A DNA stretch of 64,000 bases from Nocardiopsis algeriensis (GTDB lineage: Bacteria; Actinomycetota; Actinomycetes; Streptosporangiales; Streptosporangiaceae): NCBI RefSeq assembly GCF_014203695.1, contig NZ_JACHJO010000006.1:124001-188000 (forward strand). Direction: 5' to 3'. Shown in pieces: positions 1 through 64,000 of the stretch; positions within the stretch are counted from its first letter, which is position 1; each line of letters starts with the position of its first letter. A program made the translations under genes and the position numbers. Under the pieces are notes generated by a model. That model had not been told where the DNA came from. It ran no database searches and worked only from the letters and a program-made list of their open reading frames with translations.

Positions 1-1361
1 GTATCGGATCCCCCCAGGAGGGAGACGACTCCTGCTGTGAAGTCTGCTTTCCGGTCGATGAGTGACGGAGGCAGGAGAATTCTTACGCTCTCACCGGGTA
101 GGTAGCGTTCCCCCTCGGGAGAGAGAATCTCCTGGTGTTCCAGGTAGGTGTTGTTGACCAGGATCACTCCGAAGTCCGGTCGGGGAGTGCCGGGAGGGGT
201 GATAGCTTCCCCCCTTTCCTGGGCTGCCAGGATCATGTCCCCGGATGCATCGGATTGGCGGATCCAGTTCCCGACCACCGGTTCCATCTCTCCTACCATC
301 TCGGCGATGTCGACGCTTCCGGAGATCATGATCCGGGATGTCTGACCGGCACCTTCGAAAGCGTCCATGTCCTCTTTCTGGGCCTGTATGTTCCGAGCCG
401 AGGCAATGACAGAACTGAGGACGAGGAGGACAAGGATGATCGCGGGGATGCGTGCAGCGTAGGCGCTGACCGTGGCAGGACGGCCGGGGATCCTGCCCTT
501 GAGCGCCGGGAGTATCTCCATGGTGTGCGTGATGCCCAAGGCGGAGGCATGGGCAGCGAACCCGACGAGCAGGAAGAGGAGGAGCAGCCACCCGGCTATC
601 TCGGCGAAGAGGAAGAACTGGGACAGTCCGTTGTAGAGGAAGAGGAGGAGCACCACGCTCGCTGCCACACACGCTCCTGGGCCGAGGTAGAAGCGCAGGA
701 GCAGGAGCATGTCGCGAGTGAGAATCCTGGTGAAGCCATGCCCTTGCAGCCGAAGGACGGCGTAGTTTTTGGCATTGAGGAGCACACCCGAACCGACAGC
801 GGTCACACCCATCAGCAGAGCGATGAGAAGCGCTGTGTTCATGTTTCCGGAGTAGACGAAGAAATCTGTCCATCGGAGCTCGGTGGACGAGGCACTGAAG
901 GTGTCGTGAAGACCGATCTCGGAGAGTGCGGCCTCAAAGGCCGATGATTCTTCCTCGGAGCCGAAGACGTTGTAGAACCCGCGTGGATCCTCGTGGTCCA
1001 GGTCGGTGAAGGGGTGGACCTCTGTCCGCATGCTGTGCCCGAACGAGGGGTATCCGTCTTCGAGCCAGGCATGCTCAGGGGATTCGGGCGAACCGGGGGA
1101 CAGGTAGAGGTGGCGTATGTTCCCGGGGTCGCGTAGATCCGGGACCTCGTACGCAACGGAAACATTGTTGTCTGCCGTGAACTCTTCGACCTTGTCGATG
1201 ATCTGAGGAGTGTCGGCAATGCCTTGGTTGGCCGTGACCCAAACAGAGTGTGAAGGGACCGTCAGGGTTACCGATTCGTACTGATGGAGGGCAGCAAAGG
1301 AAAAGATTGATGCCAGGGCAACGAAAGCCGTGTGGGTGAAGAAAATAATTCTGGGAAGCAC
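1..1361 (-). CDS. Bacteriocin-associated-type integral membrane protein (partial, runs off left edge)
   Basis: About 453 codons read leftward without a stop and the C-terminal end lies outside the window. From the GTG at 1361 the protein opens with a hydrophobic segment (IIFFTHTAFVALASIFSF), then a soluble region of about 140 residues, then about four membrane segments between residues 174 and 315, then a second soluble region. A hydrophobic N-terminus followed by a late membrane cluster with a basic loop (ALKGRIPGR) is the layout of the DUF1430 / putative immunity family. In actinomycetes that family sits in lactococcin-972-type bacteriocin operons with an ABC ATPase. No bacteriocin gene is visible upstream, and an ATPase, if present, would lie beyond the left edge. 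An in-frame ATG at 1478 is an alternative start, but it adds a non-hydrophobic basic tail. The family call is from memory and moderate; the reading frame itself is convincing. Confidence 0.68.
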   Translation of the reverse strand, partial: MLPRIIFFTHTAFVALASIFSFAALHQYESVTLTVPSHSVWVTANQGIADTPQIIDKVEEFTADNNVSVAYEVPDLRDPGNIRHLYLSPGSPESPEHAWLEDGYPSFGHSMRTEVHPFTDLDHEDPRGFYNVFGSEEESSAFEAALSEIGLHDTFSASSTELRWTDFFVYSGNMNTALLIALLMGVTAVGSGVLLNAKNYAVLRLQGHGFTRILTRDMLLLLRFYLGPGACVAASVVLLLFLYNGLSQFFLFAEIAGWLLLLFLLVGFAAHASALGITHTMEILPALKGRIPGRPATVSAYAARIPAIILVLLVLSSVIASARNIQAQKEDMDAFEGAGQTSRIMISGSVDIAEMVGEMEPVVGNWIRQSDASGDMILAAQERGEAITPPGTPRPDFGVILVNNTYLEHQEILSPEGERYLPGESVRILLPPSLIDRKADFTAGVVSLLGGSD

Positions 1362-1478
1362 AAGTGTTCCGTCTCGGAAATGAATGAACGCCGCCGGGGT
1401 CCGCCTGTGGAATTTTTGTGCGCTCCTCAGGAGGTGCGATGGCGGGTGGGGATCTTCACCGCTGCGGAACCTTGGCAT

Positions 1479-2170
1479 CTCGTGGAACGCTTGTAGTAGG
1501 AGAAGAGATGTGGGCCCGTCATTCCGTGTCCCTGCGTCCCTCCGCGACAAAATCGACACGAGCAGCAGCGGATGTCAGCGTGCGCCTGTCAGCCCTCATG
1601 TTTATTTCCGTTTTTTTCTCGGGGGCAACCATCAGTCGGAGAGGGGTACGGAAGGGGGATGAAGAGGGTTTCCTTGTATTGCCCTCCGTGCTCGTTCTGA
1701 TGCGGAGAAAATAGCACAGAAGGGGCTATTGAGAGAACTCGGTACCAGACTTCCGAGGATGGCTACACCTGTCCCTCCTCGCCCGGATGTGCGAGCGGTC
1801 CAATATGCGGAGCTGGTCTTTCCCATGTTCCCCGGGCCGGGTTTTCAGGAGGAACCCAGGCAATGGGGGATCCCTGACGTATCGATCTTGGCCACTTCCG
1901 GCCAAAAACCGCGAAGAGCCCCATGTCTTCTTCGCGGGTGGCTCGGGCCTCCGGGGCGTCAGGGGCGGCTGTACCGATCCGTGGCTGGAGACGTGGGGCA
2001 GAGTCGGTGCCGGCACGGTGGCGGCATGTGGCCGGTACGCGTTGGCCCGGGCCCCATGTGCGTCATGCATAGGTTCTTGACAGAGGTGCTGAGGGGACCG
2101 GTGGTGCGGGGGAGAGAGTGGGGGATGCCTCGGCGGTGGCTGCCGAAGGTGTGCGGGGCCGATCGGTGGC
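1479..2170. other. Gene-free stretch of about 690 bases
   Basis: No convincing coding frame is seen on either strand. Open frames here are short, lack ribosome-binding sites and read as low-complexity. Composition is more AT-rich than the rest of the window between about 1560 and 1740. The only clear element is a leftward intrinsic terminator near 1904-1937. I looked on the minus strand for a bacteriocin precursor (for the gene at 1361) and for a DUF397 partner (for the regulator at 2171) and found neither. Confidence 0.6.
1904..1937 (-). terminator. Intrinsic terminator, leftward
   Basis: A perfect 9-bp stem, CCGCGAAGA (1909-1917) with TCTTCGCGG (1929-1937), has an 11-nt loop. On the minus strand it is followed directly by TTTTT (plus-strand A at 1904-1908). 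It lies about 235 bases past the stop of the regulator at 2171 and probably ends that transcript. This is one of the few hairpins here with a true U-tract. Confidence 0.7.
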
Positions 2171-3034
2171 TCAGAGGAGTTCCCTCATCCTCTCCCGGTG
2201 CCGTTCGACGAGGGCGACGGAAGCCGCTGGGTCGGCCGCCGCCTCCTGGATGCTGCGGAAGGCGGCTTGGTAGGCCTCCACCTCGTCCTCCTGCTCCAGG
2301 TAGAGCGACTGGGTGAGGGAGGGGACGCAGACGATCGGGGTGTCGAGCGGGTGCGCGAACTCCAGGACCGTGAACGGAGCGACCAGGCCGGCGTGCGCGT
2401 CCTGGGCCAGAGGGAGCACGCGCAGGTCGATGTTGGGGAGCTGGGCCATGTGGAGCAGGTAGTCGAGCTGCTCGACCATGACGGTGGGCCCGCCGATGGG
2501 GCGCAGGAAAGTCGACTCGTCGACAACGGCGTGCAGACGGGCGGGCTTCATCCGGACGAGGATCTCCCGCCGGCACATGCGCGCCTCCACGTGCCGTGAG
2601 ATGTCGGCCGGGTCGGTGCGGCCGGCGCCCCGGAGGACGGCGGCGCTGTAGCCGGGAACCTGGAGGAGGGCGGGGAAGATCTGGGTCTCGTAGTTGCGGA
2701 GGTGGGCGGCCTCGGTCTCGTAGTCGGGGAGCAGGTCGCCGTTGAAGACGTCCCGGTAGTCCCTCCACCAGCCTCGAAGCCGGGTGTCTTGAACCCAGTC
2801 CAGCATGTCTTCACGTTGGCTGGGTTCTGTAATCCCGTAGAGGTCCATCAGTTTGATGATGTCTTTAGGGTTTATCCTTTTTGTGAACCCTGTCTCTAAT
2901 TTTGTGACTTTGGGATGGGTCCATCCGAATTCTTGAGCGACTCTCACGGCCGTGAGGTTGGCCGATTGGCGTGCCTGGCGAAGTGCAGAGGTCAGGCGGC
3001 GTAGGCGGAGTGAAGGGCTTCTGGGGTCATGCAT
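2171..3034 (-). CDS. XRE-family regulator with DUF5753 domain
   Basis: This 287-residue DNA-binding regulator has an N-terminal helix-turn-helix at about residues 10-65 (RLTSALRQARQSANLTAVRV, then the recognition-helix region QEFGWTHPKVTKLETG). A DUF5753 domain fills about residues 100-287 (the YSAAVLRGAG, PIGGPTVMVEQLDYLL and PFTVLEFAHP signatures). Such proteins are very common in Streptomyces and Nocardiopsis, usually beside a DUF397 protein and often beside an anti-sigma-like ATPase; they are annotated as Scr1-type or antitoxin-like regulators. Here the DUF397 partner is missing, but an ATPase gene is divergent at 3259. The ATG at 3034 follows a 12-bp palindrome at 3053-3064 that could be its own operator. 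Function beyond DNA binding is not known. Confidence 0.9.
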   Translation of the reverse strand: MHDPRSPSLRLRRLTSALRQARQSANLTAVRVAQEFGWTHPKVTKLETGFTKRINPKDIIKLMDLYGITEPSQREDMLDWVQDTRLRGWWRDYRDVFNGDLLPDYETEAAHLRNYETQIFPALLQVPGYSAAVLRGAGRTDPADISRHVEARMCRREILVRMKPARLHAVVDESTFLRPIGGPTVMVEQLDYLLHMAQLPNIDLRVLPLAQDAHAGLVAPFTVLEFAHPLDTPIVCVPSLTQSLYLEQEDEVEAYQAAFRSIQEAAADPAASVALVERHRERMRELL

Positions 3035-3052
3035 GTCGCTTGCCTCGTAAGT

Positions 3053-3064
3053 TACTTATAAGTA
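3053..3064. promoter_or_regulatory. 12-bp perfect palindrome, candidate operator
   Basis: TACTTATAAGTA is a perfect palindrome 19 bases upstream of the regulator's ATG (3034) and about 195 bases upstream of the divergent ATPase gene. It is strikingly AT-rich in this GC-rich DNA and contains a TATAAG-like core. It could be an autoregulatory operator for the XRE protein or overlap a -10 element. There is no direct evidence of binding. Confidence 0.45.
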
Positions 3065-3258
3065 GCGTTAGTTCTTTGGTTGTGGCCGGAGAACATTTCC
3101 TCTAAATTGAAGGGGCGCCACGGAGAGAACACGCACAGTGTTCTTCCTGGGTTGCGCCGTGCCCCCTCCCGTCTATCGGAGATTCTGAATCTCACACCGC
3201 CGGGCGCGTTCGACACTTTTGTCCCTTTCGTGAATGACACTTAAGGAGTGTGCTCGCT

Positions 3259-3909
3259 ATGCCCAAAAAGGTGCAGATTCGTGGGTGCCGTTCTGCGTCC
3301 TCTGTCCCGATTCCTGCTCGGGAAGCCACCGCTGCCACCCGCCTCCCCCAGGGGGCTCCGGCTCCGGGACTCGTGCCGGGGGAGGTGACGGTTCCGCTCA
3401 GCAGCTTCGTCCAGCCGGTGCACCGGCACTACTTCTCCGGGCTGCCGGAGCGGTGCAACTACCGCAACCGTCACTACAGCTTCCCTGGCATCCCCGAGGT
3501 GATGCCGCTGACCAGGGCGTTCCTGAACACCTGCGCGGCTGACCGGTCTGAGGACTACCGCTATCTGTTCACCCTCCTCGGTAGCGAGCTGGCCAACAAC
3601 GCCATTCGGCACACGCTCTCGGGGCGTCCGGGTGGGAGCTACACCCTCCAGGTCCGGCGCAGCCGTAAGGGACTGCACCTGACCTGCCGCGACCAGGGCA
3701 GCCTGAACGGCCAGGACGGACACCTCAGCCCGAACCCGAGCGGCCTTGACCTGTCGGCCGAGTCGGGACGAGGACTGGCGATGGTCGACGCCTTCGCCAC
3801 CTCGTGGGGTGACAACGGCTTCGCGGAGTACCGGAGCGTGTGGCTCTACCTGGCGTTCAACGCCGAGGAGAGCCGTTGGTGGGACGACTCGGCGAGCGTC
3901 CGCAGCTGA
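3259..3909 (+). CDS. Anti-sigma-like ATP-binding protein (HATPase_c family)
   Basis: This protein of about 216 residues has a GHKL ATPase fold in its second half. The N-box is ELANNAIRHT, the G1 region is CRDQGS and the G2 region is SGRGLAMVDAF, the pattern of RsbW/SpoIIAB-like serine kinases that act as anti-sigma factors. The first 60 residues are Pro/Ala-rich and look unstructured. The ATG at 3259 is preferred over an in-frame GTG at 3250 because AAGGAG (3243-3248) sits 10 bases before the ATG but only 1 before the GTG. It is divergent from the XRE regulator and followed by a small-protein gene, so the three probably form one regulatory cassette. Its target sigma or anti-sigma-antagonist protein is unknown. 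Confidence 0.88.
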   Translation: MPKKVQIRGCRSASSVPIPAREATAATRLPQGAPAPGLVPGEVTVPLSSFVQPVHRHYFSGLPERCNYRNRHYSFPGIPEVMPLTRAFLNTCAADRSEDYRYLFTLLGSELANNAIRHTLSGRPGGSYTLQVRRSRKGLHLTCRDQGSLNGQDGHLSPNPSGLDLSAESGRGLAMVDAFATSWGDNGFAEYRSVWLYLAFNAEESRWWDDSASVRS

Positions 3910-3953
3910 CCACACGGGAACGCCGCTGCAACGGCGGACCCGTCTTACAAAGC

Positions 3954-3985
3954 GGCCCAGGAGGTGTACCACCACCTCCTGGGCC
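3954..3985 (+). terminator. Strong hairpin between ATPase and small-protein genes
   Basis: A 13-bp perfect stem, GGCCCAGGAGGTG (3954-3966) with CACCTCCTGGGCC (3973-3985), encloses a 6-nt loop. No T-run follows at once. It may be a leaky terminator that lowers expression of the gene at 4036. The left arm contains AGGAGGTG, an ideal ribosome-binding sequence, buried in the stem. Confidence 0.6.
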
Positions 3986-4035
3986 CTGAATCCCGAAGCA
4001 CTGAGCAACTTGTAATTTTCAGGAGCCAGGATCCA

Positions 4036-4482
4036 ATGACGAACATTATCTCTTTCCCCCGCCCCTCCGCAGCTCTTCCGAGCATCTCCGAGCCCAGCGA
4101 GAAGTTCCGGGTTCCCGCCCAGAGCCGACCGGCGAACCCGTTCACGACCCGGCACACCCAGCCGGCCCCGCACACCGCGCCGCGCACCGAGTCGGTCAAC
4201 CCCTGGCGTCCCTCCCCTAAGCCGGGGCCGTACTGCCAGGACTGCAAGCACCCGTCCTGCCGCGCTCGCCGGGCCGAGCGGCTTCCCCGCCTGGGCGGCC
4301 GACGCTCCGAGTTCGCCGAGGAGCACGCCAACGCCGCCAAGCTCCAGGCGCGCCACCGGAACCTGGTGATCTGGTTCGGTGAGGCCACGCAGTCCTACTG
4401 GGTCGCGACGTCGCACGGCCTCGTCGAGGGCCGCGACATCGATGCCCTGTTGCTCGCCCTCTGGCCCCACACCAGCCGCTGA
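4036..4482 (+). CDS. Small actinobacterial protein with Cys motif, partner of the ATPase
   Basis: The protein has 148 residues from the ATG at 4036, preceded by AGGAG at 4021-4025. A longer frame from 3964 exists but would start inside the hairpin. The first 75 residues are Pro/Ser/Thr-rich. A short Cys cluster (YCQDCKHPSC) and a basic stretch follow. The C-terminal 45 residues (from NLVIWFGEATQSYWVA to DIDALLLALW) form a compact domain that I have seen in small proteins beside XRE/DUF5753 regulators and ATPases, without an assigned function. I infer it belongs to the same regulatory cassette as the two genes to its left. The Cys cluster could bind metal. Confidence 0.72.
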   Translation: MTNIISFPRPSAALPSISEPSEKFRVPAQSRPANPFTTRHTQPAPHTAPRTESVNPWRPSPKPGPYCQDCKHPSCRARRAERLPRLGGRRSEFAEEHANAAKLQARHRNLVIWFGEATQSYWVATSHGLVEGRDIDALLLALWPHTSR

Positions 4483-4586
4483 CCCGCACCCGTCCTGCCG
4501 CGCGAGGCGCCCGCGCGGCTGGACGGCGTCGACATCGAGCTGATTCCGGAGAGCGAGCATCCACGCCCTCCGGTCATCCGGCAGCC

Positions 4587-4955
4587 TTGCGCCAAAGCGG
4601 CGAGGACGAGACCCGAGCCGAGATCGCCCGAGCCGCTGATGCCAGTTCGACACTGCGCAGCGAACGTGACTTGGCTGAGGAGTTTGTTGCCTCGGTGTCG
4701 GCGGACAGAGCCGTGTACGACCAGTGGTGTGCGTTTGTCGTCGCCAAGCGCGCAGAGGAGCTTGAAGCGATCATTGCTGAGCAGAAGCTCCAACCCGATG
4801 CAGCGCCCGCGTTCATAGATGCAGCATTCCGTGACGGGCAGCTCCGCATGATCAGAACGGCGATCACGAAAACTCTTCCTCCTGCCTCTCGTTTCTCGGC
4901 AGGCGGTGGGCATGGCGAGGCGCCAGAGGGCGGCTTGACGTCACCCTCGGCGTAG
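4587..4955 (+). pseudogene. Remnant of Type I restriction subunit R (hsdR C-terminus)
   Basis: This 122-codon frame matches only the extreme C-terminus of HsdR motor subunits of the EcoR124I kind. Shared features are the pattern W-x-x-F-x-x-x-K-x-x-E-L-x-x-I-I-A-E (DQWCAFVVAKRAEELEAIIA), then FIDAAFRDGQL, then LPPASRFSAGGG. Full HsdR proteins exceed 950 residues, so nuclease and helicase are gone. The usual final helix after the SRF-GGG motif is replaced by unrelated residues (EAPEGGLTSPSA), which suggests a frameshift at the end too. The homology begins near 4630; the nominal TTG start at 4587 has no meaning. It lies just before the complete Type ISP enzyme, so it marks an older restriction locus. 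The family match is from remembered motifs. Confidence 0.75.
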
Positions 4956-5253
4956 TGCTCTGTCTCCGAGAGGTGTCCGTTGCGGCCCCGCGAGTCCTCC
5001 GGTGCCCCGCTGCCTCACCTTTATTGCTCTGTTTGTTTGCAAAAGTAATATGTGCCTTCCGGGGAATGCATATCACCTTCTGCTGCTCTCTGGTGTTTGG
5101 TGTCTTGTTTCGAAGGGCTTCTGTGGGTACATTCGCGCTCTCCGCCAACGCTTTTTGTGTAACGATTTTGCGAAATAGGATTATCTTTTTGTGGCAAGTG
5201 GTCTGCTGGCGGTCGTCCCTGACGTGCTGTTAGTTGAAAGGACCGACCCCCCG
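4956..5253. other. AT-rich intergenic region before the restriction-modification gene
   Basis: About 300 bases without a gene, markedly AT-rich from 5020 to 5200. It probably holds the promoter of the restriction-modification gene. AAAGGA at 5237-5242 is a plausible ribosome-binding site for the GTG at 5254. No palindromic controller-protein site was recognised. Confidence 0.5.
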
Positions 5254-8200
5254 GTGCCTGTCACAGTCCACGACGTCATCTCCTCCATCCGTGAGCAGTC
5301 CAGGAACAACCACGAGCGCGGCAGCCGTTTCGAGCGCCTCATGGTCTCCTACCTGCAATCCGACCCCCAGTTCTCCCGCAGGTTCACCCGTGTCCACCGC
5401 TGGGCGGACTGGCCGGAAGCGCCCAGCAAGCAGGACCACGGCATCGACCTCGTCGCCGAGACCGTTGACGGCGGATACTGCGCCATCCAGTGCAAGTTCT
5501 ACGAGGGAACCCACCGCCTGCAGAAGGACGACATCGACTCCTTCTTCACGGCTTCGGGCAAGGAGCCCTTCACCCAGCGGCTCATCGTCTCGACGACGGA
5601 CACCTGGGGGCGCGCTGCAGAGGAGGCGCTCTGCGGACAGCAGATCCCCGTCACCCGTCTCGGCCTGGGCGAGATCGCGCAGAGCCCGGTCAGCTGGGAC
5701 CAGGTTTGGCCGACCATCGACACCGAGGTCGTCCTACAACCCCTCCCCCTTCATGAGCCCCTACCGCACCAGCGGGCAGCAGTGGACGATGTCCTCACGG
5801 GCTTTGCCAGGCACGACCGCGGCAAGCTCGTCATGGCGTGCGGCACCGGCAAGACCTTCACCTCGCTCAAGATCGCCGAGGAGCTTGCCGCGGACCTGGA
5901 GAGCAAGGATCGCCGACACACCACGACCCGGGTGCTGTTCCTCGTCCCGTCCATCGCCCTGCTCTCCCAGAGCCTGCGGGAGTGGTCCGCCCAGTGCCGG
6001 ACCTCCATGCGCGCCTTTGCCGTCTGCTCCGATGCCAAGGTCGGCCGCAGGAGCAGCGCCGACGACCTCCAGGATCTGCGCAGCCACGACCTCGCCCTGC
6101 CCGCGACCACGGACGCCTCCGTGCTCCTGGACCAGGTGAAGCGCTCCTTCTCCGGGGAGCGGCTGCAGGTGGTCTTCTCGACCTATCAATCACTTGGAAC
6201 GGTCCACACCGCTCAGAAACTCGGCCTGGGCAACTTCGACCTTGTCATCTGCGACGAGGCGCACCGCACTACCGGAGTGACCCGCTCCGGTGAGGAAGCC
6301 TCCAGCTTCGTCAAGGTCCACGACCGCGAGTACCTGAAGGCGGACCGCCGCCTGTACATGACAGCGACGCCGCGGCTGTTCGACGACAACAGCAAGAGCA
6401 GTGCCAAGAGCAACAACGCCGTCCTGTGCTCGATGGACGACGAGGAGGTCTACGGCCCCGAGTTCCACCGCCTCGGCTTCGGACGCGCGGTGGAGGAAGG
6501 GCTCCTGACCGACTACAAGGTGCTTATCCTCAACGTGGATGAGGCCTTCCTGGCCAACGCACTGCAGTCGCAGCTGTCCGAGGACGGCGAACTCAAACTC
6601 GACGACGCCGCAAAAGTGATCGGGTGCTGGAACGGACTGGCCAAGAAGATCGGCAAGGCCCCGGCTGGCCAGAGTTTCGAACCGGGTGAGCCACCGATGC
6701 GCCGGGCAGTGGCCTTCGCCCGTACCATCGCCGAATCCAAGAAGCTCGCCGACAAGTTCGCCCAGGTGGTGGACGGCGTCAATGCGCAGGCGGACGAGCA
6801 GTCGCGCTCGGGCCTGCGCTGCGAGGTCGAACACGTCGACGGCAGCTACAACGCGCTGGAACGGAACCGGCTGCTCGACTGGCTCAAGGCGGATGCGGGA
6901 GACGACACGTGCCGCATCCTCTCCAACGCCCGGTGCTTGTCCGAGGGTATCGACGTCCCCGCTTTGGATGCGGTGCTGTTCCTGCATCCGCGTAAATCCG
7001 TGGTCGACGTGGTCCAGTCCGTGGGCCGTGTCATGCGCAGGGCCGAGAGCAAGAAATTCGGGTACATCATCCTGCCGGTGGGTGTCCCGACCGACGTCAG
7101 CCCCGCAAAGGCGCTCGGTGACAACAAGCGGTACAAAGCCGTCTGGCAGGTGCTTCAGGCCCTCCGCGCACATGACGACCGGTTCAATGCGACGATCAAC
7201 AAGATCAATCTCAACCGGAACAAGCCCGACAACATCATGGTCGGCACGGTCACCGCTGAGGACTTCGACGGCCTGCGTGAGAGCGTCGGAGGCGACAGCG
7301 GGCAGAGTACGGGTGAGGGAAGCGACTCTGCCACGGCAGTGGTGGCCGACGGGTTCCAGCAGCAGGTGCTGGACTACGACTGGGGGGCGCTGCGTGAGGC
7401 GATCTACACCCGCATCGTCGACAAGGTCGGTGAGCGCCACTACTGGGCGGACTGGGCCCGCGACATCGCCGAGATTGCCGAGCGGCACGTGGCGCGTATC
7501 CGCGCGGCCACCGCTGATGTGGAGTCGGAAAAGGGGCGCGCCTTCGCGGGGTTCGTGGAGGAGCTGCAGGCCAACCTGAACCCGGGCGTCGACCGGGACA
7601 GGGCCGCGGACATGCTCGCCCAGCACATGATCACCAAGCCGGTGTTCGATGCGCTGTTCAAGGACTACGACTTCGCCGGCCACAACCCGGTCTCCTTGGC
7701 CATGGAGAAGATGCTCACCGCCTTGGAGGACGAGTTCATCGGCAGCGAGGCCGAGACCCTGGAAGGTTTCTATGCCTCGGTGCGCAAACGGGCCGAGGGT
7801 ATCGACAACCACGAGGGCCGACAGCAGGTCATCACCGAGCTGTACGAGAACTTCTTCAAGAAGGCGCTGCCCAAGACGGCAGAGGCGTTCGGGATCGTCT
7901 ACACGCCGGTGGAGATCGTCGACTTCATCCTGCGGATCACCAACCAGGCGTTGGACAAGCACTTCGACAGCAACCTCTCGAACGAGGGTGTCCACGTCAT
8001 CGACCCCTTCACCGGAACGGGGACGTTCCTGGTGCGGCTGCTGCAGCTGGGGCTGATCAGGCCCGATGACCTGCTCCGGAAGTACACGCAGGAGCTGCAC
8101 GCGAACGAGATCGTGCTGCTCGCGTACTACATCGCGGCGGTCAACATCGAAGCGGCCTTCCACCAGCAGTGGGAGGGGAGGGGCGGTGCGAAGAACGGAG

Positions 8201-10140
8201 GAGAGAAGGAGTACCTGCCCTTCGAGGGGATCGTGCTCGCCGACACCTTCCAGCTGAGCGAGGAGCGGGACACCATTCCAGGAACGCTGCTGGGAGCGAA
8301 CAGCGACCGAGCCCGTCGGCAGCTGGAGCAGAACATCCGGGTGGTCATCGGCAATCCGCCGTACTCGTCGGGGCAGACCAGCCAGAATGACAACAACCAG
8401 AACCAGTCCTACGAAAAGCTCGACGCACGGATCGCAGAGACGTACGCGGCGGGCTCCACCGCGCAGAACAAGAATTCGCTGTACGACTCCTACATCCGGG
8501 CCATCCGGTGGGCCTCGGACCGGATCGAGGACGGGGGCGTGGTCTGCTACGTCACCAACGGCGGCTACATCGATGGCAACACGGCATCGGGGCTCAGAAA
8601 GAGCCTAGTGTCGGAGTTCGACTACATCTACTGCCTCAACCTGCGCGGCAATGCGCGTACGGCAGGAGAGCAGCGGCGCAAGGAAGCTGGGAACGTCTTT
8701 GGGTCAGGGAGCCGGAACACGGTTGCTGTTCTGCTCCTGGTAAAGAACGGTCAGGGCAATGGGCAGGGGAGGCTGGTCTACCACTCTGTTGCCGACTACC
8801 TGAGCCGGAGCGAGAAGCTCAACATTGTAGCGGCTGGCGGCCTCGACACGATTACATGGCAGGAGATCGCTCCGAGCTCCGAAGGGGATTGGATCAATCA
8901 AAGAGATGAGAGGTTCAGGTGCTTCTCTCCGATTGGGGATCGTGATTCAAGCAGAGGGATTTTTGCGGCTTACTCCCGTGGTCTTGCCTCTGGGAGAGAC
9001 GCTTGGGTTTACAACTTCAGTGAGGCCAAACTGCGGGGCAATGTCGAGCGCATGATCGGCTTCTACAACAGCCAGGTTGACGGATTCCGTGAGTATTGTG
9101 AGGAAAAAGGGATTCGTGAGCCTAGCAATGACGACGTGGTCAAGTTCATTGACTACGACAGTGCCAAAATCAGCTGGAATAGGGCTGATAAGATTGGTGT
9201 GAAAAGGGGGAGGTTTCGCGCTTTTGGGCTGGCGTCGGTCATGTTTGGTACTTATCGCCCTTTCGTCAAACAGCGAGTGTACTTCAGTCGTGGAATGAAT
9301 GACATGGTGTATGCTCTCCCCGTGGTATTCCCTGTGTCCGGGGAAAGGAATTTCGGGTTTTATAATGTTGGCAGCGGTTCGGCGGTTCCATTTTCCGTCC
9401 TCATGATGGACGCCCTGCCCGACCTTCATGTCACTGGAGCAGGTAGCGGAGGCCAATTCTTCCCTCGCTACACCTACCGTGAGAGTGCCGGAGACAATCT
9501 CTTCAGTTCTCAGGATGAAGGGCTCCAGCAGGTCGACAACATCACCGATTTCGCCCTCGCCGACTTCCGCAAGATCTACGGCTCCGATGTCACCAAGGAC
9601 GACATCTTCTACTACACCTATGGCCTTCTTCACTCTGAGGACTACCGCACGCAGTTCGCCGCTGACCTGAAGAAGTCCCTGCCGCGTATTCCCAAAGTCG
9701 CCGGTTTCCGTGAGTTCGTCGATGCCGGGCGCAACCTCGCCGTCCTCCACATCGGCTACGAGACCGTCCAGCCCTACCCGCTGGAGCGGACGATCACCGG
9801 CCCCACGCCGGCGCCCGCGCGCGAGGTGTACCGCGTGCAGAAGATGAAGTTCGCCGACAAGAGCGACCGCTCCACGATCGTCTACAACTCCCGGGTCACC
9901 GTCAGCGGCATTCCTGAGCGGGCCTACCGCTACCAGCTCGGAGCGCGCTCGGCCGTCGAGTGGGTCATGGACCGCTACCAGGTCAAGACCGACGAGGCCA
10001 GTGGCATCGTCAACGACCCCAACGACTGGTCCGACGACCCGCGCTACATTATCGACCTCCTGGGTCGGATCGTCACCGTGAGCCTGGAGACCGTCGACAT
10101 CGTCGAGTCCTTGCCGCCGTTGGAGATCTTGGAGGACTGA
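5254..10140 (+). CDS. Type ISP restriction-modification enzyme (nuclease-helicase-methyltransferase)
   Basis: A single polypeptide of about 1,628 residues that both cuts and methylates DNA. Domains in order: an Mrr-like PD-(D/E)xK nuclease (Asp65 in HGIDLVAE, Gln79-Cys80-Lys81); a superfamily 2 helicase/translocase with Walker A CGTGKT (about 196-201), DEAH at 334-337, TATP motif and QSVGRVMR at about 588; a helical coupler; an N6-adenine methyltransferase with motif I DPFTGTGTF (about 917) and motif IV NPPY at 1034; and a C-terminal target-recognition region ending with the signature YYTYGLLHSEDYR. Length and order match LlaGI and LlaBIII. All key catalytic motifs are intact. The GTG at 5254 is chosen for AAAGGA at 5237; an open frame extends back to 5191. 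About 8,930-9,420, in the recognition region, is visibly more AT-rich than the rest, as expected if specificity was exchanged. An hsdR remnant lies upstream. Confidence 0.93.
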   Translation: MPVTVHDVISSIREQSRNNHERGSRFERLMVSYLQSDPQFSRRFTRVHRWADWPEAPSKQDHGIDLVAETVDGGYCAIQCKFYEGTHRLQKDDIDSFFTASGKEPFTQRLIVSTTDTWGRAAEEALCGQQIPVTRLGLGEIAQSPVSWDQVWPTIDTEVVLQPLPLHEPLPHQRAAVDDVLTGFARHDRGKLVMACGTGKTFTSLKIAEELAADLESKDRRHTTTRVLFLVPSIALLSQSLREWSAQCRTSMRAFAVCSDAKVGRRSSADDLQDLRSHDLALPATTDASVLLDQVKRSFSGERLQVVFSTYQSLGTVHTAQKLGLGNFDLVICDEAHRTTGVTRSGEEASSFVKVHDREYLKADRRLYMTATPRLFDDNSKSSAKSNNAVLCSMDDEEVYGPEFHRLGFGRAVEEGLLTDYKVLILNVDEAFLANALQSQLSEDGELKLDDAAKVIGCWNGLAKKIGKAPAGQSFEPGEPPMRRAVAFARTIAESKKLADKFAQVVDGVNAQADEQSRSGLRCEVEHVDGSYNALERNRLLDWLKADAGDDTCRILSNARCLSEGIDVPALDAVLFLHPRKSVVDVVQSVGRVMRRAESKKFGYIILPVGVPTDVSPAKALGDNKRYKAVWQVLQALRAHDDRFNATINKINLNRNKPDNIMVGTVTAEDFDGLRESVGGDSGQSTGEGSDSATAVVADGFQQQVLDYDWGALREAIYTRIVDKVGERHYWADWARDIAEIAERHVARIRAATADVESEKGRAFAGFVEELQANLNPGVDRDRAADMLAQHMITKPVFDALFKDYDFAGHNPVSLAMEKMLTALEDEFIGSEAETLEGFYASVRKRAEGIDNHEGRQQVITELYENFFKKALPKTAEAFGIVYTPVEIVDFILRITNQALDKHFDSNLSNEGVHVIDPFTGTGTFLVRLLQLGLIRPDDLLRKYTQELHANEIVLLAYYIAAVNIEAAFHQQWEGRGGAKNGGEKEYLPFEGIVLADTFQLSEERDTIPGTLLGANSDRARRQLEQNIRVVIGNPPYSSGQTSQNDNNQNQSYEKLDARIAETYAAGSTAQNKNSLYDSYIRAIRWASDRIEDGGVVCYVTNGGYIDGNTASGLRKSLVSEFDYIYCLNLRGNARTAGEQRRKEAGNVFGSGSRNTVAVLLLVKNGQGNGQGRLVYHSVADYLSRSEKLNIVAAGGLDTITWQEIAPSSEGDWINQRDERFRCFSPIGDRDSSRGIFAAYSRGLASGRDAWVYNFSEAKLRGNVERMIGFYNSQVDGFREYCEEKGIREPSNDDVVKFIDYDSAKISWNRADKIGVKRGRFRAFGLASVMFGTYRPFVKQRVYFSRGMNDMVYALPVVFPVSGERNFGFYNVGSGSAVPFSVLMMDALPDLHVTGAGSGGQFFPRYTYRESAGDNLFSSQDEGLQQVDNITDFALADFRKIYGSDVTKDDIFYYTYGLLHSEDYRTQFAADLKKSLPRIPKVAGFREFVDAGRNLAVLHIGYETVQPYPLERTITGPTPAPAREVYRVQKMKFADKSDRSTIVYNSRVTVSGIPERAYRYQLGARSAVEWVMDRYQVKTDEASGIVNDPNDWSDDPRYIIDLLGRIVTVSLETVDIVESLPPLEILED

Positions 10141-10169
10141 CGGTCCTTCCCTGCTGCGGAAACGCGACG

Positions 10170-10200
10170 GGGTGTCCCTGCCAAGACCGCGGGGACGCCC
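10170..10200 (+). terminator. Hairpin after the restriction-modification gene
   Basis: GGGTGTCCC (10170-10178) can pair with GGGACGCCC (10192-10200), 9 bp with one G-U pair and a loop of about 13 nt, 30 bases past the stop at 10140. No T-run. It is also within range of the leftward Nudix remnant and may serve both directions. Confidence 0.45.
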
Positions 10201-10215
10201 TTCGTGCTCGGGGCG

Positions 10216-10646
10216 TCAGGAAACCCCCGCCCCGAGCAAGCGGTGGCCGTCGTGGGCGCGTACGGGCGGGTGGAGCTGGTCGAGGGCGTCGAAGACCCGC
10301 AGGGCCCGCATCGGCGGTACGCGGCGCGCCACCTCGTCACGGGCCAGCCGGACCGCGTCGGTGACCTCGTCCGTGGGGGCGGGCTCCCCGGAGAGGGAAT
10401 CGGACAGGAACGCCAGTGTCAGGACGTCCCGCTTCATGTTCTTGTGGACGCCGGTGAGCCGCAGCGGCGTGACGGTCATCCCTGTCTCCTCCAGCACCTC
10501 GGGCAGATGCATTCCTGAGGTGTCTCCCCGGGCTCGAGTGGCGGCCCCGAGGAGGAACAGGCCCGGTAGGACATGCTTGGGTGCGCTGTGGCCCGTTCGA
10601 TGATGACGCAGGCGGTGTCGTGGCCAGCGCTGGTCAGGGCGGACAC
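10216..10646 (-). pseudogene. Frameshifted Nudix hydrolase
   Basis: Two leftward frames together spell a Nudix protein. From the GTG at 10646 one frame gives VSALTSAGHDTACVIIERA, then GPPLEPGETPQE, the start of the Nudix box. The rest of the box (PEVLEETGM), then RLTGVHKNMKRDVLTLAF and VRVFDALDQL-like C-terminal residues, are in another frame ending at 10216. The box is therefore split by a frameshift near 10,510-10,520, and the Arg normally before the first Glu of REVLEETG reads as Pro. The intact family hydrolyses nucleoside diphosphates linked to another moiety. A sequencing error cannot be excluded, but the altered residue and the position beside a restriction gene fit genuine decay. Confidence 0.72.
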
Positions 10647-10756
10647 GCGCAGGGCGGGTCGTGCAGGGACGTTCGCCCCGCTCTGTCCCCCGGTCCTTCG
10701 GATGGGCCCCTTCCGGTCGGGCCGCCACCGCTCCTGCCCCGCCAGTAAGAGCGTCT

Positions 10757-10945
10757 ATGCCTCTGACCTGCGCTGTCGACGTCCTCTACGAGGGCGGAAA
10801 GGCCTACATCGACTCCCAGGCGGACCAGCTCCTGGAGAGCGGCAAGTCCCGGAATGTCGACATCCAGCTCACCGTCCCCGGCGATCCGGCTGCCCTCCCG
10901 GAGGAGTACCCCCTCGCCGGGCTGCGCGTCACCCGGCTGGCCTGA
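10757..10945 (+). CDS. Hypothetical 62-residue protein
   Basis: The ATG at 10757 opens a 62-codon frame beginning MPLTCAVDVLYEGGKAYIDS and ending LAGLRVTRLA. Codon third positions are G/C-rich, like real genes here. The residues after the start are mixed and not repetitive, so it looks protein-like rather than a shadow frame. The ribosome-binding site is weak (AAGAGCG). I do not recognise the family. It could be a tail of a larger decayed gene, since it lies between a Nudix pseudogene and a transporter gene. Confidence 0.4.
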   Translation: MPLTCAVDVLYEGGKAYIDSQADQLLESGKSRNVDIQLTVPGDPAALPEEYPLAGLRVTRLA

Positions 10946-11017
10946 CCCGGGGTACCGTTCGCCGCGCCGGCGGAGGCGGGCCGCCGGCACGCGGACAGGG
11001 GCGGAACCCGGCGCGGT

Positions 11018-12004
11018 TCACGTGCGTGCGGCGCCGGGCCTGGGAGGCGCCGCACCTCCTCCCCCCGCCGGGGCCAGGACGAGCACGGCCAGGGCCAGCG
11101 CGACGGCTCCCAGGCCGAGCAGGCCCGCGCCTCCCAGGGTCTCGCCCACGACGAGGACGGCGAGCACCGCGGCGACCGCCGGTTCGAGCAGGGTCACCGT
11201 CGTGGCCGTGCTCGCCGGGACCCGGGCCAGTCCGAGGCCGAAGAGGAGGTAGCCCAGGAACATGGGCACCAGCGCCATGTAGGCGGCCACGGCGAAGGAC
11301 TGCGCGGAGGCGAGCAGGGGAGCGCCGGTGACCGCCAGGACCGGCATCAGCAGCACGCCTCCGGCCCCGAAGACCGCGCCCATGGACGCGGCCCGGTCGA
11401 TGCCGCGCCCCATGAGTCCGTGGGCCGCCCAGGAGAACAGGGCGTAGGTGGCACCCGCCACGAGCCCGAGCGTGATACCGGCCGCCGTCCGCCCCGGCGA
11501 GGCCGAGGGGCCCTCCGCGGCGGACAGGCACAGCAGCGCGCTGCCGATGGCACCCAGCAGCGCGGCCGCCGTCCACCAGCGGCCCAGGGGCCTGCGCTGC
11601 ACCACCAGTTCCAGGAGGCCCGAGGCCAGCGGCGCGGAGGCGAGGGAGACCACCGTGCCCACCGCCACGCCCGCCAGGTGCATCGAGCCGTAGAACGCCA
11701 GGGGGTAGACGCCCACGGCGACGGCGCCCGCCACCACGAGGGCCAGGTTCTCCCGCAGTCTGGCGCGCGCCGACCGCAGCGCGGGCAGGGCGATCAGGGC
11801 CTGGAGCAGTCCGCCGATCCCCAGGGCGGCCGAGCCGATGGCCAGCGGACCGGCCTCCGGGGCGAAGGTGGCCGCCGTGCCGGTCGTGCCCCACAGGACC
11901 GAGGTGACGGTGATCGCGCCGATCCCGGCCAGGCGGCGGGGCGCGGCGCCGACCGGGCCCCGGGCAATAGTGCGCGGTCGTGTCCCCGTGCGATCCGTGT
12001 CCAC
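11018..12004 (-). CDS. EamA-family (drug/metabolite) transporter
   Basis: This inner-membrane transporter has 328 residues and ten predicted membrane helices in two repeated EamA halves (about residues 30-165 and 180-310). The first half starts with the typical ITVTSVLWGTTGTAATF; the second half ends with the conserved helix pair containing ASTATTVTLLEPAVAAVLAV and GETLG. EamA proteins export amino acids or other metabolites; the substrate cannot be told from sequence. The start is GTG at 12004 with GGAGG about 10 bases before it. It is monocistronic. The first 25 and last 20 residues are basic or Pro/Ala/Gly-rich tails outside the membrane core. Confidence 0.92.
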   Translation of the reverse strand: MDTDRTGTRPRTIARGPVGAAPRRLAGIGAITVTSVLWGTTGTAATFAPEAGPLAIGSAALGIGGLLQALIALPALRSARARLRENLALVVAGAVAVGVYPLAFYGSMHLAGVAVGTVVSLASAPLASGLLELVVQRRPLGRWWTAAALLGAIGSALLCLSAAEGPSASPGRTAAGITLGLVAGATYALFSWAAHGLMGRGIDRAASMGAVFGAGGVLLMPVLAVTGAPLLASAQSFAVAAYMALVPMFLGYLLFGLGLARVPASTATTVTLLEPAVAAVLAVLVVGETLGGAGLLGLGAVALALAVLVLAPAGGGGAAPPRPGAART

Positions 12005-12097
12005 CCTCGTGCACCTCCGGCTCCGAACGGGTGGACCAACCTACCCGGTCGGAGCGGCGCCTCCGGCGGTGGGGCCGGGTCGTGGGGGGCAGGACGC

Positions 12098-12652
12098 TCA
12101 TGTCCCGCCGGAGAGGCGGGAGTTCCTGCTCTGGACGACGAGGGAGGCCAGAATGCCCGCGAGCATGCCGACGCCCGGAAGTACACCGCTGACGAAGGGC
12201 ACCGGCTCCGGCACACCGACGAGCACCAGCGCCAGGCCCAGGAGACCGAGGGCGCTGATGTAGGCGGCGGCGTACATCAGCGAACCGGACCTCCAGTGTC
12301 GGGCCAGCGGGAAGAAGTGCGCACCGACCACGAGGGCGATCCAGGCGACGTTGGCCTGCACGGGCGCGTCGAACAGGCGCAGCACCTGCAGGCCTCCGAA
12401 GAGCAGGACGGCCTCGACGAGGACGACCGCGCCGAAGAAGCCGTCGAACCTCGTCTGCGGGGAGTCGGGCCCCGGCTGTACCGCGGGTCTGCGGCCGAGG
12501 AACACGGTCAGCGCGATGATCGCGATGAACGCGGCGACCGCGAGGGCACGCAGCACTAGGGCGACGGAAGGGGGAAGAGGGGGACCGGAGTTGGCGAGCA
12601 CGAACGCCAGACCGAACCCGGAACCGATGTGGAAACCGAGGAAGCGCGTCAT
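12098..12652 (-). CDS. Hypothetical membrane protein
   Basis: The protein has 184 residues from the ATG at 12652. The open frame continues upstream, but that extension is Arg/Pro-rich and is read as non-coding. About five hydrophobic helices are visible: VALVLRALAVAAFIAIIAL, FGAVVLVEAVLLFGGL, VAWIALVVGAHFF, YAAAYISALGLLGLALVLV and FVSGVLPGVGMLAGILASL. No family is recognised for certain; the pattern is like small uncharacterised actinomycete membrane proteins of this size. It lies 93 bases upstream of, and in the same direction as, the EamA transporter. No strong ribosome-binding site is seen. Confidence 0.7.
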   Translation of the reverse strand: MTRFLGFHIGSGFGLAFVLANSGPPLPPSVALVLRALAVAAFIAIIALTVFLGRRPAVQPGPDSPQTRFDGFFGAVVLVEAVLLFGGLQVLRLFDAPVQANVAWIALVVGAHFFPLARHWRSGSLMYAAAYISALGLLGLALVLVGVPEPVPFVSGVLPGVGMLAGILASLVVQSRNSRLSGGT

Positions 12653-12783
12653 GCGGCGAAAGTAACGGAGGCGGACCTGTCCGGACAGATCTTTTTCGGC
12701 CGGAACCCGTGCGGGGCCGGGGCGGTGTCCTCGCGGACGGCGTCCCGGCCCCGCTTCCTCCTGCTCCTGTGCGGCCCCGTGCC

Positions 12784-13491
12784 TCAGCGCAGACGGCGGG
12801 CGCGCAGCACCACGTCCTCGACGTGGTGCGCACCGGAGCTGTGCTCGGCCACCACTCGCGGCCGCTGCTCGTTCACCTCCACCTCCCACCGGTCGTCGAG
12901 CAGCGCGGCGACGTCCGGCGGCTGCACGAAGTCGGCGTGGTCGAAGCGGTGGCCCTCTTCCCCGTGGTCGTGGTGATCCCCGTGCTCCCCGTGGTCCTCC
13001 GAGAACGCGTGGTGCACGAACAGCAGCACGCCGCCGGGCGCGACGAGGTCGAGCAGCACGCGCTCGGCCTCCCCGCCGGGGGTACGCAGCAGGGCCGGGT
13101 ACTGGGCGGAGACGAGGTCGAAGGACGCCTGGGGCAGCCGCGCTTCCACGAGCCCCGAGTGCACCCAGCGGGGGGACACCCCGGCGTCGCGCGCGTGCGC
13201 GGCGGCCCGCTCCAGCGCCACGGTCGAGACCTCGAGCGCGGTCACGTCCCAGCCCCGCCTCGCCAGCCAGACGGCGTCAGCGCCCTCGCCGCAGCCCACG
13301 TCGAGCACCCGGCCGGGCGGGAGGTCGGCGGCCTCGACCACGAGAGCGCCGTTGGGGTTCCCGCTCCACACCCGCTCCTGGGCGGAGTACAGCTCGTCCC
13401 ACTCCTTCTGCAGCGCGGGGTCCACGGCGTGTCCGCCGGCGGGGCGGGAGGCGTCGGATCCGGACGGTCCTGTCACGGTGTCGTCGTTCAT
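12784..13491 (-). CDS. SAM-dependent class I methyltransferase
   Basis: This 235-residue protein has a Rossmann methyltransferase core. Motif I is VLDVGCGEGADAVWLARRGW at about residues 64-83, followed by the acidic residue of strand 2 (VTALEVS) and motif IV region SFDLVSAQYPALLR. It resembles TehB / SAM-methyltransferase domain 25 proteins of actinomycetes, whose substrates are mostly unknown. A loop near residue 170 carries seven His in 24 residues (between AFSEDHGE and FDHADF), richer than usual and possibly metal-binding. The ATG at 13491 is preceded by GGTTGGAGG. It is leftward and apparently monocistronic. Confidence 0.88.
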   Translation of the reverse strand: MNDDTVTGPSGSDASRPAGGHAVDPALQKEWDELYSAQERVWSGNPNGALVVEAADLPPGRVLDVGCGEGADAVWLARRGWDVTALEVSTVALERAAAHARDAGVSPRWVHSGLVEARLPQASFDLVSAQYPALLRTPGGEAERVLLDLVAPGGVLLFVHHAFSEDHGEHGDHHDHGEEGHRFDHADFVQPPDVAALLDDRWEVEVNEQRPRVVAEHSSGAHHVEDVVLRARRLR

Positions 13492-13620
13492 GCCTCCAAC
13501 CTCGCCCCTTGCACCGCACCTGCGCAATTTTCGTTGCCGGAGTGGCAAGAACGCTGGATACGAGCCTGCCCGGAGCGTCCGGGGACGCCTGGCGGTCGGC
13601 GGAGGACCGACCTGGCGAGA

Positions 13621-13663
13621 CCGCCCCGGGAGGACGTCGGGGACGCGCTTCCTCCCGGGGCGG
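13621..13663 (-). terminator. Hairpin terminator of the MBL-fold gene
   Basis: CCGCCCCGGGAGG (13621-13633) pairs perfectly with CCTCCCGGGGCGG (13651-13663), a 13-bp stem, just past the leftward stop at 13674. There is no U-tract, as is usual in this genome. Confidence 0.6.
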
Positions 13664-13673
13664 CGGACCCGGG

Positions 13674-14642
13674 TCAGACGTCGGCGAGCCGGCCGCGCAG
13701 CATGAGGTCCATCACCGCCATGAAGCGGTCCGTACGCCGCCTGCCGATCACGAAGGGGTGCTCCCCGCCGGTCCGGCCGCGCAACTCCTCCACCCGCTGG
13801 AGTCCGTGGTCGACCGGGTGGTTGGACAGCTCCACGTCCACCCGTGCCTCGTGCATGCGCCTGCGGAAGGAGCGGACGGACGCCAGGTAGGTGCGCAGTT
13901 CCGAGGCCGTCCCGGGCGGCTGGGTGCCGCCCCACAGCATGGCCGTGTGGCGCCCCGCTCCGTCCCGCACCGGAAAGACGGGGGAAACAGTGCCGGGGGT
14001 GTGACCCGGCGTATGGTACAGGCGGAGCGTCGTGCCGCCGAGGGTGAGCCGCTGCCCGTCGGCGATCTCCAGGTCTTGCGCGGGGGCGTGCTCGGGCCGG
14101 GCCTCGGCGACGAGGTCCCAGTCCTGCGGAGCCATGAGCACGCGCGCCCCGTAGTGGTCGGCGAGATACTGCGCGCCGCCGAAGTGGTCCACGTGGCCGT
14201 GGGTGACGACGACGTACCGGATCTCCTCCGGATCGGCACCCAGGGAGACCAGCCCCGGGACGAGAACGTCCCGGGCGTCCTCCGGAGACCTCAGGGCGTC
14301 GATCAGCACGATGCCGCCGTCGGTCAGGAGCGCCATGGCGTGGACGAAGCCCACGCTGAGCATGGCGAGATCGTCGAACAGCATGATCGGCTCGGGCGCG
14401 GTCAGGTCGGGGATGACGGTGGCGGGGTCCATCGCCCTCACCAGGGCCAGCAGGACCGGGTCGTCCCCGGCCAGCGTGCGGGCGCGGTCGTAGTAGGGCT
14501 GCCCGTCACCGGGGGCCGCCGCGGCGGCGGGCGCCGGGCCGAGCAGGCCGGTGCCGGCCGCGAGGCCGAGGGCGGCGAGCTGGGCGAAGCGGCGCCTCGG
14601 CAGCGGGCGGGCCGTGTCGTCGGGATGGAGCGAGGACGTCAC
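13674..14642 (-). CDS. Tat-exported metallo-beta-lactamase-fold hydrolase
   Basis: The protein has 322 residues. An N-terminal twin-arginine signal (PRRRFAQLAALGLAAG, cleavage likely after the Ala-run near residue 43) is followed by an MBL-fold domain with the zinc motif THGHVDHFGG and later metal-binding histidines (YHTPGHTPG). The fold covers beta-lactamases, glyoxalases, lactonases and others. The ordering and spacing recall subclass-B3-like or alkyl-sulfatase-like hydrolases, but substrate is not predictable. Transport in a folded state by Tat fits a zinc enzyme. The start is GTG at 14642 with AGGGAG seven bases upstream. A strong hairpin ends the transcript. Confidence 0.9.
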   Translation of the reverse strand: MTSSLHPDDTARPLPRRRFAQLAALGLAAGTGLLGPAPAAAAAPGDGQPYYDRARTLAGDDPVLLALVRAMDPATVIPDLTAPEPIMLFDDLAMLSVGFVHAMALLTDGGIVLIDALRSPEDARDVLVPGLVSLGADPEEIRYVVVTHGHVDHFGGAQYLADHYGARVLMAPQDWDLVAEARPEHAPAQDLEIADGQRLTLGGTTLRLYHTPGHTPGTVSPVFPVRDGAGRHTAMLWGGTQPPGTASELRTYLASVRSFRRRMHEARVDVELSNHPVDHGLQRVEELRGRTGGEHPFVIGRRRTDRFMAVMDLMLRGRLADV

Positions 14643-14874
14643 TGTTTTCTCCCTGGGCCGGTTGTGGTGCGCGGGGGATGACGTACTGCGCGGGGCGGTG
14701 CGGGAGCGCCCCCGCGGGCTTGTGATGCGGTCCACCGGCGGCCGGTTCCGAGTGCGGACCCGCAATGTCCGCTGTGCCTGCTCGGAGACGTTCCGCCTTC
14801 CCCGAGGATTTCGCCGCGTGCCTGCGGGGCACGGCGGGGCGTGCGCAGGGACACGGCACCGGTGCGGAAGGTCG

Positions 14875-14903
14875 TTGCCTTGCCCGGCCCCGCCTGACAC
14901 GAT
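14875..14903 (+). promoter_or_regulatory. Promoter of a leaderless gene (phosphotransferase)
   Basis: TTGCCT (14875-14880), a 17-nt spacer and CACGAT (14898-14903) resemble -35 and -10 boxes. The ATG at 14911 is 8 bases past the -10, where transcription should begin, and no Shine-Dalgarno sequence precedes it. Confidence 0.55.
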
Positions 14904-14910
14904 CGCCGAC

Positions 14911-15861
14911 ATGCCAGGATTCATGACACCCGACCAGATCGCCGACCGCACCGCGCGCGCCCTCGGCGCGGCCGTCGCGGCGGGCCGCGACCTCGGGATC
15001 GAGGTGGACGGGGCGACCGTGCTCCACGACATGTTCTCCGTCGTCGTCCACCTCGCTCCCTCACCCGTGGTGGCCCGGGTCCCCGTGGTCCTGCCGCCGA
15101 ACACCGACCCCGACCGCCAGGCGGCGCAGCAGCAGGCGGAACTCGACGTGGTGGACCGGCTCGCCCGGAAGGGCGCCCCCGTGATCCCGCCGAGCCCGCT
15201 CGTGCCCCGGAAACCGGTGCGGCGCGACGGGTTCTCGATGACGTTCTGGCAGTTCGTCGAACAGGACGCGGAGGCCGAGCCCGACCACGTGCGCAACGCG
15301 GGCCTGGTCGCCGACCTGCACGCCGCGATGCGCGACGACCCGGGTGAGCTGCCGTTCCTGTCGGCGGCCGAACCGGACTTCGTCACCGAGGGCCTCGCCG
15401 CACTGGAGTCCCGCCCCGACCTCATCGAGCCGGCCGATCTCGGCCGGGCCCAGAGGGAGTGGGAGACCCTGGAACCGTTCGTCCGCTCGCGGGAGAAGTT
15501 CGAGGGGGCCTTTCCCGCGGTCGGTCTCCAGCCGATCCACGGGGACGCCCCGGCGGTCAACGTCGTCGCCACCCGGGACGGCCTGCTGCACTCCGACTTC
15601 GAACTGGTCACGTTCGGCCCCGTCGAGTGGGACCTGGCCTTCCTCGGCCCCGAGGGCGAGGCCGCCTACAACGCCGCCGCGCGGCGCCTGGGGATCCGGG
15701 AGCTGGACGAGCACACACTGCACTTCGTCAACGCCGTGGGCATGTGCCGGACGGTGGCCGCCCTCGCCCTCGCGCCGCAGCTGCCCGTGCTCGTGGAGGC
15801 GATGAAGTCCTCCATCGAGCGGTGGCGGGCGACACCGTTCGCCGGGGACCTGGACGGGTGA
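14911..15861 (+). CDS. Aminoglycoside-phosphotransferase-family kinase
   Basis: The protein has 316 residues with the protein-kinase-like fold of the APH family. The catalytic loop reads IHGDAPAVNV (about residues 209-218; HGD followed by Asn) and the metal-binding motif is DFELVTFGPVEWDLAFLG, where DFE replaces the usual D-x-D/DFG. The family phosphorylates small molecules, including aminoglycosides, homoserine, choline and macrolides. Nothing in the sequence shows this one is a resistance enzyme, and orphan APH-like genes are common in actinomycetes. The start at 14911 is supported by a promoter placed for leaderless translation. It is divergent from the MBL-fold gene. Confidence 0.85.
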   Translation: MPGFMTPDQIADRTARALGAAVAAGRDLGIEVDGATVLHDMFSVVVHLAPSPVVARVPVVLPPNTDPDRQAAQQQAELDVVDRLARKGAPVIPPSPLVPRKPVRRDGFSMTFWQFVEQDAEAEPDHVRNAGLVADLHAAMRDDPGELPFLSAAEPDFVTEGLAALESRPDLIEPADLGRAQREWETLEPFVRSREKFEGAFPAVGLQPIHGDAPAVNVVATRDGLLHSDFELVTFGPVEWDLAFLGPEGEAAYNAAARRLGIRELDEHTLHFVNAVGMCRTVAALALAPQLPVLVEAMKSSIERWRATPFAGDLDG

Positions 15862-15908
15862 AGGACGCCCTGGAGGAGACGGGCACTGCGAGATCCACCG
15901 GACACGGC

Positions 15909-15937
15909 CCCCACCGCAGGTACGCACGGCGGTGGGG
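15909..15937. terminator. Bidirectional hairpin terminator
   Basis: CCCCACCGC (15909-15917) pairs with GCGGTGGGG (15929-15937). It lies between the rightward phosphotransferase gene (stop 15861) and the leftward lipoprotein gene (stop 15968), so it can serve both. Confidence 0.55.
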
Positions 15938-15967
15938 CAGGGCGCCGGCCGTCGGGGCAGAAGCGGG

Positions 15968-16684
15968 TCAGGGCGCGGCACCCTCGACGATGTCCTTGAC
16001 CGCCTCCTCCAGCTCGCGGGTGGGCAGGACCGTGTAGACGCTTCCGGGATCGGTGTCGAAATCGCCTATCAGATCGAGGGATCCAGGGCACGACGTCGAC
16101 TCCGGCGTGATCTCACCGGAGCCGACGACATCGCCGGTGCGCAGCTCGTAGACCGTGTACTCGTATACCTGCTGGTACAGCGGAACGGAGAACGCCTCGC
16201 TGCCGGGTGCGGGCCTGCCCAGGAGATCTGTCTCCTGGTACTCGCAGGTGTCGATCTTCTCACCTGCCTTGGTGACGTCGTAGTCGGCGCAGACCAGCAG
16301 GGCGGCCCCGGTCGGATGCTCGGGGATCCACTCCTCGATGCGGTGCCCGTATTCCTGGAGCTGCCACCCGCCGCCGTAGGCAAATCTGCCGCCGCGGTCC
16401 CTGGCGAAGACCGCGGTCGGGTGCGGGCCCTCGCCGGTGTACTCGGCTGCTTCAGGGTGCCCCTCGGTGATGTCGTGGTCGTCGGAGGAACGGCAGTAGG
16501 TCTTCAGGTCCTCCACCTCTTCCAGTTCAGGAAGGTCGGGCGACGGTGACGGTGACGGTGACGGAGACGGGGCGGCCTCGGCGCGGACCGCGGGCTCTTC
16601 GGGATCCTCCGCGCCGCAACCCGCGGTTGCGGCGGCCAGGGCGAGAAGGGCGGGGACGAGGCGACGGGGGCAGGTGGATCGCAC
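15968..16684 (-). CDS. Secreted lipoprotein of unknown function
   Basis: The protein has 238 residues. The lipoprotein signal ends in a lipobox (LAAATAGC, Cys at about residue 23), so it is exported and anchored to the outer face of the membrane. A Ser-Pro repeat (five SP units) encoded by tandem GACGGT-like repeats forms a stalk at about residues 38-50. The mature domain has four cysteines (TYCRSS, LLVCAD, DTCEYQ, TSCPGS), likely two disulphides. The start is GTG at 16684 with AAGGA 5 bases upstream. I do not recognise the mature domain. Confidence 0.8.
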   Translation of the reverse strand: MRSTCPRRLVPALLALAAATAGCGAEDPEEPAVRAEAAPSPSPSPSPSPDLPELEEVEDLKTYCRSSDDHDITEGHPEAAEYTGEGPHPTAVFARDRGGRFAYGGGWQLQEYGHRIEEWIPEHPTGAALLVCADYDVTKAGEKIDTCEYQETDLLGRPAPGSEAFSVPLYQQVYEYTVYELRTGDVVGSGEITPESTSCPGSLDLIGDFDTDPGSVYTVLPTRELEEAVKDIVEGAAP

Positions 16685-16776
16685 GCGATTCCTTCGGGGG
16701 GAGGCGTCAGGTGTCGCACGGACAGCGTAACGCACGGCCTTTTCCGCTATGGGTCTCCTCTCAGGCGGGGAGGCGG

Positions 16777-16800
16777 CCGGTCCCGGCCGGCCGGGACCGG
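16777..16800 (-). terminator. 24-bp perfect palindrome at the end of the DUF1963 gene
   Basis: CCGGTCCCGGCC followed directly by its complement GGCCGGGACCGG ends exactly at the leftward stop of the DUF1963 gene (16801). It probably folds as a terminator hairpin with a small loop. Confidence 0.55.
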
Positions 16801-17685
16801 TCAGCAGAAGTAGCCGGAGACGATCCGGTCGAAGCGCCCGGCGTACAGGTCGTCGGGCCGGATCATCCAGGTCACCTCGCCGTCCCCGGTCCACCAGACG
16901 TTGGCCTCGGCGAGCTCGACGAGGCACAGCGCGGGCCCGTCCTCCTCCTCCGAGGCCTCCGTCAGGGCGCGCAGGTGCAGCTCGTCGAACTTCTCAGGCG
17001 CGTCCCGGACGGCGATCACGGCCTCCTCCCTCCGCTCGCGAAACGCCTCCCCCCAGGCGTCGGTGTCGTCACTGGGGTTGAGCTTCTCCCCGCGCAGGGT
17101 CACCGTCGCGTCGCCCCGCCGCACGACCGGCGCATCGGGGACCAGCTCCTGGTACTCCCTGATCGCGGCGGCGAGCAGCGGGTCGTCGTCCAGGACCAGC
17201 GGTTCCTCCTCCTGGGTGGGCCATCCGAGGATGCCCCACACCTCGGGGTCCTGGAGCACCATCACCCGGTGCTCCAGCAGCTCCACGCCCTCCTCGGCCC
17301 CGTCGGGGTGGGCGCGCTCCGCCATCGGGACGCCGGGGGGCACGTGGACCGCGGACAGGGGGCCGTCCTCGGGGTAGAAGTACTCCGTGTCGGCGAACAG
17401 CAGCAGGTGGCCCTCGCGGGGGACCCGGTCGTCCATGGCTTGCCTCGGGACGGCGGCCAGGTCGAGGGAGGCGACGAACTGCTTCCCCTCCTCCCAGGGG
17501 ACGTCCTCGGGCATGGTGGGAAGCCCGCCGATGTAGCCGACCACGTGCGCGTCGGGTCCGACGTGCTCGGGGTCCTGGCTGTCGATGTGGACGGCGGGCT
17601 GGACGTTCCACAGAATGCGGGTGACGGCGTCGTCGGAGACGCCGTACTCGCGCGCGTGGGACCGGAAGATCTCGGAAGGGGTCAC
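16801..17685 (-). CDS. DUF1963 (YwqG-like) protein
   Basis: The protein has 294 residues and is cytoplasmic. Features typical of DUF1963 are VGYIGGLPTMPEDVPW near the N-terminus, LLLFADTEYFYPEDG in the middle and a C-terminal Trp-rich segment (VWWTGDGEVTW). The biochemical role of the family is unknown. The start is GTG at 17685, with AGGAG six bases upstream in TCAGGAGAACGAC; an upstream ATG at 17721 has no comparable site. It is acidic overall, with no signal peptide or membrane segment. Confidence 0.85.
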   Translation of the reverse strand: MTPSEIFRSHAREYGVSDDAVTRILWNVQPAVHIDSQDPEHVGPDAHVVGYIGGLPTMPEDVPWEEGKQFVASLDLAAVPRQAMDDRVPREGHLLLFADTEYFYPEDGPLSAVHVPPGVPMAERAHPDGAEEGVELLEHRVMVLQDPEVWGILGWPTQEEEPLVLDDDPLLAAAIREYQELVPDAPVVRRGDATVTLRGEKLNPSDDTDAWGEAFRERREEAVIAVRDAPEKFDELHLRALTEASEEEDGPALCLVELAEANVWWTGDGEVTWMIRPDDLYAGRFDRIVSGYFC

Positions 17686-17857
17686 GTCGTTCTCCTGAGG
17701 GAACCGGACAGGCCGGTGCACGAAGTGTGCTGTGGGTCGATACTTCCAGGAGTTAGCGACAAGGCGTGCAAACCAAACAGAATGGGGCGGTTGTCCTGGA
17801 TCCGTCCCTTTGGTGGCCGTTGCATCCGCCCGAGGGAAGGGCGCCTGCGATGTGGCC

Positions 17858-18475
17858 TCAGGGTTGGGCTGCGGCGATGCGGAGGCCGAAGGTGATCAGT
17901 ACGGCCCCGGTGATCCGGTCCATCCAGCGGCGCACCCCCGACCGTGCGAAGAAGGCTTTGGCGGCATCCAGCAGGAACACGAAGCCACCCAGCCAGATCA
18001 CGGTGAGCATCACGTGGGTCAGGACCAGCAGGGCCATCCCCGCCTGTGGTGACAGCTGCGGCGGGGCCAGCGTGGGGAGAAGGCCGATGTAGAAGACCGC
18101 CACCTTGGGATTGAGGGTGTTGGTGACCGCGCCGGTCACCCATGGGCCGCCTTCGCGTCTTGCGGGCTCCTCGGCCACATTCGGCTCGGGCCTGCGGCTG
18201 TTCAGGAGGGACCTGATCCCCAAGAAGACCAGGTAGGCCGCGCCAGCGAACTTGACGACGGTGAAGGCCGTGGCCGAGGCAGCCAGGAGCGCGGCCAGGC
18301 CGACGGCGGTCAACAGCCCCCACAGGAGTAGGCCGGCGGCCACGCCGAGGACCGTTCGAAATCCATCGCTCCGGCCTCCGGCCACGGCCTGGCGTGCGAC
18401 AACGGCCATGTCGGGGCCCGGTGCCACGGTGAGCAGGGCCAGTACACCGGCGGCCACGAGGAGATGACTGGTCAT
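17858..18475 (-). CDS. LysE/RhtB-family amino-acid exporter
   Basis: The protein has 205 residues, the usual length, with about six membrane helices. The family signature near the N-terminus is TVAPGPDMAVVARQAVAGGR; a conserved NTLNPKVAVFYIGLLP follows the central loop. LysE-type proteins export lysine, homoserine, threonine or similar amino acids; the substrate is not clear. An in-frame ATG at 18505 would add ten residues, but the ATG at 18475 sits where a promoter (18482-18511) should start transcription and lacks a ribosome-binding site, so the mRNA is probably leaderless. Confidence 0.92.
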   Translation of the reverse strand: MTSHLLVAAGVLALLTVAPGPDMAVVARQAVAGGRSDGFRTVLGVAAGLLLWGLLTAVGLAALLAASATAFTVVKFAGAAYLVFLGIRSLLNSRRPEPNVAEEPARREGGPWVTGAVTNTLNPKVAVFYIGLLPTLAPPQLSPQAGMALLVLTHVMLTVIWLGGFVFLLDAAKAFFARSGVRRWMDRITGAVLITFGLRIAAAQP

Positions 18476-18481
18476 GGGTGC

Positions 18482-18511
18482 ATTGTCGCATTTCAGCAGG
18501 CTCATGGTGAA
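18482..18511 (-). promoter_or_regulatory. Promoter of the leaderless lysE-like gene
   Basis: On the minus strand TTCACC (18511-18506), an 18-nt spacer and GACAAT (18487-18482) form -35 and -10 boxes. The ATG at 18475 begins 6 bases after the -10. Confidence 0.5.
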
Positions 18512-18714
18512 GTCCGGCCACCGGTGTGCCAGGCACGCACCGGGAGGCGTGGGACACACGTCGCGAGGAGTGGTCGGCACTCCCGTGGTTTGTGCCCACC
18601 GGGCCGCGCCGGTCTGCACGTCGTGTACCGGATGTTGTGGGTCCGGTCGGCGTTCCCGAGCTCCGGACCCCGTGTTCTCCGACCGGGTACCAGGGCCTGC
18701 GGCATCTCTCCGTG

Positions 18715-18756
18715 AGGGTGCTGCCGTCCGTGTCCGGACACGGACGGCAGCACCCT
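18715..18756 (-). terminator. 42-bp perfect palindrome
   Basis: Two 21-base arms, 18715-18735 and 18736-18756, are exact reverse complements with no spacer (outer end AGGGTGCTGCCG, centre GTCC/GGAC). It begins 24 bases after the leftward stop of the helix-turn-helix gene at 18781 and probably acts as its terminator. Confidence 0.6.
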
Positions 18757-18780
18757 GCTGCGGGTCAGCCCAGGGCCGGG

Positions 18781-19602
18781 TCAGGGGCCTGTGGGCGTAC
18801 GAGCGGCCCATTCCTCGACGGTGTCCCTCAGCCGCGGGGGATACCGGGGCAGGTGCTTCAACTCCTCGTGCACGGCGGCTCGGGCGTGTGCTGCCTCCCA
18901 TGCCCGCCCCACCTGCGGATCGGTGACCCCGCAGCCGCGTACGAACGCCAGGACCGCCGCGAGCCGGGGCCGTGCGTCCTCCTTGACCGCGTTCTGCATT
19001 CCGCTGTGAGAGCGGGGCTCGTGCAGCTCGGGGTTCCAGCCGGGTAGGCGGTGTACCGAGCGCGCGGCCATCTCCCGGTAGGGGGGATCCCCCCTGCTGG
19101 ACCTCAGCAGCCTCAAAGCCTGCACCAGCTGCGGAAAGGTGTTGACCTGCTTGGGGTCGGTGACCTCCTCTACCGGCGTGCGTGAGCGTCTGCGAACCCG
19201 ATAGCCGCGCCGGTGCAGTTCCTCGGCGGTGGTCGGCAGGTGCGGACGCTGCTCACCCAGGGCGATCACCTCGTACTCGGACTTGACTGCGGCCAGCACG
19301 TCCAGGCCGGCGTCGAGGCCACCGCCGAAGGCGACCAGAGAGGCCAGGACCGGCCAGCCGCCCTCGCCGTCGAGCTCGGCGTACAAGGTGTGCATGTCGC
19401 CGCGGATCAGTGCCTCGATCGCACCCTGTGGGGTGCCCAGGAGGCGTGCGTGCTTCCGCAGTGCGGCCTGGTCGGCCCGGATGCGGGCTCGCAGGTGAAA
19501 GAGCAGCGCGTTGAGCCGGTCCTCCGGCGAATAGCGGTCCGGGGGCATCTGCTGGTCGAGCATGTCCCGGACCGGGCGCTCGGACCAGGAGTGTTCCTCC
19601 AC
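18781..19602 (-). CDS. Protein with two degenerate helix-turn-helix regions
   Basis: The protein has about 273 residues from a GTG at 19602; a downstream ATG at 19563 is the alternative, and neither has a clear ribosome-binding site. Two segments resemble XRE-like helix-turn-helix units of actinomycetes: RKHARLLGTPQGAIEALIRG followed by WPVLASLVAFGGG near the N-terminus, and a C-terminal unit LRLLRSSRGDPPYREMAARS followed by PRLAAVLAFVRGCG and WEAAHARAA. No catalytic motif is seen. It starts seven bases after the small membrane protein upstream (stop at 19610), so the two are probably one transcript and the downstream start may be translationally coupled. A role as a DNA-binding protein is inferred. 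Confidence 0.65.
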   Translation of the reverse strand: MEEHSWSERPVRDMLDQQMPPDRYSPEDRLNALLFHLRARIRADQAALRKHARLLGTPQGAIEALIRGDMHTLYAELDGEGGWPVLASLVAFGGGLDAGLDVLAAVKSEYEVIALGEQRPHLPTTAEELHRRGYRVRRRSRTPVEEVTDPKQVNTFPQLVQALRLLRSSRGDPPYREMAARSVHRLPGWNPELHEPRSHSGMQNAVKEDARPRLAAVLAFVRGCGVTDPQVGRAWEAAHARAAVHEELKHLPRYPPRLRDTVEEWAARTPTGP

Positions 19603-19609
19603 GAGTGGG

Positions 19610-19804
19610 TCAGTGGGCCAGGCGTCGGGACACCGCCACCGCGGCGAATCCTGCTGCGGCTGCTGCGGCGATCGCCGCGGTGACCTCGTATCCGGTGGCC
19701 ATGGCATGGACGACCACCGCGATGACCACGATCGCGATCACGGTCTGGGGCCAGAGCCGGGAATTTCTGCCGCAGGAGTCGTGCGAAGTGTGAGTAGCGG
19801 ACAT
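19610..19804 (-). CDS. Small membrane protein, 64 residues
   Basis: The ATG at 19804 follows an excellent ribosome-binding site (AGAGGAGG, 5 bases of spacing). The protein starts MSATHTSHDSCG, has two hydrophobic segments (WPQTVIAIVVIAVVVHAM and VTAAIAAAAAAGFAAVAV) and ends SRRLAH. No family is recognised. It heads a two-gene transcript with the helix-turn-helix protein downstream and may tether or signal to it, which is only a guess from position. Longer frames starting upstream are not supported by a ribosome-binding site. Confidence 0.75.
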   Translation of the reverse strand: MSATHTSHDSCGRNSRLWPQTVIAIVVIAVVVHAMATGYEVTAAIAAAAAAGFAAVAVSRRLAH

Positions 19805-20487
19805 AAGGACCTCCTCTTTGAGGTCAGGTCGGGGTCCGAACGCGGCCATCAGGAGATGAGTACGCGGACGAACCGGATGATCGATATGTGGTGGTACGGC
19901 AGACAACCGCACCAGCTGCACTATGGCAGCTGCGGGCGCCGAAGGGCGGCCGATCCAGAGCCGTAGCCTGGCATTTCCTGGCACACCCTACTGAACTGGT
20001 CTAATGCACCGTTGGGTGACGGATGGAAAATTCTGGAAAGACGGAACGCCTTTCCGCCGGCGAACGAGCTTCTATGGCACACTCTCGGATGAGTAGCGGA
20101 CATGGCTTTTGTCGTGTTCTTTCCCTTTTGGGCGATAAGGGTGTGCGGTCACAGGAGACACACCGTGCAAGGTGTGGATCGCACCCTGGTGTGCGGCTAC
20201 CTCGCAGGAGGGCCCTGCTCTCCGTGCGGGTTACGCACATTTCGTCCTCGGTCCCGGGGGTTTCCACCAGCGGAAACCCCCGGGCACAGACAGCCGAAAC
20301 CCCGCCGCCCGGGCGGTTCCTCCCACCCGCACGGAAACCTTCCGGTGGGAAGCGTCCGGGAACCAGCCCGAGCAGAGGACAGGGAACGCTCTCTACCGCT
20401 CCTTTACCGGTGCCAGAGCGTGCGGGTGGTGACCCCGGGTAGTCGGCGGTTGCACACAGCAACGGCACGCACCGAGGAGGATCCGCC
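19805..20487. other. Gene-free stretch of about 680 bases with a strong hairpin
   Basis: No credible gene is seen on either strand. It contains a perfect 13-bp hairpin: CCCGGGGGTTTCC (20253-20265), 6-nt loop, GGAAACCCCCGGG (20272-20284). It also contains GAGTAGCGGACAT at 20091-20103, the same 13-mer found at 19792-19804 over the start of the small membrane protein gene, so a short duplication is possible. No known RNA family was recognised. Confidence 0.5.
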
Positions 20488-20709
20488 GTGGCGAAGAGCA
20501 AGGGCAAGAGCAAGGGCAAGGCGAAGATCAACCCCGTCGAGCTCCAGAGAGCGATCAAGGGCGCCGCCTATCCGGCCGAACGCGAGGACCTCGTGTCGAC
20601 GGCCAAGAACAACGGCGCCCACAACGACCTCGTGGACAGGCTCGCCGGCGTCAAGGTCATCCAGTTCGACGGCCCCGACGACGTTCGCAAGGCCGTCTTC
20701 GGCAAGTAG
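20488..20709 (+). CDS. DUF2795 protein
   Basis: A 73-residue protein. It has a basic Lys/Ser/Gly N-terminus (MAKSKGKSKGKAKINP) followed by the DUF2795 domain, recognised by NPVELQRAIKGAAYPAERED and the closing VIQFDGPDDVRKAVFGK. The family is widespread in actinomycetes and of unknown function; the fold has been compared to small helical scaffold proteins. The start is GTG at 20488 with GAGGAGG eight bases upstream. It is monocistronic and ended by a 15-bp hairpin. Confidence 0.9.
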   Translation: MAKSKGKSKGKAKINPVELQRAIKGAAYPAEREDLVSTAKNNGAHNDLVDRLAGVKVIQFDGPDDVRKAVFGK

Positions 20710-20721
20710 GCACGAGGACAG

Positions 20722-20759
20722 GGGCGCCTCCGCCGCAGCAGCTCGCGGCGGAGGCGCCC
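20722..20759. terminator. 15-bp hairpin terminator, bidirectional
   Basis: GGGCGCCTCCGCCGC (20722-20736) pairs perfectly with GCGGCGGAGGCGCCC (20745-20759), loop 8 nt. It lies between the rightward DUF2795 gene and the leftward ZIP gene, both ending toward it. Confidence 0.7.
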
Positions 20760-20828
20760 TTCCGCTGTCCGGGGGTGTGCGCCGACGGACCGCCGCCCCC
20801 GCCGCGAAGGGGGTGCCGGGGCCGGCGC

Positions 20829-21584
20829 TCAGATGTGGGAGAGCGCGAAGGAGACCAGGAAGCCGCAGACGGTGATGAGCCCCATGGCCAGATGGGTGTC
20901 CTCGAAGGCCTCGGGGATCATCGTGTCGGAGACCATGGCGAGGATCGCGCCGGCCGCCACGGCCGTCACCGTCGCCACCGCGGTCGCGGGCAGGCCGCCG
21001 ACGACGGCGAACCCCAGCATGGAGGCGAGCATGCTCGCGACGGCAATCGACCCCCACACGCCGAACACGTACCTGCCGCCGCGGCCCGAGCTCCTCATAC
21101 CCGCCGCGCTGGACAGCCCCTCGGGGATGTTGCTGATGAACACGGCGGCGACGGTCACCAGGCTGACGGCGCCGCCCTGGGCCAGTCCGACACCGATGAC
21201 CACCGATTCGGGCACACCGTCCAGCAGGGCGCCCAGCGCGAGCGCGGTGCCGGAACCCGACTCCTCGCTCTCCGACGGCGGCCCCCTGCGGCGGCCGGAC
21301 CGCTTGCGGTGCCGGGCTCCCCTTCGGGCCAGGAGGACGTTGCCGAGGGTGTAGGCGCCCGCGCCGGCGAGGGTGCCGACCGCCGCCGGGACCAGGCCCG
21401 CCTCCTCGTGCGCCTCGGCGATCAGCTCGAACGAGAGCGCCGACAGCAGCACGCCGGCGCCGAAGGCCATCACCGAGGCGACCACCAGGCGCGGTACGCG
21501 CAGGAGGTATCCCGGCACCGCTCCCACGAGCAGCGCGGACCCGGCGAGCAGCCCCCACGCACCCGCCTCCACCACTCCGGGCAT
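20829..21584 (-). CDS. ZIP-family metal transporter
   Basis: A 251-residue integral membrane protein with about eight helices. The two conserved transport helices carry ALGALLDGVPESVVIGVGLA and AVFISNIPEGLSSAAGM (D-G-x-P-E and N-x-P-E-G motifs) that line the metal path in ZupT/GufA-type proteins. The usual HN before PEG is SN here. Between helices 3 and 4 is a basic, Ser/Glu-containing loop rather than a His-rich one. It likely imports zinc or another divalent metal. The start is ATG at 21584 with GGAGGA four bases upstream. The open frame continues for about 235 codons upstream as low-complexity Pro/Arg sequence, which I treat as non-coding. Confidence 0.88.
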   Translation of the reverse strand: MPGVVEAGAWGLLAGSALLVGAVPGYLLRVPRLVVASVMAFGAGVLLSALSFELIAEAHEEAGLVPAAVGTLAGAGAYTLGNVLLARRGARHRKRSGRRRGPPSESEESGSGTALALGALLDGVPESVVIGVGLAQGGAVSLVTVAAVFISNIPEGLSSAAGMRSSGRGGRYVFGVWGSIAVASMLASMLGFAVVGGLPATAVATVTAVAAGAILAMVSDTMIPEAFEDTHLAMGLITVCGFLVSFALSHI

Positions 21585-22183
21585 CGTCTCCTCCAGGTCT
21601 CCGTCGACCCGCCAGTGTCCGGGAGAAGCGGACGCGGCCGGAGGAGCCACGCCGGAAGAGGAGGAGAGCAAATCCGAAATGGCCCGGGGGAAGGCATCTC
21701 TTCCCGGTCCGGTCGAAAGGGCGGGCGGGGGCGGTTCTGTCCGGAGTGCGGGTGCGGATCGAGGTGCCGGTCGGGGTCGGGAAGTGATTTGTGTGGACAT
21801 TTCTCTTTTGTTGTCACCCCTCTGGGGAATTCCGCTTCCGGTGCTGTTCTCCGGAGTCCGTGGCGCGGGGGCGCGGGAAGTGTGCGTGCGGAGGTGGCTT
21901 CCTCCGAGGCCTGGAACCGTGCCCCCAGCAGGACTTTTTGTGGGGCGCCGCGCCCGGCCGCTCCGGCTCTGCGGTGCCGCATGGATGTGTTCGTGTGGCT
22001 TTATGGTGAAATGACAGCTTTCTTGTCCAGGGGGAGGAAATTCCTTTTCCGGTTTCCCCGTGGTGGCCTCCGGTGATGTGGAAGAATTTTGTAAGCGGAG
22101 AAAAGGAGAATTCTCCTTGCGTTCGCCCCTCCTCCTTCCGCGGGGGCAGGAGGAGAGGGCTTCGCCGAGAGGAGTGCCGTCGT
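21585..22183. other. Divergent intergenic region of about 600 bases
   Basis: It separates the leftward ZIP gene from the rightward secreted-protein gene. It includes AT-richer stretches (about 21780-21840 and 22005-22110) where both promoters probably lie. I see no convincing metal-regulator palindrome and no known riboswitch. Confidence 0.45.
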
Positions 22184-22789
22184 ATGAAAAGGGTCCAACG
22201 ATTTCTCTCCGCGGGTGCCGCCCTGGTGTTCGGGGCGGGGTCCGTGTTCCTCGCGGGTGCGCCGGCCGGCGCCGCGCAGGTCCCGGCACTGCCCGCCGCC
22301 GAGGTGTCCGTCCCGTCGCAGGACGCGGTACCGGGGATCGCGCCCCGGGACGCCGCCGGAACCGCGGTCTACCTGGACGGCGCAGGCCAGGTGATGTCCC
22401 TGCCCGGAGAGCCGCAGGAGGTCGCCGAGGCGGCCCAGTTCCTCTGCACCCCGGTCAGCGGCCGGGACAACCCGCACCGATCCAGCACCGGAGTGGCGGT
22501 CTCCGGCCACGGCTGGTGGAACAAGGGGAACTGCGACAACGACCGCGCCCGGGTCTACAACTGCCTCTACGAGTGGTACACGGACAACACCTGGCGACAG
22601 AAGGCGTGCTCTCCCAAGGAGACCCTCAAGCCGGGCGGCGGAAGCACCCACCGCACGGTGGCCCGCCGCAACTGCGACACCACCGCCCCGACGTCGTGGC
22701 GCAACCACGTGGACGTCGACGTGATCGGTGAGGCCGACACCTCCGAGTGGCCCTACCGCCAGGCCGACGTCAACTGCCGGGTGTTCTGA
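22184..22789 (+). CDS. Secreted cysteine-containing protein
   Basis: The protein has 201 residues. A Sec signal peptide (MKRVQRFLSAGAALVFGAG, cleavage after the AGA near residue 31) is followed by a short linker and a compact domain of about 120 residues with six cysteines (FLCTP, GNCDND, YNCLYEW, KACSP, RNCDTT, VNCRVF), enough for three disulphides. The middle is rich in Trp, Asn and Tyr (GWWNKGNCDND). No enzyme motif is recognised and the family is unknown to me. The ATG at 22184 follows GAGAGGAG with nine bases of spacing. Confidence 0.78.
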   Translation: MKRVQRFLSAGAALVFGAGSVFLAGAPAGAAQVPALPAAEVSVPSQDAVPGIAPRDAAGTAVYLDGAGQVMSLPGEPQEVAEAAQFLCTPVSGRDNPHRSSTGVAVSGHGWWNKGNCDNDRARVYNCLYEWYTDNTWRQKACSPKETLKPGGGSTHRTVARRNCDTTAPTSWRNHVDVDVIGEADTSEWPYRQADVNCRVF

Positions 22790-22958
22790 CCGGTGAGGCG
22801 GAAGGCGCGCCGGCCGCGTCGGCGCGCCTGCTCCGCGCGATGCTTCCCCTGCCCCGCTCGGAAAGCCTCCCCGGCAGGGGGAGAACACCCGGGGTCCGCG
22901 ACCCGCGCCCGGGGAAGAGGGCCCCGCGGAAGCGGGGCGACCAGAGGGAGGACCCAGT

Positions 22959-23813
22959 GTGACCGAGTACGGAGATCCGGCGCGACCGGGCGCGATGCCC
23001 GCGTCTCCGCGGACCGCGGGCACCATGTTCGCCGCCCTGTACGGCGGACCGGCCCCGCAGGAGGGGCGCGGGCCCGACCCCGAGCACGACGCCTACGCCC
23101 TGTTCCACCAGCGGTCGCTGGCCATGGGCTGGCACGACGACCGGTCGGCCGGCGGCGACCCGGGCGGCACCCCCGGCGCGCCGGGGCTGTGGGCCGTGAA
23201 CGACGCCGGATGGGACCACCCGCTCGCCGACCCCGGGGCGGGACTGGTCTCCTGGTTCCAGGCCGAGGCCGGTGCGGTGGCCGGCGACCGGCCGCTGCCG
23301 GTGCAGCCGTTCCTGCGGTGCGCCTGGGACGTGACCGCGCGGGCCGGGACGACCTCCCTCACCGCGGTGCAGGTGCTCGTTCCGGTCCAGGGCATCGACA
23401 CCGCGGCGCGCCCGCCGTACGCGATCGTGCCGTCGGCGCCGACAGCCGGCTGGTTCGCCGGACGCAGCCGGCGGGCGCGGACGCCGGTGGAGGTCGAGAT
23501 CAACAGCGGCCGGGACCCCTCGGCCCCCGCCGTCGCGCAGGAGTTCACCGACCGGCTCGGCCGCCTCGACCAGGAGGTGTTCGCGCCCGGTGCCCGTGAG
23601 GGGAACGGGAAGGGGGCCGCTCCGGCCCCGCCGTTCGACGACAGCTTCTGGAACGGCCCGCCCCTGCACGGCGCGGTCCTGCGCGGAGAGCTCGCCGAGT
23701 GGTCGTGCGAGGCGGTCGGGTGGCTGGCCGAGGTCGCGGCGGAGTCCGCCGCCGGGACCGGCCTCCGCTCGCCGCTGCTGTTCACCGTCACACGGGCCGT
23801 CCAGCGGAAATGA
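22959..23813 (+). CDS. Hypothetical cytoplasmic protein
   Basis: The protein has 284 residues with no signal peptide, membrane helix or recognised domain. The N-terminal 25 residues look disordered; the remainder has mixed alpha/beta character with conserved-looking segments VQPFLRCAWDVTARAG and WFAGRSRRARTPVEVEINSG. Start GTG at 22959 has GGGAGGA six bases upstream, and a small hairpin (GCCCCGC/GCGGGGC, 22921-22938) precedes it. It lies between two exported-protein genes, which says nothing definite about its role. Confidence 0.72.
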   Translation: MTEYGDPARPGAMPASPRTAGTMFAALYGGPAPQEGRGPDPEHDAYALFHQRSLAMGWHDDRSAGGDPGGTPGAPGLWAVNDAGWDHPLADPGAGLVSWFQAEAGAVAGDRPLPVQPFLRCAWDVTARAGTTSLTAVQVLVPVQGIDTAARPPYAIVPSAPTAGWFAGRSRRARTPVEVEINSGRDPSAPAVAQEFTDRLGRLDQEVFAPGAREGNGKGAAPAPPFDDSFWNGPPLHGAVLRGELAEWSCEAVGWLAEVAAESAAGTGLRSPLLFTVTRAVQRK

Positions 23814-23904
23814 GCGGCCCCGGATCGGGGGCCCGGCGGGGGAACGCGGTCGCGGGTCCGGGCGTCTTATCCACGGAAGGTCACCGCGACGACAGGAGTC
23901 CAGG

Positions 23905-24252
23905 ATGCGGCAGACACGGCGGAACCGGGTGGTCACGGGTGTGGGGGCGGGGGTGCTCGCGGTGCTCCTCGCCGCCGGCTGCTCGTTCGACCTGAGCGTC
24001 GACACCGAGGCCATCACCGAGCAGGCCAGGACGGCCTTGGAGGAGGAGATCAGCCAGGCCGTCGAGGAGCAGCTCGGCGAGATCCCCGGAGAGCTCGACT
24101 GCCCGGTGGAGCTCCCCGACGAGGTCGGTGCCAGCATCGAGTGCGAGATGAACGCCGGTGGCCTGGTGTACGGCGTGACCGTCACCGCGACCGAGGGCGA
24201 GGGCGGCAACCTCGACTTCGACGTCCAGATCGGCGACGAGCCCAAGAACTGA
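23905..24252 (+). CDS. Lipoprotein with DUF4333-like domain
   Basis: The protein has 115 residues. The signal peptide ends in a lipobox (LLAAGC, Cys at about residue 27). The mature part starts with an amphipathic helix (ITEQARTALEEEISQAVEEQ) followed by a small domain with CPVELPDEVGASIEC, in which the two Cys probably pair, and VTVTATEGEGGNLDFDV, the pattern of DUF4333 lipoproteins of actinomycetes. Function unknown. The ATG at 23905 is preceded by AGGAG with seven bases of spacing. Confidence 0.8.
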   Translation: MRQTRRNRVVTGVGAGVLAVLLAAGCSFDLSVDTEAITEQARTALEEEISQAVEEQLGEIPGELDCPVELPDEVGASIECEMNAGGLVYGVTVTATEGEGGNLDFDVQIGDEPKN

Positions 24253-24497
24253 CCCGTTCGCCGAGGTCGCTGCCGCACGCGGGCCGAAGGTCGTGCCGGG
24301 GCCGATGACCCCCGGCACCGGGACCGAACGGGCCGCCGCGATCCGAGGCGCCGTGCCTGCCCCGGCGGGGACGTCGGTTGCGGTGGCCGTTCCCGAGCAC
24401 ACGTACCGACGTGTGTTCCATGTCCGACAACGTCGCGCGGAACGGCTTCGTGCGCCCGTCCACCCCACCCCGGGACGGACGGGCGCCGGCATGTACC

Positions 24498-25664
24498 TCA
24501 GCCCTGGAAGAAGCGGCGGTGGGGGCGCAGCTTGAGGCCGAACACCATGCGCTCCGGGTCGAGCTGGCTGCGGAGCTTCACCGTTCCCTCCGACCAGCCC
24601 TTGAAGGCCTCCTCGAACTCCGGCAGCACGCCCGAGTCGGGGTCCAGGTAGTACAGGCGCTCGCTGATGCCGCTCAGCGTGCTCTTGAGGAACAGCGCCC
24701 CGTTGTCGCCCAGCGTGCGCTCCACCCGGTTGTCGAGCTCCTGCATCGCCGCCGCCGACGTCTCGTCGGGCTGGCCCTCCCCGTCCTTGCCGGTGTAGGG
24801 CACCGTCACGTGCACGGCCAGCGTGAACGCCGGGAAGTCCCGGCGGGTCAGCGGATGGCGGGCGGTGAAGACCAGCTGCTCCTTGCGCAGGTTGGTGCCG
24901 CTGAGGGTCACCCAGCCGTCGTTGCTGCCGCCCAGGAAGTCGATCATCTGCCGGACGGCGGCCGGGATCGCCGTGGCCGACAGCGGGTCCAGCGGCGACT
25001 CGTCCAGCGTCGTCACCTGCCCCACCCAGCGCACCACGTCGTCCTCGCCCAGGGCGAGCAGCACCACGTGCTCGGCCAGGCCGCGGCGGGTCTCCTCCGA
25101 CAGGAACATGTTGTCGGGGTGGTAGACGCCCACGTCGATGCGCCGCGAGGCTTGGTCGACCCGCAGCGAGACGGCCACGTGCGACAGGTCCAGCTCGTGG
25201 TCGTCCCAGCGCACACTCCCCGACAGCCTTCCGTGGTCGGCGGGGCGCACGGGCAGGAAGGCCCACGTGTCGTCGGTGGGCGCCGAGCGGGACCAGCGCT
25301 CGGACTGGATGCGGGCGTCGTCGGAGGCGCCAGGGCGCAGGGTGAGCGCGTGCTCGGGGGTCTCCAGCTTTCCGGGGGCGTCGAGCGCGGCCAGCTGCTC
25401 CAGCAGCTTGCCCGGATCGACGTCCATCGACAGGTCCAGGTCCTCGATGCCCTCGGGCCGGGACGGCGCCGGACCGACCTCCCAGTCCAGCTCGGGGTGG
25501 ATCGCCCGGACCAGGGCGGTGACCCGCTCGGCCACCTCCTCCGGGATGGGGGTTTCGGACGAGGCGGCCTCGGCCAAGGGGCCGCGCAGGGACGGCCAGG
25601 CGTCCCAGAAGGCGGCGATGGCGGCGGTGGAATCGCTGGAGCGGCGACGACGGAACAGAGCCAT
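24498..25664 (-). CDS. DUF695-like protein
   Basis: A 388-residue cytoplasmic protein. It starts MALFRRRRSSDSTAAIAAFWD and has an N-terminal half that scores like the actinomycete DUF695-associated region (IHPELDWEVGP, SERWSRSAPTDDTWAFLPVR, VGVYHPDNMFLSEETR). The C-terminal third contains RHPLTRRDFPAFTLAVHVTV and ends LRPHRRFFQG, consistent with a DUF695-type domain. There is no known activity. The ATG at 25664 is chosen because the protein begins here in related sequences I remember; no strong ribosome-binding site is seen. Confidence 0.75.
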   Translation of the reverse strand: MALFRRRRSSDSTAAIAAFWDAWPSLRGPLAEAASSETPIPEEVAERVTALVRAIHPELDWEVGPAPSRPEGIEDLDLSMDVDPGKLLEQLAALDAPGKLETPEHALTLRPGASDDARIQSERWSRSAPTDDTWAFLPVRPADHGRLSGSVRWDDHELDLSHVAVSLRVDQASRRIDVGVYHPDNMFLSEETRRGLAEHVVLLALGEDDVVRWVGQVTTLDESPLDPLSATAIPAAVRQMIDFLGGSNDGWVTLSGTNLRKEQLVFTARHPLTRRDFPAFTLAVHVTVPYTGKDGEGQPDETSAAAMQELDNRVERTLGDNGALFLKSTLSGISERLYYLDPDSGVLPEFEEAFKGWSEGTVKLRSQLDPERMVFGLKLRPHRRFFQG

Positions 25665-26033
25665 GGGACGATTTTCGCAGAACCGGGGCACCGCCCCTGC
25701 CGGTTCGGACCCGGGAGCGCCTTCCCGGAACGTTCTGGCGGGAGGTGCTGCGGTACCGGCCGCCGTACCGGGCGGTCCGGTCCTGCCGCGCCGGTGTCCC
25801 GAGGCCGGTTCCCGAACCTCCGCCGCTCAGCCCCGCGGAGGCGCCGGAACCGAACGGTTCGGAGCGGAGACGCGGGTCATCGAACCGCGCTCTGCTAAAG
25901 GATAGACCCCTAACCTTTGACGGACGGGCGGTCTGTTCAAGGATTCCGCGGAACCTCCGGGGCCGGTCCCGGGCGTCCGGCCGCCGGCACGGCCGTGGCC
26001 GCCGCTCCCCGGGGCGCATACGCTGGAGGCACT

Positions 26034-27134
26034 ATGACTTTGCGTGTACTGGCCGCCATGTCGGGCGGGGTGGACTCCGCGGTCGCCGCGGCCCGTGTGG
26101 CCGAGGCGGGCCACGACGTCACCGGCGTCCACCTGGCCCTCTCCAAGAACCCTCAGTCCTACCGCACGGGCGCGCGCGGCTGCTGCACGGTGGAGGACTC
26201 CCACGACGCCCGCCGGGCCGCCGACGTCATCGGCATCCCCTTCTACGTGTGGGACATGTCGGAGGAGTTCGACCGCGAGGTCGTGAGCGACTTCGTCTCC
26301 GAGTACGAGGCCGGCAACACCCCCAACCCCTGCCTGCGCTGCAACGAGAAGATCAAGTTCGAGGCGGTGCTGGACCGCGCGATCGCCCTGGGCTTCGACG
26401 CCGTGGCCACCGGGCACCACGTCCGCAAGGTCGACGGGCGCCTGGTGCGCAGCGTGGACGCGGCCAAGGACCAGTCGTACGTGCTGGGCGTCCTCACCGC
26501 CGAGCAGGTGCGGCACGCGATGTTCCCGCTGGGCGACTGCACCAAGGAGGAGGTGCGCGCCGAGGCCGAGCGCCGGGGGCTGTCGGTGGCCGACAAGCCC
26601 GACAGCCACGACATCTGCTTCATCGCCGACGGCGACACCGCGGGCTTCCTCAACCGGCGCCTGGGCGAGCGGCCCGGGGAGATCCGGGACGAGGAGGGGA
26701 ACGTGCTGGGCACCCACCGGGGCGCGCACACGTTCACGGTGGGCCAGCGCAAGGGCCTGGGCCTGAGCGGCTCGCCCGACCCCCGGTACGTGCTCTCGAT
26801 CGAGCCGGTCGGCAACACGGTGACGGTGGGACCGCGTGCGGCCCTGAAGGTGGACGGGATCACCGGGAGGCGCCCGGTGTGGAACGGCTGCGAGCCGCTG
26901 ACCGAGCCCACGGAGTGCCGCGTCCAGCTGCGCGCCCACGGCGAGGTGTACCCGGCCACGGTCCGCCAGCGCGAGGGCGCGGACGGTCCGGAGCTGGAGG
27001 TCCGGCTGGCCGAGCCCGCCACGGGCGTGGCCACGGGCCAGGCGGTGGTGGTCTACGACGGCGCCACCGGGGACACGGTCCTGGGGTCGGCGACGATCGC
27101 GGCCACCGTGCGGGCGGCGGCCGCGGCCTCCTGA
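26034..27134 (+). CDS. mnmA: tRNA-specific 2-thiouridylase MnmA
   Basis: The protein has 366 residues, the normal length. It adds sulfur to U34 of Lys, Glu and Gln tRNAs, using ATP to adenylate the base and a persulfide on a cysteine. The N-terminal PP-loop is [20 protein letters not shown]; the first catalytic Cys is in TPNPCLRCN and the second in [20 protein letters not shown] follows. Start ATG at 26034 with GGAGG five bases upstream. It is the first gene of the conserved core block that continues rightward to ligA. Confidence 0.97.
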
Positions 27135-27317
27135 GGAAGCCGCGACCCCTGAGGAAGAAGGCCGCGCGGCACCCGACCGGGGACCGCACGGCCCGTGTGC
27201 CTGATGGATGAAACGGGCAAACTGGACAGGAGTTTCCTCACTTTCCCGCCTTGGTCCCTTGCCGGAGTTAGGTAAGGCAATGCAAAGTGAGGAAGGTCAA
27301 GGTTGGGGGTCCGGTCC

Positions 27318-27869
27318 ATGCCGCAGTTCGCTTTCCTCGAAGGCCAGCCCTTCTGGATCATCTACTTCACGCTGCTCTTCGTCATCTCGCTGCGCGCTCC
27401 GGCCACCTACTGGCTCGGGCGCGGCCTGGGCGCCGGGGTCACGCGCAGCCGCATCGGGAAGCGGATCGGCCCCCGCCTGACCCGCGCCGAGGACCTCATC
27501 AACCGCTACGGCGCACCCGTGATCACGCTCAGCTTCCTCACCGTCGGGATGCAGAGCGCCGTCAACCTCGCGGCCGGCGTCGTGCGCATGCGCTTCCCCA
27601 AGTACATGGCCGCCATGTTCGTCGGCGGGCTCATGTGGGCCGGTCTGTGGGGGCTGGTGATCGCCGGGGCGGTGGGCGCCTGGCTCACCCTCTTCCTCAA
27701 CTCCCCGTGGACCGCCGCGGCCGTGGTCGCCGTCGCGGGCGCCCTCGTCGCGGCCATGGCGGTGCGCTCGCGCCGCAGGGCGGCCCGCCGCGCGGCCGAG
27801 GCCGGGGAGGACGGGCACGGGTCCGCCGGGGAGACCGTCGAGGCGGGGTCGGAGACCGCCGCCGCCTGA
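27318..27869 (+). CDS. DedA/VTT-like membrane protein
   Basis: The protein has 183 residues from the ATG at 27318; a TTG at 27303 preceded by GAGGAAGG is an equally possible start and adds five residues. Two to four membrane segments and a basic reentrant region (GAGVTRSRIGKRIGPRLTRAED) followed by INRYGAPVITLSFLTVGMQS and NLAAGVVRMRFPKYMAAMFVG match the SNARE-associated / DedA core. Proteins of this family are linked to membrane lipid movement and proton-motive-force stability. The C-terminal 40 residues are basic, then Glu-rich, and cytoplasmic. Confidence 0.78.
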   Translation: MPQFAFLEGQPFWIIYFTLLFVISLRAPATYWLGRGLGAGVTRSRIGKRIGPRLTRAEDLINRYGAPVITLSFLTVGMQSAVNLAAGVVRMRFPKYMAAMFVGGLMWAGLWGLVIAGAVGAWLTLFLNSPWTAAAVVAVAGALVAAMAVRSRRRAARRAAEAGEDGHGSAGETVEAGSETAAA

Positions 27870-27945
27870 CCCGCCGCCCCCGGCGGCCGGACCCGGGTGA
27901 CACCTGGGCCGTTCGGGGAAGCGCGGGGGAAGACCTCCGTGGCCC

Positions 27946-27951
27946 TAATCT
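27946..27951 (+). promoter_or_regulatory. -10 element of a leaderless gene
   Basis: TAATCT lies 8 bases before the GTG at 27960, so transcription should begin at or next to the start codon. No ribosome-binding site is present. Confidence 0.5.
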
Positions 27952-27959
27952 TGGGCGTT

Positions 27960-29000
27960 GTGAGTGAAGAGCACAGTTACCCCTGGCCCGCCGCCTCCGC
28001 CACCGGTGTGGGCTCCTGGCCCGGTGAGGACCCCGACGAGGCCGTCCGCACGATCCTCGGCGAGCTTCCCGACCTCCCGCACCTGCCCGAGCTGCCCGCG
28101 CGGGGTGTCGGCGCCGACATGCTCGGCCGCACCCTGGGTCTGCTGGTGGACATGCCCGCCGAGGTCCAACCCTCCGGATGGCGCGTCGCCGACACCCCCG
28201 GCCGCGACCTCGGCCGAGCACACAGCTTCCTGTCCTACGACCTGGACGCCCTCACCGAGCACGCCCGCGACTTCACCGGGACCCTCAAGATCCAGGCCGC
28301 CGGGCCCTGGACCCTGGCCGGGACGGTGGAGCTCCGCAGCGGACAGCGGATGGTCGCCGACCCGGGAGCCTGCCGCGACCTCGCCGAGTCCCACCTGGAG
28401 GGACTGCTGGCGCACATCGCCGAGGTGGGCCGGCGCGTCCCCGGCGCGCGGCTGCTCGTCCAGGTCGACGAGCCCTCCCTGCCCGCCGTCCTGACGGGCT
28501 CCCTGCCCACCGCCAGCGGCTTCGGCCGCCTCCCGGCCGTCGACCGGGTGCGCGTGGAGGAGGTGCTGCGCGTCCTGTTCTCCGCGATCGCCGACGCCGG
28601 TGCGGTCCCGGCCGTCCACTGCTGCGCCGAGGGCGCCCCGGTCGACCTGCTGCGCCGCAGCGGAGCCCGGCTGATCGGCCTCGACGCCGCCCTGCTCGGC
28701 CGCCGTCACGACGAGATGCTCGGCACCGCCGTGGAGGCCGGCACCGGCCTCATGCTCGGGGTCGTCCCGGGCGCCGATCCCACGCCCGCGCAGGCCCGCC
28801 GAATGTCCGACCCCGCCGCTACCGTCAGTTCCGTACGCGAGTTGTGGAACCGGCTCGGGATCGGTCCGGAGCTGCTCACCCGCGCGGTGGTCACCACCCC
28901 CTCGTGCGGGCTGGCGGGCGCCTCGCCGGGACATGCCCGGCAGGCGCTGAAGGCGGTCCGGGACGGAGCCAGGGTCCTGCGGGACGAGCCCCGCCGGTAG
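27960..29000 (+). CDS. MetE-like methionine synthase family protein
   Basis: The protein has 346 residues, matching only the C-terminal, catalytic half of cobalamin-independent methionine synthase. Short forms like this lack the N-terminal half of MetE. Recognisable pieces are ATGVGSWPGEDPDEAV at the start, LLVQVDEPSLPAVL, AVHCCAEGAP (a zinc-ligand-like His-x-Cys region) and VVTTPSCGLAGASP, which contains the second Cys ligand. It may transfer a methyl group to homocysteine or a related thiol. The position next to mnmA and ligA is conserved in actinomycetes. GTG at 27960 appears leaderless. Confidence 0.85.
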   Translation: MSEEHSYPWPAASATGVGSWPGEDPDEAVRTILGELPDLPHLPELPARGVGADMLGRTLGLLVDMPAEVQPSGWRVADTPGRDLGRAHSFLSYDLDALTEHARDFTGTLKIQAAGPWTLAGTVELRSGQRMVADPGACRDLAESHLEGLLAHIAEVGRRVPGARLLVQVDEPSLPAVLTGSLPTASGFGRLPAVDRVRVEEVLRVLFSAIADAGAVPAVHCCAEGAPVDLLRRSGARLIGLDAALLGRRHDEMLGTAVEAGTGLMLGVVPGADPTPAQARRMSDPAATVSSVRELWNRLGIGPELLTRAVVTTPSCGLAGASPGHARQALKAVRDGARVLRDEPRR

Positions 29001-29013
29001 CAGGCCCCGGTAG

Positions 29014-31266
<2,253 letters not shown>

Positions 31267-31405
31267 ACCGGGGCCTTCCGGTGGCGCGTTTCACATCATG
31301 TCCAGCCACCACCTTTGTTAACTGATAGTTCCGAGTGCGCGACAGTTTGTGACGAAAGTGCGTAAGGTGGACAGCGCGTAACCGTGGAAGCGGTCACGGC
31401 CCGAC

Positions 31406-31486
31406 CCGGGATCCGGTCATGAGGGGTGACCGGATCCCGGCTCCTGAGCGCCAGGGGCGGCGGTCACCTCCGGTGGCGCCGCCCCC
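31406..31486 (+). promoter_or_regulatory. Structured 5' leader of the GGDEF-EAL gene
   Basis: Two hairpins precede the gene. The first is CCGGGATCCGGTCA (31406-31419), 7-nt loop, and its perfect complement (31427-31440), 14 bp. The second pairs GGGGCGGC (31454-31461) with GCCGCCCC (31478-31485). A candidate promoter upstream is GCGACA-18 nt-TAAGGT ending near 31369. The ribosome-binding sequence (GAGG near 31499) lies just past the second hairpin. It could be a regulatory leader, but I do not recognise a known riboswitch class. Confidence 0.45.
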
Positions 31487-31511
31487 TTGTCCCCCTCGCG
31501 AGGTCCAAGGG

Positions 31512-33554
31512 ATGAAAGACCCCAACAGCAGCAGGGACATCGGTCCCCGCGCCGGAACGCCGCTGTGGCTGTACATGGCGGCCACCATCGTCGCCGGAAT
31601 GCTCCTGCTCACAGGGGCGGCCCTGGGGAGCGAGCCCGCGCAGTACCTCGGTCAGGCGACCGAACCGCTCACCTGGGTCCTGATCGCCATGGTCGTCCTG
31701 GGCGAGCTGCGGCCCGTCGCCGCGCCCGGGCAGGCACCCGGCAACGGGTCGCCCACGTCGCTGCCCTTCTCCCTCGCCCTCGTCGTGGTCCAGGGGCTGC
31801 CCCTGGCACTCCTGGCCCAGGTCCTGGCCGTGGCCGTGGCCGGGACCGCCCGGGGCCACGCCGTCCACCGGATCGCCTTCAACGCCGCGCAGTACGTCCT
31901 CTGCCTCGGCGCCGCGGACGCCGTGCTGCGCCTGGTCCTCCCGGTCCTGCGCGACAGCCCCTGGGTCCCCGCGGGAGAGGTGATCATCGCACTGGCCCTG
32001 GCCGGAGCCGTCCACTTCGCCGTCAACCGGATCCTGGTCAGGTCCGCCGTCGCCATGCACGAGCGCTCCTCTCTCGGCCCGGCCCTGCTCAAGGACATCC
32101 GCGGCCAGATCCGCGTCACCTGCGTCCTCGTCGCCCTCGTCCCCCTCGTCGTCGTCGCGGCCACCCACTCCGTGCTGTACGTGCCGCTGTTCGCCCTGCC
32201 CCTGGGCGCCCTGTACAGCAGCGCCATGCTCTCGGTGAAGCGCGACCACCAGGCCAACCACGACGAGCTCACGGGCCTGGCCAACCGCAAGCTCCTCAAC
32301 CTGCGCGCCCGCAGCGAGATGGACCGGGCCGGTCGGCACGGCGGCCGGATCGGCCTGCTCCTGCTCGACCTGGACCGCTTCAAGGAGGTCAACGACACCC
32401 TGGGCCACCCGGCCGGGGACCGCCTCCTCCAGACCGTCGCCCGCAGGCTCAGCCACAGCGTCCGCCCCGGCGACCTGGTGGCCCGGCTCGGCGGCGACGA
32501 GTTCGCCGTCCTGCTCACCCAGGTGCGCGACAGCGCGGCGGCCGCCGAGGTCGCCGCCCGCCTGCGCTGCGCCCTCGCCGAGCCCGTCCGCATCGACGGC
32601 ATGGACCTCGACCTGGGCGCCAGCATCGGCATCGCCCTGTTCCCCGACGACGCCGACAGCTTCGAACACCTCCTGCAGCGCGCCGACGTCGCCATGTACG
32701 TCGCCAAGTCGGCCCGCTCCGGAGTGGAGTCCTACGACCCCGGCAAGGACCGCAACTCCACCGCACGCCTCAGCCTCTACAGCGAGCTGCGCCGCGGCCT
32801 GGCCGAGGGCGCTCTGGAGATGCACTACCAGCCGCGGGTCTCCCTCGACGACGGCCGCGTCACCGGCCTGGAGGCGCTCGCCCGCTGGCAGCACCCCACC
32901 CGCGGGCTGCTGCTGCCCGAGGAGTTCATGCCGGTGGTCGAGCAGTCCAACCTGTTCCGCGCCTTCACCGGACAGGTGCTCGACATCACCCTGGCCCGGG
33001 TCTCCCGGTGGCGCGAGGAGGGCCTCACCCCGACCGTCGCCGTCAACCTCGGCATGCGCGAGCTCCTCGACCCCCGGCTTCCCGACACCGTCGACGCCTG
33101 CCTGCGCGAACACGGCGTCCCGCCCTCGCAGCTGGTCCTGGAGATCGGCGAGGACTCCCTCGCCGACGACGGCGAGGCGGCCGCCGCGGCCGTCCACCGC
33201 CTGCGCGAACTCGGGGTGGGCCTGGCCCTGGACGACTTCGGCACGGGGCACTTCACCCTCGTCCAGCTCGCCGAGCTGCCCCTGGACGAGGTCAGGATCC
33301 ACGAGTCGTTCACCGCGCGCCTCACCGACGAGGCCGGGACCGCCGCCGTGCACGCCGCCGTCGCCCTGGTGAACTCCCTCGGCATGGACGCCACCGCCGA
33401 GGGCGTGCGGACCCGCGAACTCGCCGCCGCCGCCCGGGAGGCGGGCTGCCGCACCGGCCAGGGCAGCCACTACTCGCACCCCCTGCGCGGCGACGAGGTT
33501 CCCGCCTGGATCGCCGCGCACAGCGGCGGCAGCACCGCGGGCACCTGCGCGTGA
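31512..33554 (+). CDS. Membrane GGDEF-EAL protein, RmdB-like, with degenerate EAL domain
   Basis: A 680-residue cyclic di-GMP protein. About six N-terminal membrane helices (residues 15-240) precede a GGDEF domain with an intact RLGGDEF (GGDEF at 327-331) and an RxxD inhibitory site (RPGD) five residues before it, so cyclic di-GMP synthesis is plausible. The EAL domain (from EALARW, Glu454) keeps the VNL Asn and DDFG (574-575), but the usual K-I-D is R-I-H (Arg595, His597), EGVE is EGVR, and the closing GCDxxQGY is GCRTGQGS. Hydrolysis is therefore doubtful. A gene of this architecture directly after ligA is, from memory, the position of rmdB in Streptomyces. ATG at 31512 with GAGG about nine bases upstream. 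Confidence 0.88.
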
Positions 33555-33704
33555 GCGACACCGGGGACGGCCGCCGGGGAACCCCCGGCCCGCCGCACGG
33601 CACCGCCCGACCTGCGCGGCGGGCGCGGCGGGGACCTGCCCTCCCCGGCGGCGGAAAGCTCCTGGACACCGCTCACGGCGGACGGCATCCGCGGAACACG
33701 CCCT

Positions 33705-33710
33705 AGGATT
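33705..33710 (+). promoter_or_regulatory. Candidate -10 of gatCA
   Basis: TAGGAT, a good actinobacterial -10 hexamer, lies 40 bases before the gatC ATG, giving a short 5' leader. No convincing -35 box is present. Confidence 0.4.
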
Positions 33711-33750
33711 GACAGGACAGTCCTTCCGCCGAAGAAACGGTGAGTTTCTC

Positions 33751-34050
33751 ATGACCGCCATCACCCGCGATGAGGTCGCGCACCTCGCCCGGTTGTCGCG
33801 GCTGGCGCTCGACGAGAGCGAGCTCGACACGCTCGCCGCCCAGCTCGGTGACATCCTCACCGCCGTGGCCAAGGTGCAGGAGGTCGCCAAGGGCGACATC
33901 CCGCCCAGCTCGCACGCCCTGCCGCTGACCAACGTCTACCGCCCCGACGAGGCCCGGCCCGGCCTCACCCCCGACCAGGCCCTCGCCGGTGCCCCGGCGG
34001 TGGAGGAGCAGCGTTTCCGGGTTCCGCGGATCCTGGGGGAGGAGGAGTAG
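33751..34050 (+). CDS. gatC: Asp-tRNA(Asn)/Glu-tRNA(Gln) amidotransferase subunit C
   Basis: The protein has 99 residues. It is the small belt subunit that wraps GatA and GatB and stabilises the amidotransferase. The family pattern is [20 protein letters not shown] at the start, then [11 protein letters not shown] and [16 protein letters not shown]. Start ATG 33751, not the upstream TTG at 33709. The stop codon is followed directly by the gatA start, so the two are co-translated. gatB is not in this operon; it lies 5 kb away. Confidence 0.97.
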
Positions 34051-35550
34051 ATGAGCGACATCATCAGCCTCACCGCCGCCGAGCTCGGCGCGGCGATCAA
34101 GGCGGGCGAGACCTCCTCGGAGGAGGCCACCGCGGCCTACCTGGGGCGCATCGACGCCGTGGACGACCAGATCGGCGCCTTCCTGCACGTGGGCCGTGAG
34201 AGCGCCCTGGAGCAGGCCCGCGCGGTGGACGCCCGCATCGCCGCGGGCGAGGAGCTGGGCCCGCTGGCCGGCGTGCCCGTCGCCCACAAGGACGTGTTCT
34301 CCACCAAGGACATGCCCACCACCGCCGCCTCCAAGATCCTCGAGGGCTGGCGGCCGCCCTACGACGCCACCGTCACCGCGCGCCTGCGCGAGGCCGGGAT
34401 GGTCATCCTGGGCAAGACCAACATGGACGAGTTCGCCATGGGCTCCTCCACGGAGAACTCCGCCTACCAGGTCACCCGCAACCCGTGGGACACCGGGCGC
34501 ATCCCCGGCGGCTCCTCGGGCGGATCCTCCGCGGCCGTGGCCGCGTTCGAGGCGCCCCTGGCCACCGGCACCGACACCGGCGGTTCCATCCGCCAGCCCG
34601 CGGCCGTGTGCGGCCTGGTCGGCGCCAAGCCCACCTACGGCGGCTCCTCCCGCTACGGGATGATCGCGTTCGCCTCCTCGCTGGACACCCCCGGCCCGTT
34701 CGCGCGCAACGTGCTCGACGCCGCCCTGCTCCACGAGGCCTTCTCCGGCCACGACCCGCACGACTCCACCTCGATCGACGCGCCCGTGCCGCCGGTGGTC
34801 GAGGCCGCCCGCAGCGGTGAGATCGAGGGCCTGCGCGTCGGTGTGGTCAAGGAGCTCGACAGCGACGGCTTCCAGGCCGGCGTGCGTCAGCGCTTCCACG
34901 AGTCGCTGGAGCTGCTGGAGTCCCTCGGCGCCAAGATCGTCGAGGTGTCCTGCCCCAGCTTCGACGCCGCCCTGTCGGCCTACTACCTCATCGCGCCCAG
35001 CGAGTGCTCCTCGAACCTGGCCCGGTTCGACGCCATGCGCTACGGCCTGCGCGTCGGCGACGACGGCACCCGCAGCGCCGAGGAGGTCATGTCGCTGACC
35101 CGCGCCCAGGGCTTCGGCCCCGAGGTCAAGCGCCGGATCATGCTGGGCACCTACGCGCTGTCGAGCGGCTACTACGACGCCTACTACGGCAGCGCCCAGC
35201 AGGTGCGCACCCTCATCAAGCGCGACTTCGACGCCGCCTTCGGCAGCGTGGACGTGCTGGTCTCCCCGACCACGCCGACCACCGCGTTCCCGATCGGCGA
35301 GCGCACCGAGGACCCGATGGCGATGTACCTGGCCGACCTGTGCACGATCCCGACCAACCTGGCCGGGAACGCCGCCCTGTCGGTGCCCTGCGGCCTGGCC
35401 CCCGAGGACAACCTCCCGGTGGGCCTGCAGATCATGGCCCCGGCCCTGGCCGACGACCGCACCTACCGGGTCGCCGCGGCCGTCGAGCGCGCCCTGGCCG
35501 ACCGCGACGGCGCGCTGCTGGCCCGCAGCCCCTACGCCGTCGGCGCCTGA
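34051..35550 (+). CDS. gatA: Asp-tRNA(Asn)/Glu-tRNA(Gln) amidotransferase subunit A
   Basis: The protein has 499 residues. It is the glutaminase of GatCAB: it releases ammonia from glutamine for amidation of misacylated Glu-tRNA(Gln) or Asp-tRNA(Asn). It is an amidase-signature enzyme with the Ser-cis-Ser-Lys triad: Lys in [11 protein letters not shown], the first Ser in [14 protein letters not shown] and the nucleophile in [17 protein letters not shown] at 34051 immediately follows the gatC stop, with GAGGAG in the gatC tail as ribosome-binding site. The operon ends in a 15-bp hairpin. Confidence 0.98.
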
Positions 35551-35574
35551 GCCCGGTTTCCGCCGACGGCGGAG

Positions 35575-35606
35575 GACGCCCGCCGCCCCTCGGGGCGGCG
35601 GGCGTC
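35575..35606. terminator. Hairpin terminator after gatA, bidirectional
   Basis: GACGCCCGCCGCCCC (35575-35589) and GGGGCGGCGGGCGTC (35592-35606) are exact complements separated by only 2 bases, so the inner pairs open to make a loop. It also lies just beyond the leftward gene ending at 35621. Confidence 0.65.
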
Positions 35607-35620
35607 CGTCGTCAGCGGGG

Positions 35621-36031
35621 TCACCCGGGCCGGTGCGCGGGTTCGGGCTGCGGCTCGCGGACGGCGCTCATGGCCACGGCCAGGCCCGCCAGGACGGGGA
35701 CGGACCACCACAGCTGGTACCAGTAGACCGCTTCCAGCGCCTGCCACGGGGTGGTGGCCAGGGCGGTGCCGAGCAGACCGCCGACCGCGAAGGCCAGGGT
35801 CGAGCGCGGCGGCCTTCCGGTGGCGATCCGCAGGCCGGGCAGAGAGGCCGCCACGGCCCAGACGACGAGGAAGACGCGGTGCGCGCCGGGGTCGGGCACC
35901 TGGGCGTTCCAGGCCGACCCGGCCATGGCGACGGCGGCCGCCACGAACAGGAGCGCTCCGGCGATCGGGAGGGGATGTGTGCTGCGTTTCTCGGGTGCGA
36001 GTGTGCGCTGATCCTCCGTGTGAACGTCCAT
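35621..36031 (-). CDS. Small membrane protein between gatA and the surface-protein cluster
   Basis: The protein has 136 residues with four predicted membrane helices (IAGALLFVAAAVAMAGSAW, FLVVWAVAASLPGL, LAFAVGGLLGTALATT, WWSVPVLAGLAVAMSAV). It starts at ATG 36031 with GGGG upstream; an in-frame GTG at 36043 is possible. I recall that a small membrane protein of this kind also sits between gatA and gatB in Streptomyces. If so, this is the ancestral neighbour and the three surface-protein genes were inserted beside it. Function unknown. Confidence 0.75.
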   Translation of the reverse strand: MDVHTEDQRTLAPEKRSTHPLPIAGALLFVAAAVAMAGSAWNAQVPDPGAHRVFLVVWAVAASLPGLRIATGRPPRSTLAFAVGGLLGTALATTPWQALEAVYWYQLWWSVPVLAGLAVAMSAVREPQPEPAHRPG

Positions 36032-36094
36032 AATCCCCACCACTGCCCCGATATGTCCTCCCCATGCGGAAATTTTGGGGCCCCGGAACGGCGA

Positions 36095-36125
36095 AGGGCC
36101 CCTTCCCGGGACGGGAAGGGGCCCT
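36095..36125 (-). terminator. Terminator of the first thioester-protein gene
   Basis: AGGGCCCCTTCCC (36095-36107) pairs perfectly with GGGAAGGGGCCCT (36113-36125), loop 5 nt. It lies 21 bases past the leftward stop at 36147. The hairpin after the second gene (37667-37700) has nearly the same stem, so it was copied with the gene. Confidence 0.7.
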
Positions 36126-36146
36126 CACCTCAGGTCAGGACCTGGG

Positions 36147-37382
36147 TCAGCCGATGTTCTCGTTCGAGGCAGCGGACTTGCGCTTGCGGCTGAAGTAGAT
36201 CGCCGCGCCGCCCGCGCCGAGGGCGGCCACGCCGACGCCGACGAGGCCGGCCAGGGCGCCACCGGTCACCGGCAGGCTGGGCTTGTCGTCAGCCGGAGGG
36301 GTCACCTTGGGCTCGGCCGGGGTGCTCGGCTCGACGCTGGGCTCCTCCGGGGCCTCGGGGGTCTCCGGGGTCTCGGGCTCCTCCGGGGTCTCCGGGGCCT
36401 CGGGCTCCTCCGGGGTCTCAGGCTCCTCGGGGACCTCGGGGGTCTCCGGGGTGGTCCACGTGACGGAGGCGTCGGCGGAGACCGACACCTCCTCGTTCTT
36501 GGCGGTGATCAGGGTCTGGGTCCGGAGGCCGTTCTCACCCTTGAACAGGCGGCCCGCGGAGATGGTGGCGCCGGTCACCAGGCTGAAGGAGGCCTCGCCC
36601 GGCTCGGTGCCGGCCGGGACGGAGAAGGCAACCGTGTCGCCGTTGTCGACGGTGGTGACGGCCTCGCCGGTCTCCGCGTCCACGAGCTCCACGCCCTCGG
36701 GGGCGGTCAGGTCGACCGGAACGGCCTCGGCGCTGGTGGAGACGGTGAACTCGCCGACCGTGCCGCCGGCCTCACCGGTGGCCGACTCCGGGGTGATGCT
36801 CAGGGTCGGGGCGGGCTCCTGGGGCAGGTCCTGGGCGTTCCCGACCAGGTAGTCGTAGACCTTCCTGACGCTGTCGGGGCTGTTCGCGGTGACCTTGACG
36901 CCGTTGGTGAAGTGCCAGATCGCGGCCTGGGTGGCGGCGATGGCCTCCTTCTCGGTGAAGCGGTGGGCGCGGTTGCCCAGGTCGGCGTTCTCGGCGAGCT
37001 GCTCGACGCCGACGGTGGGGTAGCTGTTCTGGAGGATCCAGTGCACCTTGCCGCGGGCCTCGGCGAAGTTGCCCTGGCCGTTGTACTGGCTCCAGGAGTC
37101 CTCGACGTACCAGGCCTGGGGGACGATGCCCGTCTTGAGGTCGATGCAGTACGCGGTGAGGGTCTCGCCGTTCTCCAGCTTCAGCTCGAAGAGCGAGGTG
37201 CTCGCGGTGCCGATGTCGAGGCGGACGTTGTCGCCCTTCTGGGCGTCGCGAACGTACTGGGCGCGGACCGCGCCCTCGCCCTCGGCAGCGGCGGGAGCGG
37301 CCAGGCCGAGAGCGAGCAGGGCAGCGGCGCCGCCGGCCACGGCGGTGCGGCCGAAGGCACGGGGGATGGACATGCGTGTCAC
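36147..37382 (-). CDS. Sortase-anchored thioester-domain surface protein 1
   Basis: The protein has 411 residues. It has a signal peptide (cleavage after PAAA, about residue 33), a thioester (TQXA-type) domain with the reactive cysteine in AYCID (Cys79) and its glutamine partner in AATQAAIW (Gln152), a beta-rich stalk domain starting LSITPESATGEAGG, a Glu/Pro repeat region (PEEPETPEEP-type, about 310-360), and a wall-sorting signal LPVTG, membrane helix and KRKSAASNENIG tail. Such domains form an internal Cys-Gln thioester that bonds covalently to host or matrix amines. Start GTG at 37382 with GAGGAA six bases upstream. It is a paralog of the next two genes. Confidence 0.92.
   Translation of the reverse strand: MTRMSIPRAFGRTAVAGGAAALLALGLAAPAAAEGEGAVRAQYVRDAQKGDNVRLDIGTASTSLFELKLENGETLTAYCIDLKTGIVPQAWYVEDSWSQYNGQGNFAEARGKVHWILQNSYPTVGVEQLAENADLGNRAHRFTEKEAIAATQAAIWHFTNGVKVTANSPDSVRKVYDYLVGNAQDLPQEPAPTLSITPESATGEAGGTVGEFTVSTSAEAVPVDLTAPEGVELVDAETGEAVTTVDNGDTVAFSVPAGTEPGEASFSLVTGATISAGRLFKGENGLRTQTLITAKNEEVSVSADASVTWTTPETPEVPEEPETPEEPEAPETPEEPETPETPEAPEEPSVEPSTPAEPKVTPPADDKPSLPVTGGALAGLVGVGVAALGAGGAAIYFSRKRKSAASNENIG
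36173..36303. repeat. 131-bp near-identical repeat, copy 1
   Basis: Encodes the proline-rich end of the stalk, LPVTG motif, membrane helix and start of the basic tail of surface protein 1. Copy 2 is at 37753-37883; by eye the copies differ at about two positions. Identity this high beside far more diverged upstream sequence suggests gene conversion or recent exchange. Confidence 0.75.
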
Positions 37383-37497
37383 GTTGCTTCCTCAGGATCT
37401 GTGCTGTCGGCGGCCAGGGGGCACGAAGGGAGAGGCCGACGGGAGATGAGAGACGAGGGGAGGGAACCAAGACGAGCGGACTGGTTTCCCCTGGCCG

Positions 37498-37527
37498 ATA
37501 TTAGCCTTTTTGGACAACCTTTATCAA
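37498..37527 (-). promoter_or_regulatory. Promoter of surface protein 1
   Basis: On the minus strand TTGATA (37527-37522), 18-nt spacer and TAATAT (37503-37498): a near-consensus sigma-70-type promoter. It predicts a leader of roughly 110 bases before the GTG at 37382. Confidence 0.65.
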
Positions 37528-37666
37528 CCGGGCGCAAAGTGTCCGCTATGTCTCTCTAAGTTCATCCATCTGCGGGTATGACGCGCGCCTCCCGCTTCCG
37601 GTGTACACGCCGCGGCCTCCTTCCCGTATCGGTCCGGAATCGGGCAGCCGCCCGGCGGACACGGGA

Positions 37667-37700
37667 AGGGCCCCTCCCCGTGAGGACGGGAAGGGGCCCT
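37667..37700 (-). terminator. Terminator of the second thioester-protein gene
   Basis: AGGGCCCCTCCCCGT (37667-37681) pairs with ACGGGAAGGGGCCCT (37686-37700) with one mismatch. The stem is almost the same as the one at 36095-36125. Confidence 0.65.
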
Positions 37701-37729
37701 GTGCCGGTTGCCGCCGGGCGGCAGGGAGG

Positions 37730-38938
37730 CTAGGCCTCGGTGTCGCTGCCGGCGGACTTGCGCTTGCGGCTCAGGTAGATCGCCGCGCCGCCCGCGCCGA
37801 GGGCGGCCACGCCGACGCCGACGAGGCCGGCCAGGGCGCCACCGGTCACCGGCAGGCTGGGCTTGTCGTCAGCCGGAGGGGTCGGCTTCGGGGTCTCGCT
37901 GGGCTCCTCGGGGGCCGAGGGCTCCTCGCTGGGCTCCTCCGGAGCGGAAGGCTCCTCGCTGGGCTCCTCGGGGGCCGAGGGCTCCTCGCTGGGCTCCTCG
38001 GGCTTGGCGGTCCAGGTGGCGGACGCGGAGGCCTCGACCGTGGTGGTGCCGCCCTCGGCGGTGATCAGCGTCTGGGTCGGCTTGGAGTCCTCGCCCTTGA
38101 ACAGGCGGCCGGCCTGGACGGTGGCGGAGGTCTCCAGGCTGAAGGAGGCCTCGCCCGCCTCGGCCTCGGCCGGGACGGAGAAGCCGACCTTGTCGCCGTC
38201 ACCGACGGAGCTGACGGCCTCGCCGGTGGCCAGGTCGATCAGCTCCACGCCCTCGGGCGCGCTCAGGTCGACCGGGACGTCCTCGGCGCTGGTGGAGATG
38301 GTGAAGCTGCCGACCGTGCCGCCGGCCTCGCCGGTGGCCGACTCCGGGGTGATGCTCAGGGTCGGGGCGGGCTCCTCGGTCTGCGGCAGCTCCTCGGCGT
38401 TGGCGACGAGCCAGTCGTAGACCGCCTTGACGTCCTCGGAGTTGCCCTGCTCCTTCAGGTCCACGTCGTTGCTGAAGTGCCAGATGGCGGCCTGGGTGGC
38501 GGCGAGGGCGTCCTTGCCGCTCAGGCCCTCCACGCCCGCGGCCGTGCCGAGCTCGGCGGCGCCGACGGCCGGGTAGGCGTTCTGCAGGATCCAGTGGACC
38601 TTGGCCGGAGCGGCGAACTCGCCCTTGCCCGGGTAGTTGGCCCAGGAGTCCTCCAGGTACCAGGCACCGGTGCGGATGCTGGTCTCGAAGTCGATGCAGT
38701 ACATCGTCAGGACGGTGCCGTCCTCGAGACGCAGGTTGAACAGCGTGGTGCCGATGGTGCCGCCGGTGGTGGAGACACGGGTTCCCGACTCGGCGTTGTC
38801 GAGGTACTGGCCGCGGGCCGATCCCTCGGTGACAGGCTCGGCCGCGGCGGGGGCGGCCAGGCCGAACGCGAGGAAAGCGGCGGCGGTGGCCGCCAGACCC
38901 GCACGGGCGAACGTGCGGGAGGAAGAGATGTGAGTCAC
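37730..38938 (-). CDS. Sortase-anchored thioester-domain surface protein 2
   Basis: The protein has 402 residues with the same plan as its neighbour at 36147. It has a signal peptide, a thioester domain with Cys81 in MYCID and Gln in AATQAAIW, a beta domain opening with the same LSITPESATGEAGG, a four-fold Glu/Pro/Ser repeat (EPSEEPSAPE-type), LPVTG, a membrane helix and a KRKSAGSDTEA tail. The tail and sorting signal are nearly identical to copy 1 at DNA level, while the thioester domain is much more diverged. The start is GTG at 38938, with no strong ribosome-binding site. Promoter at 39194-39222. No sortase gene is in the window. Confidence 0.92.
   Translation of the reverse strand: MTHISSSRTFARAGLAATAAAFLAFGLAAPAAAEPVTEGSARGQYLDNAESGTRVSTTGGTIGTTLFNLRLEDGTVLTMYCIDFETSIRTGAWYLEDSWANYPGKGEFAAPAKVHWILQNAYPAVGAAELGTAAGVEGLSGKDALAATQAAIWHFSNDVDLKEQGNSEDVKAVYDWLVANAEELPQTEEPAPTLSITPESATGEAGGTVGSFTISTSAEDVPVDLSAPEGVELIDLATGEAVSSVGDGDKVGFSVPAEAEAGEASFSLETSATVQAGRLFKGEDSKPTQTLITAEGGTTTVEASASATWTAKPEEPSEEPSAPEEPSEEPSAPEEPSEEPSAPEEPSETPKPTPPADDKPSLPVTGGALAGLVGVGVAALGAGGAAIYLSRKRKSAGSDTEA
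37753..37883. repeat. 131-bp near-identical repeat, copy 2
   Basis: Direct repeat of 36173-36303, encoding the sorting signal of surface protein 2. See copy 1. Confidence 0.75.
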
Positions 38939-39338
38939 TGTGTGTCCCGGTGTTCTGCGTAGGGGTAACCGGATGTGAGCCGCCTCGTGCCTGAGGGCAC
39001 TGGAGGAGGCTCGGTGCGACGGCCCGGCACGGCGGTTCTCCGGAACAGGGAACCGCCTCGAATGCGAAGCCCGTTGTCGCGACGCCAGGGGCAGGGGACG
39101 TGCGCACGTGGGGAGCGGGCGGAGTCGAAGGTTGGGGGTCGCCGTGGCGCGGGAGCCGGAAGGGCCGGCCGCGCCTGGCCGATCGCTTGCCCGATACTAG
39201 CGACCCGCAACGGTGCTTCCAAGCCGTTCCCGCGAAAAACTCGGCCTATATGGACAAGAAAAAATTCTTTCCAAGAAAATCCGGATTCAAGCCTGAAACA
39301 TGACAACCGAACTGCGGTCATAGGCGTCTGACAGAAAG
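38939..39338. other. Intergenic region before surface protein 2
   Basis: About 400 bases without a gene. The part from 39190 to 39345 is AT-rich and contains the promoter at 39194-39222. The 5' leader from that promoter would be about 250 bases. No structured RNA was recognised. Confidence 0.5.
39194..39222 (-). promoter_or_regulatory. Promoter of surface protein 2
   Basis: On the minus strand TTGGAA (39222-39217), 17-nt spacer and TAGTAT (39199-39194). Both this and the promoter of surface protein 1 continue into ATCGG after the -10, which suggests common origin. Confidence 0.55.
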
Positions 39339-40514
39339 TCACTCACGCCGTTTACGGCCCAGAAGCAAGATGATCAGGCCGGACACCAGCAGGGCCCCGG
39401 CGATGACCAGAAGCCCGGAGAGCCAGGTCCCCGTGACCGGCAGATCCTCGTCGGAGTTTCGGTCACCCGCTTCGGACGGCACCTCCGCGTCGGGTTCCTC
39501 GGCCTCGGGCGCCTCCGCCGCCACGGGCGGGCCCTCCTGCGGCGTCTCCTCGGGGGCCTCGGGCGCGGGCGCGGAGGGCTGCGCCGGCCTCTCCTGCGAC
39601 TGCCAGGTGAGGGTGGCGCTCGCCGTACTCGTCGCCCGCCCGGCCTCCGCCGTCACCAGCGGCTGGGTGCGCACCCCGTTGCGGCCCGTGAACAGCTGAC
39701 CCTCGGGCAGCGGCAGGCCCTCGCCGCGCAGGTGCACGGTCACCACGCCGGCGGGAACGGACGGGTCCACGTCCAGGTACAGCTCGTCGCCGCTGTCGGC
39801 CTGCGCGACCTGGACGCCGTCGCCGTCGACCAGCCACGACGTCGGCGCACCGCTCAGCGACACATCCACCGGTTTCCCGCCGAGGCTGGAGACCTCCAGC
39901 GGACCCAGGGGCTCCTCCGGGGAGACGGCCTCCACGTGCGAGGGGGACACCGACAAGGAGCGCTGCGCGGTCTGGTCGGGAGCGGAGTCGCTGCCCTCCA
40001 CCAGGAAGTCGTAGAGGGCCACGACCGCGGGGGCGTTGCCCGCCTCGCGGTCCAGCTCCACCCCGTCCAGGACATGCCACAGCGCGGCCTGCGTGGCCGC
40101 GATCGCCTGGCCCTCCTCCAGCGTCACCGCGGGCAGGTCCGCCGACAGCTCGGTGAGGTCCACGCTCGGGTAGGAGTGGGACACGATCCAGCGCGCCCTG
40201 TCCGCGGGGTCGCCCGGCCGGGCGGTCACGGACCAGCCCTCGGCCTCCTCCCACGCCGACTCCACGTAGGCGGTGTGCGGACGCACCTCGTCCGCCCCGG
40301 CCGCGTAGGCCCGCACCGACTCGCGCGCGCCCACGCGCAGGCTGAACAGGGAGGTTCCGAGCCTGCGCCCGTCGGACAGCACGACCTCGGCACCGGCGAC
40401 CGGAGCCCGGTCCACCCGGGAGAAGTCGTCGGCGCGGGCGGCGGGTACGCCGAGCAGAGTGCCCGTCAGGGCGGTGGCGGAGAGCAGTGCGGCGCACCTG
40501 CGCAGGATGCCCAT
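39339..40514 (-). CDS. Sortase-anchored surface protein 3, thioester cysteine lost
   Basis: The protein has 391 residues, with the same layout as the two neighbours: signal peptide (cleavage near AARA, residue 28), thioester-like domain, beta domain, Ala/Pro/Glu linker, LPVTG, membrane helix and GRKRRE tail. Alignment by eye places AYAAG (Ala71) where the paralogs have YCID, so the reactive cysteine is absent, while the glutamine motif AATQAALW (Gln142) remains. It has no cysteine after the signal peptide. It cannot form the Cys-Gln thioester and would bind, if at all, non-covalently. ATG at 40514 with CAGGAG seven bases upstream; candidate -10 TAGTCT on the minus strand at 40592-40587. Confidence 0.88.
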   Translation of the reverse strand: MGILRRCAALLSATALTGTLLGVPAARADDFSRVDRAPVAGAEVVLSDGRRLGTSLFSLRVGARESVRAYAAGADEVRPHTAYVESAWEEAEGWSVTARPGDPADRARWIVSHSYPSVDLTELSADLPAVTLEEGQAIAATQAALWHVLDGVELDREAGNAPAVVALYDFLVEGSDSAPDQTAQRSLSVSPSHVEAVSPEEPLGPLEVSSLGGKPVDVSLSGAPTSWLVDGDGVQVAQADSGDELYLDVDPSVPAGVVTVHLRGEGLPLPEGQLFTGRNGVRTQPLVTAEAGRATSTASATLTWQSQERPAQPSAPAPEAPEETPQEGPPVAAEAPEAEEPDAEVPSEAGDRNSDEDLPVTGTWLSGLLVIAGALLVSGLIILLLGRKRRE

Positions 40515-40713
40515 GGTCAGCTCCTGGGCGTGGGACGGACGGGTCGCCGAAGGGCCGACCGGTGAGAACGTGAGATCCGGATCCCCAGACTAACGGCCGC
40601 GCGCCTCCCCGGCCGGTCCGACGCCCCTACATGCGGCCCAATCGTGTACTCCTCGTGACATCCCCGATCGCGCCCGGACCCGGTTCCGGGCATCGCCACC
40701 CCCGCACGCTCGG

Positions 40714-40719
40714 TAGGCT
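40714..40719 (+). promoter_or_regulatory. Candidate -10 of gatB
   Basis: TAGGCT lies 41 bases before the gatB ATG, a position similar to that of the gatCA -10. It shows that gatB has its own promoter now that it is separated from gatCA. Confidence 0.4.
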
Positions 40720-40760
40720 GAGCTGGAAGGTATGTCCTCTACGGAAACGGGTTTGCGGCG

Positions 40761-42308
40761 ATGGCCCACGCGGTAACTCCTAGCCCTGTCTCTCACGAAG
40801 GCCCCACCCCTGTGGCCTACGAGCAGGCGCTGGCCAGGTACGAGCCCGTGCTCGGCCTGGAGACCCATATCGAGCTGGGCACCGCCTCGAAGATGTTCTG
40901 CTCCTGCCCCACGGCCTTCGGGGCCGAGCCCAACACGCAGGTGTGCCCGGTCTGCCTGGCGCTGCCGGGCTCGCTGCCGGTCGTCAACGAGAAGGCCGTC
41001 GAGGGAGCCATCCGCCTCGGGCTGGCGCTCAACTGCTCGATCGCGCCCTGGGGGCGGTTCGCCCGGAAGAACTACTTCTATCCGGACATGCCGAAGAACT
41101 ACCAGATCTCCCAGTACGACGAGCCGATCTGCGTCGACGGGTACCTGGACGTCACCGTCGACACCCCCGAGGGCCCGCGCACGTTCCGCGTGGAGATCGA
41201 GCGCGTCCACATGGAGGAGGACACCGGCAAGACCTCGCACAAGGGCGGGGCCACCGGCCGTATCCACGGCGCCGAGTACTCCATCGTCGACTACAACCGC
41301 GCCGGCATCCCCCTGCTGGAGATCGTCACCAAGCCCATCACCGGCACCGACGGGCTCGCCCCGCTGGTGGCCCGCGCCTACGCCGCCGAGCTGCGCGACC
41401 TGGTCCGCTCCCTGGGCATCTCCGACGTGCGCATGGAGGAGGGCTCCATGCGCTGCGACGTCAACGTGTCGATCAACGAGCGCGGCGCCGCCGAGTGGGG
41501 CACCCGCACCGAGACCAAGAACGTCAACTCCCTGCGCTCGGTCGAGCGCGCCGTGCGCTCGGAGATCGAGCGCCAGGCCGGGGTCCTGGACGCCGGGCAG
41601 AAGGTCGTCCAGGAGACCCGCCACTTCCAGGAGCACATCGGCGCCAGCGTCTCGGGCCGCAGCAAGGAGGAGGCACAGGACTACCGCTACTTTCCGGACC
41701 CCGACCTCGTTCCGGTCGCCCCGTCCGAGGAGTGGATCGAGCAGCTGCGCGCCACCCTGCCCGAGCTGCCCGCGGCCAAGCGCGCCCGGGTACGTGCGGA
41801 GTGGGACCTCAGCGACACCGAGCTGCGCGACCTGGTCAACGCCGACGCCATCGACCTGGTCGAGGCGACCGTCGCCGCCGGAGCCCCGTCGGGCGAGGCG
41901 CGCAAGCTCTGGCTCAACGAGCTCTCCCGCCGCGCCACCGAGCAGGAGATCGAGCTCGCGGCCCTGCCCATCACCCCGGGTCAGGTCGCGCGGATCATCG
42001 CCCTGGTCGCCGAGGGCACGCTCACCAACAAGCTGGCCCGCCAGGTCGTCGAGGGCGTCCTGGCCGGCGAGGGCGAGCCCGACGAGGTCGTCGAGGCGCG
42101 CGGCCTCAAGGTGGTCAGCGACGACGGTGCGCTCGGTGCGGCCGTGGACGAGGCCATCGCCGCCAACCCCGACGCGGCCGACAAGGTGCGCGGCGGCAAG
42201 GTCGCCGCGGCCGGCGCCCTCGTGGGCGCGGTGATGAAGGCGACCCGCGGCCAGGCCGACGCCGGCCGTGCGCGCGAGCTCATCCTGGAGCGCCTGGGCG
42301 CGAAGTAG
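40761..42308 (+). CDS. gatB: Asp-tRNA(Asn)/Glu-tRNA(Gln) amidotransferase subunit B
   Basis: The protein has 515 residues. It is the kinase/tRNA-binding subunit that activates the Glu or Asp side chain on misacylated tRNA and uses ammonia from GatA. Signatures are [19 protein letters not shown], a second Cys pair [13 protein letters not shown] (zinc site), [16 protein letters not shown] and the C-terminal YqeY-like tail ([17 protein letters not shown]). It lies 5.2 kb from gatCA, split off by four leftward genes. The ATG at 40761 has only a weak ribosome-binding site. It works with GatC and GatA and depends on the GluRS encoded at 62619. Confidence 0.98.
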
Positions 42309-42575
42309 ACCCCGTGCTTCCCGGTGGTCCGGTGTCCGCGGCCGGCGCGGCCGGCCCGGACGCGCCCCCGGGCACGGGACCGCCAGGGCGGGGCCGGTGC
42401 CGGTTTCCCCGGCCCTCAACCGGCGTGTGACCTTGGTTGCGTAGGGTGGCCACACGCGGGAGGGCTGCGCCGTCGGTTCACCCTCTCCCGCCCCTGTTCC
42501 GACAGAACCCGGGAGGCAGGCCGCGTACCGGGCGCCGCCGCGCCCGGAACCGTACGACCCGAGGATGGGTGCTCC
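42309..42575. other. Intergenic region between gatB and the second GGDEF-EAL gene
   Basis: It holds GC-rich, partly self-complementary sequence (GGCCGGCGCGGCCGGCC near 42337-42358) that may terminate gatB. A promoter-like TAGGGT lies near 42442. No gene is recognised. Confidence 0.4.
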
Positions 42576-42647
42576 ATGTCCGAGGAGAGAGCGCGACAGC
42601 GGCGTTCCGCCGCCGGCGCCGCGACACGCTCCCGGGGAGGCCTCTGA
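42576..42647 (+). CDS. 23-residue upstream ORF coupled to the GGDEF-EAL gene
   Basis: An ATG at 42576, preceded by GAGGATGGG, opens a 23-codon basic peptide (MSEERARQRR... ...RSRGGL). Its TGA (42645-42647) overlaps the ATG of the next gene (42647) as TGATG. This arrangement is typical of translational coupling. The ribosome-binding site of the downstream gene (GGGGAGG) lies inside the last codons of this ORF. The peptide is Arg-rich and not BCAA-rich. It may be regulatory rather than functional as a protein. Confidence 0.5.
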   Translation: MSEERARQRRSAAGAATRSRGGL

Positions 42648-45352
42648 TGGGGACCCGGGCGCGCCGCCTGCTGCTGGCCGGGGTGGGGATCCTCTTCCTG
42701 GTCCACCTCGTCTGCATCGGCATCCCGCTGGGGGAGGAGACCGTGGCGGCGGCGCTCGGGGAATGGCCCGGAACCGTCGCCGCGGGCGCGGCCGGCATCT
42801 CCCTGCTCCGGGCCGCGCGCCTCTGGGAGCGGGGCGGGACCGGGCACGGCGGCGGTTCCGACGGCGTGGACGGGGGCGCCGCGCTGCGCAACCTGGGCTT
42901 CGCAGCCCTGGCCTGGTGCGCGGGCGGCCTCACCCACGGGATCACCCGCCTGTTCGTCTCCGACTCGATCCTGTCCCTGACGCTGGGCGACCTGTTCCTG
43001 CTCGCCGCGCTGCCCCTGTTCGCGGTGGGCTTCACCCGCCTCGCCCCCTGGCCGGGCGGGATACGGACCGCCCTGCGGCACATCACCGACAGCTACGTGT
43101 GCGCCGCGGCGGTGTTCTCCGTGGTGTGGCTGCTGGTGTTCTCCCCGCTGTACCGGGAGCTGGGGGAAGGCGCCGGATTCCTGGGCTTCGCGCTGGTCTA
43201 CCCGGTCGCCGACATCGCCGTCCTGTGCCTGCTCGTCCCGCTGGTGTTCATGTCGCCGCACAGCATGCGGCGGGTGGTGCTGCCGGCGATCGGCGCCTTC
43301 GCCCTCATCACCGCCGCGGACCTGGTGGGGGCGGTCACCCGCCTGACCGGACCCGCCGTGGCGGGGGGCATCGAGCACCCGCTGAAACTCCTCGGATTCC
43401 TCGTGCTGGGGGCGCTGCCGTGGCTGGTGGGGCACCGGCCGGGGTCGGAGCCGCGCCGGATCACCGGGCGGGGCCTGTACCGGTTCGCCCCCGAGCTCGC
43501 CGCGGTCGGGGCGGTGGCCGTGGCCGCCGTGGCCCTGACCGTCTCGGGGCTGGGCCTGCCGGGGGTGGCCCCGGTGCTGCCGCTGGCCGCGGGCACGGCG
43601 GTGCTGGCCCTGCTGGTGCGGATGCTGGGCATGATGGAGGAGAACGCGACCCTGGCGCGCATGGTGCGCAACCGCGAGATCCACTTCCACGAGCTGGCGC
43701 GCAACAGCGGCGACGTCGTCCTCGTCCTGGACCGGGACGGCGGCGTGGACTACGTCAGCCCCGGCACCGCGGAGGCCTTCGGGTACCGGGTCGACGACGT
43801 GCTGGCCGCGCCGGTGACCTCCCTGCTCCACCCCGAGGACCTGGAGCGCACGAAGGAGGTGGGCGAGCTGTTCACGGGCTGCGCGGGACAGGGCGTGCAC
43901 CTGCGACTGCGGGTGCGGGCCGCGGACGGGACGTGGCGGCACACCGAGTCGACGGTGTCCCTGTACGAGCAGCCCGGCGAGCCGGACCGGCTCCTAGTGA
44001 CCACCCGCGACATCAGCGCCCAGGTGGCGCTGCAGAACGAGGTGGAGCACCTGACCTTCCACGACGGCGTGACGGGCCTGCCCAACCGGGCCTACCTGGA
44101 GCAGCGCGCCGGCGACGTGCTCGCGCACCGGGTGATCAGCGACGACGCCGCGGGGACGGTCGCGGTGGTCTTCCTGGACCTGGACGGCTTCACGGCGGTC
44201 AACGACGCCGCGGGGCACGCCGGCGGCGACCACGTGCTGTCGCAGGCGGCCCGCAGGCTGCGGGGGGAGCTGGACTCGAACGCGACCCTGGCCCGCTGGG
44301 GCGGCGACGAGTTCGCCGTCCTGGTGGAGGAGGCGCCCAAGGCCCAGCGGGTGGTGGACCTGGCCGAGCGGCTGGGCCGGGTGATCGCCTCCGAGCCGTT
44401 CCAGACCGCCGACCGCGAGATGGTGCTGACCGCCAGCATCGGGGTGGCGTTCGCCGAGACCGGTACCGGCAGCGGCGAGCTGCTGCGCAACGCCGACGTG
44501 GCCCTGACCCGGGCCAAGGAGGGGGGCCCCGGCACGGTCGAGGTGTACGCGGCCCACATGCACGACAAGGTGCTCTCCCGCCTGGAGCTCCAGGTCCGGC
44601 TGCGCCGGGCCCTGGCCGAGGGCGAGTTCTACCTGGAGTACCAGCCGGTGGTGGACCTGGGCACCTCGCAGGTGACCTCGGTGGAGGCCCTGGTGCGCTG
44701 GGGCCGGGACGGCGAGGCCGTGGGTCCCGACGCGTTCCTCGGCGCGGCCGAGGAATCGGGGCTGATCGTCCCCCTGGGGGAGTGGATCCTGCGGGAGGCG
44801 TGCGAGAAGGTCTCCGTGTGGCGGCTCTCGGACTGGGACATCGCCCTGTCGGTGAACCTGTCGCCGCGCCAGGTCCTCTCGCCCCGGTTCGTGGAGACGG
44901 TGGAGCGGATCCTGGCGGAGACGGGGCTCTCCGCCGAGTTCCTCACCCTGGAGGTCGACGAGGAGATCCTGCTCGACAACGGGGGAGAGGCCGTCCAGCG
45001 GCTCGCGGAGCTGCGTGAGCTGGGTGTGCAGCTGGCCATCGACGACTACGGGATGGGCTACGCCTCGCTGGCGCACCTGCGCAGGCTGAGCGTGGACGCG
45101 ATCAAGATCGACCCCTCGTTCACCGCGGACCTGGGCCGTGACGGCACGGTGACGCTGCTCACGCACACGATCATCCAGCTCGGCCGGGACCTGGGCGTGC
45201 AGGTGGTGGCCGAGGGCATCGAGCGGGCGGAGCAGCTGGAGCAGCTGCGGGCGATGGGCTGCGACCGGGGCCAGGGGTTCCTGGTCGCGCGGCCGATGTC
45301 GGCGGCCGGGGTGGAGGCCCTGGTCGGCGGGGAGGCGGGTGCGAGCCTCTGA
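42647..45352 (+). CDS. Membrane PAS-GGDEF-EAL cyclic di-GMP protein
   Basis: The protein has 901 residues. About nine N-terminal membrane helices (1-330) precede a PAS sensor domain (about 345-460: NSGDVVLVLDRDGGVDYVSP to RDISAQVALQ). The GGDEF domain has RWGGDEF (552-556) and no RxxD inhibitory site. The EAL domain (EALVRW, Glu680) keeps all expected motifs: VNLSPRQV, DDYGMGYASL, IKIDPSF, EGIE and GCDRGQGF. Both synthesis and hydrolysis of cyclic di-GMP are possible, in contrast to the first GGDEF-EAL protein at 31512. From memory this corresponds to cdgE of Streptomyces, upstream of ilvB. ATG at 42647 with GGGGAGG six bases upstream. Confidence 0.92.
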   Translation: MGTRARRLLLAGVGILFLVHLVCIGIPLGEETVAAALGEWPGTVAAGAAGISLLRAARLWERGGTGHGGGSDGVDGGAALRNLGFAALAWCAGGLTHGITRLFVSDSILSLTLGDLFLLAALPLFAVGFTRLAPWPGGIRTALRHITDSYVCAAAVFSVVWLLVFSPLYRELGEGAGFLGFALVYPVADIAVLCLLVPLVFMSPHSMRRVVLPAIGAFALITAADLVGAVTRLTGPAVAGGIEHPLKLLGFLVLGALPWLVGHRPGSEPRRITGRGLYRFAPELAAVGAVAVAAVALTVSGLGLPGVAPVLPLAAGTAVLALLVRMLGMMEENATLARMVRNREIHFHELARNSGDVVLVLDRDGGVDYVSPGTAEAFGYRVDDVLAAPVTSLLHPEDLERTKEVGELFTGCAGQGVHLRLRVRAADGTWRHTESTVSLYEQPGEPDRLLVTTRDISAQVALQNEVEHLTFHDGVTGLPNRAYLEQRAGDVLAHRVISDDAAGTVAVVFLDLDGFTAVNDAAGHAGGDHVLSQAARRLRGELDSNATLARWGGDEFAVLVEEAPKAQRVVDLAERLGRVIASEPFQTADREMVLTASIGVAFAETGTGSGELLRNADVALTRAKEGGPGTVEVYAAHMHDKVLSRLELQVRLRRALAEGEFYLEYQPVVDLGTSQVTSVEALVRWGRDGEAVGPDAFLGAAEESGLIVPLGEWILREACEKVSVWRLSDWDIALSVNLSPRQVLSPRFVETVERILAETGLSAEFLTLEVDEEILLDNGGEAVQRLAELRELGVQLAIDDYGMGYASLAHLRRLSVDAIKIDPSFTADLGRDGTVTLLTHTIIQLGRDLGVQVVAEGIERAEQLEQLRAMGCDRGQGFLVARPMSAAGVEALVGGEAGASL

Positions 45353-45474
45353 GAGGCGTCTCACCAGGTGGTATCCCCGGCGCGTCGGTCGGGGCGCACG
45401 GAAGGGCTCCTTCGCCCGTTTTCCCAGTTCACAGGGGGAGTGGCATGTGACGCAGGTCGCATTGTGAAATTTCT

Positions 45475-45491
45475 GTCTCATAATGTGAGAC
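45475..45491. promoter_or_regulatory. Palindromic operator GTCTC-N7-GAGAC upstream of ilvB
   Basis: GTCTCATAATGTGAGAC; its centre at 45483 is 48 bases upstream of the -10 at 45531 and about 61 before the predicted start of transcription, an activator-like position. The same palindrome with the same spacing occurs before cimA, and a shorter form before leuB. A plausible binder is an IclR-type BCAA regulator (NdgR in Streptomyces), whose gene is not in the window. Confidence 0.7.
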
Positions 45492-45506
45492 AAAAGGGTG
45501 ATCTTG

Positions 45507-45536
45507 TTGACGCGCCCGCCCACCATCGGCCAATCT
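45507..45536 (+). promoter_or_regulatory. ilvB promoter
   Basis: TTGACG (45507-45512), 18-nt spacer, CAATCT (45531-45536). Transcription is predicted near 45543-45544, exactly at the GTG of the leader peptide. Confidence 0.65.
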
Positions 45537-45543
45537 TGGGAGC

Positions 45544-45594
45544 GTGCAGAGCAACTCCCTGATTCTCGTACTTGGTCGGCGCGCAGCCCACTGA
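45544..45594 (+). CDS. ilvB leader peptide
   Basis: A 16-residue leader peptide, MQSNSLILVLGRRAAH, starting with GTG 45544. The run L-I-L-V-L makes its translation sensitive to charged Leu, Ile and Val tRNA. It resembles the ilvB leader known from Streptomyces (a peptide containing ILVLG). It starts at or next to the predicted transcription start and is followed by an attenuator hairpin pair. Confidence 0.85.
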   Translation: MQSNSLILVLGRRAAH

Positions 45595-45650
45595 GTTTCT
45601 TCTGCTGCGCGCCAACCCCTCAACCGCCGTCGGGCGGTGGGGGTTTTTTT
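45579..45650 (+). terminator. ilvB transcription attenuator
   Basis: First hairpin: GGCGCGCAG (45579-45587, inside the leader peptide) with CTGCGCGCC (45605-45613), 9 bp. Then the terminator: AACCCC (45614-45619) with GGGGTT (45640-45645) and ACCGCC (45623-45628) with GGCGGT (45633-45638), a three-base bulge, followed by a T7 run. This is the pause-hairpin / terminator order of amino-acid attenuators. The antiterminator pairing was not resolved. Confidence 0.8.
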
Positions 45651-45729
45651 ATTGCCGGACCAAGCCACGAGACAGACCCATCAAAGCCAGAGCCCCGTGC
45701 CGCTCTGGGCCCTCGCGAAGGATCTTGAG

Positions 45730-47490
45730 ATGACCGAGCAGATGACCGGCGCCCAATCGCTGATCAGGTCGCTGGAACACGTCGGCGTTGACACTGTCTT
45801 CGGTATTCCGGGCGGCGCCATCCTCCCCGCGTACGACCCCCTCTACGACTCCGCCGAGGTGCGCCACATCCTCATGCGGCACGAACAGGGAGCCGGCCAC
45901 GCCGCCGAGGGCTACGCCTACGCCACCGGACGCCCCGGCGTCTGCATGGCCACCAGCGGCCCCGGCGCCACCAACCTGGTCACGCCGCTGGCGGACGCCT
46001 ACATGGACTCGGTCCCCATGGTCGCGATCACCGGCCAGGTCGCCTCCCCGATGATCGGCACCGACGCCTTCCAGGAAGCCGACATCTGCGGCATCACGAT
46101 GCCGATCACCAAGCACAACCTCCTCGTCCGGACCGCGGCCGACATTCCGCGCGCCGTCGCCGAGGCCTTCCACATCGCCTCCAGCGGCCGCCCCGGCCCG
46201 GTCCTGGTCGACATCACCAAGGACGCCCTCCAGGGCGACGCCGCGTTCGTCTGGCCCGAGCGCCTGGACCTGCCCGGCTACCGCCCCGTCACCAAGCCCC
46301 ACGGCAAGCAGGTCCGCGAGGCCGCCCGGATGATCCTCGAGGCCCGGCGCCCCGTCCTCTACGTCGGCGGCGGCGTGCTGCGCGCCGGGGCCGCGGCCGA
46401 GCTGCGGATCCTGGCCGAGCTGACCGGCGTTCCCGTCGTCACGACCCTGATGGCCCGCGGCGTCTTCCCCGACAGCCACCCGCAGTACGTCGGCATGCCG
46501 GGCATGCACGGCGACGTCGCCGCCGTCGGCGCCCTGCAGCAGGCCGACCTCATCGTCGCCCTGGGCGCGCGCTTCGACGACCGGGTCACCGGCCGCCTGG
46601 ACAGCTTCGCCCCCGGCGCCAAGATCGTCCACGCCGACATCGACCCCGCCGAGATCTCCAAGAACCGCCACGCCGACGTGCCCATCGTCGGGGACTGCCG
46701 CGAGGTGCTCGCCGACCTGGTCGTGGCCGTGCGCGCCGACCAGGAGAAGGGCCGCGCCGGCGACTACGGGGCCTGGTGGCAGCACCTGGGCCGCATGCGC
46801 ACCACCTACCCCAAGGGTTACGACGTTCCCGAGGACGGCAGCCTGGCCCCGCAGATGGTCATCGAGCGCCTGGGCAAGGTCGTGGGCCCCGAGGCCACCT
46901 ACGTCGCCGGCGTCGGCCAGCACCAGATGTGGGCCGCCCAGTTCATCGACCACGAGCGCCCCGGCTCCTTCGTCAACTCCGGCGGCCTGGGCACCATGGG
47001 CTTCTCCGTCCCGGCCGCCCTGGGGGCCAAGGTGGGCGACCCCGGCCGCGCGGTCTGGTCGGTCGACGGCGACGGCTGCTTCCAGATGACCAACCAGGAG
47101 CTGGCCACCTGCGCCGTTGAGAACATCCCGATCAAGGTCGCCCTGGTCAACAACGGCAACCTGGGCATGGTGCGCCAGTGGCAGACCCTGTTCTACGAGG
47201 GCCGCTACTCCAACACCGACCTGCAGACGTCCCCCAGGGACGAGAAGATCCGGATTCCGGACTTCGTCAAGCTGGCCGAGGCGTACGGTTGTGTCGGCCT
47301 GCGGTGCGAGCGCGCCGAGGACGTCGATGCCACCATCGAGAAGGCCATGGCGATCGACGACGTCCCGGTCGTCGTCGACTTCACCGTCAACCACGACGCG
47401 ATGGTCTGGCCCATGGTCGGACCCGGCGTCAGCAACGACGAGATCCAGTACGCGCGCGACATGGCGCCGAGCTGGGAACACGAGGACTAG
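45730..47490 (+). CDS. ilvB: Acetolactate synthase large subunit
   Basis: The protein has 586 residues. It condenses two pyruvates to acetolactate (valine, leucine) or pyruvate with 2-oxobutyrate (isoleucine), using thiamine diphosphate and FAD. The activating Glu is in [16 protein letters not shown], the FAD region includes [19 protein letters not shown], and the ThDP motif is [23 protein letters not shown] at 45730 with GAAGGA seven bases upstream; the longer frame from 45637 overlaps the attenuator and is not used. First gene of ilvBNC. Confidence 0.98.
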
Positions 47491-47508
47491 AGGAGAAGCC
47501 GAACCACC

Positions 47509-48033
47509 ATGAGCAGTCACACGCTTTCCGTTCTGGTGGAGGACACCCCCGGTATCCTCGCCCGCGCCTCCTCTCTGTTCTCCCGCCGCGGTTTCAACAT
47601 CGACTCGCTCAGTGTCAGCACGACCGAGTACCCCGGACTGTCCAGGATGACAATCGTGGTCAACTGCGACCTCCACCCCTTGGAGCAGGTGACCAAACAG
47701 CTCAACAAGCTGGTCAACGTCGTCAAGATCGTGGAGATGGACACCACCGCGTCGGTCCGGCGCGAGCTCCTGCTCGTGAAGGTCAAGGCCGACGCGTCGA
47801 GCCGCACCCACGTGCTTCAGACGGCCGAGCTGTTCCGCGCCCACATCGTGGACGTCAGCCCGGACGTCGTCGTCATCGAGGCCACCGGCGACCCCGAGAA
47901 GCTCGATGCCCTGGTGAAGAACCTGGAGCCGTTCGGTATCCGGGAACTGGTCAAGTCAGGGCTGGTCGCCCTGGGGCGCGGGCCCCGGTCGATCACCGAC
48001 CGCTCTCTCCGCCCCGTCGAGCGCAGCGCCTGA
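47509..48033 (+). CDS. ilvN: Acetolactate synthase small (regulatory) subunit
   Basis: The protein has 174 residues with two ACT domains. The first (LSVLVEDTPGILARASSLFS) binds valine for feedback inhibition; the second starts around residue 80 (RRELLLVKVKADASSRTHVL). It associates with IlvB and is required for full activity and valine sensitivity. It is 18 bases downstream of ilvB with AGGAG in the gap, so it is translated from the same mRNA. Confidence 0.98.
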   Translation: MSSHTLSVLVEDTPGILARASSLFSRRGFNIDSLSVSTTEYPGLSRMTIVVNCDLHPLEQVTKQLNKLVNVVKIVEMDTTASVRRELLLVKVKADASSRTHVLQTAELFRAHIVDVSPDVVVIEATGDPEKLDALVKNLEPFGIRELVKSGLVALGRGPRSITDRSLRPVERSA

Positions 48034-48113
48034 GACGGGACAGGGGTCCGGAGCGAGCCGCCGGATCCCGCCACGCGCCCCCAACCAACGTGTCAAGCAA
48101 GGAGTAACCCCAA

Positions 48114-49109
48114 GTGGCAGCACAGATGTACTACGACGACGCCGCGGACATCGCGCTCATCCAGAGCAAGAAGGTCGCCGTGATCGGCTACGGCAGTCAG
48201 GGGCACGCGCACGCGCTGTCGCTGCGGGACTCGGGCGTCGACGTGCGGATCGGCCTGGCGGAGGGCTCCAAGAGCCGGGCCAAGGTCGAGGAGGACGGCC
48301 TGCGCGTCCTCACCCCCGCGGAGGCCACCCGCGAGGCCGACGTCGTCATGATCCTGGTCCCCGACCACATCCACAGGGACCTGTACAAGGACGAGATCGA
48401 GCCGAACCTGGAGCCGGGCAACGCCCTGTTCTTCGGCCACGGCTTCAGCATCCGCTACGGCTTCATCACCCCGCCCGAGGGCGTCGACGTCGCGATGGTC
48501 GCCCCCAAGGGCCCGGGCCACCTGGTCCGCCGCCAGTTCGAGGCCGGGCGCGGCGTGCCCTGCCTGGTCGCGGTCGAGAAGGACGCCAGCGGGCAGGCCT
48601 GGGACCTGGCCCTGTCGTGGGCCAAGGGCATCGGCGGCACCAAGGCCGGCGTCATCAAGACCACCTTCAAGGAGGAGACCGAGACCGACCTCTTCGGTGA
48701 GCAGGCCGTGCTGTGCGGCGGCACCGAGGAGCTGGTCAAGGCCGGTTTCGCCACTCTGGTGGAAGCGGGCTACCAGCCCGAGATCGCCTACTTCGAGTGC
48801 CTGCACGAGCTCAAGCTGATCGTCGACCTCATGTACGAGGGCGGCATCTCCAAGATGAACTGGTCGGTCTCCGACAACGCCGAGTACGGCGGCTACACCC
48901 GCGGCCCGCGCGTGATCACCGAGCAGACCCGCGAGGAGATGCGCAAGATCCTGCGCGAGATCCAGGACGGCTCCTACGCCAAGGAGCTCATGGACGAGTT
49001 CGACGCCGGACAGCCGACGTTCACCAAGCGCCGCGAGGCCGAGCAGAACGAGCAGATCGAGAAGGTGGGCGCCGAGCTGCGCCCCCTGATGAGCTGGCTC
49101 AAGGCCTAG
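48114..49109 (+). CDS. ilvC: Ketol-acid reductoisomerase
   Basis: The protein has 331 residues, the short class I form. It rearranges and reduces acetolactate or acetohydroxybutyrate to the dihydroxy acids using NADPH and magnesium. The nucleotide-binding motif is [20 protein letters not shown]; metal and substrate ligands are in [16 protein letters not shown] and [19 protein letters not shown]. The start is GTG at 48114 with AAGGAG nine bases upstream. Third gene of ilvBNC. Confidence 0.98.
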
Positions 49110-49274
49110 GCCCCAGCCCTTCAGGGACGGGACCGATGGGGGTAGGCGGCGAAGACCACCTGCCCCCTTCGCCTTCCCTACCGCGGCAGTAGACTTCAGA
49201 ACGGCCGTCCTCCCCGATCCGCAGGCTGGCTCTACCTGCGCATATCGGGACGCGCAACCCGAAAAGGAACCCCT

Positions 49275-50864
49275 GTGTCCAAACCCGCCGTACTTGTAGC
49301 GGAAGAACTCTCCCCCGCCGGAATCGCGCTGCTCGAAGAGGACTTCGAGGTGCGCCGCGTGGACGGCTCCGACCGCTCCCAGCTCCTTCCGGCCCTGGCC
49401 GACGTGGACGCGCTCATCGTCCGCAGCGCCACCAAGGTGGACGCCGAGGCCCTCGCCGCGGCCGGTCGCCTCCAGGTGGTCGCCCGGGCCGGGGTCGGCC
49501 TGGACAACGTGGACGTGGAGGCCGCCACCAAGGCCGGCGTGCTGGTGGTCAACGCCCCGACCTCCAACATCATCAGCGCCGCCGAGCAGGCCGTGAACCT
49601 CCTCCTGGCCAGCGCCCGCAACACCGCTCCGGCGCACAACGCGCTGGTCAACGGCGAGTGGAAGCGCTCCAAGTACACCGGTGTGGAGCTGTACGAGAAG
49701 ACCGTCGGCATCGTGGGCCTGGGCCGCATCGGCGCCCTGGTCGCCCAGCGCATGCTGGCCTTCGGCACCAGGGCCATCGCCTACGACCCGTTCGTGCAGC
49801 CCGCGCGGGCCGCGCAGATGGGTGTGGAGGTCACCACGCTCGACGACCTGCTCGAGCGCTCCGACTTCATCACCATCCACCTGCCCAAGAACAAGGACAC
49901 CCTGGGCCTGATCGGCGAGGAGGCGCTGCGCAAGGTCAAGCCGACCGTGCGCATCGTCAACGCCGCGCGCGGCGGCATCCTCGACGAGGACGCGCTGTAC
50001 CAGGCCCTCAAGGAGGGCCGCGTGGGCGGTGCGGGCATCGACGTGTTCGCCAAGGAGCCGTGCACGGACAGCCCGCTGTTCGAGTTCGAGAACGTCGTGG
50101 TGGCCCCGCACCTGGGCGCCAGCACCCACGAGGCGCAGGAGAAGGCGGGCACGCAGGTGGCCCGCTCGGTGAAGCTGGCGCTGTCGGGCGAGTTCGTGCC
50201 CGACGCGGTCAACGTCCAGGGCACCGGCGTGGCCGAGGAGATCAAGCCGGGCCTGCCGCTGACCGAGAAGCTCGGCCGGGTCTTCACCGCCCTGGCGGGC
50301 ACGATCGCCAGCCGCATCGACGTCGAGGTGCGCGGCGAGATCGCCGCCCACGACGTCAAGGTGCTGGAGCTGGCCGCGCTCAAGGGCGTGTTCGCCGACG
50401 TGGTCGAGGACGCGGTGACCTTCGTCAACGCGCCGCTGCTGGCCAAGGAGCGCGGCGTCGAGGTCAACTTGGTCACCAGCGACGACAGCAGCGACTGGCG
50501 CAACCTGATCTCGGTGCGCGGTGTGCTGGCCGACGGCACCCGCGTGTCGGTCTCGGGCACGCTGACCGGCCCCCGCCAGATCGAGAAGCTGGTGGAGGTC
50601 AACAACTACACCCTGGAGATCGGCCTGGCCGAGCACATGGTGTTCCTGTCCTACGACGACCGCCCCGGCATGGTCGGCAAGGTCGGCGCCCTGCTCGGCG
50701 AGGCCGGCGTCAACATCGCGGGCATGCAGGTCATCCGCGACGAGGAGGGCGGCCAGGCCCTCATCGCCCTGACCGTCGACTCCGCCGTTCCGGAGCCCGT
50801 GCTCGCCTCGATCTCCGCCGAGATCGACGCGGCCGTCACCCGCCAGGTCGACCTGGAGGACTGA
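49275..50864 (+). CDS. serA: D-3-phosphoglycerate dehydrogenase
   Basis: The protein has 529 residues, the long form. It oxidises 3-phosphoglycerate in the first step of serine synthesis. The NAD site is VGIVGLGRIGALVAQRMLAF; the catalytic residues are in VNAARGGILDEDAL (Arg), the Glu of FAKEP, and the His of VVAPHLGASTHEAQ. An intervening domain and a C-terminal ACT domain (VFLSYDDRPGMVGKVGALLG) allow serine feedback control. GTG at 49275 with AAAGGA upstream. It is separated by 165 bases from ilvC and probably has its own promoter. Confidence 0.98.
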   Translation: MSKPAVLVAEELSPAGIALLEEDFEVRRVDGSDRSQLLPALADVDALIVRSATKVDAEALAAAGRLQVVARAGVGLDNVDVEAATKAGVLVVNAPTSNIISAAEQAVNLLLASARNTAPAHNALVNGEWKRSKYTGVELYEKTVGIVGLGRIGALVAQRMLAFGTRAIAYDPFVQPARAAQMGVEVTTLDDLLERSDFITIHLPKNKDTLGLIGEEALRKVKPTVRIVNAARGGILDEDALYQALKEGRVGGAGIDVFAKEPCTDSPLFEFENVVVAPHLGASTHEAQEKAGTQVARSVKLALSGEFVPDAVNVQGTGVAEEIKPGLPLTEKLGRVFTALAGTIASRIDVEVRGEIAAHDVKVLELAALKGVFADVVEDAVTFVNAPLLAKERGVEVNLVTSDDSSDWRNLISVRGVLADGTRVSVSGTLTGPRQIEKLVEVNNYTLEIGLAEHMVFLSYDDRPGMVGKVGALLGEAGVNIAGMQVIRDEEGGQALIALTVDSAVPEPVLASISAEIDAAVTRQVDLED

Positions 50865-50878
50865 CCTTCCCCGACCCG

Positions 50879-50911
50879 AAGGCCGCACCGCATGATGCGC
50901 GGTGCGGCCTT
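50879..50911 (+). terminator. serA terminator
   Basis: AAGGCCGCACCGC (50879-50891), 7-nt loop, GCGGTGCGGCCTT (50899-50911), a perfect 13-bp stem followed by TGTGG. It lies 15 bases past the serA stop. Confidence 0.75.
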
Positions 50912-50966
50912 TGTGGCATTTCAGAGGAAATGTCGTCACGCCCATGACCAGTGGAAACACGCCGAC

Positions 50967-50999
50967 GTCTCACATCGTGGGATGCTCTGGTCATATAGT
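50967..50999. promoter_or_regulatory. Imperfect GTCTC operator and a -10 box before the 29-residue ORF
   Basis: GTCTCACATCGTGGGAT (50967-50983) matches the ilvB and cimA palindrome in its left half and 3 of 5 bases of the right half. TATAGT at 50994-50999 is a good -10 box. The site overlaps where a -35 would be, unlike at ilvB. This would be a weak member of the same regulon, if real. Confidence 0.4.
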
Positions 51000-51193
51000 T
51001 GGACATCCGATATTCTGAAGCCCTAGGAGTTGCACTCCGCCCGCTCGCCCGAACACGGGCCGCGAGGGCGGCCCCGCGGAGGACCCCGCCGGGACGGAAC
51101 TCTTTCTCCGGTCACCGCCGACCGCACACCCATCGCGCGCGCCGAGACCGCCTGTTTCCCGTCCTTGGTCACGCAACGCATCTGGAGTTTCAC

Positions 51194-51283
51194 ATGTACG
51201 ACATGGTCGAGTACCCGTCCGCGCCCGAGTCCGACGACGAGATCGCCCGCGCCCTCCAGGAGGCGCTGAACCGCCGCGACTGA
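51194..51283 (+). CDS. Small ORF, 29 residues, upstream of leuB
   Basis: ATG at 51194, preceded by TGGAG with seven bases of spacing, encodes MYDMVEYPSAPESDDEIARA and ends QEALNRRD. It is acidic, with a likely C-terminal helix. It is too short for usual gene callers but has a proper start region and a protein-like sequence. The longer frame from 50999 is Arg-rich and not credible. Its role is unknown. Confidence 0.5.
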   Translation: MYDMVEYPSAPESDDEIARALQEALNRRD

Positions 51284-51369
51284 GCGGTCCGTCGTGGGGG
51301 CGCGTCGCCCCCGCGGCGACTTCCGGTCCTCGGCCCCGGTATGGTTGTCTCATTCAGTGTTCATTGTGA

Positions 51370-51384
51370 TCTCACCATCTGAGA
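51370..51384. promoter_or_regulatory. Operator TCTC-N7-GAGA upstream of leuB
   Basis: TCTCACCATCTGAGA, a 15-bp palindrome with the same TCTC-N7-GAGA core as before ilvB and cimA. It lies 36 bases before the leuB ATG. A -10 like TATGGT at 51340-51345 would place it downstream of the transcription start, so here the regulator would act as repressor. A half site (GTCTC) is at 51347-51351. Confidence 0.6.
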
Positions 51385-51420
51385 AGAAGCAGGTGGGGTC
51401 CCGAGTGGATCAGAGGCAGT

Positions 51421-52479
51421 ATGGCAGCGCGCACGGTGAAACTGGCCGTCATCCCCGGTGACGGAATCGGCCCCGAGGTGGTCGCCGAGGGCCTCAAGGT
51501 GCTGGAAACGGCGATCGCCCCGCACGACCTGGCCGTGGAGACGACCGAGTACGAGCTCGGCGCCAAGCTCTGGCACCGCACCGGTGAGACGCTGCCCGAC
51601 TCGGTGGAGCAGGAGCTGGCCGGGCACGACGCCGTCTTCCTGGGCGCCGTCGGCGACCCGTCCGTGCCCAGCGGCGTCCTCGAACGCGGCCTGCTGCTGC
51701 GCCTGCGCTTCGACTTCGACCACTACGTCAACCTGCGTCCCGTGCGCCTCTACCCCGGTGTCGAGAGCCCACTGGCGGGTGTGACCCCCGAGGACATCGA
51801 CATGCTCGTCGTCCGCGAGGGCACCGAGGGCCCCTACGCCGGCGCCGGCGGCGTGCTGCGCAAGGGCACCCCGTACGAGATCGCCACGCAGGACAGCGTC
51901 AACACCCGCTTCGGCGTCGAGCGCGTCGTCCGCTACGCCTTCGCCAAGGCCGCCGAGCGCCCGCGCAAGAAGCTCACGCTCGTCCACAAGGACAACGTCC
52001 TGACCTACGCCGGGGAGCTGTGGCAGCGCACCGTCCGCGAGGTCGGCGCCGAGTACCCGCAGGTCGCCGTGGACTACTGCCACGTCGACGCCGCGTCGAT
52101 GTTCTTCGTCAACCAGCCCGCGCGCTTCGACGTCGTGGTCACCGACAACCTGTTCGGCGACATCATCACCGACATCGGCGCCGCCGTCACCGGAGGCATC
52201 GGGCTGGCCGCCAGCGGCAACATCAACCCCGACAACACCTTCCCCAGCATGTTCGAGCCGGTCCACGGCTCGGCGCCCGACATCGCGGGCCAGGGCAAGG
52301 CCGACCCCACCGCGACGGTGCTCTCGGCCGCCCTCATGCTGGACCACCTCGGCGTTCCCGAGGCGGCCCGCCGCATCGAGGCGGCGGTCTCGGCCGACCT
52401 CAAGAGCCGGGGCCACGGTGTCCGCTCCACGTCCCGGATCGGCGACGACCTCGCCGCCCGAGTAGCCGAGCAGGGCTGA
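51421..52479 (+). CDS. leuB: 3-Isopropylmalate dehydrogenase
   Basis: The protein has 352 residues. It oxidatively decarboxylates 3-isopropylmalate to 2-oxoisocaproate in leucine synthesis; with CimA upstream it also handles the citramalate-derived intermediate on the route to 2-oxobutyrate. Key parts are [32 protein letters not shown], the catalytic Lys/Asp region [11 protein letters not shown] and the metal-binding [19 protein letters not shown], then [21 protein letters not shown] at 51421 with CAGAGG upstream. leuA, leuC and leuD are not in the window. Confidence 0.97.
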
Positions 52480-52534
52480 CCCCCTTCCCGTCGGCCCTGC
52501 CCTCCTGCTCCGAGGCGCGGCCGGCACCGACACG

Positions 52535-52565
52535 AGGCGCGCCCGGAAACCCTCCGAGCGCGCCT
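52535..52565 (+). terminator. leuB terminator
   Basis: AGGCGCGC (52535-52542) pairs with GCGCGCCT (52558-52565), 8 bp with a 15-nt loop, followed by TTCGC. It lies 56 bases past the leuB stop. Confidence 0.5.
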
Positions 52566-52646
52566 TTCGCACGGGTGCGCTCTTCCGACAGACTAGATCC
52601 GGGCCGGCGGCGCTGCCGGCCTGATGCACCCGAGAGGACCGATGAC

Positions 52647-53765
52647 ATGACCAACGACAACACCACCACAAGCGGGTTGGCGTTCGACATCCAGCTCTCC
52701 GACCGGCGGCGGACCCCGCAGGAACGAGAAGCGCTGCTGGAGAGTCCCGGGTTCGGCCAGGTGTTCACCGACCACATGGTGAGCATCCGCTACACCGAGG
52801 GCAAGGGCTGGCACGACGCCAGGCTGGAGCCGTACGGCCCGCTCAGCCTGGACCCGGCCACGGCCGCCCTCCACTACGCCCAGGAGATCTTCGAGGGGCT
52901 CAAGGCCTACCGCCACCCGGACGGCTCGCTGGCCTCCTTCCGGCCGGAGGCCAACGCGGCCCGCTTCAACCGCAGCGCGGCGCGCATGGCGATGCCCGAG
53001 CTGCCCGAGGAGCTCTTCCTCGAATCCATCAAGCTCCTCCTCGAGCACGACGGCGACTGGGTTCCCGGCAAGCCCGACTTCAGCCTGTACCTGCGCCCGT
53101 TCATGATCGCCACCGACGTGGGCCTGGGCGTCAACCACCCCTCCCGCAGCTACCTGTTCCTGCTCATCGCCTCGCCGGTCGGCTCCTACTTCTCGGGCGG
53201 CATCAAGCCGGTCACGGTGTGGCTGTCCAAGGACTACACCCGGGCGGCACCGGGAGGCACCGGCGCGGCCAAGTTCGCGGGCAACTACGCGGCGAGCTTC
53301 CTCGCCCAGGCCCAGGCCGTGGAGAAGGGCTGCGACCAGGTCGTCTGGCTCGACGCCCGCGAGCACCGCTGGGTGGAGGAGATGGGCGGCATGAACCTGT
53401 GGTTCGTGTTCGGCTCCGGCGAGAACGCCCGCCTGCGCACCCCGGCGCTCACGGGAACGCTGCTGCCGGGCATCACCCGGGACTCGCTGCTGACCCTGGC
53501 CCCCGACCTGGGCATCCCGGCCGAGGAGAAGCCGGTCTCCACCGACGAGTGGCGCGAGGCCGCCGAGTCGGGCGAGCTCACCGAGGTCTTCGCCTGCGGC
53601 ACGGCGGCGGTCGTCACCCCGGTCGGCTTCGTCAAGAGCGACGAGGGCGGTTTCACCGTCGGTGACGGCACCCCCGGCCCGGTGACCATGCGTCTGCGCG
53701 AGGAGCTCGTGGGCCTGCAGACGGGCCTGCGCCCCGACAAGTACGGCTGGATCACCCGCTTCTGA
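52647..53765 (+). CDS. ilvE: Branched-chain amino-acid aminotransferase
   Basis: The protein has 372 residues, PLP fold type IV. It makes the last step to Leu, Ile and Val from their 2-oxo acids with glutamate. The N-terminal part has [14 protein letters not shown]; the PLP lysine is in [25 protein letters not shown] and [14 protein letters not shown] follow. ATG at 52647 with GAGAGGA about eight bases upstream. It is 167 bases after leuB, with a hairpin between, so possibly from a separate promoter. Confidence 0.97.
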
Positions 53766-53771
53766 TTCCCC

Positions 53772-53798
53772 GGGCCGCCCGGCAGGGCCGGGCGGCCC
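53772..53798 (+). terminator. ilvE terminator
   Basis: GGGCCGCCCGGC (53772-53783) pairs with GCCGGGCGGCCC (53787-53798), a perfect 12-bp stem with a 3-nt loop, seven bases past the ilvE stop. Confidence 0.65.
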
Positions 53799-53819
53799 CC
53801 CGCATCCCCCGAGGTCACC

Positions 53820-54317
53820 TTGTCCGACAACCCCTGGCCCGTCCGCGTCGCGCTCCTGGCATCCGCGGGAGTCGTCGCGGCCGGCATCGCCTACGGAGCC
53901 GCGGGAACGGTCTCCGCGCTGAATCCGCCCCCCGCCCCTCCCACCACCTCCGAGGAGGACGGGCCCCCTCCCGAACGCGTCACCACGTCGCTGCTTCCGA
54001 GCCCTTCCGAAGAAGCGGAAGAGACGGAGGAGGCGGAAGAGCCCCGAGCAGCCCAGGAAGCCCCTGCGGCGGGCACCGCCCCGGGCACCGGAGGCGGCGA
54101 CTCCGGCAGCAGCGGCGGCGGTACGGGCGGCAGCGTCCCGCAGAGCGGGGAAGGGGGCGCCGACCCCCGCGAGCAGATCCTGAACGACATCCTCAACTCC
54201 CCGCAGCCGCGACCTCCCCTGGAGAACCTCTGCGACCAGGCCTGTGTCGACGCCCACCGCGAGGCACAGGAAGAGGCGGTGGTCCCCGAAACGGCGGCGC
54301 CCGGCCCCGAGAACTGA
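53820..54317 (+). CDS. Membrane-anchored low-complexity protein
   Basis: The protein has 165 residues from a TTG at 53820 with GAGG a few bases upstream. One N-terminal membrane segment (VRVALLASAGVVAAGIAYGA) is followed by an exported region rich in Pro, Glu and Gly (SEEAEETEEAEEP, GTGGGDSGSSGGGTGG). The C-terminal part contains one Cys pair (ENLCDQACVDAH) that may form a disulphide. No family is recognised. It lies between ilvE and cimA without evident functional relation. Confidence 0.65.
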   Translation: MSDNPWPVRVALLASAGVVAAGIAYGAAGTVSALNPPPAPPTTSEEDGPPPERVTTSLLPSPSEEAEETEEAEEPRAAQEAPAAGTAPGTGGGDSGSSGGGTGGSVPQSGEGGADPREQILNDILNSPQPRPPLENLCDQACVDAHREAQEEAVVPETAAPGPEN

Positions 54318-54377
54318 GACCTCGGACGGGTGCGGCGGGGGCCGGACCTCCCTTTGTGTCCGGAGAGGGAAATCACA

Positions 54378-54394
54378 GTCTCGGTGGGTGAGAC
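54378..54394. promoter_or_regulatory. Palindromic operator GTCTC-N7-GAGAC upstream of cimA
   Basis: GTCTCGGTGGGTGAGAC; its centre at 54386 is 48 bases upstream of the -10 CACACT (54434), exactly the spacing found at ilvB. The seven central bases differ from those at ilvB while both arms are identical, which argues for a shared protein-binding site. Confidence 0.7.
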
Positions 54395-54433
54395 GATCGG
54401 GCTCTGAACTCCGGTTCTTCCGTTCCCGTGTGG

Positions 54434-54439
54434 CACACT
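54434..54439 (+). promoter_or_regulatory. -10 element of the cimA leader
   Basis: CACACT lies seven bases before the ATG of the leader peptide at 54446, so the leader mRNA would be leaderless. The -35 position (TCCGGT at 18-nt spacing) is poor, consistent with dependence on an activator bound at 54378-54394. Confidence 0.5.
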
Positions 54440-54445
54440 GAGCGC

Positions 54446-54487
54446 ATGCCGTCTCAGGTTCTCATTATCGTGAGGCGCGCCGGCTGA
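54446..54487 (+). CDS. cimA leader peptide
   Basis: A 13-residue peptide, MPSQVLIIVRRAG, with a Val-Leu-Ile-Ile-Val run. Such a run before an attenuator hairpin is the hallmark of control by charged branched-chain tRNAs. It sits immediately downstream of the -10 and runs into the first attenuator stem, like the ilvB leader. Confidence 0.8.
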   Translation: MPSQVLIIVRRAG

Positions 54488-54539
54488 CCGCGGACATCGC
54501 CGGCGCGCCGACCTCTCGTGTCCACGAGGGGTCTTTTTT
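54474..54539 (+). terminator. cimA transcription attenuator
   Basis: First hairpin: GGCGCGCCGGC (54474-54484, the last leader codons) with GCCGGCGCGCC (54499-54509), perfect 11 bp. Directly after it, the terminator: GACCTCTCGTG (54510-54520) with its complement ending GAGGGGTC (54533), one G-U pair, then T6 (54534-54539). GGACA (54492-54496) and TGTCC (54519-54523) are complementary and might form part of an antiterminator, which is speculative. Confidence 0.8.
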
Positions 54540-54591
54540 GTTGGCGCGTCCCGGTCGGCCCACCACAGCATCCACCTTCGGGAGTCCACCC

Positions 54592-56202
54592 ATGAGGGAC
54601 GACAGTTTCCACGTCTTCGACACCACGTTGCGCGACGGGGCCCAGCGCGAGGGGATCAACCTCCGGGTCTCCGACAAGCTGGCCATCGCCCAGCTGCTGG
54701 ACGACTTCGGGGTGGCGTTCATCGAGGGAGGGTGGCCGGGGGCGAACCCCAAGGACACCGAGTTCTTCCAGCGCGCTTCACGAGAGCTGACGCTGAGGCA
54801 CGCGCAACTCACCGCGTTCGGCGCGACCCGCCGGGCCGGTGGGAAGGCCGCCGACGATCCCCAGGTGGCCGCCCTGCGCGACAGCGGCGCACCGGTCGTC
54901 ACCCTTGTCGCCAAGAGTGACGACCGGCACGTCGAACGCGCACTGCGCACGACCCTCGACGAGAACCTCGCCATGGTCGCCGACACGGTGTCCTACCTGC
55001 GCGAGCACGGACAGCGCGTGTTCGTGGACTGCGAGCACTTCTTCGACGGCTACCGCCACAACCCCTCGTACGCGCTCGACGTCGTGCGCGCCGCCGCCGA
55101 GGCCGGCGCCGACGTCGTCGTGCTGTGCGACACCAACGGGGGCATGCTCCCCTCCGACGTCTTCCGCACCGTCACCGAGGTGCGCGAGGCGACCGGCGCC
55201 CGACTGGGCGTCCACGCCCAGGACGACACCGGCTGCGCGGTCGCCAACACCCTCGCCGCCGTCGAGGCGGGCGCCACCCACGTGCAGTGCACCGCCAACG
55301 GCTACGGCGAGCGCGTGGGCAACGCCAACCTCTTCTCCGTGGTGGGGGCGCTGGCCCTCAAGCACGGCCGCGACGTCCTGCCCGAGGGCTGCCTGGGCGA
55401 GATGACGCGGGTCTCGCACGCCATCGCCGAGATCGTCAACCTGGCGCCGGACACCCACCAGCCCTACGTGGGGGTGTCGGCGTTCGCGCACAAGGCGGGC
55501 CTGCACGCCTCCGCCATCAAGGTCGACCCCGACCTGTACCAGCACACCGACCCCGAGCTGGTCGGCAACTCCATGCGCATGCTCGTCTCCGACATGGCCG
55601 GGCGCGCCTCGATCGAGCTCAAGGCCAAGGAGTTGGGCCTGGACCTGTCCGGGGACCGCACCCTGTCGGGCCGGGTGGTGGACCGGGTCAAGGGCCTGGA
55701 GCTGTCCGGCTACAGCTTCGAGGCGGCCGACGCCTCCCTGGAGCTGCTGCTGCGCGAGGAGATGGGCCGGCCGGTCCGCTACTTCGGGACCGAGTCGTGG
55801 CGGGTCCTCACCGAGCGCCGCCCGCGCAAGGACACGAGCCCGCTGACCAGCGAGTACGAGAGCCTCACCGAGGCGACCGTGAAGCTGACGGTCAAGGGCG
55901 AGCGCGTCATCGCCACCGCGGAGGGCAACGGCCCGGTCAACGCGCTGGACCGTGCGCTGCGCTCCTCGATGGAGGGTGTCTACCCCGAGCTGGCACGGCT
56001 GGAGCTGACCGACTACAAGGTCCGCATCCTGGAGGGCAGCTCGGGCACCAACGCCATCACCCGCACGCTCATCACCTTCGGCGACGGCGCGGGGGAGTGG
56101 ACCACGGTGGGCGTGGGCGCCAACGTGGTGGACGCCTCGTGGGTCGCCCTGGAGCAGGCCTTCACCTACGGCCTCCTCCGGCAGGGCTACCCCCAGGAGT
56201 AG
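54592..56202 (+). CDS. cimA: (R)-citramalate synthase
   Basis: The protein has 536 residues. It condenses acetyl-CoA with pyruvate to citramalate, the first step of threonine-independent isoleucine synthesis. The HMGL-like TIM barrel has FDTTLRDGAQREGINL, the metal-binding VHAQDDTGCAVAN and VQCTANGYGERVGNANL, then GLHASAIKVDP. A C-terminal LeuA-like regulatory domain (from KLTVKGERVIATAEGNGPVNALDRAL) usually binds the end product. Length and the GWPGANPKD motif fit CimA rather than 2-isopropylmalate synthase or homocitrate synthase. ATG at 54592 with GGGAG eight bases upstream. The BCAA attenuator upstream supports the assignment. Confidence 0.93.
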   Translation: MRDDSFHVFDTTLRDGAQREGINLRVSDKLAIAQLLDDFGVAFIEGGWPGANPKDTEFFQRASRELTLRHAQLTAFGATRRAGGKAADDPQVAALRDSGAPVVTLVAKSDDRHVERALRTTLDENLAMVADTVSYLREHGQRVFVDCEHFFDGYRHNPSYALDVVRAAAEAGADVVVLCDTNGGMLPSDVFRTVTEVREATGARLGVHAQDDTGCAVANTLAAVEAGATHVQCTANGYGERVGNANLFSVVGALALKHGRDVLPEGCLGEMTRVSHAIAEIVNLAPDTHQPYVGVSAFAHKAGLHASAIKVDPDLYQHTDPELVGNSMRMLVSDMAGRASIELKAKELGLDLSGDRTLSGRVVDRVKGLELSGYSFEAADASLELLLREEMGRPVRYFGTESWRVLTERRPRKDTSPLTSEYESLTEATVKLTVKGERVIATAEGNGPVNALDRALRSSMEGVYPELARLELTDYKVRILEGSSGTNAITRTLITFGDGAGEWTTVGVGANVVDASWVALEQAFTYGLLRQGYPQE

Positions 56203-56214
56203 ACCCTGCGGCGA

Positions 56215-56259
56215 GGGGCCCTCCGTCCGAACCCGAGAACCGGACAGAGGGCCCCTTTT
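56215..56259 (+). terminator. cimA terminator
   Basis: GGGGCCCTC-GTCC (56215-56228) pairs with GGAC-GAGGGCCCC (56242-56255) with one mismatch inside, followed by TTTT. It lies 12 bases past the cimA stop. Confidence 0.75.
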
Positions 56260-56515
56260 GTGTACCCATTTCCCTGGAGGCAACTTTGAGTGAGTAAGTG
56301 CTTACCTGCAAGCCATAGACCGTGTGTCCCACATCACCCGATACTTCAACCTTTGGGAAAGTGCGCGGACACGAACGGTGAAAAGTGCTGGTCATAACCC
56401 GGATGCGTTCTCGTGTTGGGAGCCGGTTCTCCTCGGCGAGGAGCGCAGGTCACCTGCCCCATGAAGACTGCGGGACGTGTCTTCACCCACCATCCCCCGG
56501 GGAAGGGAGGCGCGC
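56260..56515. other. Regulatory region of the sugar ABC operon
   Basis: About 250 bases with no gene. It contains an inverted repeat GTAAG-TG-CTTAC (56294-56305), which might be a repressor site, but the flanks do not extend it. No sugar-regulator gene is adjacent in the window. Confidence 0.4.
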
Positions 56516-57439
56516 GTGACCGCACCGGCACCCCCGTCCCCCGCCCCGCCGCGCGCCCGCTCCGAGAGGTTCGGGGAGACCGCGCTGGCGTGGGGCTTCC
56601 TCGCCCCCTCCCTCGCGGTCTTCGCGCTCTTCCTCGTCTATCCGCTCGGCCGGACCGTCTACCTGTCGCTGCACGGCAACGACATCATCGGACGCCCCGA
56701 CCGGTTCGTCGGACTCGGCCACTTCGCGGAGATGGCCTCGCCCGAGTTCGGCCAGGTGCTGCTGACCACCCTGCTCTTCACCGCCGGAACCGTCGTGCCC
56801 GGTGTGGCGGGGGCACTCGCCGTCGTTCTCCTCCTCGAAGGGGTGATCCGCGGGCAGCGCCTGCTGCGCGGTGCCTTCGCGCTCCCGTTCGCCTTCTCGG
56901 TGGCCAGCGCCTCGGTCGTCTTCACCGTCTTCTACAGCCCCGGCAACGGCGTGCTCAACGGCATCCTGTACCGGCTCGGACTCGACCAGGTCCCCTGGCT
57001 CACCTCCCAGGAGATGGCCCTGTGGTCCGTGTGCATCACCACGGTGTGGATGAACCTCGGCTACGGGGTGCTCGTCCTCGCCGCGGGGATCGGCTCCATC
57101 CCCAGGGAGGTCAACGAGGCCGCCCGCATCGACGGCGCCACCGGCGTCCGGCTCGCCCGGCACGTCACCGTGCCGCTGCTGGGGCCCCAGCTGTTCTTCC
57201 TCGTCGTGATCTCCACGATCAACGCCCTGCAGAGCTTCGGCCAGATCCACATCCTCACCAGGGGCGGCCCCGTCGGCTCCACGACCACCCTCGTCTACTC
57301 GATCTTCGAGGACGCCTTCGCCTACAGCACGAGCGACTTCGGCCGGGCCAGCGCCCAGGCCCTCGTCCTCCTCCTGGTGGTCCTGGTGTGCACCGCGGTC
57401 CAGTTCGGCGTCATCGAGCGGAAGGTGCACTACGCATGA
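56516..57439 (+). CDS. ABC transporter permease, UgpA-like
   Basis: The protein has 307 residues with six membrane helices. The binding-protein-dependent transport signature (EAA loop) is EVNEAARIDGATGVRLARHV near residue 200. It belongs to the carbohydrate uptake group 1 (MalF/UgpA) class. A GTG at 56516 with GGGAGG five to six bases upstream is chosen over a GTG at 56477. Its stop overlaps the start of the next permease (ATGA), so they are coupled. It forms the channel with the product of 57436. Substrate probably glycerol-3-phosphate or a sugar. Confidence 0.93.
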   Translation: MTAPAPPSPAPPRARSERFGETALAWGFLAPSLAVFALFLVYPLGRTVYLSLHGNDIIGRPDRFVGLGHFAEMASPEFGQVLLTTLLFTAGTVVPGVAGALAVVLLLEGVIRGQRLLRGAFALPFAFSVASASVVFTVFYSPGNGVLNGILYRLGLDQVPWLTSQEMALWSVCITTVWMNLGYGVLVLAAGIGSIPREVNEAARIDGATGVRLARHVTVPLLGPQLFFLVVISTINALQSFGQIHILTRGGPVGSTTTLVYSIFEDAFAYSTSDFGRASAQALVLLLVVLVCTAVQFGVIERKVHYA

Positions 57440-58293
57440 GCACGACAGCCGAGGCGCCCCGCCGCCGGATCCGGCCGGGACAGGTGCTCGGCCGCGCCGG
57501 CGCCCACCTCCTCCTGGCACTGCTGCTGGTGCCGGTCCTCTTCCCCGTCTACTACGCGTTCGCCGGCGCCCTCATGGCTCCGCACGAACTCTCCAGGTTC
57601 CCCGCGCAGCTGGTCCCCACCGGCCTGCACACGGACAACATCCGGGGCGCCCTGGAGGCGGTCCCGCTCGTGCGGATGTACGCGAACTCGCTGACCATGG
57701 CCGGCGTCATCACCGCGGCCCAGCTGATGACCTCGGCCCTGGCCGCCTACGCCTTCGTGTTCCTGCGCTTCCGCGGCAGCGCCGTGGTGTTCGCCCTGTT
57801 CCTGTCCACGCTCATGGTCCCGGGCGAGGCGACCTTCATCCCCAACTACCTCACCATCTCCGCCTGGGGCCTGGCGGACACCTTCGCCGGCCTGGTGCTG
57901 CCCTTCCTCGCCTACGCGTTCGGCACGTTCCTGCTGCGCCAGAGCTTCCGGCAGTTCCCCCGCGAGCTCTACGACGCGGCGCGCATGGACGGCATGGGCC
58001 ACCTGCGGTTCCTGTGGACGATCCTGCTGCCCCTGAGCCGGCCCTCGCTCCTGGCCGTGGGCGTCTACGTGTTCATCACCAGCTGGAACATGTACTTCTG
58101 GCCGCTGATCATCACCCGCAGCACCGAGATGCAGACCCTCCAGATCGGCCTCAACAGCCTCAAGACAGGCGAGTCGACCGACCCCGGACTCCTCCTGGCC
58201 GGCGCCGCGCTCTCCGTTCTGCCCACCCTCGCCCTCGTGATCCTCGGACAGCGCTTCATCGTCCGCGGCCTCACGGCGGGCGCGGTCAAGTAG
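57436..58293 (+). CDS. ABC transporter permease, UgpE-like
   Basis: The protein has 285 residues with six membrane helices and the EAA-type loop ELYDAARMDGMGHLRFLWTI. It is the MalG/UgpE-type partner of the permease at 56516, whose stop codon it overlaps by ATGA. The N-terminus carries a short basic cytoplasmic tail. ATG at 57436. Confidence 0.93.
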   Translation: MSTTAEAPRRRIRPGQVLGRAGAHLLLALLLVPVLFPVYYAFAGALMAPHELSRFPAQLVPTGLHTDNIRGALEAVPLVRMYANSLTMAGVITAAQLMTSALAAYAFVFLRFRGSAVVFALFLSTLMVPGEATFIPNYLTISAWGLADTFAGLVLPFLAYAFGTFLLRQSFRQFPRELYDAARMDGMGHLRFLWTILLPLSRPSLLAVGVYVFITSWNMYFWPLIITRSTEMQTLQIGLNSLKTGESTDPGLLLAGAALSVLPTLALVILGQRFIVRGLTAGAVK

Positions 58294-58332
58294 CGACCCC
58301 GCCGCATCCGACCCCGAACCAGAAAGCGAAGT

Positions 58333-59736
58333 GTGACCATGGGTCTGTCCCCCAGACGGCACGCGACCGGTGCCGCCGCCCTGGCCGCGAGCCTCGGCCT
58401 GCTCCTCAGCGGCTGCTCCGGTGAGGAGGGCGGCTCCGGCGGAGACCTCTCCGCCCCCGGCCCCGAGGTCCTGGAGAACCTGGACGCCCCCGTCGAGGTC
58501 GAGTTCTGGCACAGCATGGACGCCACCAACGGCCAGGTGCTCGACGGCCTCATCGAGGACTTCAACGCGCAGAACGAGGGCCGGATCGAGGTGACCGGCT
58601 CCTTCCAGGGCGACTACGACACCGCGCTGGCCAACCACCGCGCGGCCATCCAGCAGGGCGAGACCGCCGAGCTCGTCATGGTCTTCGACCTGGGCACCCA
58701 GTTCATGATCGACACCGGCCAGACCGTTCCCGCCCAGGAGTTCCTCGACGCCGACGGCTACGACACCTCCTCCATCGAGGGCGCGCTGCTCAACTACTTC
58801 ACGGTGGACGGGCAGCTCCGGTCCTTCCCGTTCAACAACTCCACCCCGCTGATGTACGTCAACCGGGACGCCTTCGAGGAGGCCGGACTCGACCCCGACG
58901 CCCCTCCCGCCACCCTGGCGGAGATCCGCGAGGCCGCCGAGCGGCTCACCGTCCGCGACGACGACGGCAACGTCGTCCGGTACGGCTTCGGCGCCTCCGT
59001 CTACGGCTGGTTCATCGAGCAGTTCATGGCCCGCGCCGGCGTTCCGTACTGCGACGGCGCCAACGGCCGCTCCGCACGCGCCACCGAGGTCCTGTTCGAC
59101 GACCCGAAGGTCGTCGAGACGGTCGAGTGGTGGAAGGACATGATCGAGGACGGGCTCGCCGTCCAGATCGGCCGCAACACCGCCGACGGCCAGGCCGCGT
59201 TCACCTCCGGCCGCGCCGCGATGACCCTGGAGTCCACCGGTTCGCTGGGCGGCTTCATCGAGCAGTCCGACTTCGAGGTGGGCGCCGGCTACTTCCCGCT
59301 CGTCGAGGAGGGGGACCCCGGCGGTTCGATCATCGGCGGCGCCTCCCTGTGGATCAATGGGGAGGGCCACACCGAGCAGGAGGTCCGCGCCTCCTGGGAG
59401 TTCGTCCAGTTCCTGCTGACCCCCGAGTCGCAGTCCGTCTGGCACGCCGGCACCGGCTACCTGGCGGTCAACACCGAGGGGTACGAGGGCGAGGAGGCCC
59501 GGGCACGGGCCGAGGAGTTCCCGCAGTTCGCGGTCGCGGCCGACCAGCTCGCCGACTCCCGGATCGACGAGAACACCGCCGGCTGCATGATGGGCGTCAT
59601 GTCCGAGGCCCGCGCCGCGGCCGAGGAGGGGTGGGAGACGGCCCTGACCAGCGATACCCCGGCCGCCGAGGCGATGTCCGCCGCCGCGGACGGGCTGGAC
59701 ACCTCCATCGAGGAGTACAACGCCTCCGTCGAGTAG
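58333..59736 (+). CDS. ABC transporter substrate-binding lipoprotein, UgpB-like
   Basis: The protein has 467 residues. The signal peptide ends in a lipobox (LLLSGCSG), giving a membrane-anchored binding protein. The mature sequence has VEVEFWHSMDATNGQVLDGL, FPFNNSTPLMYVNRDAFEEAG and TGYLAVNTEGYE, the pattern of glycerol-3-phosphate binding proteins (UgpB) in family 1. GTG at 58333 is taken; ATG at 58339 is possible. It is third in the operon after the permeases. No ATPase gene is present, so a shared ATPase (MsiK/UgpC-type) elsewhere must energise it. Confidence 0.9.
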   Translation: MTMGLSPRRHATGAAALAASLGLLLSGCSGEEGGSGGDLSAPGPEVLENLDAPVEVEFWHSMDATNGQVLDGLIEDFNAQNEGRIEVTGSFQGDYDTALANHRAAIQQGETAELVMVFDLGTQFMIDTGQTVPAQEFLDADGYDTSSIEGALLNYFTVDGQLRSFPFNNSTPLMYVNRDAFEEAGLDPDAPPATLAEIREAAERLTVRDDDGNVVRYGFGASVYGWFIEQFMARAGVPYCDGANGRSARATEVLFDDPKVVETVEWWKDMIEDGLAVQIGRNTADGQAAFTSGRAAMTLESTGSLGGFIEQSDFEVGAGYFPLVEEGDPGGSIIGGASLWINGEGHTEQEVRASWEFVQFLLTPESQSVWHAGTGYLAVNTEGYEGEEARARAEEFPQFAVAADQLADSRIDENTAGCMMGVMSEARAAAEEGWETALTSDTPAAEAMSAAADGLDTSIEEYNASVE

Positions 59737-59742
59737 CGGTCG

Positions 59743-59777
59743 CCGGGGCGGGCCGGGGGAGCCCCGGCCCGCCCCGG
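59743..59777. terminator. Bidirectional 16-bp hairpin terminator
   Basis: CCGGGGCGGGCCGGGG (59743-59758), 3-nt loop, CCCCGGCCCGCCCCGG (59762-59777). It sits between the convergent substrate-binding-protein and DUF3152 genes and ends both. Confidence 0.75.
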
Positions 59778-59786
59778 GAGCCGGCC

Positions 59787-60617
59787 TCAGTCCTCGGAGT
59801 CGTTGCCGGGGTGGACCCAGCCGTTGGCCTCGCAGCCCTGGAGGCCGAAGGTCTGCTGCTGCATCACCGGGGCGGCCTCGCCCTCACCGGGGCAGGAGAC
59901 GTGGCCGTGGCCCAGCGTGTGGCCGACCTCGTGGTTGATCAGGTAGATCCGGTAGGTCTCCAGGTCGCCCTCGAAGTGCGGGACGCCCGAGACCCAGCGG
60001 TTCTGGTTGATGACGGCGCGGTTGCCGTTGGCGCAGGACACGTACCCGTTGGTCTGCAGCGGGGCGCACAGCCGGTCGACGGTCGCGGGGGCGGCCAGCA
60101 GGACGCGGATGTCGGCGTCGCCGGAGTCCACCCTCCGCACGGACCGCTCGTCCTCGCCGCGCCAGCTGCGGGGGTCGCCCAGGACCTCCACCACCGCGTC
60201 GGCGAAGTCCTCGGCCTCGCCCGGCAGGCCGTCCTCGACCTCCACCGCGAAGGTCGTCAGCGGGCCCTCGCCCATGGTGTCGCTGCCGCCCTCCACGACG
60301 GTGAACTCGCCGTCGGCGGTGTCGACCTCCTCCTCGACCGAGCGGAGCAGGACCGGGAGTTCCTCCTCGGCCTCCGCGCCCTGCGGGCCCTCCTCCGGCT
60401 CTTCCCGCTCCCGGGGCCCGGCCTCCCCGTCGGACAGCGGTGCGGGCACGGAGGTTCCCGCGGGCGTTCCGGAGTCCTCCTGCGTCGGTGGAACGGCGAC
60501 CATCAGCACGACGGCGACCCCCGAGACCGCGCACAGCGCCAGCGCGATCCCCGTGGGAAAGCGGCGGCGGGCATGGCGGCCACGGGACGGTTCCGTGGGT
60601 GAAGCGGACGTGGGCAC
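59787..60617 (-). CDS. DUF3152 metallopeptidase-like protein
   Basis: The protein has 276 residues from a GTG at 60617 with GAGAGG six bases upstream; an ATG at 60653 is an alternative. A basic N-terminus and one membrane segment (FPTGIALALCAVSGVAVVLMV) anchor it, then an acidic linker (Glu-rich, about 60-85), then the DUF3152 domain. That domain has the zinc-binding pattern NHEVGHTLGHGH (HExxHxxGxxH, metzincin-like) and a closing motif APVMQQQTFGLQGC. Four Cys likely pair. It is outside the cytoplasmic membrane. Activity has not been assigned for the family. Confidence 0.88.
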   Translation of the reverse strand: MPTSASPTEPSRGRHARRRFPTGIALALCAVSGVAVVLMVAVPPTQEDSGTPAGTSVPAPLSDGEAGPREREEPEEGPQGAEAEEELPVLLRSVEEEVDTADGEFTVVEGGSDTMGEGPLTTFAVEVEDGLPGEAEDFADAVVEVLGDPRSWRGEDERSVRRVDSGDADIRVLLAAPATVDRLCAPLQTNGYVSCANGNRAVINQNRWVSGVPHFEGDLETYRIYLINHEVGHTLGHGHVSCPGEGEAAPVMQQQTFGLQGCEANGWVHPGNDSED

Positions 60618-60730
60618 GAGGTACCTCTCCAAGAGACCAGCGCGTCCCAGCATGCCAGAATCCGCAGGGCGCACCGGCCGACGCGGCGGTAGCCTTCAGA
60701 CGCACAGCGTTCGATCTGGGGAGGAAACAG

Positions 60731-61531
60731 GTGCGTATCGCACGGTTCGCCGTCGGCGACGAGGTCGGGTTCGGCCTGGTGGAGGCCGATACCGACAGCG
60801 GTGAGGAGTTCGTGGCCCGGCTCAACGGGCACCCTCTGCTCGGCGACATCAAGCTGACGGGTGAACGGGCCAAGCTCTCCGACGTCCGCCTCCTGTCGCC
60901 CGTGCTGCCCACCAAGGTGGTGTGCATCGGCAAGAACTACGCCGACCACGTCGCGGAGATGGGCGGCACCACCGGGGAGGCCACCGAGGAGCCCGTGGTC
61001 TTCCTCAAGCCCTCCACCGCGGTCGCCGGGCCGAACGACCCGATCTTCCTTCCCCCGGTCTCCGAGCGGGTCGACCACGAGGGCGAGATGGCCGTCGTCA
61101 TCTCCCGCCCGTGCCGGGAGGTGCCCCGCGAGCGGGTCAAGGACGTCATCTTCGGCTACACCGTCGCCAACGACGTCACCGCGCGCGACCTCCAGCGCAA
61201 GGACAACCAGTGGACCCGGGCCAAGGGGTTCGACTCCTTCTGCCCCATCGGGCCGTGGATCACCACCGGGCTGAGCATCGAGGAGGCGCAGGACCTGGCC
61301 CTCACCACCACGGTGGACGGCGAGCTCCGGCAGAGCGGGCGAACATCACAGTTCATCCACGACATCCCGGGCATGATCTCCTACATCACTTCCTTCATGA
61401 CGCTGCTTCCCGGCGACGTCGTCCTCACCGGAACCCCGGCCGGGGTCGGACCGCTGGAGCCCGGGCAGGAGGTCGCGGTGACGGTGGAACGGCTCGGCAC
61501 GATCACCAACCGGGTCGTGACCCGGGACTGA
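60731..61531 (+). CDS. Fumarylacetoacetate hydrolase-family enzyme
   Basis: The protein has 266 residues. The family hydrolyses or decarboxylates beta-diketo acids; many short members act on acylpyruvates or oxaloacetate. Motifs are KVVCIGKNYADHVAEMG, the metal-binding VDHEGEMAVVI (E-x-E), GYTVANDVTARDLQ and GDVVLTGTPAGVGPL. The N-terminal 50 residues form the small domain typical of the family. Start GTG at 60731 with GAGGAAA upstream; the longer frame from 60440 is antisense to the DUF3152 gene. The same gene precedes gltX in Streptomyces as far as I recall. Confidence 0.93.
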   Translation: MRIARFAVGDEVGFGLVEADTDSGEEFVARLNGHPLLGDIKLTGERAKLSDVRLLSPVLPTKVVCIGKNYADHVAEMGGTTGEATEEPVVFLKPSTAVAGPNDPIFLPPVSERVDHEGEMAVVISRPCREVPRERVKDVIFGYTVANDVTARDLQRKDNQWTRAKGFDSFCPIGPWITTGLSIEEAQDLALTTTVDGELRQSGRTSQFIHDIPGMISYITSFMTLLPGDVVLTGTPAGVGPLEPGQEVAVTVERLGTITNRVVTRD

Positions 61532-61614
61532 GACCCTCCTTCGGAGAAGCCGTACGCGCACGGGGCGGTCCGCCGGCCCGCCCCGTGGGCAGAGACAGAA
61601 AGCGTGGGACAACC

Positions 61615-62565
61615 GTGGCACCTCCCCGTCCTCGCCGCGGCGGAGTCCTGGCCCTGGCCGGAGTTCTCGCCCTCGCCCTCACCGCGGCGGGGGCGGTCCA
61701 CTGGACGGCGTCGCGGGAAGAGAGCGAGTCCGCACCACCACCGGAGGCTCCCGTGACCGACCCCCGACGCATCATGCCGGCCGGTGACTCCATGACCCAG
61801 GGCGCCAACGGCGACCGGACGTGGCGCCTTCACCTGTGGCACCACCTGGAGCCGCACGTGGAGGGCCTGGAGTTCGTCGGCCCCTACTCCGACCCGGCCG
61901 GCCGGGACATGATCATCCCGGTCCCCACCACCGGGGAGGAGGCGGAGCACGCGTCCGCCGAACCGCTGGACCCCGAGGTGCTGGAGGAGCTGCGCGACGC
62001 CCCCTGGCCGGGCCTGGACGGCGACCCGGACACCCCCGAGTACCGCGATCCGGACTTCGACTCCCACCACAACGCCCTGTGGGGGCGCACCCTGCAGGAC
62101 GCCTCGGCCACCATCCAGGAGGAGGTCCGGGTCCATCAGCCCGACGTGCTGTGCGTCATGATCGGCGTCAACGACCTCCTGTGGCCGGTCGGGAAGGAGG
62201 AGATGGAGAGCCGCCTGCGCAGCTACGTCGAGCGCGCCCGGGCGGGCAACCCGACCCTGCGCATCGTGCTCGCCGAGGTCCTGCCCATCGCGCTCGCCGA
62301 CACCGACCCCGGCTTCGCCCTGCGGGTCTACGCCTACAACGAGATCGTCCGCGAGGTGGCCCAGGACATGTCCACCGACGCCTCGCCCGTGGTCAGCCTC
62401 GACATCGCCGGGCGCGAGAAGTGGGACGTGGCCGCCGACACCTACGACGGCACGCACCCCAACGCGCGCGGTGAGCTGAAGATCGCCGCGGCCTTCGCCG
62501 ACGCGCTGTCGGCGGCCTACGGGATCGGGCCCGCCTACCCGCGCCCCCTGCCGGAGGAGCTCTGA
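61615..62565 (+). CDS. Secreted SGNH-family esterase/hydrolase
   Basis: The protein has 316 residues with an N-terminal membrane segment (VLALAGVLALALTAAGAV) that could be a signal peptide or anchor. It is a GDSL/SGNH hydrolase: block I PAGDSMTQG (nucleophile Ser), block III GVNDLLW (Asn), block V DGTHPNARGE (Asp and His). A region around residues 90-145 holds an acidic insertion before the second half. It is likely to deacylate a cell-wall or extracellular ester. Start GTG at 61615, with a weak ribosome-binding site. Confidence 0.88.
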   Translation: MAPPRPRRGGVLALAGVLALALTAAGAVHWTASREESESAPPPEAPVTDPRRIMPAGDSMTQGANGDRTWRLHLWHHLEPHVEGLEFVGPYSDPAGRDMIIPVPTTGEEAEHASAEPLDPEVLEELRDAPWPGLDGDPDTPEYRDPDFDSHHNALWGRTLQDASATIQEEVRVHQPDVLCVMIGVNDLLWPVGKEEMESRLRSYVERARAGNPTLRIVLAEVLPIALADTDPGFALRVYAYNEIVREVAQDMSTDASPVVSLDIAGREKWDVAADTYDGTHPNARGELKIAAAFADALSAAYGIGPAYPRPLPEEL

Positions 62566-62605
62566 GGGGAGCTCGCGCCTGATCAGGGCAGCGGCGGTTC
62601 GGCAA

Positions 62606-62611
62606 TACCCT
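62606..62611 (+). promoter_or_regulatory. -10 element of leaderless gltX
   Basis: TACCCT fits the TAnnnT -10 consensus and lies 8 bases before the GTG at 62619. No ribosome-binding site is seen, so the mRNA is probably leaderless. Confidence 0.45.
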
Positions 62612-62618
62612 GGGATCC

Positions 62619-64000
62619 GTGACTGAGACTTCGATTCGTACCCGCTTCGCCCCGTCCCCCACGGGGATGTTCCACGTCGGCGGCGCCCGCTCCGCGCTCT
62701 TCAACTGGGCTCTGGCACAGCAGCAGCCCGAGGGGCGCATGGTGCTGCGCATCGAGGACACCGACGCCGCCCGCAACCGGCCCGAGTGGACCGAGGGCAT
62801 CCTCCGCGCGCTGGCCTGGCTCGGCATCGGCGAGGGCGACCCGCACTTCGAGGGCCCCCTCTTCCAGTCGGCCTACGCCGACAAGCACCGGGAGACCGCC
62901 CAGGAGCTGTACAAGAACGGCAGCGCCTACTACTGCGACTGCACGCGTGAGCAGGTCGAGGAGCGCCGCGGCAACCCGCACCTGGGCTACGACGGCTTCT
63001 GCCGCGACCGCGGCCTGGAGGCGGGCCCCGGCAGGGCCCTGCGCTTCCGCGTCCCCGAGGGCGGTCCCACGGTGGTCGACGACCGGATCCGGGGCCGGGT
63101 GGAGTTCGAGCACTCCGCCATCGAGGACTTCGTGATCGCCCGGGCCGACGGCTCGCCCCTGTTCGTGCTGGCCAACGTCGTCGACGACGTCGAGATGCGC
63201 ATCACGCACGTCGTGCGCGGCGAGGAGCACCTGTCCAACACCCCCAAGCAGCAGCTGCTGTGGGAGGCGCTGGGCCACACCCCGCCGGTGTGGGCCCACC
63301 TGCCCGTCATCGTCAACGAGCAGCGCAAGAAGCTGTCCAAGCGCCGGGACAAGGTGGCCCTGGAGTCCTACCAGGAGGAGGGCTACCTGGCCGAGGCGAT
63401 GGTCAACTACCTGATGCTGCTGGGCTGGGCGCCGGGCGAGGACCGCGAGATCATGCCGTGGTCGGAGATGGTCCCGCTGTTCGCCGTCGAGGACGTCAAC
63501 AGCTCCAGCGCCTTCTTCGACGAGAAGAAGCTGCGCGCGTTCAACGGCGAGTACATCCGGGCGCTGGACACCGACGACTTCGCCGAGCGGTGCCGGCCGT
63601 GGCTGACCGGGGAGGACACCCCCTGGGACGCGGCCGACTACGACCCCGAGGTCTTCCGCGCGGTGGCGCCCCTCGCCCAGAGCCGGATCGCGGTGCTCTC
63701 CGAGATCGTGCCCAACGTCGACTTCCTGTTCCTGCGCGAGCCGGTCGAGGACGAGAAGAGCTGGTCCAAGGCCATGAAGCCGGGGGTGGGCCGGGAGATG
63801 CTGGAGGCCGCCCTGGAGCGCTACTCCGACACCGCCCTGGAGTGGAACGCCGAGGCCCTCAAGGCCGCCACCGAGGAGGCCGGCGCCTCGCTCGGGCTCA
63901 AGCTCGGCAAGGCCCAGGCCCCCGTGCGTGTGGCCGTCACCGGCCGCACGGTCGGCCTGCCGCTGTTCGAGTCGCTGGAGCTGCTGGGCCGCGAGCGCGT
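62619..64000 (+). CDS. gltX: Glutamyl-tRNA synthetase (partial, runs off right edge)
   Basis: About 460 residues are visible. It charges tRNA(Glu), and in bacteria without GlnRS also tRNA(Gln), with glutamate. The class I signatures are [20 protein letters not shown] (HIGH-like HVGG) and KLSKRRDK (KMSKS-like). The zinc-type Cys pair (YYCDCTREQ) is present. With gatCAB in the same window, a non-discriminating enzyme feeding Glu-tRNA(Gln) to GatCAB is the likely role. The start is GTG at 62619; the C-terminal anticodon-binding domain is only partly visible. Confidence 0.97.

Follow-up and report, generated by a model that had tools for sequence, protein, structure and literature searches.

The leader locus upstream of cimA

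The window analysed here, a stretch of 64,000 nucleotides from the genome of Nocardiopsis algeriensis, carries a citramalate synthase gene, cimA, preceded by a palindrome, a -10-like hexamer, a small upstream open reading frame (uORF), a first hairpin (hairpin 1) and an intrinsic terminator (Table 1). The original prediction had described a 13-residue leader peptide, an 11-bp hairpin beginning in its last codons and a terminator with six T before the citramalate synthase gene; all three proved exact to the base on direct reading, and the TIGR00977 score bears out the gene assignment. Hairpin 1 can be read directly in the window as a perfect inverted repeat, and no spacer separates it from the terminator, which has 10 pairs, the most among the seven sites listed in a scan of positions 44000-57000 (chance expectation 3.9 sites). 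Because the -10-like CACACT ends 6 nt before its start codon, the uORF is probably leaderless. Between ilvE and cimA, on the same strand, lies a 165-aa ORF (53820-54317) that is rich in Pro, Glu and Gly and has no NCBIfam match.

Table 1. Features of the cimA leader and of the ilvB leader in the window
Feature	Position	Strand	Basis or remark
Palindrome upstream of ilvB leader	45475-45491	.	Exact-site scan
ilvB uORF, MQSNSLILVLGRRAAH then stop	45544-45594	+	Sequence; known kind of leader, for comparison
ilvB leader hairpin, then terminator with T7	45578-45587/45604-45613		Sequence, terminator scan
Palindrome GTCTC-N7-GAGAC, candidate operator	54378-54394	.	Exact-site scan of genome
-10-like hexamer CACACT	54434-54439	+	Sequence; 6 nt ahead of leader start codon
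cimA uORF, MPSQVLIIVRRAG then stop, 13 residues (ATG 54446, TGA 54485-54487)	54446-54487	+	Sequence
uORF isoleucine codons ATT and ATC	54464-54466, 54467-54469	+	Sequence
Hairpin 1 5' arm, GGCGCGCCGGC, inside the uORF's last codons	54474-54484	+	Sequence, fold, alignments
Hairpin 1 3' arm, GCCGGCGCGCC, abutting the terminator	54499-54509	+	Sequence, fold, alignments
Intrinsic terminator, GACCTCTCGTG..CACGAGGGGTC (54510-54533) and T6 (54534-54539)	54510-54539	+	Sequence, terminator scan, alignments
GGGAG, likely Shine-Dalgarno of cimA	54580-54584	+	Sequence, inference
cimA, citramalate synthase, ATG 54592	54592-56202	+	TIGR00977, 635 bits (cut-off 450)

Folding the RNA of positions 54446-54545 gave -47.5 kcal/mol against a mean of -37.0 (sd 3.6) for shuffled sequences (z -2.9; 1 of 200 shuffles as good). 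As a single sequence the leader is moderately unusual and the fold is suggestive only; the existence of the structure is settled by conservation. Rfam, including its T-box models, gave no match in the window at the gathering score, and a lax search of 54300-54650 returned Atu_C8 as the sole match, at 17.9 bits against a threshold of 50.

Conservation in the window's family

Of 150 genomes sampled from the window's family, 143 carry TIGR00977, altogether at 145 places, and upstream DNA was readable at 144 of these, the copy in G001 starting at a contig end. A script that accepted leaders containing one of I, L, V, F, M or N followed by Ile-Ile, or three consecutive residues drawn from I, L and V, found leader and terminator together at 131 of the 144 readable places. 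Absence of the peptide and hairpins from close relatives had been named as grounds for refutation, and it is their presence that we find. At 11 of the 144 places no terminator was found (L015, L018, L024, L027, L072, L080, L096, L120, L122, L144 and L145), which counts against an attenuator; for L120 only about 300 nt of upstream DNA entered the terminator search, and L144 and L145 are second cimA copies in genomes whose other copies (L140, L136) carry the leader. Beyond the 131, L078 has leader and terminator according to an earlier script, and L073 has the hairpins but an ORF without an early stop.

The 131 family leaders start with ATG (100) or GTG (31). A -10-like hexamer behind GG was located by script in 123 of them; CAGACT (66) and CACACT (35) are its usual forms, and in most cases its end lies 6-10 nt ahead of the start codon.

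Breadth across the class

A covariance model, R1, was built from an alignment of 127 family leaders (A1). At E <= 0.001 and with stricter filters it has matches in 138 of 246 genomes from the class, and the window's family accounts for 22 of the 138. TIGR00977 is positive in 193 of the 246 genomes (E <= 1e-120), and an R1 match anywhere in the genome occurs in 131 of these 193 versus 7 of the 53 without cimA (Fisher p 9e-13). R1 gave no match in 62 of the 193 cimA genomes under the strict filters, a result that counts against the attenuator reading.

The genes behind the matches were inspected at 48 loci, namely eight non-family loci among 30 listed and 40 chosen, for breadth and for second matches, from at least about 150 listed. 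By tblastn, cimA follows the leader in 38 of the 48 and ilvB in two (L199, L217). NCBIfam models placed leuS behind the leader at L198 and L207 and a bacterial-type leuA at L218, in each case on partial proteins scoring below the whole-protein cut-offs, and at L200, L203, L205 and L219 the following gene resembles leuS by eye. At L218 (G199:C93:9063-9160) the leader MKHLLLIESARH with its terminator layout stands before leuA, and TIGR00977 was not found in that genome at E <= 1e-120. At L195 (G318:C37:283432-283523) an Ile-rich leader, MFALVIIM followed by a stop, precedes not cimA but a small ORF that by eye looks like an ACT-domain regulatory protein.

A scan of titled genomes with the CimA alignment gave 585 confirmed loci, of which the best 80 were used; 79 of these carry actinobacterial titles and one, L245, is entitled 'uncultured bacterium'. 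R1 matches 60 of these best 80 loci, always once, ahead of the gene and in its orientation, and among them are 17 of 17 Streptomyces as well as Kitasatospora, Micromonospora, Amycolatopsis, Pseudonocardia, Kribbella, Nonomuraea and Cellulomonas. The 20 of the best 80 loci at which R1 found no match again count against the attenuator reading; 18 are metagenome-assembled genomes (the 20 are L248-L251, L255-L260, L268, L271, L275, L287, L290 and L295-L299, with L298 lacking upstream DNA). When R1 was run on the window's own genome, the cimA leader was the only match at E <= 1. The Streptomyces cimA leaders L222-L235 are longer than that of the window, with 133-141 nt of matched RNA versus 96, the surplus lying in loop 1.

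Covariation and geometry of the two hairpins

Four of the 131 family leaders (L060, L061, L074 and L088) were left out of the family alignment for their long loops; the other 127 make up A1, which was not fitted to a model. RNAalifold placed 19 pairs on it, eight of them changed on both sides, and across its 113 distinct rows 99.8% of cells are paired. Doubly changed cells number 122, against 37.5 (sd 4.1) in shuffles that do not keep relatedness, and at most eight when the partners are slid by one to three columns. Further pair types in A1 showed no excess (17 versus 16.0 in shuffles, a value reached by 113 of 500).

The class-wide alignment A3 combines the window with 32 of the 38 inspected cimA loci and 51 of the 60 titled matches, 84 sources in all, and has 85 rows, one being the window's ilvB leader; having been fitted to R1, it leans towards that structure. 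In its 82 distinct rows the paired share of cells is 97.2%. Double changes affect 156 cells, spread over 12 of the 19 pairs, against 29.7 (sd 4.3) in shuffles that do not keep relatedness. The terminator helix is paired in 99.5% of cells in the class and 100% in the family. Covariance of the two hairpins, proposed at the outset as a check, is thus present both in the family and class-wide.

In all 84 cimA rows the gap between hairpin 1 and the terminator is 0-2 nt (0 in nine, 1 in 72 and 2 in three), and class-wide hairpin 1 begins at or within the end of the uORF; loop 1 varies from 4 to 60 nt in the same 84 model-aligned rows. An Ile pair is present in 77 rows. Its commonest place is 5 nt ahead of the 5' arm of the model (47 rows), and in 40 of the 77 the stop codon comes no more than one codon after the last Ile.

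Codons and what the leader may sense

Every one of the 131 family leaders has Ile-Ile, spelled ATT then ATC or ATT, ahead of hairpin 1, a count that the script's own pattern favours. Outside the family a frame-blind pattern finds Ile-Ile beside hairpin 1 in 70 of 77 A3 rows (the exceptions are L204, L236, L201, L183, L233, L270 and L264), written as ATT ATT in 28, ATC ATT in 20, ATT ATC in 17 and ATC ATC in five; since all four spellings are used, what is conserved is the amino acid and not its spelling. A uORF was found in 80 of the 85 A3 rows, and in 76 of those 80 it has an in-frame run of at least two Ile, with the qualification that R1 has a sequence preference and so favours Ile among its matches. 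The same model nonetheless catches leuS and leuA leaders with Leu runs (MRARLLLTGPR, MRTGLLLIGPR, MKHLLLIESARH and similar), as well as ilvB leaders with mixed codons. On this comparison of leader sequences, the codons follow the product of the downstream gene.

The element had been put forward as a branched-chain attenuator, with conservation of a Val-Leu-Ile-Ile-Val-type peptide proposed as a check. Conservation and covariation support an attenuator, and the Ile-Ile core of the peptide is kept; the Val and Leu ahead of it are not, the family having Leu-Leu, Val-Ile, Arg-Ile or Ala-Ile in that position. Because the codons track the product of the downstream gene, and Ile is what is kept before cimA, we narrow the proposed sensing from branched-chain amino acids in general to isoleucine.

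Tests for an antiterminator

An own-versus-cross comparison of pairing energies revealed no upstream partner co-evolving with either arm of the terminator. For the 5' arm the own and cross values were -8.54 and -8.82 kcal/mol (difference +0.29) and for the 3' arm -11.78 and -11.48 (difference -0.30, sd 2.27 kcal/mol), on a test that a fully conserved partner would escape. The positive controls behaved differently: the two real helices gave -3.77 and -3.63, with a class-wide range of -3.6 to -4.2 kcal/mol, and the family terminator helix gave -2.5 kcal/mol.

Within the family, loop 1 carries a conserved GGAC that can pair with the last bases of the terminator and the U tract. Runs of at least six pairs between loop 1 and this 3' end occur in 94 of 131 family leaders versus 31.9 expected, and in 69 of 96 unique pairs versus 25.2. 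There is no such excess in the rest of the class (12 of 77 versus 15.2 expected), and the window's own loop 1 reaches a run of only four with the 3' side of its terminator. Pairing of loop 1 with the U tract is thus a possible lineage-specific antiterminator partner in the family, as far as complementarity can indicate.

Two other candidates were rejected. A kissing contact between the loop-1 GGAC and a GUCC in the terminator loop has both motifs in 100 of 131 leaders, but GCCC loops keep GGAC in five, with no compensating change. An upstream complement of the terminator 5' arm gave a mean duplex of -8.7 kcal/mol versus -11.2 with shuffled upstream DNA; the E. coli controls of this test gave -21.9 for thr (shuffled -7.8), -12.0 for trp (-9.0) and -12.6 for leu (-9.2), so that it is strong only for thr. 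A thermodynamic test asked how likely the terminator is to form once the 5' arm has been taken away; the 131 leaders averaged 0.98, with a lowest value of 0.82, but the test was dropped because the E. coli thr, trp and leu controls behave alike (0.97-1.0).

With no class-wide conserved antiterminator found, the support extends to a leader-peptide attenuator and not to classical attenuation. The frequent position of the stop directly after the Ile codons, moreover, means that a stalled ribosome and a terminating one cover nearly equal stretches of RNA, which is a poor fit to a classical position-dependent switch; our preferred inference is that ribosome dwell time decides.

Proposed mechanism and alternatives

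We regard it as probable, with good confidence, that the leader controls cimA in cis, as a translation-dependent transcription attenuator responding to the supply of isoleucyl-tRNA. Comparison of sequences establishes the uORF with its Ile codons, both hairpins and the terminator, and also how these parts are spaced and that they precede cimA. We infer that the uORF is translated, that stalling on it alters termination, and in which direction cimA responds. Transcription would start, from a promoter just upstream, at or near the uORF start codon. With isoleucine plentiful, a ribosome would clear the 13-codon uORF fast, hairpin 1 would close directly against the terminator hairpin, presumably helping it to act, and RNA polymerase would stop at T6, at about 54539. 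With isoleucine scarce, the ribosome would wait on Ile-Ile and cover the 5' arm of hairpin 1, which in the window begins 4 nt past the second Ile codon; hairpin 1 would be kept open, termination would be less complete and cimA would be made.

A bolder generalisation, which we consider tentative and on balance unlikely, is that Actinomycetia possess a modular attenuator that works with no antiterminator. It would join a very small uORF, probably leaderless and with codons exchanged to match the gene served (Ile before cimA, Leu before leuS and leuA, a mixture before ilvB), to a hairpin fused to the terminator with a gap of 0-2 nt, and the switch would consist in whether the hairpin closes, as set by the time the ribosome dwells and not by its position. 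Such a device, if true, could also account for the lack of a classical outcome when codons of the S. coelicolor ilvB leader were changed.

Those S. coelicolor substitutions, described as without effect on regulation in the available part of one study (PMC1262725), also lend themselves, together with the missing class-wide antiterminator, to an explanation in which the RNA element is real and the codons irrelevant, a protein or other factor binding the hairpins, or the hairpins setting RNA stability, while the uORF is passive. We judge this improbable in view of the retention of Ile-Ile through synonymous changes in the 70 of 77 non-family rows and of the Leu runs that replace Ile before leuS and leuA, as a passive uORF would not track the downstream product.

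The ilvB leader and a shared palindrome

The cimA layout had been said to copy that of ilvB, and the comparison holds: the window's ilvB gene is likewise preceded by uORF, hairpin and terminator, here with T7, and R1, although built from cimA leaders, scores the ilvB leader at 29.9 bits in a small search. The two genes also have in common the palindrome GTCTC-N7-GAGAC, whose 5' end lies 68 nt before the start of the cimA leader and 69 nt before that of the ilvB leader. There are 19 exact sites in the whole genome and none for a reversed-pattern control. In the family, the palindrome occurs with at most two mismatches in 93 of 130 upstream regions versus 80 of 1300 mononucleotide shuffles, and in 89 of the 93 the distance to the leader start is 57-62 or 67-69 nt.

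This near-fixed distance, and the sharing with ilvB, could mean that cimA is set mainly by a DNA-binding regulator at the palindrome, with the leader a minor trim. We think this very unlikely: the evidence for the palindrome is at family level and that for the leader class-wide, the genome has 19 exact copies, the 17-bp palindrome differs in length and shape from the 15-bp NdgR motif described for S. coelicolor in the available text of PMC4340878, and the two modes of control are not exclusive. Least credible of all is that the hairpins merely terminate an upstream unit of ilvE and the 165-aa ORF, which lacks an NCBIfam match and ends on the same strand at 54317, with the small ORF a product of chance, given that the -10-like hexamer and the uORF sit between that ORF and the terminator and are conserved together, and that hairpin 1 starts at or in the uORF end class-wide.

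One further copy of the palindrome, GTCTCATACGATGAGAC, of the ilvB flavour, lies at G000:C7:309277-309293 (L314:1501-1517), a few hundred nucleotides before an ORF that by eye resembles DAHP synthase of the aromatic amino acid pathway, a hint that the putative regulator of the palindrome may link pathways.

Relation to known attenuators

The E. coli trp, thr and leu attenuators share with the cimA leader a leader peptide, a first hairpin and a terminator. They have an established antiterminator; unlike them, the cimA leader has hairpin 1 and terminator abutting (0-2 nt), and no class-wide partner was found.

Comparable leaders are described in actinobacteria. Seliverstov et al. 2005 (PMC1262725) predict T-boxes for ileS and RNA elements for trp, trpS, ilvB, leuA, leuS and cys genes, the ilvB leaders being in Corynebacterium, Mycobacterium and Streptomyces; cimA is not named among the elements in the available part of that report. 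A reannotation of S. lividans has eight leaders, none of them before cimA in the portion available (PMC8079986), and the main texts of PMC10272879, PMC4833913, PMC2965389, PMC11109978 and PMC8914203 mention neither cimA nor citramalate. The last of these lists 79 premature transcription units in S. griseus. Attenuation of cimA had been suggested to be little documented, and we found no described case in the main texts of the open papers searched.

Actinobacterial ilvB leaders resemble the cimA leader in having a short uORF with branched-chain codons and a terminator with a U run close behind (PMC1262725, PMC8079986, PMC10272879, in the parts available). The ilvL of S. lividans is reported there to be leaderless (PMC8079986), as is likely for the cimA uORF, and Corynebacterium ilvB-II also has a hairpin, which in that case spans most of the uORF (PMC10272879). 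They differ in their codons, mixed Ile, Leu and Val in ilvB leaders and Ile in that of cimA, and in the antiterminator proposed for ilvB-II, between the P1 loop and the lower right side of P2 (PMC10272879), where none was found class-wide for cimA; the loop 1-U tract pairing in the cimA family does resemble that proposal. A related leader, from Corynebacterium ilvB, was tested in B. subtilis, where in rich medium it reduces expression of a lacZ reporter according to the available text (PMC10272879), which by analogy may count in favour of the attenuator reading for cimA.

Streptomyces leuS attenuators likewise have a leader peptide before a terminator (PMC1262725, PMC8079986, available parts); they differ in their Leu codons and in serving a leucyl-tRNA synthetase gene, and leuS leaders of other genomes were matched by R1. 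The LEU element of actinobacterial leuA shares with the cimA leader the use of codons for the pathway product, and is set apart by its description as a pseudoknot in which leucine codons pair with the Shine-Dalgarno sequence (PMC1262725, available part). In S. lividans, leuA has a leader described as lacking a typical terminator (PMC8079986, available part), and the L218 leuA leader, with its terminator layout, is unlike that pseudoknot. The cimA leader would be a known kind of device on an unusually broad scale, with a gene target that is apparently undocumented.

Significance

Citramalate synthase opens the route to isoleucine that bypasses threonine, and many actinomycete polyketides also draw on branched-chain precursors. 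A conserved isoleucine switch on cimA, if true, would give a handle on that flux. For the threonine route, the ilvA model gave eight matches in this genome, none above the cut-off of 378.75 (best 263 bits). The leaders collected here also form a comparative set for the old puzzle of how actinobacterial leader peptides act without a visible antiterminator, and since codons are swapped among the leaders of cimA, leuS, leuA and ilvB, specificity for the amino acid can be tested within one architecture.
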